NCBI GenBank assembly: GCA_938003855.1
Contig: CALKXD010000238.1
Location: 1 to 38,961 of the forward strand
DNA: 38,961 nucleotides
Direction of reading: 5' to 3'
From: an uncultured Granulosicoccaceae bacterium
GTDB lineage: Bacteria > Pseudomonadota > Gammaproteobacteria > Granulosicoccales > Granulosicoccaceae
The notes beneath the pieces were generated by a model. The model saw nothing but the letters and a program-made list of their open reading frames with translations. It had not been told where the DNA came from and searched no databases. A program made the position numbers and the translations under genes. This document shows, in pieces, positions 1 through 38,961 of this stretch (position 1 is the first letter of the stretch; each line of letters begins with the position of its first letter).

Positions 1-132
1 GTGGTTATTTTGCGACTACACGCCTCTGCGCGAAGGGAATAATCCATTGCCTCGAAGTAACAAATGAGAAGTCATCAAAATGAAACACCCTCATACCAAA
101 CTGCCAAAAATGCCCTCATTGGTAATGATAGA

Positions 133-161
133 TTTAACACAGCATTGCTTTTACTTATAAT
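133..161 (+). promoter_or_regulatory. Putative sigma70 promoter of the LysR gene
   Basis: A perfect -10 box TATAAT (156-161) lies 17 bases downstream of a weaker -35 box TTTAAC (133-138). The -10 box ends only 6 bases before the ATG at 168, so transcription would begin at or next to the start codon. No Shine-Dalgarno sequence is visible there. Positions 1-132 show no gene that I can support. Confidence 0.55.
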
Positions 162-167
162 CAGTCA

Positions 168-1169
168 ATGAGCTCCGGAACCAACAATCAAAACAGATAC
201 CGCCAGTTGCGAGCATTTTGCCAAACGGCCAAGACCGGCAGCATTTCGCGCGCGGCGGCTCGTTTGCAGCTCAGCCAGCCATCGGTGTCGCTGCAGATCC
301 AGGGGCTGGAGAAAGAACTGCAGATCTCGCTGTTCGAACGCCGCGGTCCACGCATTCGTTTGACGCCGGCCGGGCACTTGTTGCAGGAGATGGCAGAACC
401 GTTGGTCGAGGGCATGGACAATCTAGTCGACACCTTCAGCTCCGCGGTCAGTGAGGTCACCACCGGCTCGCTCGATATTGCCTCTGGCGAATCAACCCTG
501 CTCTACATACTCCCCGAACTCACAAAGCAGTTCATGGACGCCTACCCATCGATTAATGTCCGAATGCACAACGTCACCGGACGTGATGGCATGGTGCGGA
601 TGCGGGATGATTCAGTCGATTTCGCTATCGGTGCCATGGACGAAGTCCCTGAAGATCTTATCTACTACCCGATTTACAACTACAAACCTATCCTGATTGT
701 GCCGCTTGATCATCCGCTGGCCACTGCCGGGTCAGTCACCCCGGATCTGATCAGCCCCTATGGATTGATTTTACCGCCACGCAGCCTGAGCACGCTCAAT
801 CAGATCGATGCGGTGTTTCAGGAACATGGCCTGCCCTGTCAGGTGGTGCTGGAAGTTGGCGGTTGGGAGGTCATCAAGCGTTATGTGGAGCTCGGTCTCG
901 GCATCAGCATTGTGACCAGTTTCTGTTTACGCGGCCACGAGCCACTGGTGAAAATCCCGGTCGACAAATATTTTCCCAGTCGTAGCTACGGAGTGGTTCT
1001 CAGGCGAGGCAAATTTCTGTCCCCGCAAGCCAAGGCTTTTTTGAAATGCATGGATGCGGATTTCTTCTCCACCAGCGGCCTGTACGGCGGACCGGAACCT
1101 CTGCAACACAACAACGACGGCGCGCTCAGCCAGTTAAAAGAGAAACTCGACGACGCTCTGGCCCAGTAG
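168..1169 (+). CDS. LysR-family transcriptional regulator, CysB-like
   Basis: A DNA-binding transcriptional regulator of 333 aa. Residues 11-70 form the LysR winged helix-turn-helix, with the typical ISRAAARLQLSQPSVSLQIQ helix region. Residues about 95-300 form the periplasmic-binding-protein-like effector domain. The order of motifs in that domain (YILPELTKQF, FAIGAM, VPLDHPLA) resembles CysB/Cbl more than the average LysR protein, but the co-inducer cannot be read from sequence. The start at 168 is the only reasonable one, because the helix-turn-helix begins a few residues later. No Shine-Dalgarno site precedes it and the -10 box is very close, so the mRNA may be leaderless. The next gene, nudJ, is co-directional but 115 bases away, so shared transcription is uncertain. 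The target is unknown. Confidence 0.9.
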   Translation: MSSGTNNQNRYRQLRAFCQTAKTGSISRAAARLQLSQPSVSLQIQGLEKELQISLFERRGPRIRLTPAGHLLQEMAEPLVEGMDNLVDTFSSAVSEVTTGSLDIASGESTLLYILPELTKQFMDAYPSINVRMHNVTGRDGMVRMRDDSVDFAIGAMDEVPEDLIYYPIYNYKPILIVPLDHPLATAGSVTPDLISPYGLILPPRSLSTLNQIDAVFQEHGLPCQVVLEVGGWEVIKRYVELGLGISIVTSFCLRGHEPLVKIPVDKYFPSRSYGVVLRRGKFLSPQAKAFLKCMDADFFSTSGLYGGPEPLQHNNDGALSQLKEKLDDALAQ

Positions 1170-1284
1170 CCGGTGCAGGCGGTACAATTTGTCCGGTAAC
1201 CACACGTCCGGTCACCTATCCACGACACTGCTTAGACTAAACATTGCACAGAAAACTGCCTGCTCGAAGGCTCATGGAGTAGAA

Positions 1285-1752
1285 ATGATGGTCTGGAAAC
1301 CACACGCCACTGTTGCCGCCGTAATCCCGAGAGGCGACACATTCCTGGTCGTCGAAGAACCCAGGTCAGCGGGCATTGTTTTCAACCAGCCCGCCGGCCA
1401 CCTCGAGGACGGCGAGAGCCTGCAACAGGCAATCATACGTGAGGTACGTGAAGAGACTGCCTGGCAGTTTACGCCGGAGTACATCCTCGGTATCTATCGC
1501 TGGCGCAACCCCGCCAAAGGCAATACCCATATGCGCACGACCTTTGTCGGGAGTGTCACAAACCATGATCCGAACCAGGATTTATTTGACGGTATCATCA
1601 GTGCCACGTGGAAAACACAAGCCGATCTAAAAACCCTGGGGGCAACCGGTCGACTGCGCAGCCCACTGGTACTAACCTGTATTAATGACTACCTGCAAGG
1701 ACAGCGCTACCCGCTGTCGGTCTGCCGTGACATCTGCACCGAAACCGTTTAA
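1285..1752 (+). CDS. nudJ: NudJ-like Nudix hydrolase (phosphatase)
   Basis: A Nudix pyrophosphatase/phosphatase of 155 aa. In E. coli, NudJ acts on nucleoside di- and triphosphates and on HMP-PP (thiamine pathway). The Nudix box G-x5-E-x7-REVREET is visible near residues 36-58, with the Glu residues that bind Mg2+; the usual Gly after EET is Ala, as in many NudJ proteins. The start at 1285 is chosen because GGAG at 1276-1279 sits 5 bases upstream and the family normally starts with a short MxWKPHxTVA segment; a longer reading to 1189 would add non-conserved residues. The downstream neighbours mnmA and hflD match the E. coli nudJ-mnmA-hflD order, which supports the symbol. Confidence 0.9.
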   Translation: MMVWKPHATVAAVIPRGDTFLVVEEPRSAGIVFNQPAGHLEDGESLQQAIIREVREETAWQFTPEYILGIYRWRNPAKGNTHMRTTFVGSVTNHDPNQDLFDGIISATWKTQADLKTLGATGRLRSPLVLTCINDYLQGQRYPLSVCRDICTETV

Positions 1753-2001
1753 CGGGTCAGTTAACCGGTTGGCTGTTATACGGCAACAACCCGGTGTCGA
1801 CCGGAATGCTGACCCGACATCACACAGCACCGGCAGTTTGCCGGAAATAAAACGCCTTATATAGGCACCTGAAAAAATTACTCTATAGCCCTATATTTAA
1901 ACAACACTCAACCAACCATACGGTACACTTTAGAACTGAGTATTCATGATCCCCTCTTCCTCCCGTGCCTATAGCTCACAATACGACACCAGACTATCGC
2001 A

Positions 2002-3111
2002 ATGACCGCTGGCAGCAACACAACAAACCACAGGCATATCATTGTCGGCATGTCTGGCGGCGTTGACTCTTCAGTCGCCGCATGGCTATTAACACAACGC
2101 CCGGATCTGCAACTCGACGCCGTATTCATGCAGAACTGGGAGGAAGATGAAGATGACTACTGCACCGCTATAGAAGACTTCCGCGATGCGTCGGGAGTAT
2201 GTGCCAGGTTGGACATTCCACTATCCAGCGTGAATTTTTCAGCCGAGTACTGGCAAACCGTGTTCGCCGACTTTCTCGATGAATACAACGCTGGACGTAC
2301 CCCCAACCCGGACATCCTTTGCAACAAGGAAATCAAATTCAAGGCGTTTCTCGATCATGCCAGGCGCATGGGTGCCAGTGCTATTGCCACCGGCCACTAC
2401 GTGCGTACCGACCTCGACAGCAATGGTCGAGCCCGGCTGCTGCGCGGTGCCGACGCCAGCAAGGATCAATCATACTTTCTGCACACCCTTGATCAGCAGC
2501 AACTTCAACAAGCAGTATTCCCGGTTGGCGATCTGCTCAAATCAGAACTCCGCGACATTGCCCGCGACCTCGAACTACAAGTCCACGATAAAAAAGACAG
2601 TACCGGCATCTGCTTTATCGGTGAACGTCGCTTCAGTGATTTCCTTGCCCAATACGTCGCTGCAAAAGCCGGCCCGATGATCACACCCGACGGCGAGCAG
2701 GTCGGCACCCACAACGGCATCGCCTTCTATACCATTGGCCAGCGTCAGGGACTCGGTATCGGTGGCAGCGCAGCACACCGGCCGGAACCATGGTACGTTG
2801 TCGAAAAGCGCACCGAAACCAATGAATTGATCGTCGCACAGGGGCACGATCATCCCGCTCTGCATAAAAAATCACTATTTGCCAGCCGCATCCATTGGAT
2901 TAGGCAGATACCGACCTCAGATTTCAAATGCACGGCTAAAATCCGCTACCGGCAAAGAGACAGTGAGTGCAAGGTCATTCTGCAAAACCAACACGAAGGA
3001 ATTGTTAACTTTACAACCACCCAAAGAGCCATTACACCCGGGCAATCCGTCGTTTTTTACGACGGCGATGAATGCCTTGGTGGAGGTATCATTGAATATG
3101 CGATCCAGTAA
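2002..3111 (+). CDS. mnmA: tRNA-specific 2-thiouridylase MnmA
   Basis: Cytoplasmic enzyme that makes 2-thiouridine at wobble U34 of tRNA Lys, Glu and Gln by ATP-dependent adenylation, taking sulfur from the TusE relay. At 369 aa it has the normal length. The PP-loop SGGVDSS is at residues 18-24. The two catalytic cysteines are in PDILCNKE (Cys107) and TGICFIGER (Cys204). KDQSYFL and the C-terminal GQSVVFYDGDECLGGGII are also family hallmarks. The start is the first ATG before the PP-loop; no good Shine-Dalgarno site precedes it. The 249-base gap to nudJ contains a small CCGGCA/TGCCGG hairpin (1830-1844) but no promoter I can defend. hflD follows after 27 bases, consistent with co-transcription. 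Confidence 0.97.
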   Translation: MTAGSNTTNHRHIIVGMSGGVDSSVAAWLLTQRPDLQLDAVFMQNWEEDEDDYCTAIEDFRDASGVCARLDIPLSSVNFSAEYWQTVFADFLDEYNAGRTPNPDILCNKEIKFKAFLDHARRMGASAIATGHYVRTDLDSNGRARLLRGADASKDQSYFLHTLDQQQLQQAVFPVGDLLKSELRDIARDLELQVHDKKDSTGICFIGERRFSDFLAQYVAAKAGPMITPDGEQVGTHNGIAFYTIGQRQGLGIGGSAAHRPEPWYVVEKRTETNELIVAQGHDHPALHKKSLFASRIHWIRQIPTSDFKCTAKIRYRQRDSECKVILQNQHEGIVNFTTTQRAITPGQSVVFYDGDECLGGGIIEYAIQ

Positions 3112-3138
3112 CCACCCCAGAGCAACACCAACCAGCTG

Positions 3139-3771
3139 ATGCCCCAGTCACTCGAACATCAAACAATATCCCTGGCCGGCCTTTTCCTTGCCACCGATCT
3201 GGTACAGAGCATCGCCAATACCGGTGAGTACGACGAGGGCGTCATGCGCATTGCGCTAGAATCTCTGTTCGCACTGGATGCCGAGTCTGTTCCGGCGGTA
3301 TTTGGCGGCAAGAACAACCTCCGGCCGGGCTTTCAGCGGCTGGTGTCGCAGTTGGCCGGCTCTGACTCATCGCCGGATATGCAGATCACCCGCTACGCCC
3401 TGACAGTACTGAAAATCGAAAGTAAACTGTCAGCCGGATCGGACACCATGGATCGCATCAGACGCGGATTGCAGGAGGCCGAAAAACACCGAATGCACTA
3501 CGACACACTGGACATGAAAATTGTCGATATGCTCGCGAACGTGTACTCAGAAAACATCAGCACGATGTCGCCGCGGGTGATTGTGCACGGCAACGAAGAT
3601 TATTTAAAGCAGGATGTGCACGCCAACTGCATCCGGGCCTGCCTGCTGGCCGCCATTCGCTCTGCTGTACTGTGGCGGCAATGCGGCGGGACACGCTGGA
3701 AACTGGTCACCGGGCGGCAGCGCTATGTCAATCAGGCCAGCAAAGATCTGCGCACAACATCGGCCAGCTGA
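3139..3771 (+). CDS. hflD: HflD-like protein (high-frequency lysogenization protein homologue)
   Basis: A helical, membrane-associated protein of 210 aa. In E. coli HflD restrains the lambda CII protein and is encoded between mnmA and purB; its general cellular role is unclear. The C-terminal block with RVIVHGNEDYLKQ and AAIRSAVLWRQCGG is the most conserved part of the family and is intact. The N-terminal SLAGLFLATDLVQSIA and LFALDAESV also fit. It starts 27 bases after mnmA. Unlike E. coli, purB does not follow: the next gene is a cNMP-binding protein on the other strand, so conserved synteny ends here. Confidence 0.92.
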   Translation: MPQSLEHQTISLAGLFLATDLVQSIANTGEYDEGVMRIALESLFALDAESVPAVFGGKNNLRPGFQRLVSQLAGSDSSPDMQITRYALTVLKIESKLSAGSDTMDRIRRGLQEAEKHRMHYDTLDMKIVDMLANVYSENISTMSPRVIVHGNEDYLKQDVHANCIRACLLAAIRSAVLWRQCGGTRWKLVTGRQRYVNQASKDLRTTSAS

Positions 3772-3795
3772 AAACAGAACCCCGGCTGTTAACGC

Positions 3796-3828
3796 CACTG
3801 GGCTATCACCGGGCTATCACTGGGCTAT
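3796..3828. repeat. Three tandem 11-bp repeats
   Basis: The unit CACYGGGCTAT occurs three times head to tail (3796-3806, 3807-3817, 3818-3828), differing at one base. It lies just after the hflD stop, in the 241-base gap between the convergent hflD and cNMP genes. An 11-bp period is about one DNA turn. The function is unknown. Confidence 0.8.
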
Positions 3829-3883
3829 ACACCCGCTGAAATCCGACTATCCAGCATAGGCAAGCTCACCGCACGGACAGCAC

Positions 3884-3917
3884 GCTATAACAACAAGCGT
3901 TTACCTGGTTGTATAGC
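3884..3917. terminator. Imperfect hairpin between convergent genes; possible terminator
   Basis: GCTATAACAAC (3884-3894) pairs with GTTGTATAGC (3908-3917) with one bulged A and a 13-base loop. It lies between the 3' ends of hflD (+) and the cNMP gene (-), where a bidirectional terminator would be expected. No clear U-tract follows on either strand, so the role is uncertain. Confidence 0.35.
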
Positions 3918-4012
3918 CGACAACACAAATACGAGTCGGTGCTTTCAGCAAAACCGCTAACCCGGCCCAGTCCCTCGATCTGCGCGCCGGATGCCGCAAT
4001 GCAGTCTACCGC

Positions 4013-4456
4013 CTACTCGGCGTCTCTCAGCGCCATACGGACACCGTCATTGACACGCATGGCCAACTCACGGATCACTGCCACAGCCACCTCAGGGCAA
4101 CCTTCGATCAATTGCATAAATACATCTTTGGTGATCTTTAAAACCACCAGCTCAGTCGCTGCCATGACTGTCGCCGTTCTGGGCACATCACAGACAATTG
4201 CTGTTTCACCGACTATCTCTCCTGCACCGTGCGTGGTCACCAGCAAGGGGCCGCTTTTGGTATTCACATAGATATCTACATCGCCCTCCATGATGACAAA
4301 GGCCTCTTCACCCTTCTCCCCCTCAATGCACAAATTATCTCCGGGCTGATAAACAACCCACTCGCTGGTGAACGACAACAGCTTTAAGCGGGAATCATCA
4401 AGGCTGGAAAACAACGGTATATTTCTCAGCGCTTCGACTTCTTCGATCATGCTCAT
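4013..4456 (-). CDS. Cyclic-nucleotide-binding domain protein, stand-alone
   Basis: A protein of 147 aa that is essentially a single cNMP-binding (Crp-like) beta-barrel domain with no DNA-binding domain. The phosphate-binding cassette is canonical: GETAIVCDVPRTATV, near residues 82-96, keeps the Glu that contacts ribose and the Arg that contacts the cyclic phosphate, so real cAMP or cGMP binding is plausible. The start at 4456 is preferred over an upstream one because GGAGG lies about 10 bases before it. It follows ABC-1 (4529-7123) after 72 bases on the same strand, so the two are probably one operon. The paralogous ABC-2 (28590-31622) carries an equivalent domain fused to its C-terminus, which implies that this protein works with ABC-1. 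Confidence 0.88.
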   Translation of the reverse strand: MSMIEEVEALRNIPLFSSLDDSRLKLLSFTSEWVVYQPGDNLCIEGEKGEEAFVIMEGDVDIYVNTKSGPLLVTTHGAGEIVGETAIVCDVPRTATVMAATELVVLKITKDVFMQLIEGCPEVAVAVIRELAMRVNDGVRMALRDAE

Positions 4457-4528
4457 GACAGCTGTACCTCCCGCCCTGACTGATACATCCCGACTAACCG
4501 GTAACACCGTTGCTGCCTGCATCCAGAT

Positions 4529-7123
4529 TTAATCACTGCCATTACTCCGCTTACTTATTTTTCCTTTCTCGAGCGTTAGCACCTGCTCGAAACCTGCCGC
4601 CGGATGATCCTGAGCCAGCACCCAGATCAACCCCCGATTGCGGCGTAATTGCTGCACGCCGGCGATTATTTTTAGCTCAGTATCAGTATCCAGCACACTG
4701 ATCGCGTCGTTGACAATCAACAGATCAGTCTCCTTCAGCAGCGCGCGCGCCAGGGCGATTTTCTGCCGCTGATCCACCGGAATAGCGGCACCACCGATAC
4801 CGACATCATAACTGAGGCCCAGCCGCATGATGTCGCGATAGATTCCCAGCTGATCGATCACCGAGCGGATCAACTCGCCTATCCGGATTTCCGCTCTGGC
4901 CTGCCCGTAGGCCAGCTTGCCAAACAATATATTATCCTGCACTGACGACTCCCCACTGTACACATCTGAATTGAACAGCGTGATCAACGCCGTGAGCTCG
5001 GCAGGCATGCCCTCAGCAAGTCGATGACGTGCCTCAACCAAACGCTGCTGTATTGCATCATCGACAATACCCAGACGATGCTGAGCCGGCACCAGCATCA
5101 GCGCCACCGATAGCAGCTGCTGACGTTCTTCGTCGCTAATCGACTCGATACCATCGACCTCTATGCGACCAAGCATCAGCTTATAGTGGGGAAGATCATC
5201 AGAGCTGATAAACGAAAAGCGATTGAAAAATTCGTGACCCGGTGGCAGATCAGAGAAAATATCAACCATCGTTTCAGCGGCATTTCTACCCGCCAGAATC
5301 AACTCATCCAGCAAGCCGTCTTTCGCAAGCGTTGACTGCACATAGGGGTGATTGATTAAATCCTGCACAGTCGTTGCGCTATCGCGCGGCACACCGAACA
5401 ACAGGTTTTCAGCAACCGGGGCATTGGTGTTGTAGCGACTGTAATCGTATAGCTCGACCAGATGGTTTAAGTCGCCACGCGACAACTCATCGCTTAGCCT
5501 GTGTCTGGCTTGCAGCAGCCGATCTTCCAGCGCTGCATTCGGGTTCAGCGCCAGCTTGCTGCGCAATCCCAGTTCATAGATATCCCGGTCCAGATCCACC
5601 ACTGACAACAGCTCGATCGCTTTAGCTTCCAATTCGCCACTGTCCTCGACACCGGCAGTCTTATAGTCGATCCAGCACGCATCAACATCAAAAGCACTAT
5701 TGCCGGTTCGCCGTGACTCGAGCCTGACCCGCTCGGCGTTGGCATCGTCAATCGCTGTATCAGCCGGTCGAGGGTGATTTTTCAGGCCATAAAAAATATT
5801 ATCCAAAACACTGCCGGTGAAAAGATAAGCCCCCGGACCGGCATAACTGATATACCGGCTGACCTGTGCCACCGACAAACCGGCGACGTTTACACCATTG
5901 AGCTTAAGCTGGCCACGGGTTGGATCTATGAGCCGGGCCATCAGCCGCGCCAGGTCTTCTTTTCCACCACCGGTGGGTCCGACAATGGCCACATGCCGCG
6001 TCACCGGAATCTCAAAGCTGATGCCATCCACATGTTTGACACCATTGTCTTCCGCATAGCTAAGCCCGTTGGATGACAGCGCTCCCTGCAACGTCTGCCG
6101 ACCCGACGCATCACTGTCGAGCAACGGCGCATCAAGGATGCCGTTAGGATGAAACTGACTGATTATCTGTGCATACTTCACCCGTATATCTTCTTTCATC
6201 TGATAGTACTTCAGAAGCTCTTTCCAGGGTCCTGCCAGATCCTTATACGCGGCCAGCACGGCGATCAGTGCACCCAGCGACAATTGCCCCTTTATTACAA
6301 AATAACCGCCAACCAGATAGAAAAAAAACGGTGTGATTTGATTCAGGAAATTATTCAGAAATTTTATAAAGTACTTGCGTTTATAGATTTCTTTTCGAAT
6401 TTCAAAAAGAGACCCGAGCCTGCCGGTAATTTCTGCGCGCTCATATTTTGATGTATCGAGTGACCGGATCTCAGTGTTACCGGCAAAGGCCTCACCGATT
6501 CTAGAAGCAAGCGAACGAACCGTCAGAACCCGTTTGCGTGATAGCTCATTAACTTTCTTCTGCAACTTGGGGATGACATACATCTGCAACGGATACATCG
6601 CCGTTGCAGCAATCCCCAGAAAAACATCCTGATTAAATATAAAGGCCAGGTAAGTTACCAGCAATCCCCCCTGAAACGCCGGCAACGCAAAGGCATCGCT
6701 GATGAAACCGCCCAGTGGTTCAGTCTCGGCGGTGATTATCGGCACAACCTCACTTTGCGATATGCGTTTGAAATGCGGGATCGGAAATCTCAGCACACGG
6801 CTATAGAGGTCATAGCGCAACCGGCGCAACATGCGCTCACTGAGCACGCCGCGATACACATTCAAATGGTATTTAACTCCACCATTTATCATGGTCAGTG
6901 CCAGAAACGCACAGCACAATATCAACAGATAACTGATCTGTGTGACATCAAAGCCCAGAATCGAAGCCGGAATTCCGTCGCCACCGATTGCCTGATTAAT
7001 GATTAACTTCGGTATCTCGAGGGAATAATAAACCAGAGGCATGGACAGCACAGTGGCTATCAGTATCAGCACTTGCTCTTTGCGGCTATAGCGCAAAATG
7101 TATTTGAAAATAGACGTTTCCAT
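4529..7123 (-). CDS. ABC exporter-like protein (ABC-1) with expanded, degenerate nucleotide-binding domain
   Basis: An inner-membrane protein of 864 aa. Residues 1 to about 315 form an ABC exporter transmembrane domain with about six helices. The nucleotide-binding domain follows but is abnormal. The Walker A-like GPTGGGKED (about 382-390) keeps the Lys. The usual Q-loop Gln is Gly in AGPGAYLF. The LSGGQ signature is replaced by AAIPVDQRQK. Walker B reads LLIVNDAISVLD, so its Asp is Asn and the catalytic Glu is Asp. The H-loop His is Gln. About 300 extra residues lie between the Q-loop region and the signature helix, where the box SVLDNIFYG (about 438) recurs as PVAENLLFG (about 569) and SVQDNILFG (about 727). 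ATG 7123 is chosen over GTG 7126 because ABC-2 begins at the same residue (METN versus METS). The substrate is unknown; the glycan genes suggest a glycoconjugate. Confidence 0.85.
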   Translation of the reverse strand: METSIFKYILRYSRKEQVLILIATVLSMPLVYYSLEIPKLIINQAIGGDGIPASILGFDVTQISYLLILCCAFLALTMINGGVKYHLNVYRGVLSERMLRRLRYDLYSRVLRFPIPHFKRISQSEVVPIITAETEPLGGFISDAFALPAFQGGLLVTYLAFIFNQDVFLGIAATAMYPLQMYVIPKLQKKVNELSRKRVLTVRSLASRIGEAFAGNTEIRSLDTSKYERAEITGRLGSLFEIRKEIYKRKYFIKFLNNFLNQITPFFFYLVGGYFVIKGQLSLGALIAVLAAYKDLAGPWKELLKYYQMKEDIRVKYAQIISQFHPNGILDAPLLDSDASGRQTLQGALSSNGLSYAEDNGVKHVDGISFEIPVTRHVAIVGPTGGGKEDLARLMARLIDPTRGQLKLNGVNVAGLSVAQVSRYISYAGPGAYLFTGSVLDNIFYGLKNHPRPADTAIDDANAERVRLESRRTGNSAFDVDACWIDYKTAGVEDSGELEAKAIELLSVVDLDRDIYELGLRSKLALNPNAALEDRLLQARHRLSDELSRGDLNHLVELYDYSRYNTNAPVAENLLFGVPRDSATTVQDLINHPYVQSTLAKDGLLDELILAGRNAAETMVDIFSDLPPGHEFFNRFSFISSDDLPHYKLMLGRIEVDGIESISDEERQQLLSVALMLVPAQHRLGIVDDAIQQRLVEARHRLAEGMPAELTALITLFNSDVYSGESSVQDNILFGKLAYGQARAEIRIGELIRSVIDQLGIYRDIMRLGLSYDVGIGGAAIPVDQRQKIALARALLKETDLLIVNDAISVLDTDTELKIIAGVQQLRRNRGLIWVLAQDHPAAGFEQVLTLEKGKISKRSNGSD

Positions 7124-7499
7124 CACGTGCTCATTGACTCCGAATATCCTAACCCTTAAGACAAACTGAACAACAGGAACCGCATCTTCACCATTGACGG
7201 GACTCGATTAATGGCCCGTTCAGAGTTCGATGGATGTGCCGACCCCGGCAACCGGACAATACCGCCAGCCGGCAGGCACGCTCCCGCAGAACACCGCTTT
7301 CAGTATGCTATACCGCCCTGCCATCTGCACGCCAAACTTTGCCATCACCACACCCGACCCTCTCAATCCGGTAAAAATACCGTTATCCGACACCGCTCTG
7401 CTCTGTTGCCTTTCGGTACAAGCCGCAACCGCGGCCTGCAGTTGCCCGGTTAATCACCAGGCCATACACTTGTACGTCCCCCCGCAAGAGTCCGGACGT
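7124..7499. other. Divergent intergenic region
   Basis: This 376-base gap separates ABC-1 (-) from the DUF1796-like gene (+). An open frame runs through it on the plus strand from 7230 into the downstream gene, but its translation looks non-conserved and low in protein character, so I treat it as untranslated. It holds a small CGGTA-AAAA-TACCG hairpin (7369-7382). Promoters in both directions are expected, but none matches consensus well enough to mark. Confidence 0.4.
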
Positions 7500-8180
7500 G
7501 TGACTAACTCAAACCGCAAAACACTGGTGAGTCTCGGGATGTCCTGCCAGACGACGCACCAGTTGCGCCGCCTGGTCGGTTCAGAACGCCAGTCAGCGGA
7601 TTCATTCCCTCGGGTTACGGCACCTTCAGGCCTGTTTGACTGGCTGATCTGTCCCATGGCAAGTACAGTCTCGCTGCTGGATCAGGGTATTCCTGACTTC
7701 ACCAGAGACTGCCTTCAACCGCACAAAGAACGCGCCTACTGGCCGGCAATGAATTTATATTTCTGGCACGGCTTTCTAGTCACAGAGCATGGAACCCGAC
7801 ACATTAACATCAACCAGACTTTTGAACGCGAGCTGGCGCGTTGGCGTCACCTTAAAAATCGCTTTTCGGCGCTCAACCCCGAACAGACCGTCTTTGTCAT
7901 CTCCAACACACAAAATAACCTTGCGACAGATGTATTCAACGAGGATCAGCGGGACAACTATATTTTCAGTGCCGACGGACTGGACCGACTGCAGGCAAGC
8001 CTTGCACGGTATTTCAAAACAGGTACCGACAATATCCGGCTACAAGTACTGACCCTGCCCGAACGCAGCTGCGACCTCAGCGATCGCACTAACGTGCGAT
8101 TTTTTCCAGCGGACACCAATGAATGGAAGGGATCGAAGCAGTCCTGGGACCGCTGGTGGCAGACGGTGGATTATAGCTAG
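7500..8180 (+). CDS. DUF1796-like protein (putative papain-like cysteine peptidase family)
   Basis: A protein of 226 aa resembling DUF1796, a family predicted to have a papain-like fold but with no proven activity. The hallmark start VSLGMSCQTTHQLRR, with an invariant-type Cys near residue 17, is followed by FDWLICPMAS and later by the His-containing YFWHGFLVTEHG. Related proteins often occur in polysaccharide loci. The GTG at 7500 is chosen as start because it precedes the conserved block by about 10 residues, although its Shine-Dalgarno site is weak (AAGAG). It is the only plus-strand gene between ABC-1 and the glycan operon and converges on the HAD gene. Its stop codon TAG is the first copy of a CTAG duplication flanking the small element at 8181-8371. 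Family confidence is moderate. Confidence 0.6.
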   Translation: MTNSNRKTLVSLGMSCQTTHQLRRLVGSERQSADSFPRVTAPSGLFDWLICPMASTVSLLDQGIPDFTRDCLQPHKERAYWPAMNLYFWHGFLVTEHGTRHININQTFERELARWRHLKNRFSALNPEQTVFVISNTQNNLATDVFNEDQRDNYIFSADGLDRLQASLARYFKTGTDNIRLQVLTLPERSCDLSDRTNVRFFPADTNEWKGSKQSWDRWWQTVDYS

Positions 8181-8375
8181 TGCCTATCCAGAAACAGGGT
8201 GTCGCGAGGATCATTCAGGTGCGTGAGATTTTGCCTACCACAGGTAGGCGCTTAGTTGTTCTTAAGTAACTACCACAGGTAGGCGCTTAGTTGTTCTTAA
8301 GTAACTACCTGTGGTCGGCAAAAGATTGCGTGCCTGAGTGGTACGCAGTAGCGCTTGTTTCTGGGTGGGCGCTAG
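8177..8375. mobile_element. MITE-like palindromic element with CTAG target duplication
   Basis: The element (8181-8371, 191 bases) is flanked by CTAG at 8177-8180 and 8372-8375. Its ends are inverted repeats: CCAGAAAC (8188-8195) is repeated exactly as GTTTCTGG (8357-8364), and the left arm 8174-8247 aligns without gaps to the reverse complement of 8305-8378, with 53 of 74 Watson-Crick pairs and 10 more G-U pairs if read as plus-strand RNA. It has no coding capacity. A 4-bp CTAG target duplication is typical of IS5-type elements. It sits exactly between two convergent genes, whose stop codons are formed by the two CTAG copies. It could instead be a resident RNA hairpin. Confidence 0.6.
8235..8304. 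repeat. Two identical tandem 35-bp repeats in the centre of the palindromic element
   Basis: Positions 8235-8269 and 8270-8304 are identical 35-base units. Each begins with CTACCACAGGTAG, itself a 5-bp inverted repeat with a 3-base loop, followed by a 22-base spacer containing the palindrome CTTAAG. The partner arm CTACCTGTGGT follows at 8305, so the first or second CTACCACAGGTAG could pair with it alternatively. Confidence 0.9.
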
Positions 8376-10249
8376 CTAATGTGGGCCTGATCGGCAGCGG
8401 TCGATCCCGCTACAGGCACAACAGCGGATTGCAAAGTAAGGAAATCCACGTCAAGCTGACCCGGCTGCACGGCAAGCGTGGCCATACTACCCGCGCTCAT
8501 TGAAAAACCGATCTCCTGCAACACCGATCTAGCAAGACCGTTTCTGTCAGTCGCTACAAAATTCACAGCGAGCGTGGCTGCACCACCACCGTATTCGTCG
8601 ATCAGATAACTGAAAAACGCCTTCTCAATCAGCTTTCCCTGCACCCGACAGGACAGCATAAAATCCTCTACCGTGATTCTGCCGTGCTGTTCCCGGCGGG
8701 TAATAGAGAACCCGACCAGACCATAGTCTCCGTACTTGTCCTTACAGTGAATAACGTGCTTGTCGGTGGCGGTGTTTTGCAACGCTTCATCCACCGCCTC
8801 TCTGGTGTATCGAGTACCGGAAAAATTCAACTGATTGGTCCGCTGTAAAAGTTCAGTCACACGGGTATGCTGCTCTGAGGCATACGGACTGATAGTCACC
8901 ACAATCTGACAAGCGCGTAGAAAAGCCAGATAGTCGTCACCAAACCGGACAGCATCTTCACTACGCTGCACCTGCTGTTGATACATAAGCCGGCGGTTGC
9001 CAGCCTCAGCGGTGGTACTGCCCTGCAGGCGTGGGTGTTCCAGCAGTGTTTCGATAGCGGTTTCAGGCAGAACTTCAATGCCGTTAACCGCCGCTGCGAC
9101 TTCTTCGCGCTCAAACGGCGTGTCGTCGATAAATACCAGTGTATCGGTGCCAATACTTATTTTTTCAGCCAACCATTTTATGTTTTCGGATTTTTGATTC
9201 CAGTTGATCACCGGGTAGACCAGATAATCCGCCAGACCAAACTGCTCCAGCTGCTGCAGTGCTTCAGGGCGATTATTTTTACTGGCCACGGTAATCAGAA
9301 TGCCGCGCTGATCCAGCGCCTTGAACAACGCCGGAACAGTTGATTTTAACGTCACCTCACCCTCAAGCAGCACACCGTCCCACAGCGTATTGTCAAGATC
9401 AAACACCACACATTTAGCCGCCGGCCGTGTATCACCCGTAGCCACAGACACAGGGTTGATCGTGGCGACTGAATCGGCAGTAATAAAGTCAGCCGAGATA
9501 AACACCAATCGAGTTCCGGACTCGGCTTCCGGCGTGAAGGAAATATTGTAGGGCAACCGGGAGTCGGTAATCGCAGACAACTCGATGTGAGGAATAAAGT
9601 AGCGGTTGTACCCGGGTGCCAGCACCAGTTGCTTCCAGTAGGGTAAGGCCAGCTTACCGTTGGCCGGCACCGACAACATCGCAGAGCGGGCTACGGCACA
9701 GGCAAACTTCATTTTGCAATCACGGGTCTGCGGATTATAGATTTCGATCAGAAATCCATCTGGTTTTTGTTCCTGCGGTAACGCCTTGTGCATTCGCTTG
9801 CCAAGGTAATCCAGCAATTCAAACGCCAGTGATGTCCACGGCGGGCTGCCGCCAAAACGCCTGACCAGGCGCCCGAATGCATTGACCAGCGGTTGTACGC
9901 GGGGCACAACGCGGTCAAGCAGTGACACCAGACCATTGCGCCACAACAGGGTATTGCCACGTGCCTCAAGCTTTCCCCATTGCCCGAACACTATCTCCGC
10001 CGCCGGACCGGTTTGAGCACGGAAGTGACGATTGCGGCGCATGCCAAGTTCAAAACGTCGACATCGCTGATCGGGGCGGGCGCGGTAAAGATCGCAGGTC
10101 TGGTAGCACTCAGGCGCTGCACACTCAATGCAGTGCTCACCCCAGATCAGCAGTGAGCGCTTGCGGATGCCGGACACAAACGCAATGGATTCAGACGGTC
10201 GCAGCGGTGCGCCGGCGCCCTTGCCACGGTATTGATCAAACTCAAACAT
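8372..10249 (-). CDS. FkbH-like HAD-IIIC family protein with Cys-rich N-terminus
   Basis: A protein of 625 aa. The centre (about 280-420) is a HAD-IIIC phosphatase-like domain with the nucleophile motif FDLDNTLWDG (about 284-293) and FIDDTPFEREEV. The C-terminal part (about 430-600) resembles the GNAT-like region of FkbH proteins, which in polyketide clusters transfer glyceryl units onto carrier proteins. The N-terminus is unusual: residues 40-63 hold C-x2-C-x4-C-x3-C-x10-C, a possible metal-binding site, and about 200 residues of unrecognised sequence follow. It is the last gene of the minus-strand glycan operon, 36 bases after the methyltransferase. Its stop TAG lies in the second CTAG copy of the small element. 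The substrate is unknown; adding or trimming a small acyl group on a glycan is an inference. Confidence 0.82.
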   Translation of the reverse strand: MFEFDQYRGKGAGAPLRPSESIAFVSGIRKRSLLIWGEHCIECAAPECYQTCDLYRARPDQRCRRFELGMRRNRHFRAQTGPAAEIVFGQWGKLEARGNTLLWRNGLVSLLDRVVPRVQPLVNAFGRLVRRFGGSPPWTSLAFELLDYLGKRMHKALPQEQKPDGFLIEIYNPQTRDCKMKFACAVARSAMLSVPANGKLALPYWKQLVLAPGYNRYFIPHIELSAITDSRLPYNISFTPEAESGTRLVFISADFITADSVATINPVSVATGDTRPAAKCVVFDLDNTLWDGVLLEGEVTLKSTVPALFKALDQRGILITVASKNNRPEALQQLEQFGLADYLVYPVINWNQKSENIKWLAEKISIGTDTLVFIDDTPFEREEVAAAVNGIEVLPETAIETLLEHPRLQGSTTAEAGNRRLMYQQQVQRSEDAVRFGDDYLAFLRACQIVVTISPYASEQHTRVTELLQRTNQLNFSGTRYTREAVDEALQNTATDKHVIHCKDKYGDYGLVGFSITRREQHGRITVEDFMLSCRVQGKLIEKAFFSYLIDEYGGGAATLAVNFVATDRNGLARSVLQEIGFSMSAGSMATLAVQPGQLDVDFLTLQSAVVPVAGSTAADQAHIS

Positions 10250-10285
10250 TCAGGCGCACGCAGATTGTAGAGATGCCATTCGCTG

Positions 10286-10768
10286 CTAGATTTTCCGATA
10301 GAGAAAATAGCGCTGGCTGTCGATGCCCGGTGGTATCGGCAGCTGAGTCAGACTGGCCGACTGCAGCGGCAACCCACTGAGCGCAATGCCCCCCGACGCC
10401 AGCACCCCGACCATCACCTGTGGCAGCCACTGCACCGTTACGGCATCTATATCGTCACTGCCACTGCCGATATCAGCGTGAGCCATAGCAGCCTCAGATC
10501 CGCTAAACGCTAACGCAGTCTCTGCTATTTCGCCGAGTATCAAGTTGCCGTCCGCGGGAATACAAGACCCGTGGGCCATCAGCGCGCGATCAAATGCAAT
10601 AATCCTTCGCTGTGCAAACAGCTCGACCAGATGGCTATAAGTGCGGCCATTGCCAAGCCCAAGCTCCAGAATATCACCGGTTTCAGGGAGCAGCCCCTGC
10701 GCTGCCACCTGATTAAGAATATCTCTTTGCGCCGTCATCCGGCGTATAAAACTATCAAGTCGGCTCAT
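10286..10768 (-). CDS. Small class I SAM-dependent methyltransferase (Methyltransf_17-like)
   Basis: A methyltransferase-like protein of 160 aa, about the length of the Methyltransf_17 family. The SAM-binding motif I ILELGLGNGRTYSHL is near residues 33-47; IIAFDRALMAH (motif II) and AMAHADIGSG follow, and the end RYFLYRKI is typical. The ATG at 10768 has GGA about 7 bases upstream. It lies 42 bases downstream of the deacetylase and 36 bases upstream of the FkbH-like gene. Methylation of a glycan or a small precursor is likely, but the acceptor cannot be inferred. Confidence 0.78.
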   Translation of the reverse strand: MSRLDSFIRRMTAQRDILNQVAAQGLLPETGDILELGLGNGRTYSHLVELFAQRRIIAFDRALMAHGSCIPADGNLILGEIAETALAFSGSEAAMAHADIGSGSDDIDAVTVQWLPQVMVGVLASGGIALSGLPLQSASLTQLPIPPGIDSQRYFLYRKI

Positions 10769-10810
10769 GGTTTATCCGTTGCTATAGTGTCGATGGCAGC
10801 AAGCGTCACA

Positions 10811-11551
10811 TCAGGCCCGCTGATCACGGGCAATGTCCATCATCGAATGAAAAGACACGCGTGGCGACTGCGCTACAGTTTCAATAAACTGCCAAAGCAA
10901 AGCCCGATTGTCTCTGTCCATTGGTTCATGGTGCAGCATAACGCCAATCGTCCCGGTATCGGTGTCCAGCAGAGCACACAGGTAATCGATCAATTCAGTG
11001 GTCGTCAACCGGACCCCTTTGCGTTTTTTCAACCAGTCTATTGTCACTGGCAATTCAGCCACCGAAGCACCCAGATCATCTGATCCGGCAATACGCGATA
11101 GGCAATGAAAACCAAGTGCCTGTATCGCCTCGGCCGTGTCACGGGTACAGCGGTTCCAGGGTGGTGTAAACACCGGACACACGCGCTGCCCGAAGACCTC
11201 CGCCAACATCCGTTGGCCCTGTGCGATATCGTTCTGTTGCTGACGACGGTTGCGATCACTGCCAAATTCACAGGAGCGCCCGGAGCGCTGATGGTTGGTG
11301 TGTGCCAGGCCGTGCTGATGGATTGCTATCCGGCCACCGGCATCCAGCAGTGCAGTGATAACATCAATAGACTGACTGGACAGCGCATCAGGTATAACCG
11401 CAATATCCAGCGGCAGTTCGCGCTGCACAAAGCCACTGGCCAGTACCTGCAAACGCTCGTCCGCCCAGCCGCCGTCATCGTTGCGAAAGAATATCTTTAG
11501 CGGCGTTGATCGTCTGGCCAGCACTGTCGACACAGCCCCGAAAGTACTCAC
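10811..11551 (-). CDS. Polysaccharide deacetylase-like protein (first of two paralogues)
   Basis: A protein of 246 aa with divergent NodB-fold motifs: FRNDDGGW (about 22-29) supplies the Asp pair, HQHGLAHTNH (about 77-86) the metal-binding His residues, and FTPPWNR (about 122-128) the motif 3 Arg region. Such enzymes remove N- or O-acetyl groups from sugars. No signal peptide is visible, so it should act in the cytoplasm. The start is GTG at 11551, preceded by AAGG. It shares all three motifs with the deacetylase at 21413-22183 (WWRDDDA, QHGYSHTNH, VPPWNR), so the two are paralogues in the same glycan block. It lies 49 bases downstream of the glycosyltransferase at 11601-12737. Confidence 0.8.
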   Translation of the reverse strand: MSTFGAVSTVLARRSTPLKIFFRNDDGGWADERLQVLASGFVQRELPLDIAVIPDALSSQSIDVITALLDAGGRIAIHQHGLAHTNHQRSGRSCEFGSDRNRRQQQNDIAQGQRMLAEVFGQRVCPVFTPPWNRCTRDTAEAIQALGFHCLSRIAGSDDLGASVAELPVTIDWLKKRKGVRLTTTELIDYLCALLDTDTGTIGVMLHHEPMDRDNRALLWQFIETVAQSPRVSFHSMMDIARDQRA

Positions 11552-11600
11552 GCGATGCCTTGCCTGGCGAATGTCTGTGCTTTACTGTGCATTCGTTTTT

Positions 11601-12737
11601 TCATCTTTGTTCCGCTAGTCTGGTGGCAAAGCGAACAGTTTCAAGCGCCCCGTTAAACTGCTGCCTGTCAACGGCAAAGCGCCCTGCCGAGCAAACCTGC
11701 GCGATAGCCTGCAATAGTTTTTCAGGGTTGAGATCTTTGGCTTTGACCAGTGAAAACGCCGCGCGTTCGGCCAGACTTGCAGCACGCAGCGTCTGTTCCT
11801 GCTCGCCCCCGGCATCAAAAGGTATCAACACACCCGGTGTGCCAGTGAGCAGTAAATCAATCGCGGTATTGTAACCGCACATACTCACCGAGCAGGCCGC
11901 CCCCTGCAGCAGCTGACGAAAGTCGGTGCGGTTTGGCTCGATGACCACCGATGTGCCGGCAGCCAATGCCTGCAAGTGTGCCACCTCCGCTTGTGGATCG
12001 CTGCCGCCAATCAGCAGCCGCCAACGAGAGTCCGGCAACAGACGCGCCGCCTCGATGGCAGCTTCATAGATAAACCGCCCGACCGATCCGCCACCGGCGC
12101 TGACGATCACTTCAAAGCTGTGTGATGTTGCTTGCGCCAGGTCGACTGACTGAGCAACATAACCGGTATAAAAAAGCTTAGCCTGAAGGCGTTCGGAGAC
12201 CGGCCAGCTGACCTCCAGCGCTGTGGTAGCGCGATCAGAGTGCACCACCACGCCATCGTAATATTGACACACCAATGCTTCGGTACGCTGCGCTTTTTCG
12301 GTACTCGACGGCGCTGCTAGAATATCGCGCACCGACGACAACACCACCGGTGCTGCTGCCATTGCCTGCGTCAATTCAAGCAGAGCAGTAAACTCGCGGC
12401 GCAGCACCCGACGGCCAAACGGAAACAACTCGGTGATCACGATATCGGGTTGCAGCGAGTCCGCCAACTCGCACAATTGATTTAATCTGGACGCTAAATA
12501 AGCCTCGTCAGCGACGCTTCGATCTGCAGTAAGCAGGCGCGTAAAGTTAGTGCCATCAGAGCACAGCGGTGGCAATTGCACTACCCGGACACCATCGGTT
12601 TCAAACGGTCTGACCGGCAGACCGCCACTGACTAAAGTGACTCTGTGACCCGAGGCGACAAACGCCTGCGACAAGTTGATCGACCGGCGCAAGTGCCCGG
12701 TACCGAGTAAATGGGTTACTACAACCAGAATATTCAT
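11601..12737 (-). CDS. COG4671-like (MurG-type, GT-B) glycosyltransferase
   Basis: A glycosyltransferase of 378 aa with the two-domain GT-B fold. The N-terminal GTGHLRRSINLSQAF (about 12-26) is the acceptor-side glycine loop of MurG-like enzymes. The C-terminal half has VSAGGGSVGR and CGYNTAIDLLLTGTPGVLIP, the expected nucleotide-sugar site. It is paralogous to the enzyme at 15774-17009 (GLGHLRRSRTMAAAL). The ATG at 12737 has AGGTG shortly upstream. No membrane segment is evident, so it would act at the cytoplasmic face. A gap of 110 bases separates it from the phosphatase gene upstream in the operon. The sugar donor is unknown. Confidence 0.82.
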   Translation of the reverse strand: MNILVVVTHLLGTGHLRRSINLSQAFVASGHRVTLVSGGLPVRPFETDGVRVVQLPPLCSDGTNFTRLLTADRSVADEAYLASRLNQLCELADSLQPDIVITELFPFGRRVLRREFTALLELTQAMAAAPVVLSSVRDILAAPSSTEKAQRTEALVCQYYDGVVVHSDRATTALEVSWPVSERLQAKLFYTGYVAQSVDLAQATSHSFEVIVSAGGGSVGRFIYEAAIEAARLLPDSRWRLLIGGSDPQAEVAHLQALAAGTSVVIEPNRTDFRQLLQGAACSVSMCGYNTAIDLLLTGTPGVLIPFDAGGEQEQTLRAASLAERAAFSLVKAKDLNPEKLLQAIAQVCSAGRFAVDRQQFNGALETVRFATRLAEQR

Positions 12738-12847
12738 AACACCTGTTTTCCACCCTGCCTATCTAGCCTGCGTTGCAAGTGATCACCAGCCTGTGACTTC
12801 AGCGGAAGCGGTTTGCTTTTAACCACCGCATTTTACAAGCCGCGACC

Positions 12848-13444
12848 TCAGAGCGCGGCGGACGACTCCTGACGGATCAATCTGACGCGCAATGGATCGG
12901 CCGGCTTCAAGCGCTCGGTCAACTCCAGACAATACAATGAATTTCGTTTGATACTAAATGGCGGAACACCTTTGTAAGGCCAGTCATACGCCACCGCCAG
13001 TAACGCTCGCATCACACCGATGTGACAGACCGCCACAGTATCTTCACGCAGGTCGGCTAACCAGGGCGCCAATCTCGACCACACCTGTGCCGGACTCTCG
13101 CCACTCGGCGGCTGATAGTCCCACCCCCAGTCAGGCAGGTGGCGAAAGCCAGAGTCGGGATCAGCGCCCAGGTCAACACTGCGCTGCCCCTCCCAGTCAC
13201 CGTAGTCCATCTCTATCAGGGCTGGTTCTATAACCGGCTGACGGCCGCTGATCAGCGCTGCGGTGTGCATCGCTCTATGCAACGGACTGCTGAGCAATGC
13301 AGCATGCTGCCAGGGGTCCGGCAGGCACAATCCTGCCAGTTCAGACGCGGCGTCAGCTTCCAGCGGAATATCCCGCCGTCCCTGAATCCTACCGTCGCGA
13401 TTCCACGCGGTACGACCATGCCTGATAATCGCCAGTCGAATCAT
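12848..13444 (-). CDS. Histidine phosphatase family protein
   Basis: A protein of 198 aa of the phosphoglycerate-mutase-like superfamily. The catalytic RHG motif is in AIIRHGRTAWNRDGRIQG (about 6-23); the second catalytic His is in VCHIGVMRALL (about 153-163) and the acid residue is in MDYGDWEGQ. Known relatives dephosphorylate sugar phosphates, the alpha-ribazole intermediate of cobalamin synthesis, or nucleotides. Its start overlaps the stop of the GT4 gene by 4 bases (ATGA), so it is translationally coupled to the glycan operon. Dephosphorylation of a sugar-phosphate intermediate is the most sensible guess here, as cobalamin genes are absent from the window. Confidence 0.85.
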   Translation of the reverse strand: MIRLAIIRHGRTAWNRDGRIQGRRDIPLEADAASELAGLCLPDPWQHAALLSSPLHRAMHTAALISGRQPVIEPALIEMDYGDWEGQRSVDLGADPDSGFRHLPDWGWDYQPPSGESPAQVWSRLAPWLADLREDTVAVCHIGVMRALLAVAYDWPYKGVPPFSIKRNSLYCLELTERLKPADPLRVRLIRQESSAAL

Positions 13445-14523
13445 CGCTCTAGAACCAACGCCAATTGCCGCGAGAGCGTCGCTGCTGCCGCACCCAGCAG
13501 ATGTCGACGGCGCACCAGTTCGTGCCCGGTGCGTTGCATCAATCGATACTGTTGCGGGTCAGCCAGGGTAGCGTCTATCGCACGCGCCATAGCGTGCGGG
13601 CTATAGTCAGCCACCAGCGAGTGCGGCGACCCGATAACTTCACGCACTCCCGCTCGATCCTGCGCGACCACCGGCACACCGGCGGCCTGCGCTTCCAGAT
13701 AAACCATCCCGAATGCTTCGTTGACCCCGGGCCATACAAACACCGACGCATCCCGGTACGCCGCCGCCACAGCCCCCTGATCCAGTTGACCGGCAAATGT
13801 AACGCGCGATCCAAACGATTCAAACAGCGCTTTAACCTCAAGGTGAGCAGGCCCGTCACCAACGATACACAATTGCCAATCAGTGGTTGTCAGATACGCC
13901 AGTGCGGCGGCAAGGATTCGATAGGACTCGAGCTTGTCACCATAGCGATGCATGCCGACCGCCAGCAGGCGGTTACTGATTTGCGCTACCGGCGGCAGCT
14001 CAGGTAAGTCGGTGCGCTCTAGAAATGGCGCAAGATGCACCAGCGTTTGATCGGCGGGTCGGTGTTGCTCAAGCGCTATGCGGTCTTTGTCAGTCAGGTA
14101 AAACACTACGTCGGCCGCCTCCGTCGCGGCATCGGCACTGGCGGCAAAATTTGCCCACGGCCCCTGCAACCGGCGTCTGGCAATACTTGCCTCTATAAGC
14201 ATGTAGGGTATCTTCAAGCGGCGGCTAACCGCAACTCCCACCAGATCCGGCGCTTTGTAGTAATTGTGGTAGGTCACCCAGGCCCGCCAGCGGTCACCGT
14301 CTTTGAGCAAGCGGGCCACCTCGGCTCCGGCACGTGCGCTGATCTGTTGCTGCACTTGCCTATCACCCTGCCCGTCAAAGCAGCGCAGCGTTGACGCCAG
14401 CGTGACCGGCAAGCCCTGTGAGTTCATCGACAGCGCTGCCATCAGGCTTTGCGCTATCTGCCGGTCCCCGGACGGCACCGGGTGATCGGGGGATTTCAAC
14501 GGCGCATAAAAAGCCAGTTGCAT
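13441..14523 (-). CDS. GT4 family glycosyltransferase
   Basis: A retaining GT-B glycosyltransferase of 360 aa. The C-terminal half holds VGDGPAHLEVKALFE and the EX7E motif region FVWPGVNEAFGMVYLEAQA, followed by GVPVVAQDRAGVREVI, which together bind the nucleotide-sugar donor. The N-terminal domain has PSGDRQIAQSLMAAL, the glycine-containing acceptor loop of this clan. ATG 14523 is preferred over the adjacent GTG 14526. The upstream GT4 gene ends at 14527, so the two abut, and the downstream phosphatase overlaps by 4 bases: tight coupling. Donor and acceptor are unknown. Confidence 0.88.
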   Translation of the reverse strand: MQLAFYAPLKSPDHPVPSGDRQIAQSLMAALSMNSQGLPVTLASTLRCFDGQGDRQVQQQISARAGAEVARLLKDGDRWRAWVTYHNYYKAPDLVGVAVSRRLKIPYMLIEASIARRRLQGPWANFAASADAATEAADVVFYLTDKDRIALEQHRPADQTLVHLAPFLERTDLPELPPVAQISNRLLAVGMHRYGDKLESYRILAAALAYLTTTDWQLCIVGDGPAHLEVKALFESFGSRVTFAGQLDQGAVAAAYRDASVFVWPGVNEAFGMVYLEAQAAGVPVVAQDRAGVREVIGSPHSLVADYSPHAMARAIDATLADPQQYRLMQRTGHELVRRRHLLGAAAATLSRQLALVLER

Positions 14524-14526
14524 CAC

Positions 14527-15777
14527 TTAAACGCCGGAGCCACCGCACAACGCACGCAGACGACGGTCCAGCACTTTGATGCCGGCGTCCATACCGAAAT
14601 CATCGACCAGACGCTGATACGCTGCCTCCGCCATCGCCACCCTTTTCGACGGCTGCTGTGCCAGTTCGACCATGGCAGCCGCCAGTGCCTCAGCGCTGTC
14701 GTCGGCCAGCAAGGCATGGACATCGTGCTGCAAGAATTCCGGTATCGCCGACACTGACGTGGCGATGATCGGCAACTTTTGCGATGCCGCTTCCATCAAT
14801 ACATTCGGCAGACCATCGCGATCACCGTCTGCGGCAATCCGGCTCGGCAGAATAAACACATCGGCGTCACGCATCGCCTGAACAACATCAGGCTGCTCAC
14901 GCTCGCCCAGCCAGTCGATGCGGTCAGCCACCTGCGACGCTATTGCTTGCTGCTGCAACGCGTCCTTCAGCGCCCCCCCGCCAATGTGAGTCAGCTGCCA
15001 GGCTACGTTTTCGGGTAACAGCGACAGTGCGGCGATCAGGCGGTCATAGCCTTTTTTCTCGACCAGTCTGCCGACCGACAACAGCTTAAGTACCGCACTG
15101 GCGTTGCGCGGCTGCCGATCAGGGGGTGCCGGAAAACGCGACAGATCAAGACCGTGATAGACCAGATCGATGCGATCATCACTGCGGCACAGCGAGCGCA
15201 AATGACGGGCACCAATGGCCGTACAGGTGACACCGAAGGAGGCACCATGACGGTCGGCGTCAAGCTTCTCGTGCAGCTCCCAGTCGGGTGCGGTCCAGAT
15301 ATCCTTGGCATGCGCTGAGTAGCTCCACGGGATGCCACGCATAATGGCCGCATAGCGAGCCACCGACGCCGGCGTATGTAGAAAGTGCGCATAAACCGCG
15401 TTGACCGACTGTGGCAGTTCGGCGGCCATGACACAGGCCTGCCCAAAGCGCCGTACACGGTTACGGGTCAGGTCACGGCGCAGATCGCTTTTAAAGATTT
15501 GCCATGCCGCCGCATAACCTGACAAACGGCGGCAGGCGCGCCAGCCGCGCAACACCCGGGCGACCTCCTGATGCAGGTACTCGGGCAGATAGTGAATGGC
15601 AGCGGTGACCTGGTCATGTAAGGGGTGGCGTTTTTGATTGGCCGGGTGCCGCAGAGACCAGATTTGAAAACAGTGTCCCCGCCGCTCCAGTGCGGCGAGT
15701 TCCTGTGCGACAAAGGTTTCTGACAACCGTGGCCAGCACTTGACGACTATCGCCAGCGGAGGTGCCTGCGAGTTCAT
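14527..15777 (-). CDS. GT4 family glycosyltransferase
   Basis: A GT-B glycosyltransferase of 416 aa. The N-terminus reads VVKCWPRLSETFVAQELAAL, a signature of exopolysaccharide GT4 enzymes of the WcaL/AmsK type. The C-terminal half has LSVGRLVEKKGYDRLIAAL, LPSRIAADGDRDGLPNVLME and LPIIATSVSAIPEF, the donor-binding core. The start at 15777 makes an ATGA overlap with the stop of the upstream COG4671-like gene. An in-frame extension to 15834 would overlap that gene by 60 bases and adds unconserved residues, so I reject it. It is the second gene of the operon that starts at 17009. Confidence 0.9.
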   Translation of the reverse strand: MNSQAPPLAIVVKCWPRLSETFVAQELAALERRGHCFQIWSLRHPANQKRHPLHDQVTAAIHYLPEYLHQEVARVLRGWRACRRLSGYAAAWQIFKSDLRRDLTRNRVRRFGQACVMAAELPQSVNAVYAHFLHTPASVARYAAIMRGIPWSYSAHAKDIWTAPDWELHEKLDADRHGASFGVTCTAIGARHLRSLCRSDDRIDLVYHGLDLSRFPAPPDRQPRNASAVLKLLSVGRLVEKKGYDRLIAALSLLPENVAWQLTHIGGGALKDALQQQAIASQVADRIDWLGEREQPDVVQAMRDADVFILPSRIAADGDRDGLPNVLMEAASQKLPIIATSVSAIPEFLQHDVHALLADDSAEALAAAMVELAQQPSKRVAMAEAAYQRLVDDFGMDAGIKVLDRRLRALCGGSGV

Positions 15778-17009
15778 GCCTGCTCGACTTCCAGCTCCTG
15801 CGCCAGCAGCGCTTTGGTTCGCCCGACAATGCACTCTAGACCGCCAAGCAGCCCCGCGTAGCGTCCAGCCGACGGCGGTGGTTGCGATGGCAGACTGCGG
15901 ATTGCTTCGATCATGGCATCGACCGAACTGCCGTCGAGCTTGTCATCGAACATCCGCACCAGGCCTAACTCCTGTGCACGCGACGCTCTGATGTATTGCT
16001 CGAGTCGCGGCACCGTGCGCGGTACGATTACCGCCGGCACATCGCAGGAGAGAATTTCACAAAAAGTGTTGTAGCCGCCCATCGCAACGACGCCCTGAGC
16101 CCCGGCCATCAGGCTCTCCATACGTGAATCAAAACCCACATTCATGACGCGCCCGTTGAGGTTCGCCACGCGACGTTCAAAATCGGCGCGGGCATCACCG
16201 GTCAGGAACGGACCGTAGACCAGTAATGCGGCCGGTGTGAGGGTGGGGTCTTTTTCGTAGGCAAGCAACACTTGATCGACCATCGCCGCGCCGTCGCCGC
16301 CTCCGCCCGGCGTCACTAAAATATACGGCGCTTCAGGCATTTCGTCACGCGTCACCGCCTCACGCCGCAGATAGCCGGTCCAGACCATGCGCCGCTTAAC
16401 GCTCTCTGACAACGGCAAGCCCTCTGTCGGGTCGTAGACGGATTTTAATCCATACACCCAGATTTCATGGTAGTACTTTTCCATTGCCTGCACCGCCCCT
16501 TTACGCTCCCACTCCTCAGCCAGCAGGTCGGGGCCATCGAGCACATCGCGCAGACCTAGAATCAGTTTTGTGTTGCCCTTTTTGTGCAGCCATTCCAGCG
16601 CTGGACGCAACTCGCCGCGAAAACCAGTCGGTTCTTTATCGACAACGATGATGTCTGGCATGAAGAGCTCCACCAGAGACTTAATCAGACCAGCCCGGAT
16701 GACGGTAGTTTCTTCGATGTCAAAACTGAGCTTTTCGGAGACGTAAGAACCGTCTGAGCGCTTGGTGACGCCCGGCAGCCGGACGTAGTCGACACGCTCG
16801 GGAAAGGTAAATCGACCGGCAACCGGTGACCCGGTGATAATCAGTGCCGACATTTGATCGTCGGAGGCGGTTAACGCGGCTGCCATGGTTCGGGAGCGAC
16901 GCAGATGACCCAGACCGAAGGTATCATGACTATAAAAAAGCACCCGCGGTGCACGCGGCTCCCGGCTGGAATTTGCGGCACGACCGGACGGGTTATTCGA
17001 AAAAGCCAT
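15774..17009 (-). CDS. COG4671-like predicted glycosyltransferase, first gene of the glycan operon
   Basis: A GT-B glycosyltransferase of 411 aa of the MurG-related COG4671 type. VLFYSHDTFGLGHLRRSRTM (about 23-42) contains the glycine-rich acceptor loop, and VTPGGGGDG, MNVGFDSRMESLM and VAMGGYNTFCEILS form the donor site. ATG 17009 is preferred over GTG 17021 because AAGG lies about 5 bases upstream. It leads a run of eight minus-strand genes ending at 8372, with 4-bp overlaps early and short gaps later. The 234-base divergent gap to the MscS gene (17010-17243) should hold its promoter, but I see no consensus boxes. It is a paralogue of the gene at 11601-12737. Confidence 0.88.
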   Translation of the reverse strand: MAFSNNPSGRAANSSREPRAPRVLFYSHDTFGLGHLRRSRTMAAALTASDDQMSALIITGSPVAGRFTFPERVDYVRLPGVTKRSDGSYVSEKLSFDIEETTVIRAGLIKSLVELFMPDIIVVDKEPTGFRGELRPALEWLHKKGNTKLILGLRDVLDGPDLLAEEWERKGAVQAMEKYYHEIWVYGLKSVYDPTEGLPLSESVKRRMVWTGYLRREAVTRDEMPEAPYILVTPGGGGDGAAMVDQVLLAYEKDPTLTPAALLVYGPFLTGDARADFERRVANLNGRVMNVGFDSRMESLMAGAQGVVAMGGYNTFCEILSCDVPAVIVPRTVPRLEQYIRASRAQELGLVRMFDDKLDGSSVDAMIEAIRSLPSQPPPSAGRYAGLLGGLECIVGRTKALLAQELEVEQA

Positions 17010-17243
17010 GCTGCCTTGCACTCACAAAAAATGTAGAATGAGATCAGCGGATGTGTAGCCACCAGACCCACTCCGACATAACCTCTCACAGACCAGGCAG
17101 ATACCCGGACGACAATCCCGACGTGCCCTGTCTCAACGATAGTCAAATATGGCTTGTCTCTGCGCATGATATCTGCAACGGGCCGAATAGCCAATCAGTG
17201 CCCCTGTGTACTGCCAGACTTCAGCTTATCGGAGCCCGGGTAA

Positions 17244-19679
17244 ATGCGCGATCGCTCCGTATTTCATTGTAAAGGATATAAATTAAAAATGCGGTGTTTA
17301 GCAAGATTAACAACCGTGGTCCTGATGTTGAGTCTGGGCGCTTTTACCGCTCTAAACACTGTCGCTATCGCACAGACGTCAACCGGTAGCGCTCAGAACA
17401 GCACCGACACGGCCACCGCAGCCGGATCTGATGCATTCGTCTCAGAGTTAATTTCCGCCGCCGGGCAAAGCGGCATGCGCGTCATCGTTATCGACAGCAC
17501 GCCGCAAGCAGACAAGCCAGCGGCGCATACACCCGACGATCCCGGCCCGATGCAAATGACGCCTGGCAGCGGAGCATCGCTGATGAAGGTGCAGTCGCAG
17601 GTTCTTGAGTTCCGCCAGATCCTGAAGGCCAAGGTCGAACAGCTACCAACATCCATTGAAACAACCAAAACCGAGGTAAAGCGCAAGAGCCCCACCGGTG
17701 ACTACCACCCCTATTTGCGAGCGTTGTACTGGTCACTGCTGCTGCTGATGTTTGGTGCATTCGTCGAGCGGGAAATCTACATCAAGCGCATTGTTGCACG
17801 CTGGCTGGAACCTGACCTGCAAGACAACCCTACCGGTTATCTGGAAAAAATACCGCTGCTGATCAAGCGCGCACTGCTGAAAGTGGTCGGCATTATTATC
17901 TCGATGGTAGTTGCCTTCTTTTCCGGGTCGCTATTTTTCCCCGGCACGCCGCCGGAATCGATCCAGTTTACTATCGCGATAATCTACCTGACCTATGCCG
18001 CAAGCCGGCTTCTTGCCATAATCTGGCGTTTGATATTGGCGCCCTACCTCTGCCAGTACCGCATTCCGCATTTTTCAAACGCAGACGCCCGCAAGCTCTA
18101 CTACTGGCTGTGGGTCGTATCGTCGATCAACATCCTGATGATCATGATCGGCGCCTGGGTTGGTGAGCTCGGCGGCAAGAGCCACATTCATGCATCACTG
18201 GCATCAATATTCGGTGCCGTGATCGCGCTGCTGAATATCCTGCTGGTCATCGTCAACCGCAAGGCGATATCCAGAGCGATACGAGGCGGTAAACCGATAC
18301 TCGCAACCGGTGCACTATCGAGACTGTTGTCAAAAGCCTGGTTACCTGTTGCCATTATCTATTTTGTCTTCTCCTGGCTCGAAATGACCTATCGGGTGGT
18401 GCTGGCAAAGCCTCTGGCGACCCCGCTAATTGCAGGCGCCTATGGCATTCTGATCGCCATCATCTGCGTTTATGCACTGATCAACTATTTCATCGAGCGC
18501 TTTTTTCAAAAGGAAAAACGCTACGTCAGGCTGCAACCTGATGACACAGACACAGACACACAAGCAAACCCATCGGAAACAGAAACCGCCTCCCCTGCGC
18601 TGGACGCCACCACCGAGACCATTATTGTCAGGCACCCGCTCACCACCTATGAAGATCTGGCACGAAGGGTAGCGGGCATACTGGCGGTACTGGTTGGCCT
18701 GTGGTCACTGACGCAGATCTGGAAATTCGACAGCACCATGATGCAAAACTCGACAGCGCAGCGCAGCGTTGACGGTATCGCAATTCTATTCATTGGCTAT
18801 ATCGTCTACCACATCGTGCGTATCTGGATAGACAATAAAATTCAAGAGGAAGGTGGCGATACCGTGCTCGCCCCCGGGGATGAAGGTGGCGCCAGCGGTG
18901 CCAGCAGACTGGCCACCCTGCTGCCGCTGTTTCGTAACTTTATGCTGGCAGTCATATCTCTGTCGGTTATCTTCAGCGCGCTGCTCGAGATGGGCATCAA
19001 CGTCAGCCCGCTATTTGCCAGTGCCGGCGTCGTCTGTCTGGCTATTGGCTTCGGCGCGCAGACACTGGTACGCGATATATTCTCCGGTGCGTTTTATCTG
19101 TTCGATGACGCCTTCCGCCGTGGCGAGTACGTCGATATCGGCAGCGTCAAAGGTACAGTCGAAAAAATCTCGGTGCGATCATTTCAGTTGCGCCACCACC
19201 TGGGTCCGCTGCACACCATCCCATTTGGTGAAATCCAGTCACTGACCAACTATTCGCGAGACTGGGTGATGATGAAACTGCCTCTGCGACTCACCTACGA
19301 CACCGACCCCGAACGCGTGCGCAAGCTGATCAAAAAGCTGGGGCAGTCGCTAATGCAGGACCCGGTCATCGGCGACACCTTTCTACAGCCACTGAAGTCT
19401 CAGGGTGTCATCGAGATGCAGGACTCCGCGATGATCGTGCGGGTAAAATTTATGGCCAAGCCCGGTGACCAGTGGGTGATCCGCAAGCGGGTTTTTCAGG
19501 AGATCAGAGACTTGTTCCACCGCGAGGGCATCAAGTTTGCGCACAAAGAAGTAACCGTGCGCCTGGCCGGCGATGTGCCGCAGAATTTAACCGAGCAGCA
19601 AACCAAAGCGATCACCGCCGCCGCATTGGACGACAATGAAGACGACGAAAATCAATCGAGCTCCGGTGATGATCGATAA
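17244..19679 (+). CDS. Large MscS-family mechanosensitive channel
   Basis: An inner-membrane mechanosensitive channel of 811 aa, well above the 286 aa of E. coli MscS. A signal peptide ends near VAIAQ (about residue 45), a periplasmic segment follows to about 155, then multiple transmembrane helices. The pore-lining TM3 lies in VVCLAIGFGAQTLVRDIFSG (about 595-614), followed by the MscS beta domain with VDIGSVKGTVEKISVRSFQL and the mixed C-terminal domain. The Asp/Glu/Gln-rich tail is also found in large MscS paralogues. ATG 17244 has GGAG 9 bases upstream; ATG 17289 would give a tidier signal peptide but has a poorer site. The gene overlaps the FkbM gene, so both are likely expressed together. 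Confidence 0.93.
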   Translation: MRDRSVFHCKGYKLKMRCLARLTTVVLMLSLGAFTALNTVAIAQTSTGSAQNSTDTATAAGSDAFVSELISAAGQSGMRVIVIDSTPQADKPAAHTPDDPGPMQMTPGSGASLMKVQSQVLEFRQILKAKVEQLPTSIETTKTEVKRKSPTGDYHPYLRALYWSLLLLMFGAFVEREIYIKRIVARWLEPDLQDNPTGYLEKIPLLIKRALLKVVGIIISMVVAFFSGSLFFPGTPPESIQFTIAIIYLTYAASRLLAIIWRLILAPYLCQYRIPHFSNADARKLYYWLWVVSSINILMIMIGAWVGELGGKSHIHASLASIFGAVIALLNILLVIVNRKAISRAIRGGKPILATGALSRLLSKAWLPVAIIYFVFSWLEMTYRVVLAKPLATPLIAGAYGILIAIICVYALINYFIERFFQKEKRYVRLQPDDTDTDTQANPSETETASPALDATTETIIVRHPLTTYEDLARRVAGILAVLVGLWSLTQIWKFDSTMMQNSTAQRSVDGIAILFIGYIVYHIVRIWIDNKIQEEGGDTVLAPGDEGGASGASRLATLLPLFRNFMLAVISLSVIFSALLEMGINVSPLFASAGVVCLAIGFGAQTLVRDIFSGAFYLFDDAFRRGEYVDIGSVKGTVEKISVRSFQLRHHLGPLHTIPFGEIQSLTNYSRDWVMMKLPLRLTYDTDPERVRKLIKKLGQSLMQDPVIGDTFLQPLKSQGVIEMQDSAMIVRVKFMAKPGDQWVIRKRVFQEIRDLFHREGIKFAHKEVTVRLAGDVPQNLTEQQTKAITAAALDDNEDDENQSSSGDDR

Positions 19680-20493
19680 GCACAGTGACTCAACCGGGTT
19701 CAGCGCCACCACCAGTCGCTTTCACCAACACGGCATAGCGCAGGAGGGCAAAGCCTACAAAAAGCGCTCACATGCCGCGCTGGTGGCGACTTTCTTCGAT
19801 GTTATTGATCGAATGTCCGTAACCACAACGCTTGAGATTGGAGCCTTTCAGGCTGAGGTCTCACGTCGCTTCATCGCGCAAGCGTCAGGCAGAGTGGCAC
19901 TGGCGGTGGAAGCCAACCCGTACAACTACAACAAGTTCAAGCCCTCCCTTGAGGCCGCCGGAGTGCTCTATCATCATGCCGCCGTACAGGACCACGAGCG
20001 CACCTGTGAGTTGCAACTGCACGTCACCGACATAGATGTAGAAAACGGCTATATTCGCGGTAATAACTCTTTGCTCAAGAGCGAGGCCAGGCCACAAACC
20101 CGCGCAGTCCCGGTACCGGGAACCACGCTCGATACACTGGTTAACCGCTACGTTGAATCAGGCGCTCTGCCCGACCCCGCCCACGCACACCCGGTGCTGT
20201 GGATAGATGTCGAGGGGGCACTCGATCTGGTCATCAAAGGTGGCCGGCAGACAATAACCAACAGCCTCGTCATTTTTGCCGAAGTAGAAACCGAGCGCTT
20301 GTGGAACAACCAGGCCACCTTCCCTGAGATCGCCGCACAGCTCGATAAGCTGGGTTTTTTTCCGTGGCTTCGCGATTGCGAATACGAACCAGAACAATTT
20401 AACGTTCTGTTTGCCAACCGGGCGCTCATGGACAAAAACCTTCTCAGTGAGCTCAGCACGGCATTCTATAACGAGCTGCAACCGGCCGGTTGA
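19669..20493 (+). CDS. FkbM family methyltransferase
   Basis: A SAM-dependent O-methyltransferase of 274 aa. Motif I is TTLEIGAFQAEVSRRF near residues 45-60, followed by ALAVEANPYNYNKF with the acidic residue that binds the SAM ribose. TTLDTLV and LWIDVEGALDLVIKGG are the FkbM family signatures. FkbM proteins methylate hydroxyl groups on sugars or polyketides. ATG 19669 gives an 11-base overlap with the MscS gene; ATG 19636 would give a 44-base overlap, and neither has a strong ribosome site. It converges on the GNAT gene 53 bases away. It may methylate the glycan made by the neighbouring operon. Confidence 0.85.
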   Translation: MIDKHSDSTGFSATTSRFHQHGIAQEGKAYKKRSHAALVATFFDVIDRMSVTTTLEIGAFQAEVSRRFIAQASGRVALAVEANPYNYNKFKPSLEAAGVLYHHAAVQDHERTCELQLHVTDIDVENGYIRGNNSLLKSEARPQTRAVPVPGTTLDTLVNRYVESGALPDPAHAHPVLWIDVEGALDLVIKGGRQTITNSLVIFAEVETERLWNNQATFPEIAAQLDKLGFFPWLRDCEYEPEQFNVLFANRALMDKNLLSELSTAFYNELQPAG

Positions 20494-20546
20494 TCAGCCG
20501 CTTCAGCTGATAAGCCACATGACGGCACGCCACGACTGGCGGCTTG

Positions 20547-21416
20547 TCAGTCCAGTTTTAGATCCAGCAACTGCAGCTCACTATAGAGGTGGTCAACCTC
20601 CCAAGGCTCTACCCGCTCAGAGCTGAAGTACCGTGGCACCGGCAGTGCATCACGACTGGCATCAGTGCCTGGCGCTGTCACAAAGCGGCCATCCGCCGCC
20701 AGCACTGACGGGATATCAGGTAACAGTGTATCCGCCAGAGACTGCGCACAGGCCGAAAAATGCACATAATCACTCGCGTACATGAGGTCATACCAGGTGA
20801 CGTGCTCAGCTTTTCGCTTTATCGAAAAAAACAGCAGGTTTGCTACACCATCAGCCAACAGCAGATACGGTGTCAGCGGCAGTGGCGCCATATCATCCAG
20901 AATAATCTGTTCATGTGTCGCGACCTGCGCACGTATCTCCGGTGGGTCTGACACCAGGGTAAGCGACGGCGTTTTTTTCTTTCGCCACAGATAGCGATGA
21001 TCCTCCAGCACCCGCAACCCGACTGCATCCTGAATCGCCAGCGGCTTGGGTGAGTTGGTCAGAGTGGCGTAAGTCATCGCCGGGTCGGCAATTGACGCGG
21101 CCAGCATCTCACGCCCCAGCCCCATACCGCGCAGAGATCGATCCAGATACCAGGAGCTCATGCTGACCATGCGCTCCATGCGTCGCCCGCGACTCTCGCT
21201 ATTGAGCAAGCGGTCCGAATACACCATGCCGCAAAAACCCAGCACCTGACCGTCGGCATCAACGATTCGACCATAGTCGGGTTTGTCGTCAAGCCACCGG
21301 TAGGTCATCAGCCTGCGCCAGCGGGCCAGTGGGATTTTGGGGTTCATTTTGCCATGCAACAACTGGCAGATACCGTCTATGTCTGCTTCCTGCGCAGCGC
21401 GCACAACAGGCTTCAT
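20547..21416 (-). CDS. GNAT-superfamily acetyltransferase-like protein
   Basis: A protein of 289 aa. The N-terminal 150 residues fit a GNAT fold: VRAAQEADIDGICQLL, VLGFCGMVYSDR, and the acetyl-CoA pyrophosphate loop region SLRGMGLGREMLAAS (about 95-109). The C-terminal half is unrecognised and may be a second, degenerate GNAT repeat. The start overlaps the stop of the deacetylase at 21413-22183 by 4 bases (ATGA). Pairing with a deacetylase suggests that this module exchanges N-acyl groups on an amino sugar, which is an inference. It ends 53 bases from the FkbM gene, convergently. Confidence 0.72.
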   Translation of the reverse strand: MKPVVRAAQEADIDGICQLLHGKMNPKIPLARWRRLMTYRWLDDKPDYGRIVDADGQVLGFCGMVYSDRLLNSESRGRRMERMVSMSSWYLDRSLRGMGLGREMLAASIADPAMTYATLTNSPKPLAIQDAVGLRVLEDHRYLWRKKKTPSLTLVSDPPEIRAQVATHEQIILDDMAPLPLTPYLLLADGVANLLFFSIKRKAEHVTWYDLMYASDYVHFSACAQSLADTLLPDIPSVLAADGRFVTAPGTDASRDALPVPRYFSSERVEPWEVDHLYSELQLLDLKLD

Positions 21417-22183
21417 GCGTTTATTCCAAACACGCTACGAACATCATCACACCAGTGTGCTGCCGGATGCCTGTTGATGCATTGCACCAGCTGCTCACTA
21501 AACAACCAGCCTTCTTCATCCATGTCTATATGGTGGGTTAAAAAACCGGTGGGCTCGCTGGTATCAACGGTGCCGTTGCGCCGTGCGTGCAAATGCTCAA
21601 CCAGTTGATTTATCGTTTTTTGCTCACCTTTGAATGTCGCGCCGGTCTTCCAGCGGATCAAATCGCAATGTGAATTTACCGTCGCAAAGTCAGCGCAATG
21701 GTCACCGGCCGCACGCGGCCCAAAGCGCGACACACCGGCAAAGCCGCGGGCTTTAATCGGTGCCAGCAACGCCGGGTCCAGACGATTCCATGGCGGCACA
21801 ATAACTGGAATAAAGTCATCCCTGAAGAGTGCTTCAAGGCGCAGCCTGCCGGCGTCAAGATCGTCCAGTACGGCCTGTTCTGCGCGATGCAAACCAAGCT
21901 CCCACGCACCGAGCCCCTGACCGCGTGCCGCATGATTGGTGTGTGAATAACCGTGCTGCGCTACCACCACGTGTGCGGCATCAGCCACCGCGCTCGCCAG
22001 TGTCGGCCCGGTGTTGGCTGGTATAACCGCCAGCAGCAATCCGGTGGTTTCAGTGGCAGCGAACAATCGATCCAGTATCGGGCCCGGTGCCACGGCATCG
22101 TCATCACGCCACCACAGGGTGGCGGCTTTGCCGCAAGCCGACCAGGCGTCGAGTTCAGTGTTAAGTGTGTGCCAGGGATCCAT
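21413..22183 (-). CDS. Polysaccharide deacetylase-like protein (second paralogue)
   Basis: A protein of 256 aa with the same divergent NodB motifs as 10811-11551: WWRDDDA (about 22-28), QHGYSHTNH (about 75-83) and VPPWNR. No signal peptide is seen. The start at 22183 is chosen because the preceding 56 codons of the open frame are not protein-like and the family begins just before a W-x-x-L-x-x-E-L-D-x-W segment, as here; no strong Shine-Dalgarno site is visible. The 209 bases between it and the permease gene (22184-22392) hold no gene I can support. It overlaps the GNAT gene by 4 bases. Confidence 0.8.
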   Translation of the reverse strand: MDPWHTLNTELDAWSACGKAATLWWRDDDAVAPGPILDRLFAATETTGLLLAVIPANTGPTLASAVADAAHVVVAQHGYSHTNHAARGQGLGAWELGLHRAEQAVLDDLDAGRLRLEALFRDDFIPVIVPPWNRLDPALLAPIKARGFAGVSRFGPRAAGDHCADFATVNSHCDLIRWKTGATFKGEQKTINQLVEHLHARRNGTVDTSEPTGFLTHHIDMDEEGWLFSEQLVQCINRHPAAHWCDDVRSVFGINA

Positions 22184-22392
22184 AATTGCGCTGTTGAAAA
22201 ACCGAAAGGCAATCATACTCCATGTTGGCCCAATCCGGACCAGCCGATATTGCACAGGCTTTACAGCATCTATAGGTCGCTGTGCGACAATCGTCCAGCC
22301 AGCAGCCAACAGCGCCCTCACGCCAACGCGGCTGGTTCGGGCACTTGTCACCTGACAGCGCCTCGGGCGTCAGCGCAACACCCGTCTGTTAT

Positions 22393-23547
22393 CTAGGACT
22401 GGTAGGGGTCGAGGGAATCCCGCAAACCATCCCCAAGAAAATTGAACGCCAGTACAACCAGAATGATTGGAATCATCGGGATGGCGGTCCACGGATAAAT
22501 TTCTATCGCCGCCAGGTTCTGTGCATCGTTCAACATCACGCCCCAACTGACCGCCGGTGCGCGTAGCCCCAGCCCCAGAAACGACAACGCCGTCTCACCG
22601 AGAATCATCGCCGGTATCGACAACATCGCACTGGCAATCAAGTGGCTGGAAAAGTTAGGCAGCATATGTCGCCGGATAACACGCGACGGTCTGGCCCCCA
22701 TCATCTCCGCGGCCTGCACATAGTCTTCTTCGCGAAGGCTCAGAAATTTTGCCCGCACCGCTCGTGCCAGTCCCGGCCAGTCGAGCAGACCCAGAATAAT
22801 AGAAATAATAAAAAACACCGCCACCGGCCCCCAGTGCGACGGCACCGCCGCCGACAGTGCAAGCCACAGCGGCAGCTCCGGGAGTGACCGCAGAATTTCG
22901 ATCAGCCGCTGGATGGTCCAGTCAGTACGGCCACCAAAGTAACCCGCCAGACTGCCAAATAAAATACCCAGCGAAAAAGACACACAGATACCGATAAGAC
23001 CAACAGTCAGCGACAATTGCGCGCCGTATAGAATACGTGAAAACACATCGCGGCCTAGTCGATCAGACCCGAATAAAAATACCGTGGCATCGCCCGGCGC
23101 GCAAAACAGATGGCGTGTCGATTTAATCAACCCGAACAATCGATATTCGCCACCGTGACAAAAGAACTCCAGCGGCACAGGGTCTGATGTGTCCTGCTGG
23201 TAGGTCCAGCGGAAATTTTCCAGATCGGCTGTCGCGATGGTTTTATAAACGTGCGGGCCGATAAAGCGCCCCTCGTGCATAAACGATATAGACTGCGGCG
23301 GCGCATACAGATGGTTGGCATCACGCTCTTTGGCGGTATAGGGCGCGATAAACCCTGCGAACGGTAACATCACATACGACAGCAGTAAAAACAGGCCCGA
23401 GATCAGCCCAAGCTTGTGCTTTTTAAAGCGCCGCCAGATGAGCACCCAGCCGGGTGCATCGAGCTCCGGGTGATCAAGCTGCAGTGCTTCCTCGTCAGGG
23501 TTGTATGGCGCATCATCAATGTAGCGCCCATCCGGTAGAATACTCAT
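22393..23547 (-). CDS. Oligopeptide-type ABC importer, permease protein (OppC/DppC-like)
   Basis: Inner-membrane permease of 384 aa. TM1 is near residues 48-70; a periplasmic loop of about 100 residues follows, then five helices. FGSDRLGRDVFSRILYGAQL is the DppC/OppC entry signature, and EDYVQAAEMMGARPSRVIRR is the EAA loop that docks on the ATPase. The long first periplasmic loop, longer than in OppC, is found in YejE-like and oligosaccharide-type members. The start overlaps the stop of the partner permease by 4 bases. It is the last importer gene of the minus-strand set. Confidence 0.92.
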   Translation of the reverse strand: MSILPDGRYIDDAPYNPDEEALQLDHPELDAPGWVLIWRRFKKHKLGLISGLFLLLSYVMLPFAGFIAPYTAKERDANHLYAPPQSISFMHEGRFIGPHVYKTIATADLENFRWTYQQDTSDPVPLEFFCHGGEYRLFGLIKSTRHLFCAPGDATVFLFGSDRLGRDVFSRILYGAQLSLTVGLIGICVSFSLGILFGSLAGYFGGRTDWTIQRLIEILRSLPELPLWLALSAAVPSHWGPVAVFFIISIILGLLDWPGLARAVRAKFLSLREEDYVQAAEMMGARPSRVIRRHMLPNFSSHLIASAMLSIPAMILGETALSFLGLGLRAPAVSWGVMLNDAQNLAAIEIYPWTAIPMIPIILVVLAFNFLGDGLRDSLDPYQS

Positions 23548-24572
23548 CGTTCGCGCGCGCCAAATCGGATACGCGGATCAAGCAGTACCAGCAACAGATC
23601 AGACACCATGGTCCCTATCAGCGTCAGCGCCGCCACAAACAACAATACGAAGCCAGCTAAAAACTGATCCTGCGACTTCAGGGCGGCCAGCAAAGCCGGG
23701 CCAATGGTCTGCAGGCCCAGCACCACCGACACCAGCACCGAGCCGGAAATCAAAGATGGAATTAAATTGCCGATGTCGGCCACAAACGGATTAAACGCAA
23801 CCCGCAAGGGGTACTTGGTCAACAGCTTCGCCGGCGGCACCCCTTTCGCCCAGGCGGTGGTGACATAGGGCTTGTTGAGCTCGTCCAGCATATTCGCGCG
23901 CAGCCGCTGCATCATTGCCGCAGCACCGGCGGTGCCAATCACAAAGGTGGGTACGATCAGGTGCAGCAGCACTGATTTGATCTTATCAAGGCTCATCGGC
24001 TGGCCTTCGAATTCGCTAGCCATCAGGCCGCCAATCGGCAGATTGAAATACTTATTGCCGTAATAAAACAAGATAAGCGCCAGCAGAAAATTGGGCGTGG
24101 CCAGACCCAGGTAGCCGACGAACGAGGTGACATAATCTACCCAGGTACGCGACCTGGCCGCCGCCAGCACGCCGAGCGGCAATGCCACCAGATAAACAAA
24201 CAGTACAGCCACCAGGTTGACCATTATAGTCATCCACAAGGCACTGCCGACTACTTCGGACACCGGCTTGTTGAATTCAAACGACCAGCCGAAGTCCCCC
24301 TGCAAAATACCAGAGAACCCGTGTGGTCCCGGCCAGACACCCAGCCAGATCAAATACTGCTCCGGCAATGAGCGATCCAGAGCATATTCGTGCCGCAGAA
24401 ACTCTGCCTTGGCAACCCCTGACTCCTGACCGGTTGAACGCAACTCGGCAATCTGGTTACTGAGGTAGTCACCGGGTGGGAGATTAATAATAAGGAAGAT
24501 CAGCGCCGACACCAGCAACAGTGTCAGCATCATGGTGGCGACCCGCCGCACGGCAAATTTTAAAATATCCAT
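23544..24572 (-). CDS. Oligopeptide-type ABC importer, permease protein (OppB/DppB-like)
   Basis: Inner-membrane permease of 342 aa with an N-terminal helix (FAVRRVATMMLTLLLVSALI), a periplasmic region and five further helices. The EAA loop lies around RANMLDELNKPYVTTAWAKG, and FNPFVADIGNLIPSLISGSV is typical of DppB relatives. ATG 24572 is preferred over GTG 24587 because AAGG precedes it by 6 bases. It follows the binding-protein gene by 40 bases and overlaps the second permease by 4. The transported compound is unknown: a peptide, a muropeptide or an oligosaccharide would all fit the family. Confidence 0.92.
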   Translation of the reverse strand: MDILKFAVRRVATMMLTLLLVSALIFLIINLPPGDYLSNQIAELRSTGQESGVAKAEFLRHEYALDRSLPEQYLIWLGVWPGPHGFSGILQGDFGWSFEFNKPVSEVVGSALWMTIMVNLVAVLFVYLVALPLGVLAAARSRTWVDYVTSFVGYLGLATPNFLLALILFYYGNKYFNLPIGGLMASEFEGQPMSLDKIKSVLLHLIVPTFVIGTAGAAAMMQRLRANMLDELNKPYVTTAWAKGVPPAKLLTKYPLRVAFNPFVADIGNLIPSLISGSVLVSVVLGLQTIGPALLAALKSQDQFLAGFVLLFVAALTLIGTMVSDLLLVLLDPRIRFGARER

Positions 24573-24612
24573 TAGCGGCCTTGCCACTCAATCAGGGCGG
24601 TTTCAACGCCCA

Positions 24613-26547
24613 CTATTGAGTCTCATCGTCACTGAAAAAAAACTCATCCGGCCGATGCACGCCGAAGTGCGCCCCCGGCTGCCACGCCCACAGTGCTTCC
24701 TCCGGTACGTTCCTCAGCCGATTCGACACCACAATAGGCTGCGGCGTCTCGGCCACGATGCCGATACCGTAGACTTGATCAGCGTGGATATCGAGCATGC
24801 GACGCCAGATCTGTGTGCGCTCATCTTCGGTTTCAGCTTCGACCCAGTGTTCGGCATAGCGCAGCAGCTCCCTGGCTTCTTCAAGGTCAGGCGCTTCACC
24901 GGCTTTGCCACCGGTCTGGTAGTGCTGCCCCCACATCGGCCAGGCAAAAAACTCCTGTTGCGTGGGCGCCAGATACTCCGGTGAGGTATCGGCTGTGGGG
25001 ATACCGTTATCCCAGCCAAACCACACCGACGCCATACTGACCCCGGAGTTTACATGCATGCGAAGGATGTCGCGGTCGAGCGGACGCATGATCATTTCAA
25101 TCCCTAGATCACGCCAGGTATCAGCGGTTATCTGCAGGGCGTTTTCTACTTCCTGTCGCTCACCGGCGGTTTCAATCACCAGTCGCATCGGTCGCCCATC
25201 GGGCAACAGCCTGACACCATCGCCCTGCCGCTCTACCAGCCCCATTTCGTCAAGCAGACGATTAGCGTGATCGATGTCGAACTGCGACCAGGCCTGCTGG
25301 TTTTTTTCTGAGTACAACGGGCTTGCAGACAGGCAACTCATGCCACCTTCAACGCCAAGACCAAAATACAGCGCGCGGTTGATCATGCGCCGGTCGATAC
25401 CCATCGACAACGCACGCCGGAACCGCACATCACGTAACACAGCGCGCCAGACCGGGTCGGCAAAATTCAGGTTCGGGTACACCGCCATTTGCGAGGCCGA
25501 CCCGTTCGACCACAACAGCACGCGGTAGTTACCACCGTCAATCTCGCCTTTTTTTAAGATAGACACATCGTTGAAGTCGAGACCACGTGCCTGCAGATCG
25601 GCCTCTCCGGCATTGGACTTGGCGGCAATCAGGCCACCGCCGACAATGCTCATTTCAACTTTATCGATATAGGGTAATTGTGTGCCGTTAGTGTCGACCC
25701 GATGGTAGTACGGGTTGCGAACAAACACCTGCCGGTTTTTGCTGCTTTCACCCGATGCCATCCACGGCTGCAGCGTGGGCAGATCGGGGTTGTTGAACTT
25801 GTACATGTTATCGAGCTTATTGTGCAGAGAGTTCCAGCTGCGCACACGCTTATCCAGCACTTTTTTAATCAGCTCGTCTCTGTCAGCGTAGGTCTTGTGG
25901 AACTGCTCCAGATAATGGCGCGGTCGAAAGATAAACGGCGGCCGCGCCTGTGCTAGCAGCGGTAAAAAATACGGGTTCGGCTGCGTCCACTCATAGACCA
26001 CGGTGAGTGCATCTGGGTAGGTCACCGTGGGCAGCAAGCCATCCACGCGCATGAACTGCGGCGGCCCGGACGGTGACAGATCCGGATCATTGGCAACATC
26101 TATCCACCAGTACCGGAAGTCAGCCGACGTAAACGGGTGCCCGTCAGACCAACGGTGACCGGGGCGCAACCGCAGCGTGAAGATGCGATCTTCTTCAACA
26201 TCGATCCCCGCCAGAATATCCGGAGTAAGCGAGTAGCTGTCATCGTAGATCATCAGTCTGGAATACCCCAGCACCACCATTTGCCGAATGTCTTTGCTAC
26301 GCGACACCATGGTACGTAATGTCCCGCCCTGCACACCGTGCTGACGGCCTTTGGCTATCAGATCAACCACCAGCGGCTGGTCTGGTATTCGCTCTGCCAC
26401 CGGTGGCAGGTCACCACTGGCTACCTTCGCACTGAGCAATTCACTTTCTACCGGCACCGACGCTGTCGCAAGCGGCAGGGGTATCAACAGACACCCCAAC
26501 AACATCGCAATGCTGTGCAGACCAAACGTGCTGATAATTCTAGGCAT
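24613..26547 (-). CDS. ABC importer, family 5 extracellular solute-binding protein
   Basis: Periplasmic binding protein of 644 aa, longer than OppA/DppA (about 540). A signal sequence covers residues 1-30, ending near LATAS; LLGC at about 16-19 could alternatively act as a weak lipobox. RWSDGHPFTSADFRYWW and DVRFRRALSMGIDRRMINRA are the family 5 signatures. The larger size is also seen in YejA-like and oligosaccharide-binding members. ATG 26547 overlaps the end of the ATPase gene by 8 bases and gives a sensible signal peptide; the longer reading to 26574 is rejected. The ligand cannot be inferred from sequence. Confidence 0.92.
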   Translation of the reverse strand: MPRIISTFGLHSIAMLLGCLLIPLPLATASVPVESELLSAKVASGDLPPVAERIPDQPLVVDLIAKGRQHGVQGGTLRTMVSRSKDIRQMVVLGYSRLMIYDDSYSLTPDILAGIDVEEDRIFTLRLRPGHRWSDGHPFTSADFRYWWIDVANDPDLSPSGPPQFMRVDGLLPTVTYPDALTVVYEWTQPNPYFLPLLAQARPPFIFRPRHYLEQFHKTYADRDELIKKVLDKRVRSWNSLHNKLDNMYKFNNPDLPTLQPWMASGESSKNRQVFVRNPYYHRVDTNGTQLPYIDKVEMSIVGGGLIAAKSNAGEADLQARGLDFNDVSILKKGEIDGGNYRVLLWSNGSASQMAVYPNLNFADPVWRAVLRDVRFRRALSMGIDRRMINRALYFGLGVEGGMSCLSASPLYSEKNQQAWSQFDIDHANRLLDEMGLVERQGDGVRLLPDGRPMRLVIETAGERQEVENALQITADTWRDLGIEMIMRPLDRDILRMHVNSGVSMASVWFGWDNGIPTADTSPEYLAPTQQEFFAWPMWGQHYQTGGKAGEAPDLEEARELLRYAEHWVEAETEDERTQIWRRMLDIHADQVYGIGIVAETPQPIVVSNRLRNVPEEALWAWQPGAHFGVHRPDEFFFSDDETQ

Positions 26548-28312
26548 GCGTACGCACCAGATGATTTGATTCAAATTGCTTTAACGGCGGTGCAGCGCCG
26601 TCAGTGTAGCGAAAGGCATCGGGCCAGGTGTCTGGTTCACCGGCACCCATCGCAACCGTTTCAAGGTCTATCGGTCTATGGATGTCCGGTTCCGGATGCG
26701 CGGCGATCAAAGCCTGTGTATAGGGATGTCTGGGGTTAGCCAGAAGCAGCTCAGGGGGGGCTTGCTCGATAATACGACCACGGCGCATCACCGCGACTTC
26801 GTCGGCAATGCGTGCAACCACAGCCAGATCGTGAGAGATAAACAGATACGACAACTGCAGCCGATCGCGGATGTCCTCCAGTAGATCAAGGATCTGCGCC
26901 TGCACCGACACATCAAGCGCCGAGGTCGGCTCGTCACAAACCAGCAGACGCGGCCGCAATGCCAACGCGCGTGCTATCGACAAGCGCTGCCGCTGCCCAC
27001 CGGAAAATGCATGCGGGTAGCGACGCAGCATAGATGGATCAAGCCCGACCTGCTCGAGTAATTCTATTGCACGGTCACGACGCTCTGCCGGTGTGCCTAT
27101 GCCGTGAATGTCCAGGGGTTCGGTCAGCGCATCGACAATCTGCATACGCGGACTTAATGAAGAATGCGGGTCCTGAAACACCATTTGCGCTTTGCGCTGG
27201 AAATCACAACGATCCATCGGGTTAAGTGACTGAACTTCGATGGCATCTGCCTGCGGGCTTTCTTTAAACAGCACCTGCCCTCCGGCATCCGACGACTCAG
27301 CCCCTAGCGCGATACGCGCACAGGTCGACTTACCCGACCCGGACTCACCGACAATCGCCACAACCTTGCCACGCGGCACATCAAGGTTGACACCGTTGAC
27401 CGCCTGAATCGTCGTGCCGGGTGACCAGGCACTTCCCTGCCGGACACCATAGGTCTTACTGACATCACGCAGACTGAGGATAATGTCGCTCTGCCTCGGC
27501 TGTGCGGCCGGATCGACAAACTCGGGGATTACCGGCGCGGCGGCAAACAGTTTGCGGGTATACGGATGGGCCGGCGACCCGAGCACCAGGTCAGAGCTGC
27601 CGGCTTCCATTACCCGCCCCTTGTTCATCACCACCACCTGATCGGCCATGTTGGCGACGACGCCCAGATCGTGGGTGACCAGTATCAGTGCCATACCGGA
27701 TTCGGCCTGCAGTTTTTTCAGCAGGCCCAGCACCTGCGCCTGAGTGGTCATGTCGAGCGCGGTGGTGGGTTCGTCGGCGATCAGCAGTTCAGGCTTGGCA
27801 ACAGTGGCCATCGCAATCATCGCCCGCTGTTGCATACCTCCGGACAGCTCAAATGGGTACGCACAATAGGTACGCTCCGGGTCGTTAAAGCCAACGCGTT
27901 CGAACTCTGCCAGGACTTCCCGCTTTGCCACCGACTCCGAGCTGTTGCGGTGCAACTTCAGCACCTCACCGACCTGATCGCCAATGCGATGCAACGGTGA
28001 CAAAGAGCGCATGGGCTCCTGAAAGATCATCGAGACGCGATCACCGCGAATACTGCGCAGCTTACGCTCCCCGAGTTTTGCAAGATCGATGTCGTTGCCA
28101 CCACAGTTGAGTACAATTTCTCCGCTTCGAATTTGTGCAGAAGATGGCAGGATTCGCAGAATTGCCCGGCAGCTCAGCGTTTTACCGGAACCGGATTCTC
28201 CGACTAACGCCAGCGTCTCACCGGCATTCACGGTAAAGCTCACACGATCAACAGTGGGTTTATTACTGCCGAACCCTATGGATAAGTCGTTTACACGTAA
28301 TAGCGACTGCAT
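26540..28312 (-). CDS. Fused double ATPase of the oligopeptide-type ABC importer (DppD-DppF-like)
   Basis: Cytoplasmic protein of 590 aa with two complete ABC domains in one chain. Domain 1 has GESGSGKT (about 38-45), MIFQEPMRSLSPLH, LSGGMQQR and LLIADEPTTALD; domain 2 has GESGSGKST, MVFQDPHSSLSPR, FSGGQRQR and LLVCDEPTSALD. H-loop His residues are present in both (VTHDLGVV, ISHDLAVV), so both sites should be active, in contrast to the degenerate exporter-like proteins nearby. ATG 28312 has AGGGA a few bases upstream; the 26-codon extension to 28390 is not conserved. It is first in the importer operon. The 277-base gap to ABC-2 (28313-28589) is divergent and should hold both promoters, but I see no strong boxes. 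Confidence 0.95.
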   Translation of the reverse strand: MQSLLRVNDLSIGFGSNKPTVDRVSFTVNAGETLALVGESGSGKTLSCRAILRILPSSAQIRSGEIVLNCGGNDIDLAKLGERKLRSIRGDRVSMIFQEPMRSLSPLHRIGDQVGEVLKLHRNSSESVAKREVLAEFERVGFNDPERTYCAYPFELSGGMQQRAMIAMATVAKPELLIADEPTTALDMTTQAQVLGLLKKLQAESGMALILVTHDLGVVANMADQVVVMNKGRVMEAGSSDLVLGSPAHPYTRKLFAAAPVIPEFVDPAAQPRQSDIILSLRDVSKTYGVRQGSAWSPGTTIQAVNGVNLDVPRGKVVAIVGESGSGKSTCARIALGAESSDAGGQVLFKESPQADAIEVQSLNPMDRCDFQRKAQMVFQDPHSSLSPRMQIVDALTEPLDIHGIGTPAERRDRAIELLEQVGLDPSMLRRYPHAFSGGQRQRLSIARALALRPRLLVCDEPTSALDVSVQAQILDLLEDIRDRLQLSYLFISHDLAVVARIADEVAVMRRGRIIEQAPPELLLANPRHPYTQALIAAHPEPDIHRPIDLETVAMGAGEPDTWPDAFRYTDGAAPPLKQFESNHLVRTHA

Positions 28313-28589
28313 GGTATCCCTGAATTTGCACCCTGAATCCGGTGTTATCGGCTGCCAGGGAACCACAGATCTCCAATTTCCGTGTTGCACCTGCCCACTG
28401 TGCTGTTAAACGCGCCAACCGACCCTATGATAGTGATTTGCGTACCTGCAGCGCACAGATATTCCCACGAATCCAACAGGCAGGCAACCGCAGAAGTTTT
28501 CGATGCAGGAAAATGTGGCATAGCCTGCTAAGTTGAGTAAATACCCCTAATTTCCGCGCACTCTATCAGACTGGCCAGACCGAACAGCA

Positions 28590-31500
28590 ATGGAAACAAA
28601 CTTAGTTAAGTACATCTGGATGTACAGCCGCAGGCAACAGGGAGTGGTCATTGCGGCAACCATGCTCTCCTTCCCGATTCTGTACCTGACCCTCGAACTG
28701 CCGAAAATCATCATCAACGATGCCTTGAACGGTATGTCCACACAGAAGACCCTGTTTGGATATCAAATCAGTCCAGTCACCTTTCTGGCCATTCTGTGTC
28801 TGTCTCTGCTGGGTCTGGTGGTACTCAACGGCATCATTAAAATGCGCTTGAATACCTACAAAGGGGTGATCGGGGAACGCTTGATCAGACGCCTGCGCTA
28901 CAACCTGATTCAAAACATACTGCGCTTTCCGCTGCCGTATTTCTCCCGTATTTCCTCCGGTGAACTCATCAGCACCGTCACGGCCGAGACCGAACCACTC
29001 AGTGGCTATATCGGTGAATCCATTGCCATGCCACTGTTTCAGGGTGGCACCATGATCACCATCCTGATCTTTATGTTCATGCAGGACTGGGTACTGGGAC
29101 TGATCTCAATTGCACTGATCCCGGTGCAGGGTTACCTGATTCCAAAACTACAGCAGCAGGTTAACCAGCTAAAAAAAGAGCGCGTGCGGCAGGTGCGAAA
29201 ACTCTCCGAGCAAATCGGAGAATCCGTGGCGGGCTCAACCGAGATACGCCTGCACGGCACCCAGCCCTACACACTGGCTGGTTACTCGCGTCGCCTCAGT
29301 GATCTGTTTCAGGTTCGCATGGAGATCTTCAAAAAGAAGTACTTCATGAAATTTCTCAACAACACCATCGGTCAGATCACACCGTTTATGTTTTATTTAT
29401 TCGGCGGCTATCTGGTGATCAAAGGCAGTCTTACGGTCGGTGCTCTGATCGCCGCCATCGCCGCCTATAAAGAGCTGACCAACCCATGGCGGGAATTACT
29501 CAATTATTATCAACTGCACGAAGACAGCAAAATAAAGTACCAGCAGATTGTCGAGCTGTTTAACCCCGGTCACCTGGTCGAAGTAGACGAAGTCGAAACC
29601 GTCGACGAAGCGGTACCGATGAAAGGCAAGCTGGATTTAAATTCGGTGTCATGGCGCGACGAGACCGGCAACACCATATTATCCGGTATTACACTCAATG
29701 TTGCCGCCGGCGCCACTATCGCCATCACCGGTGAATTTGCCGCCCGGCGGGCACGCCTTGCACACCTGCTGGCAGGCATCGAGAAACCCTACTCCGGCAC
29801 CATACACATGGACGATCAGACCATGGACCGCATCCCCGACTCTATACTGCGTCGACGTGTGGCGATTCAAGGCCCGGACCCGCACATGTTTGTCGGTACT
29901 ATTTCCGAAAACCTGGAGTACGGTCTGCTGCAGCATGAGCCGGACCAGAACGCCGACAACGTCGATCAGGCGGTCCTCAAAGAAGCCTTTGACGCCGGCA
30001 ACCGCGCCCCCCTTGATTACGGCTGGCTGGACTACCGGCAAGCCGGTGAACCCGGCAGAGAGCGGTCACCGCAATGGCTGCAACGGGTCATCAATGCCAT
30101 TGGTGCCGGTCGCGTGGTGGCGGAACGCCGCCTGTATGAAGTATTCGACCCCGCCCAGAAACCACAACTGGCCAGCAGACTGCTGCAGGCCCGTGCAGAG
30201 ATACGGGCCCGCCTGGTGCAACTGCCCGAAGCATCCTATATCGCGCACTTTGATCCGGATGTTTTCAACCCCAACGCCAGTGTTCTGGAGAATATTCTAT
30301 TTGGCGTGGCAACCGACACCCGGCTGCACAACGAAGCCTGCGAAGTACACCCGTACCTGCGCAAAATTATCGACAAACAGCAACTCACCCCGCGTGCCAC
30401 GTTGGTCGGTCTGCAACTCGCACGGCATCTGACCAGCGCCATCGACAACAACACGCTGTCACATCAGGAGCTGGAACATTTCAACTTGTCAGCCGACGGT
30501 ATGGTCGACCGCATCAAGGCCACACTCGACGCGCATAAGTCAGGCACCGAACTCAGCGAAGAAAGCCGCTGCCTGCTGATGTCATTGTTCCTGCGGGTTA
30601 TCCCCGAACGGCACACCCTGGTGCACCTGACCGACCGTGCCATGCGGCGCATTGTGCAGGCACGCCATGATTTCCAGGAGTACCTGCCGGTAGAGCTGGA
30701 CAACACGGTTAACTATTTTCACGAGTCAAGCTACCACCCCAACCTGACCGTCAAAGACAACCTGCTGTTTGGCCGCATGTCGTCCAGCCATCCGGCGGCC
30801 AGCCGGGCTATCGATGTACTGCTCGAACAGGTCATTCGCGAGTTCGACCTCGACGAACCCCTATTGCTGTTGCTCGGTGAATCACAGGTTGGAATCAGCG
30901 GGTCACGCCTGCCGTTAATTGCCAAGCATCGCCTGACACTGGGCCGATCACTACTGAAAAAGCCCAGCGTTTTAATTTTTCACGACGCGCTGTCACTGTT
31001 TGACGCAACAGAAAAACAGGCACTGCGACAATCGGTACGCGAGCTTCTGCCGCAGAGCACATTGATCTGGATCTCCAACGACGTCGAGAACCCCGACGAC
31101 TTCGAACAAGTCTACAACTTCACCGAAGCCGGACCGCTGGTGCCACAGGACAGCAGCCCCTTAACCATAGAGTCCCGACATAACAAAGACAGCACCACGC
31201 TGACCACCGACCCGATGGATCTGATCTCCAACTCGATACTGTTCAGTGAGCTTTCCACCGCCAACCAGCAACACATTGCCGATCACAGCAGGCTGGTAGC
31301 ACTTGACGCCGACACTTGCATCTACGAAATGGGAGACAACGCCGATTCAGCCTGGCTGATGGTGCAAGGCGAGGTTCAGACCACACAACCGCAGGTGCAC
31401 GGTTCGTCTGTGATAGGTACCTTTCAGCGACCAGAGGTGTTTGGCGCGCTCGACGTTATGGCAGACTCACCGAGAATGATGACAGCGACCACCACGAAAG

Positions 31501-31622
31501 ACACCGTGGTGCTGCGTATCGCCGCGTCAGCTATAGAATCGGTAGCACTGAGTGATGCTCAGATATCTCGAACGCTGTTGCGATCTTTGTCGAAGCAATG
31601 GCTGCCTCGCAATGCCAGGTAG
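28590..31622 (+). CDS. ABC exporter-like protein (ABC-2) with expanded degenerate NBD and fused cNMP domain
   Basis: An inner-membrane protein of 1010 aa, a full-length paralogue of ABC-1. Residues 1-315 form the exporter transmembrane domain. The NBD is even more eroded than in ABC-1: the Walker A position reads GEFAARRAR (about 381-389) with no Lys; the Q-loop Gln is Pro (GPDPHMF); there is no LSGGQ (SGSRLPLIAKHR); Walker B is VLIFHDALSLFD (about 794-805); the H-loop His is missing. The same roughly 300-residue expansion holds three boxes: TISENLEYG (437), SVLENILFG (564) and TVKDNLLFG (720). Residues about 876-1000 are a cNMP domain whose cassette FGALDVMADSPRM has lost the ribose-binding Glu but keeps Arg, so ligand binding is doubtful. 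It faces acnB convergently. Confidence 0.85.
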   Translation: METNLVKYIWMYSRRQQGVVIAATMLSFPILYLTLELPKIIINDALNGMSTQKTLFGYQISPVTFLAILCLSLLGLVVLNGIIKMRLNTYKGVIGERLIRRLRYNLIQNILRFPLPYFSRISSGELISTVTAETEPLSGYIGESIAMPLFQGGTMITILIFMFMQDWVLGLISIALIPVQGYLIPKLQQQVNQLKKERVRQVRKLSEQIGESVAGSTEIRLHGTQPYTLAGYSRRLSDLFQVRMEIFKKKYFMKFLNNTIGQITPFMFYLFGGYLVIKGSLTVGALIAAIAAYKELTNPWRELLNYYQLHEDSKIKYQQIVELFNPGHLVEVDEVETVDEAVPMKGKLDLNSVSWRDETGNTILSGITLNVAAGATIAITGEFAARRARLAHLLAGIEKPYSGTIHMDDQTMDRIPDSILRRRVAIQGPDPHMFVGTISENLEYGLLQHEPDQNADNVDQAVLKEAFDAGNRAPLDYGWLDYRQAGEPGRERSPQWLQRVINAIGAGRVVAERRLYEVFDPAQKPQLASRLLQARAEIRARLVQLPEASYIAHFDPDVFNPNASVLENILFGVATDTRLHNEACEVHPYLRKIIDKQQLTPRATLVGLQLARHLTSAIDNNTLSHQELEHFNLSADGMVDRIKATLDAHKSGTELSEESRCLLMSLFLRVIPERHTLVHLTDRAMRRIVQARHDFQEYLPVELDNTVNYFHESSYHPNLTVKDNLLFGRMSSSHPAASRAIDVLLEQVIREFDLDEPLLLLLGESQVGISGSRLPLIAKHRLTLGRSLLKKPSVLIFHDALSLFDATEKQALRQSVRELLPQSTLIWISNDVENPDDFEQVYNFTEAGPLVPQDSSPLTIESRHNKDSTTLTTDPMDLISNSILFSELSTANQQHIADHSRLVALDADTCIYEMGDNADSAWLMVQGEVQTTQPQVHGSSVIGTFQRPEVFGALDVMADSPRMMTATTTKDTVVLRIAASAIESVALSDAQISRTLLRSLSKQWLPRNAR

Positions 31623-31667
31623 ATCATCGTTGCAATGATCCCTAAAAAATACATAACGGCGGTAACG

Positions 31668-31693
31668 GATGGGGAGTGACACCACTCCCCATC
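31668..31693. terminator. Perfect 11-bp stem-loop between convergent genes
   Basis: GATGGGGAGTG (31668-31678), loop ACAC, CACTCCCCATC (31683-31693). It lies between the stops of ABC-2 (+) and acnB (-), as a bidirectional terminator would. There is no immediate U-tract; on the minus strand a T6 run follows about 20 bases later. A second, weaker stem GATCAT/ATGATC (31622-31640) follows the ABC-2 stop. Confidence 0.6.
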
Positions 31694-31707
31694 GGTAAGG
31701 CCCGGCT

Positions 31708-34308
31708 TTAAGCGGCGATAGTTACCGCTATATTCTTAAACTTAACCTTGGTTTCATCTGCAGCGTGCTGGAAGTTCTCGATCTCATTGAAGTTGAGATA
31801 GCGATACAACTCAGGCGCCATTGCATCAAGCTCTTTGGCATAAGCCATATACTCGTCAACCGTCGGTATCTTGCCCAGCACTGCGGCTACCGCAGACAAT
31901 TCTGCCGACGCCAGATACACGTTAGCGCCCTGACCCAGACGGTTTGGAAAGTTACGTGTAGACGTTGACACCACTGTGGCACCCGGTCGGACGCGCGCCT
32001 GATTACCCATGCAGAGCGAGCAGCCGGGCATCTCCAGCCGTGCACCGGCACTACCAAAGATATTGTAGTAACCCTCTTCTTTCAGCTGATGCTCATCCAT
32101 GCGGGTTGGCGGTGCAATCCACAGCACGGTATTGAGGTAGTTACCGGACTTTTCAATCAATCGACCGGCGGCACGGTAGTGACCGATGTTGGTCATGCAG
32201 GATCCGATAAACACCTCGTCGATCTTCTCACCGGCAACCTCAGACAGCGGTTTTACGTCGTCAGGGTCATTCGGGCAGGCCAGCAGTGGCTCTTTGATTT
32301 CATTCAGATCGATCTCGATCACTTCGAAATATTCTGCATCGGCGTCCGCTTCCAGCAGTACCGGATTCGCCAGCCATTCTTCCATTTTGCGTGCGCGACG
32401 CTCCAATGTGCGAGCCTCGCCGTAGCCCTGCTCAATCATCCAGCGCAGCAGCGTCACGTTGGAGGTGATGTACTCGATATAGGAGTCCGTGCCAAGCTTA
32501 ACTGTGCAACCTGACGAAGATCGCTCAGCGGTTGCGTCGGCCAGCTCAAACGCCTGCTCCAGTTTTAAGTCAGGCAGACCTTCTATCTCAACGACGCGAC
32601 CGGAATAAACGTTCTTTTTGCCTTTCTTTTCAACGGTAAGCAAACCACGCTGCAAGGCCGCATACGGCACTGCGTTGACTAGATCGCGCAAGGTTATACC
32701 CGGCTGCATCTCACCTTTAAAACGCACCAGTACCGACTCGGGCATATCCAATGGCATCACACCGGTAGCCGCGGCAAATGCCACCAGACCGGAGCCCGCC
32801 GGAAATGAAATCCCCATCGGGAAACGTGTGTGTGAATCACCACCGGTACCGACGGTATCCGGCAACAACATGCGGTTCAGCCAGCTGTGAATAATGCCAT
32901 CACCGGGGTTTAGCGACACACCGCCACGGGTCATCATGAAGTCCGGCAGATTGTGATGGGTGTTGACGTCAATCGGCTTCGGGTAGGCCGCCGTGTGGCA
33001 AAACGACTGCATCACCAGATCCGCGGAAAAGCCCAGGCACGCCAGGTCTTTCAGCTCATCACGGGTCATCGGACCGGTGGTGTCCTGAGAGCCGACAGTG
33101 GTCATGGCAGGTTCACAATACTGTCCGGCGCGAACACCTTCAACACCACACGCTTTACCGACCATTTTCTGCGCAAGCGTATAACCCCTGGTCGACTTTT
33201 CACTGGCACCGGGACGAACAAACACATCACTGGCTGGCAGCTCCAGCGCTTCACGCGCACGGTCTGTCAGGCCACGGCCGATGATCAATGGAATGCGGCC
33301 ATTGGCACGCACTTCATCCATCAGTACGTCGGTTTTGTGTTCAAACTCTCCAAGTACCTCATCGGTGCCGTGCTTACAGACTTTGCCCTCGTGCGGGTAG
33401 ACATCAATTACGTCTCCCATGTTCATATTCGATACGTCAACTTCAATCGGCAGAGCACCGGCATCTTCCATGGTATTGAAGAAGATCGGCGCGATCTTGC
33501 CACCGAGCACATAGCCGCCTTCGCGACGATTCGGAATGTGTGGGATATCGTTACCCATCAACCAAAGCACGGTATTTGTCGCCGACTTGCGTGATGAACC
33601 GGTCCCCACTACATCGCCGACATAGGCAAGCGGGTGACCTTTCTTTTTCAGGTCTTCAACGGTTTCGAGCGGCTTGTCAGTGAAGCCTTCACGCGGAAAT
33701 TTATGGAAGGCCAGAGCGTGCAGCGGGATATCGGGTCGTGACCAGGCATCCACCGCCGGTGACAGATCGTCGGTATTGGTCTCGCCAGGTACTTTAAAGA
33801 CTGTTAGCGTGACTTTATCCGGCACTTCATCGTTAGCCAGATACCAGTCAGCGTTGGCCCAGGACTCGATCACTTTTTTAGCGTGCTCGTTACCGGCGTC
33901 CATTTTTTCTTTGACATCATAAAACGCATCGAAGACCAGCAGTGTTTTGCTCAAACCCGCCACTGCTGTGTCGGCCAGATCGGGCTCGTCAAGTGCGGCA
34001 ATCATTGGCTGAATGTTATAGCCACCGAGCATAGTGCCCAGCAGTTCTACCGCGCGATTTTTATCAAGCAGCGGAGAGGCAGCCTCGCCTTTGGCAATCG
34101 CAGCAAGAAACCCGGCTTTGACATAAGCCGCTTCATCGACCCCTGCCGGAATCCGCTCTGACAGCAGCTCCATCAGAAACGCCTCTTCACCGGCAGGCGG
34201 TGCTTTGATTAACTCAACCAGTTCTGCGGTCTGACCGGCATCCAGGGGCTGTGGTACCACACCCATAGCTGCGCGTTCTTCAACATGCTTTCTGTATTCT
34301 TCTAACAC
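31708..34308 (-). CDS. acnB: Aconitate hydratase B
   Basis: Bifunctional aconitase and 2-methylisocitrate dehydratase of the TCA and methylcitrate cycles, cytoplasmic, with a [4Fe-4S] cluster. At 866 aa it matches E. coli AcnB (865). The N-terminal HEAT-like domain begins LEEYRKHVEERAAMG, as in E. coli. The cluster cysteines lie in IGSCMTNIGH and PGCSLCMGNQ. The GTG at 34308 is chosen because it aligns with the E. coli start and has GAGGGG 7 bases upstream; the open frame to 34365 is an extension through the leader. It is probably transcribed alone, from a promoter in the 325-base gap to uvrB. Confidence 0.97.
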   Translation of the reverse strand: MLEEYRKHVEERAAMGVVPQPLDAGQTAELVELIKAPPAGEEAFLMELLSERIPAGVDEAAYVKAGFLAAIAKGEAASPLLDKNRAVELLGTMLGGYNIQPMIAALDEPDLADTAVAGLSKTLLVFDAFYDVKEKMDAGNEHAKKVIESWANADWYLANDEVPDKVTLTVFKVPGETNTDDLSPAVDAWSRPDIPLHALAFHKFPREGFTDKPLETVEDLKKKGHPLAYVGDVVGTGSSRKSATNTVLWLMGNDIPHIPNRREGGYVLGGKIAPIFFNTMEDAGALPIEVDVSNMNMGDVIDVYPHEGKVCKHGTDEVLGEFEHKTDVLMDEVRANGRIPLIIGRGLTDRAREALELPASDVFVRPGASEKSTRGYTLAQKMVGKACGVEGVRAGQYCEPAMTTVGSQDTTGPMTRDELKDLACLGFSADLVMQSFCHTAAYPKPIDVNTHHNLPDFMMTRGGVSLNPGDGIIHSWLNRMLLPDTVGTGGDSHTRFPMGISFPAGSGLVAFAAATGVMPLDMPESVLVRFKGEMQPGITLRDLVNAVPYAALQRGLLTVEKKGKKNVYSGRVVEIEGLPDLKLEQAFELADATAERSSSGCTVKLGTDSYIEYITSNVTLLRWMIEQGYGEARTLERRARKMEEWLANPVLLEADADAEYFEVIEIDLNEIKEPLLACPNDPDDVKPLSEVAGEKIDEVFIGSCMTNIGHYRAAGRLIEKSGNYLNTVLWIAPPTRMDEHQLKEEGYYNIFGSAGARLEMPGCSLCMGNQARVRPGATVVSTSTRNFPNRLGQGANVYLASAELSAVAAVLGKIPTVDEYMAYAKELDAMAPELYRYLNFNEIENFQHAADETKVKFKNIAVTIAA

Positions 34309-34633
34309 GGGTCTACCCCTCGTAAAGTTTGCTTGATTTAAATCGTATCCGGACCACCGCTGCACAATAGGTAAGTAAAGTGCGTGCCAATCACCACAAC
34401 GCCGCCGTCGATGTTGCAGCCAGCCCTGCGCAACCGGCGCACATGCCCCGGTAACGCAGTGAAATTTGGTTATTTTCCAAGTATACCAGACCCTTAGCCT
34501 GTTCCGTGAGCAACTGCGACCGCCGTTGCCAGCGCCATGTCGGACCGACTAATCCAGTAGATATGGGGTACTAAAGTGCCAGAACAACGCCACCGGGCGC
34601 GGTTTTCAGAGCCATTGCGCGGTTAAATTCAGC
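34309..34633. other. Leader and intergenic region between uvrB and acnB
   Basis: This 325-base gap holds the acnB leader, with GAGGGG just before the GTG start, and an AT-rich patch (about 34468-34486) containing the inverted repeat TTGG/CCAA and TATACT on the minus strand. A weak minus-strand pair TTGGCA and TATTGT, 15 bases apart, lies about 34357-34387. No gene or confident promoter is seen. Confidence 0.4.
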
Positions 34634-36649
34634 CTATACCGTGCCCGGCCCGAGCGTCACCGACCGCAGTAACTCAATTTGATCCCGCATAGCCGCGGCT
34701 TTTTCAAACTCGAGCTCCTTGGCGAATTCGTACATCTGTTTTTCCATCGCATTTATTTTTTTAGCGGCAGCAGAAGGCGACAATGATGCAAATGCTTTGG
34801 CATCGTCCTCGGCCTGCGCATCTTTACGCTTCCTGAGTCCCGGCACCGGCGACGACGACTCCATGATATCGAGCACTTTTTTGCGTACCGACTTCGGCGT
34901 TATGCCGTGGGCTTCATTGTGTGCTGTCTGCTTATCGCGACGGCGATCCGTCTCATCGATGGCGCGCTTCATTGAATCGGTAACTTTATCGGCGTAGAGA
35001 ATCGCCTTGCCATTGAGATTTCGCGCCGCGCGTCCAATCGTCTGGATCAACGACCGGTCAGAACGCAGAAATCCTTCTTTGTCCGCATCAAGAATCGCCA
35101 CCAGAGAAACCTCGGGCATATCCAGCCCCTCCCGCAGCAGGTTGATCCCTACCAGCACGTCAAACTCACCCAGGCGCAGATCACGGATAATCTCGGTACG
35201 CTCGACGGTATCGATGTCACTGTGCAGATACCGCACACGCACATTGTGGTCGGCCAGGTAATCGGTAAGATCTTCCGACATGCGCTTGGTCAGTGTCGTC
35301 ACCAGTACGCGCTCATTTTTCTCGACCCGAAGACCAATCTCTGACAGCAGATCATCGACCTGAGTACGTACATCACGGATTTCTATCTGCGGATCAACCA
35401 GCCCGGTGGGTCGCACTACCTGCTCGATGACAGCACCGGCATTCTGCGCCTCGTAGTTGCCCGGGGTCGCAGAGATAAAAACCGTCTGTGGCGACAGCTG
35501 CTCAAACTCATCAAAGCGCAGCGGCCGGTTATCCAGCGCCGACGGCAGACGAAACCCGTAACCCACCAGGTTTTCCTTGCGCGACCGGTCACCCTTATAC
35601 ATGCCACCCAGCTGCGGCACTGTCACATGGCTTTCATCGATAAACAAAATGGCATCAGTCGGGATATAGTCAAACAGACACGGCGGCGGCTCACCCGGCG
35701 CCCGACCCGACAAATAGCGCGAGTAATTTTCAATGCCCGAGCAATAGCCGATCTCGTTGATCATCTCTATATCAAACAGCGTGCGCTGCTCAAGCCGCTG
35801 CGCCTCCACCAGCTTGCCCGCCTCCCGCAGCCCTTCGACCCGCTCTTTGAGTTCTATTTTGATGTCGTCAACCGCCGCTACCAAAGTTTCGCGCGGGGTC
35901 ACGTAATGCGTTTTCGGGTACACCGTCAGGCGTGGCACACGGCGCAGAATCTCACCGGTCAGCGGATCAAAAAAGCTGAGATTTTCAATTTCATCATCAA
36001 ACAATTCAACACGCACCGCCTCGCGTTCTGATTCCGCCGCATGGATATCGATCACCTCACCACGGACCCGGTAGTTACCACGCCGAAGCTCCATATCGTT
36101 GCGGGTGTACTGCAGCTCGGCCAGACGACGCAGCAGCTCGCGCTGATCAATAATATTACCGCGCTCCAGATGCAGGACCATTTTGTGGTAGGCCTGCGGA
36201 TCACCCAGCCCGTAGATCGCAGACACCGTCGCCACAATAATCACATCACGCCGCTCGAACAGCGCTTTGGTGGCCGACAATCGCATCTGCTCGATGTGAT
36301 CATTCACGGAGGCGTCTTTCTCGATAAACGTATCAGACGCCACCACATAAGCTTCCGGCTGGTAGTAGTCATAATAAGAGACAAAATACTCCACCGCATT
36401 GTCCGGGAAAAACTCTTTCATCTCGCCATATAACTGTGCCGCCAGCGTTTTGTTCGGCGCCAGCACAATGGCCGGGCGCTGCTGGTTTTCGATCACATTG
36501 GCGACGGTAAACGTTTTGCCGGAACCGGTAACCCCAAGCAGAGTCTGAAACGCCAGCCCGGATTCGAGTCCGTCAATCATCGACGCGATGGCGGCAGGCT
36601 GATCTCCGGCCGGTTCAAACTGTTTTTCGAGGGTGAAAGACTTGGACAT
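34634..36649 (-). CDS. uvrB: Excinuclease ABC subunit B
   Basis: DNA-damage-recognition helicase of nucleotide excision repair; it receives damaged DNA from UvrA and recruits UvrC. At 671 aa it has the standard length. Walker A is [10 protein letters not shown] (about 37-46), the beta-hairpin region [11 protein letters not shown] follows, the DEAD-box-like motif is FIDESH, motif VI is TIGRAARN, and the C-terminal UVR domain ([17 protein letters not shown]) that binds UvrC is intact. The start at 36649 directly precedes the conserved N-terminus. It is divergent from the aminotransferase across 168 bases. No convincing LexA box is seen. Confidence 0.98.
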
Positions 36650-36817
36650 AGGCTCGGGTCGTCGATAAAATTCTGCGTTGTAATAAATGATGAGCGCCTG
36701 GAACCCGCCGGCCAGTGGCCCGGCATTCCCTGCCCTGCATCTCCCTCAAGACTGTGCGTCCGGACAACTGGCCCGGCTACTGACTGCACGCACAGCTCAC
36801 TACCTCAGGCAACTATT

Positions 36818-38005
36818 TTGGCTATCAAACTCTCTGCAAAGCTGGCTCAGGTCAAGCCCTCACCCACCATGGCGGTCACCGCCCTTGCCGCCGACCTGCG
36901 CGCCCAGGGCCGCGATGTTATCGGGTTGGGTGCCGGTGAACCAGACTTCGACACCCCGGCCCACATCAAGCAAGCCGCCATCGATGCGATCAACAACGGC
37001 GAGACCAAATACACCGCCGTCGACGGTATCGTACCGCTGAAAGAAGCCATTATAGGAAAATTCAAAGGCGACAATAACCTAAGTTACGAGAAAGGCGAGA
37101 TCCTGGTCTCCTGCGGTGGCAAGCAAAGCTTCTACAACCTGGCTCAAGCGCTGCTGAACGACGGCGACGAGGTCGTCATCCCCGCACCGTACTGGGTGTC
37201 CTATCCCGACATCGCCCTGCTCGCCGGTGGCAAACCCGTGTTTGTCGAGACCAGCCAGGCCGATGCATTCAAGATGTCGCCAGAGCAACTCGACCAGGCA
37301 ATGACCCCCGCCACCCGCTTGGTCGTCATCAACAGCCCCTCCAACCCGAGTGGAAAATCCTACACCAGAGACGAACTCGCCGCCCTGGGTGAAGTTCTGA
37401 AACGCTACCCCGACGCCATTATCGCCACCGACGACATGTACGAGCACATTGTCTGGGCCGAGCACGGCTTCTGCAATATTGTCAACGCCTGCCCCGAACT
37501 CTACGACCGCACCGTCGTAATGAACGGCGTCTCGAAAGCCTACGCCATGACCGGCTGGCGTATCGGCTACGCCGGCGGCCCCGAGCCCGTCATCGCCGCC
37601 ATGCGGAAAATACAATCACAAAGCACCAGCAACCCCACTTCCGTATCTCAATGGGCATCCACCGCAGCACTGAACGGCGGCAAAGAATGCATCGCCGAAA
37701 TGCTCACCGCGTTCGAACAACGGCACGATTTCGTGGTCAAGTCACTCAACGACATGAACGGCGTCGACTGCATACAGGCAGACGGCACATTCTATGCGTT
37801 CCCCAATGTTCAGGCAGCCATCGACAACAACAACGACATCGCCAACGATGTGGAGTTTTCATCATGGGTGCTTGATAAAGCCGGGGTCGCGGTAGTCCCG
37901 GGTTCTGCCTTTGGTACCGAAGGCCACGTGCGTTTATCGTTTGCCACCAGCATGGATAATCTGCAACAAGCGATGCAACGCATGGGAGATCTGATAAACG
38001 GCTAA
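36818..38005 (+). CDS. Class I aspartate aminotransferase
   Basis: A PLP-dependent aminotransferase of 395 aa that most likely interconverts aspartate and 2-oxoglutarate with oxaloacetate and glutamate. It is of the bacterial Ib type (Thermus/Rhizobium-like) rather than E. coli AspC. GAGEPDFDTP and SNPSGKSYTRDEL are subgroup signatures, and the PLP Lys is Lys240 in GVSKAYAMTGWRIGY. TTG at 36818 is the only start that keeps the conserved KLSAKLAQVKPSPTMAV N-terminus; AGG lies 9 bases upstream. A start at the later ATG would lose about 16 conserved residues. It stands divergent from uvrB and upstream of tRNA-Asn. Confidence 0.94.
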   Translation: MAIKLSAKLAQVKPSPTMAVTALAADLRAQGRDVIGLGAGEPDFDTPAHIKQAAIDAINNGETKYTAVDGIVPLKEAIIGKFKGDNNLSYEKGEILVSCGGKQSFYNLAQALLNDGDEVVIPAPYWVSYPDIALLAGGKPVFVETSQADAFKMSPEQLDQAMTPATRLVVINSPSNPSGKSYTRDELAALGEVLKRYPDAIIATDDMYEHIVWAEHGFCNIVNACPELYDRTVVMNGVSKAYAMTGWRIGYAGGPEPVIAAMRKIQSQSTSNPTSVSQWASTAALNGGKECIAEMLTAFEQRHDFVVKSLNDMNGVDCIQADGTFYAFPNVQAAIDNNNDIANDVEFSSWVLDKAGVAVVPGSAFGTEGHVRLSFATSMDNLQQAMQRMGDLING

Positions 38006-38086
38006 ACTTTGCGCAGGTTTGCCCGTACAACCGCCATACAGAACACCCGCGAGGCAAAAAAATACCCTCGTAAAACGCAAAACTGG

Positions 38087-38115
38087 TTGACGGCAAAGAG
38101 TGTCCCAGCTAAAAT
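38087..38115 (+). promoter_or_regulatory. sigma70 promoter of tRNA-Asn
   Basis: TTGACG (38087-38092) and TAAAAT (38110-38115) are separated by exactly 17 bases. Transcription would begin near 38122, about 9 bases before the mature tRNA 5' end. Confidence 0.85.
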
Positions 38116-38130
38116 TCCGCTCTTCACACT

Positions 38131-38206
<76 letters not shown>

Positions 38207-38212
38207 AATACT

Positions 38213-38242
38213 TCAGCGTTATCAATTAGATAACGCTGATTT
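38213..38242 (+). terminator. Rho-independent terminator of tRNA-Asn
   Basis: TCAGCGTTATC (38213-38223) pairs perfectly with GATAACGCTGA (38229-38239) around the loop AATTA and is followed by TTT. It begins 7 bases after the CCA end. Confidence 0.85.
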
Positions 38243-38626
38243 CATAAAACACAAAGCCGCACCCTTCCCCATAAGCCAAACTCTTCCCCATAGAATCAAT
38301 GCTGCATTGATCGTACTGTGGCTACGTGAAGCGAATTCAATCAACAAAAGCACCATGTCCGAATCGCGGTCAGATGGTGGGGCGCGGTAAGCCTCGCACC
38401 TCCAATCTGCTGCTGTGAAGTCCTGCCTGGTATCCCTACAACCCTCTTTGGGCAACGCACTACAACAATTTCCCGCTGGAATGTATTTACCATTACGGAC
38501 ATCGCGCACTGATTCTTGATATTCAATTCCAGCCGTGAGTGCAGCTCCCGGCAGCCCAAAACGGCGAACGGTCGGGGGTAACCTACAATCGTCAGCTCCT
38601 CAGAATCAGGCGCCCCTCCTAGTTTC
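38243..38626. other. Region without a supported gene
   Basis: About 384 bases between the tRNA terminator and the last gene. Short open frames exist on the minus strand, but their translations show no recognisable family or protein-like composition. A 17-base palindrome ATCAATGC-T-GCATTGAT lies at 38295-38311 and could be an operator. Otherwise I see nothing here. Confidence 0.5.
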
Positions 38627-38961
38627 TTATTTTTCTAAGAATGTTGTGATGTCATCGATCGCATCTTGGACTCTTCCTGAAATAACCTCGTCATCCAGTA
38701 GTGGCGTGAGCAATGCTAGTAGCTCTTCTCGATTGGCATTCTCATGCAGCCGGGCTAAATGACCAACACAAGTTACTGACACAGCGCGAATTTCATCCTC
38801 ACTGTGAGTGATTGTCGCGCCAAGTTGTTCTACCAGCCAATCGTAATCGCTTATGCAGTGCACGGCGTTGACGGTCGCCGTACAGATCTCCGCAGCAACA
38901 CCGCGGCCCAAAGCTGTTAAGTAATCTTCTTTGTTTATGCAGTTTGGCTCAACATAGCTTT
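38627..38961 (-). CDS. HEAT-repeat-like small protein, 5' end beyond the window
   Basis: At least 111 residues are visible and the frame stays open to the right edge, so the true start is outside. The segment EIRAVSVTCVGHLARLHENA followed by LLALLTPLLDDE and GRVQDAIDDITTF resembles single HEAT-like helical pairs found in many small uncharacterised proteins, some of them immunity proteins of toxin systems. No toxin is visible. A start at TTG 38911 is possible but unlikely, because the sequence before it is equally protein-like (YVEPNCINKEDYLTA). Function unknown. Confidence 0.55.
   Translation of the reverse strand, partial: SYVEPNCINKEDYLTALGRGVAAEICTATVNAVHCISDYDWLVEQLGATITHSEDEIRAVSVTCVGHLARLHENANREELLALLTPLLDDEVISGRVQDAIDDITTFLEK

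Follow-up and report, generated by a model that had tools for sequence, protein, structure and literature searches.

A tripled helical module and eroded ATPase motifs in a proteobacterial family of MsbA-like ABC proteins linked to cyclic-nucleotide-binding and glycosyltransferase genes

Results

Two ABC genes on either side of a glycan cluster

We analysed a stretch of 38,961 nucleotides from an uncultured Granulosicoccaceae bacterium (the whole of it is called the window below), in which two ABC genes, ABC-1 and ABC-2, lie on opposite strands (Table 1). The reading frame of ABC-1 opens with GTG, one codon 5' of an ATG at position 7123 that is the likely start. Both proteins contain an ABC-exporter membrane region (PF00664; 70.9 bits for ABC-1 and 98.2 bits for ABC-2, cut-off 28), and the nucleotide-binding domain (NBD) of ABC-1 is recognized by PF00005 with 42 bits against a cut-off of 25, a match that covers positions 2-80 of the 137 in the profile. 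Aligned over 854 columns, ABC-1 and ABC-2 share 36% identity. A glycan cluster occupies the region between them (8372-28390) and includes four glycosyltransferases, a histidine phosphatase, a complete Opp transporter, an FkbH-type HAD protein, a Methyltransf_17 protein, a polysaccharide deacetylase-like protein, an MscS-type channel, an FkbM methyltransferase and a GNAT protein. A tRNA-Asn (gtt) is found at 38131-38206 on the plus strand.

Table 1. Features of the window discussed in the text
Feature	Position	Strand	Remarks
ABC-1 gene, 865 aa	4529..7126	minus	PF00664 membrane region and N-terminal half of PF00005
ABC-1 transmembrane domain (TMD), residues 1-325	6152..7126	minus	
Degenerate Walker A GPTGGGKED, residues 383-391	5954..5980	minus	Lys retained, Glu in place of Ser/Thr
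ABC-1 unit 1, residues 419-549: Q-loop strand, box 1, helix pair, AR helix	5480..5872	minus	
ABC-1 unit 2, residues 550-707: strand, box 2, helix pair, extra helices, AR helix	5006..5479	minus	
ABC-1 unit 3, residues 708-826: box 3, helix pair, signature, Walker B, D-loop helix	4649..5005	minus	
Box 1 SVLDNIFYG, residue 439	5786..5812	minus	
Box 2 PVAENLLFG, residue 570	5393..5419	minus	
Box 3 SVQDNILFG, residue 728	4919..4945	minus	
ABC-1 insert as modelled alone, residues 449-724	4955..5782	minus	mean pLDDT 91.8
Degenerate signature IPVDQRQKIALARALL, residues 782-797 of ABC-1	4736..4783	minus	
Degenerate Walker B region, residues 801-807 of ABC-1	4706..4726	minus	
Cyclic-nucleotide-binding protein directly downstream of ABC-1	4013..4522	minus	PF00027 E 4.5e-19; phosphate-binding cassette VGETAIVCDVPRTATV intact
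Four glycosyltransferases	11601-12737, 13441-14526, 14527-15834, 15774-17021	minus	conserved neighbourhood
Histidine phosphatase	12848-13444	minus	conserved neighbourhood
ABC-2 gene, 1010 aa, three matching boxes, C-terminal cNMP-binding domain fused	28590..31622	plus	
ABC-2 counterpart of the ABC-1 extra segment	29931..30737	plus	
cNMP-binding domain of ABC-2, residues 904-986	31299..31547	plus	PF00027 E 1.6e-11

One module occurs three times in the NBD

ABC exporters have one helical subdomain per NBD, with about 50 residues from box to signature. ABC-1 instead has three boxes, at the residues given by the original prediction, and the same boxes start at residues 436, 563 and 719 of ABC-2 (437, 564 and 720 in that prediction). 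Box 1 and box 3 of ABC-1 are about 290 residues apart, in agreement with the proposed NBD expansion of roughly 300 residues. The distance from box 1 to the signature is ~343 residues, whereas box 3 stands 54-56 residues from it, compared with 48-53 in canonical proteins; unit 3 is the canonical copy of the module.

Using profile-profile alignment (hhalign) of residues 500-640 against 655-790, we found that residues 531-615 match 689-772 over 83 columns (probability 98.8, E 1e-16). To avoid hand-picked segments, all window pairs of the 865-column family profile were scored. The top seven independent 15-residue matches all fall in one threefold register, corresponding to units 419-549, 550-707 and 708-826. 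Specifically, they pair box 2 with box 3, the first AR helix with the second, box 1 with box 2, box 1 with box 3 and, in all three combinations, the helix pair at 506-520, 599-613 and 756-770. In 15-residue windows the best score is 27.4, and the highest value among 200 block shuffles is 17.8. For every window length the top scores lie above all 200 shuffles; the seventh-ranked match, taken alone, does not. Copy 1 is supported mainly by box 1 and one helix pair. An HMM of the insert hits a second place in many genomes, namely unit 3; one such match covers model positions 105-169 at E 1e-7. Amplification of the module is well supported, and the duplication of the helical half of the NBD that had been proposed holds as an internal repeat of the helical module but not in its copy number, which is three.

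The AR helix predicted before boxes 2 and 3 is present as RLLQARHRL at residue 536 and RLVEARHRL at residue 695, and its pairing is among the seven matches listed above. Judged by the sequence scan, it could be a copy of the D-loop helix; judged by the structural match described below, it could be a copy of the signature helix. A signature plus Walker B segment was also thought to occur twice, and the strings behind this idea are indeed there (EERQQLLSVALML at residue 666 and IVDDAI at 687; DQRQKIALARALL at 785 and IVNDAI at 804). The signature half in unit 2 is suggestive: it ranks eighth in the scan, with 11.9 against a 95% null value of 15.3, and so lies within the shuffle null. The full segment in unit 2 (EERQQLL...IVDDAI) reaches an hhalign probability of only 1.8% and the ABC-1 model has no strand at the proposed second Walker B, which is unsupported and was rejected. 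No fourth repeat was found in the longer Thalassospira proteins, whose added length comes from a low-complexity linker that separates box 1 from box 2.

The amplified module defines a widespread family under purifying selection

A scan of 84,980 species genomes gave 323 relatives, 80 of which were kept, nearly all of them from alpha- and gammaproteobacteria. All three boxes occupy the same positions in every full-length relative examined, with a spacing of 155-161 residues between boxes 2 and 3 in all members and of 95 to 205 between boxes 1 and 2. The extra segment is present in about 10% of an even sample of Pseudomonadota genomes (38/397), and about half of these 38 contain a single copy. 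Two more paralogues are encoded elsewhere in the genome of the window, and the alignment of the four proteins runs through the extra segment. The two further paralogues (L003 and L004) are very divergent, have the same architecture and have no adjoining glycan cluster in the stretch examined; a cNMP domain is fused to L003 and absent from L004. One contig filed under an Anaerolineae MAG (L015; Chloroflexota) carries a typical alphaproteobacterial locus, and its placement is probably a binning error. Family genes, those of rhizobia included, carry the annotation of ordinary ABC transporter ATP-binding proteins, and we take SMb20813 of Sinorhizobium meliloti to be a possible member.

In a tree of the family, ABC-1 falls among gammaproteobacterial sequences and ABC-2 among those with a fused cNMP domain. 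Since the two fall in separate groups, the expansion is older than both; the view that it predates the paralogues is borne out by its presence in 78/78 aligned members, including the four paralogues of this genome and both deep clades. Finer claims from the tree are unsafe because of its long branches.

Conservation in the family is highest in the TMD (mean pairwise identity 0.58, compared with 0.38-0.40 in the parts of the NBD), the reverse of what is seen in 30 MsbA proteins (TMD 0.37, NBD 0.59). Selection is purifying, with dN/dS of about 0.03-0.11 where measurable. Relative to the closest relative, dN is 0.25 in the insert and 0.20-0.23 in the NBD core, a nearly equal nonsynonymous rate, and dN/dS of the core is about 0.1 with dS near saturation. 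Because the insert stays close to the core in dN and the core has a low dN/dS, none of the NBD looks free to decay.

The family is linked to cyclic-nucleotide-binding and glycan genes

A cNMP-binding domain is found at 51/77 loci, fused to the ABC protein at 12 and encoded adjacent downstream at 39, where the separate protein nearly always lies within about 100 bases 3' of the ABC gene. The other 26 loci have no fused or immediately downstream partner. Since the domain is seen both fused and separate, we argue for a functional link. The phosphate-binding cassette of the separate partner is intact (consensus VGEIAILCDVPRTATV), and that of the domain fused to ABC-2 reads VFGALDVMADSPRMMTATT, in which the Glu is lost. 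Class III cyclases, whose identity was checked with Pfam, lie within about 8 kb at 16/49 loci with full flanks; about 0.05 per locus would be expected from the 2.9 per Mb in ten family-bearing genomes, so that the observed frequency is ~six times background. Loci with a cyclase include L014, L033, L035, L054, L059, L060, L066, L069, L070, L079 and L085. These cyclases had been taken for a mechanosensitive channel (neighbour cluster 8), an assignment that we discarded after the Pfam search.

Glycosyltransferases are near the ABC gene at 40 of the 49 full-flank loci, with a median of four. A histidine phosphatase, a polysaccharide deacetylase, a methyltransferase and an Opp-type transporter are other recurring neighbours.

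The ATP site is eroded throughout the family

We took a census of five ATPase motifs (Walker A GK[ST], Q-loop Q, SGGQ, Walker B DE and H-loop H) in 78 aligned members. None has the complete set, 36 have none of the five, and SGGQ is intact in 0/78. The two Walker A glycines are kept in 74/78 and 73/78 members, and the Lys position holds K in 44 and R in 29 (Lys or Arg in 73/78); GK is present in more than half. At the Ser/Thr position, 42/78 have Asp or Glu. The Walker B Asp position is Asn in 43/78, the catalytic Glu position is E in 44/78 and D in 18/78, and His remains at the H-loop position in 17/78. GK[ST] and DE are retained together in Thalassospira members and in L087. We considered an acidic-residue swap between Walker A and Walker B and dropped it, as GK[ST] is also seen with Asn in Walker B. 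This census strongly suggests that the family has lost ordinary ATPase function. Parts of the ATP site survive in some members, so that binding of nucleotide and hydrolysis at a slow rate could persist. With PF00664 and an ABC-fold NBD but no complete motif set, the family protein is an exporter of the ABCB-like half-transporter kind by descent and fold; its ATPase status is putative.

The main rival to the explanation proposed in the Discussion is an active, ATP-driven exporter with atypical working sites, in which hydrolysis would rely on the retained Lys or Arg and Glu and the extra copies would only enlarge the NBD surface, for example for docking of the cNMP-binding protein or a glycosyltransferase. 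Such a pump would fit the Gly-Lys/Arg kept in Walker A of most members, the frequent acidic residue at the catalytic Glu position, the fully modelled NBD core and the GK[ST] and DE of the Thalassospira proteins. It sits poorly with a signature that is intact in no member, with the loss of the Walker A Ser/Thr, the Walker B Asp and the H-loop His each in most members, and with an NBD that is less conserved than the TMD, opposite to MsbA; we regard it as a possible but not a likely reading.

We think it quite unlikely that the family protein is instead the degenerate half of a heterodimer of the TM287/288 or TmrAB type, paired with a canonical half-exporter and retaining one hydrolysing site. 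Degenerate half-sites are common in heterodimeric exporters, where they bind ATP and may serve as scaffolds (PMC7756269), and this genome encodes ten further proteins with an ABC-exporter membrane region beside its four family members. However, no canonical half-exporter is found among the recurring neighbour clusters, and about half of the 38 positive genomes hold a single insert-bearing copy. No co-encoded partner with a complete catalytic site accompanies ABC-1 either, as ABC-2 is degenerate too. Since the signature is lost besides the Walker motifs, a mixed dimer would be expected to be impaired at both sites.

The insert weakly resembles the Q-loop-to-signature segment of ABC NBDs

We compared the units with canonical NBDs. 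With hhalign, unit 3 matches them at 99.6% and unit 1, including its canonical Q-loop box, at 95.7%; the insert-only part of copy 1 gives no match to them. When the canonical part is left out, the insert aligns best to the box and helical subdomain of the MsbA NBD, with a score of 29.0 (maximum 21.8 for shuffled and 19.7 for reversed sequences). Because the formal probability of this match is low (14.7%), it is supporting rather than decisive.

The AlphaFold2 model of ABC-1 has a mean pLDDT of 84.6. Its NBD core (model residues 343-865, with the insert looped out) superimposes on the ComA NBD over 227/240 residues at 1.9 A, with Z 29.5. With the isolated insert model, Foldseek returned nothing at E 0.001 or better, a PDB sequence search with the insert alone gave no significant match, and a Pfam search of the ABC-1 insert gave no family. 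When the insert model was realigned to 682 chains, nearly all of the best 14 were ABC NBDs, matched on the Q-loop-to-signature segment. HlyB is the top match (75 residues, 3.0 A), with a Z of 4.7 that is modest, in a range common by the tool's own scale. Thus, the modelled insert appears to resemble the Q-loop-to-signature segment weakly but coherently, and the match counts because independent ABC entries agree on one segment. Structure prediction had been proposed as the way to refute an ABC origin of the insert, and this origin survives the prediction for the monomer. That the insert is an unrelated helical domain with a box likeness due to convergence, as the lack of a confident Foldseek match or a Pfam family might hint, is very improbable and already close to refuted by the 83-column match of copies 2 and 3, the threefold register of the top seven scan matches, the direct match to the MsbA box and helices above all shuffles and the ABC NBDs found as best structural matches.

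Discussion

Few known domains are as conserved as the ABC NBD. In the family described here, the cyclic-nucleotide partner and the loss of ATPase motifs matter at least as much as the repeat with which the analysis began. Degeneration without an evident canonical partner, a tripled helical module and a cNMP-binding partner together make the family unusual.

We propose that ABC-1 and ABC-2 come from a widespread proteobacterial family of MsbA-like ABC exporters, whose NBD would have undergone an ancestral tandem amplification in which the module spanning the Q-loop strand, the box and the helical subdomain was tripled. Copies 1 and 2 would then have diverged into an extra helical domain, with the positions of signature and Walker B retained in copy 3. 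Erosion of the ATP site would have left the NBD fold in place, giving a protein that probably binds nucleotide weakly or as a structural ligand and hydrolyses ATP slowly or not at all. The highly conserved membrane part could act as a gated flippase, conduit or sensor, its state set by the cyclic-nucleotide-binding partner, separate or fused, and not by a fast ATPase cycle, and the protein would serve the envelope-glycan pathway of the adjoining glycosyltransferases. Of this picture, the module repeat, the motif loss, the purifying selection and the association with cNMP-binding, cyclase and glycosyltransferase genes are shown here; we infer the absence of hydrolysis, the regulation by cyclic nucleotides and the glycan substrate. 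At a probability of roughly 55%, we read ABC-1 and ABC-2 as ABC proteins that have taken on a new function, each a gated transporter or conduit for envelope glycans that is controlled by cyclic nucleotides and probably hydrolyses ATP slowly or not at all. A bolder version, in which loss of the ATPase and amplification of the NBD module gave rise to a cyclic-nucleotide-gated flippase or channel for envelope glycans with no hydrolysing site in the dimer, seems to us unlikely. If the cyclic-nucleotide-gated reading were true, the family would be a bacterial counterpart to CFTR and SUR in leaving active transport.

The family offers a natural experiment on what the ABC fold does without its motor. 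It would let one ask about nucleotide-independent gating by an exporter fold, about a cyclic-nucleotide route to a transporter and about the glycan that is made. It also bears on annotation, where its members pass for ordinary ABC ATP-binding proteins. The family is widespread and has no name, and we found nothing specific to it in the open-access literature; its features suggest a transporter re-engineered into a signal-controlled device.

Among known systems, MsbA and other homodimeric type IV (ABCB-type) exporters share with the family a half-transporter layout, PF00664 and the NBD core fold, and MsbA is the best NCBIfam match. In contrast to MsbA, ABC-1 scores 169.2 bits against the TIGR02203 cut-off of 602, and the family has ~290 extra NBD residues, no intact signature and reversed conservation. 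A true MsbA is encoded elsewhere in the same genome (723.8 bits, C195).

TM287/288, TmrAB and TAP likewise have degenerate Walker B, signature and H-loop residues (PMC7756269). In those heterodimers one site is canonical, whereas no complete set is found in the family and many genomes hold a single copy. To our knowledge, no module triplication has been described in them.

In the cyaA-opt-redA-redB locus on plasmid pA of Rhizobium etli, a family member is flanked by redB, a glycosyltransferase and a Crp-like protein; an adenylate cyclase and an Opp transporter lie upstream. The opt or red genes reportedly have a stress or symbiosis phenotype; for the ABC gene, no published function was found in the open-access literature.

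CFTR and SUR put the ABC fold to gating or regulation and have non-hydrolytic sites (PMC7756269). The likeness of the family to CFTR and SUR is one of analogy; its control would come from a cyclic-nucleotide-binding partner.
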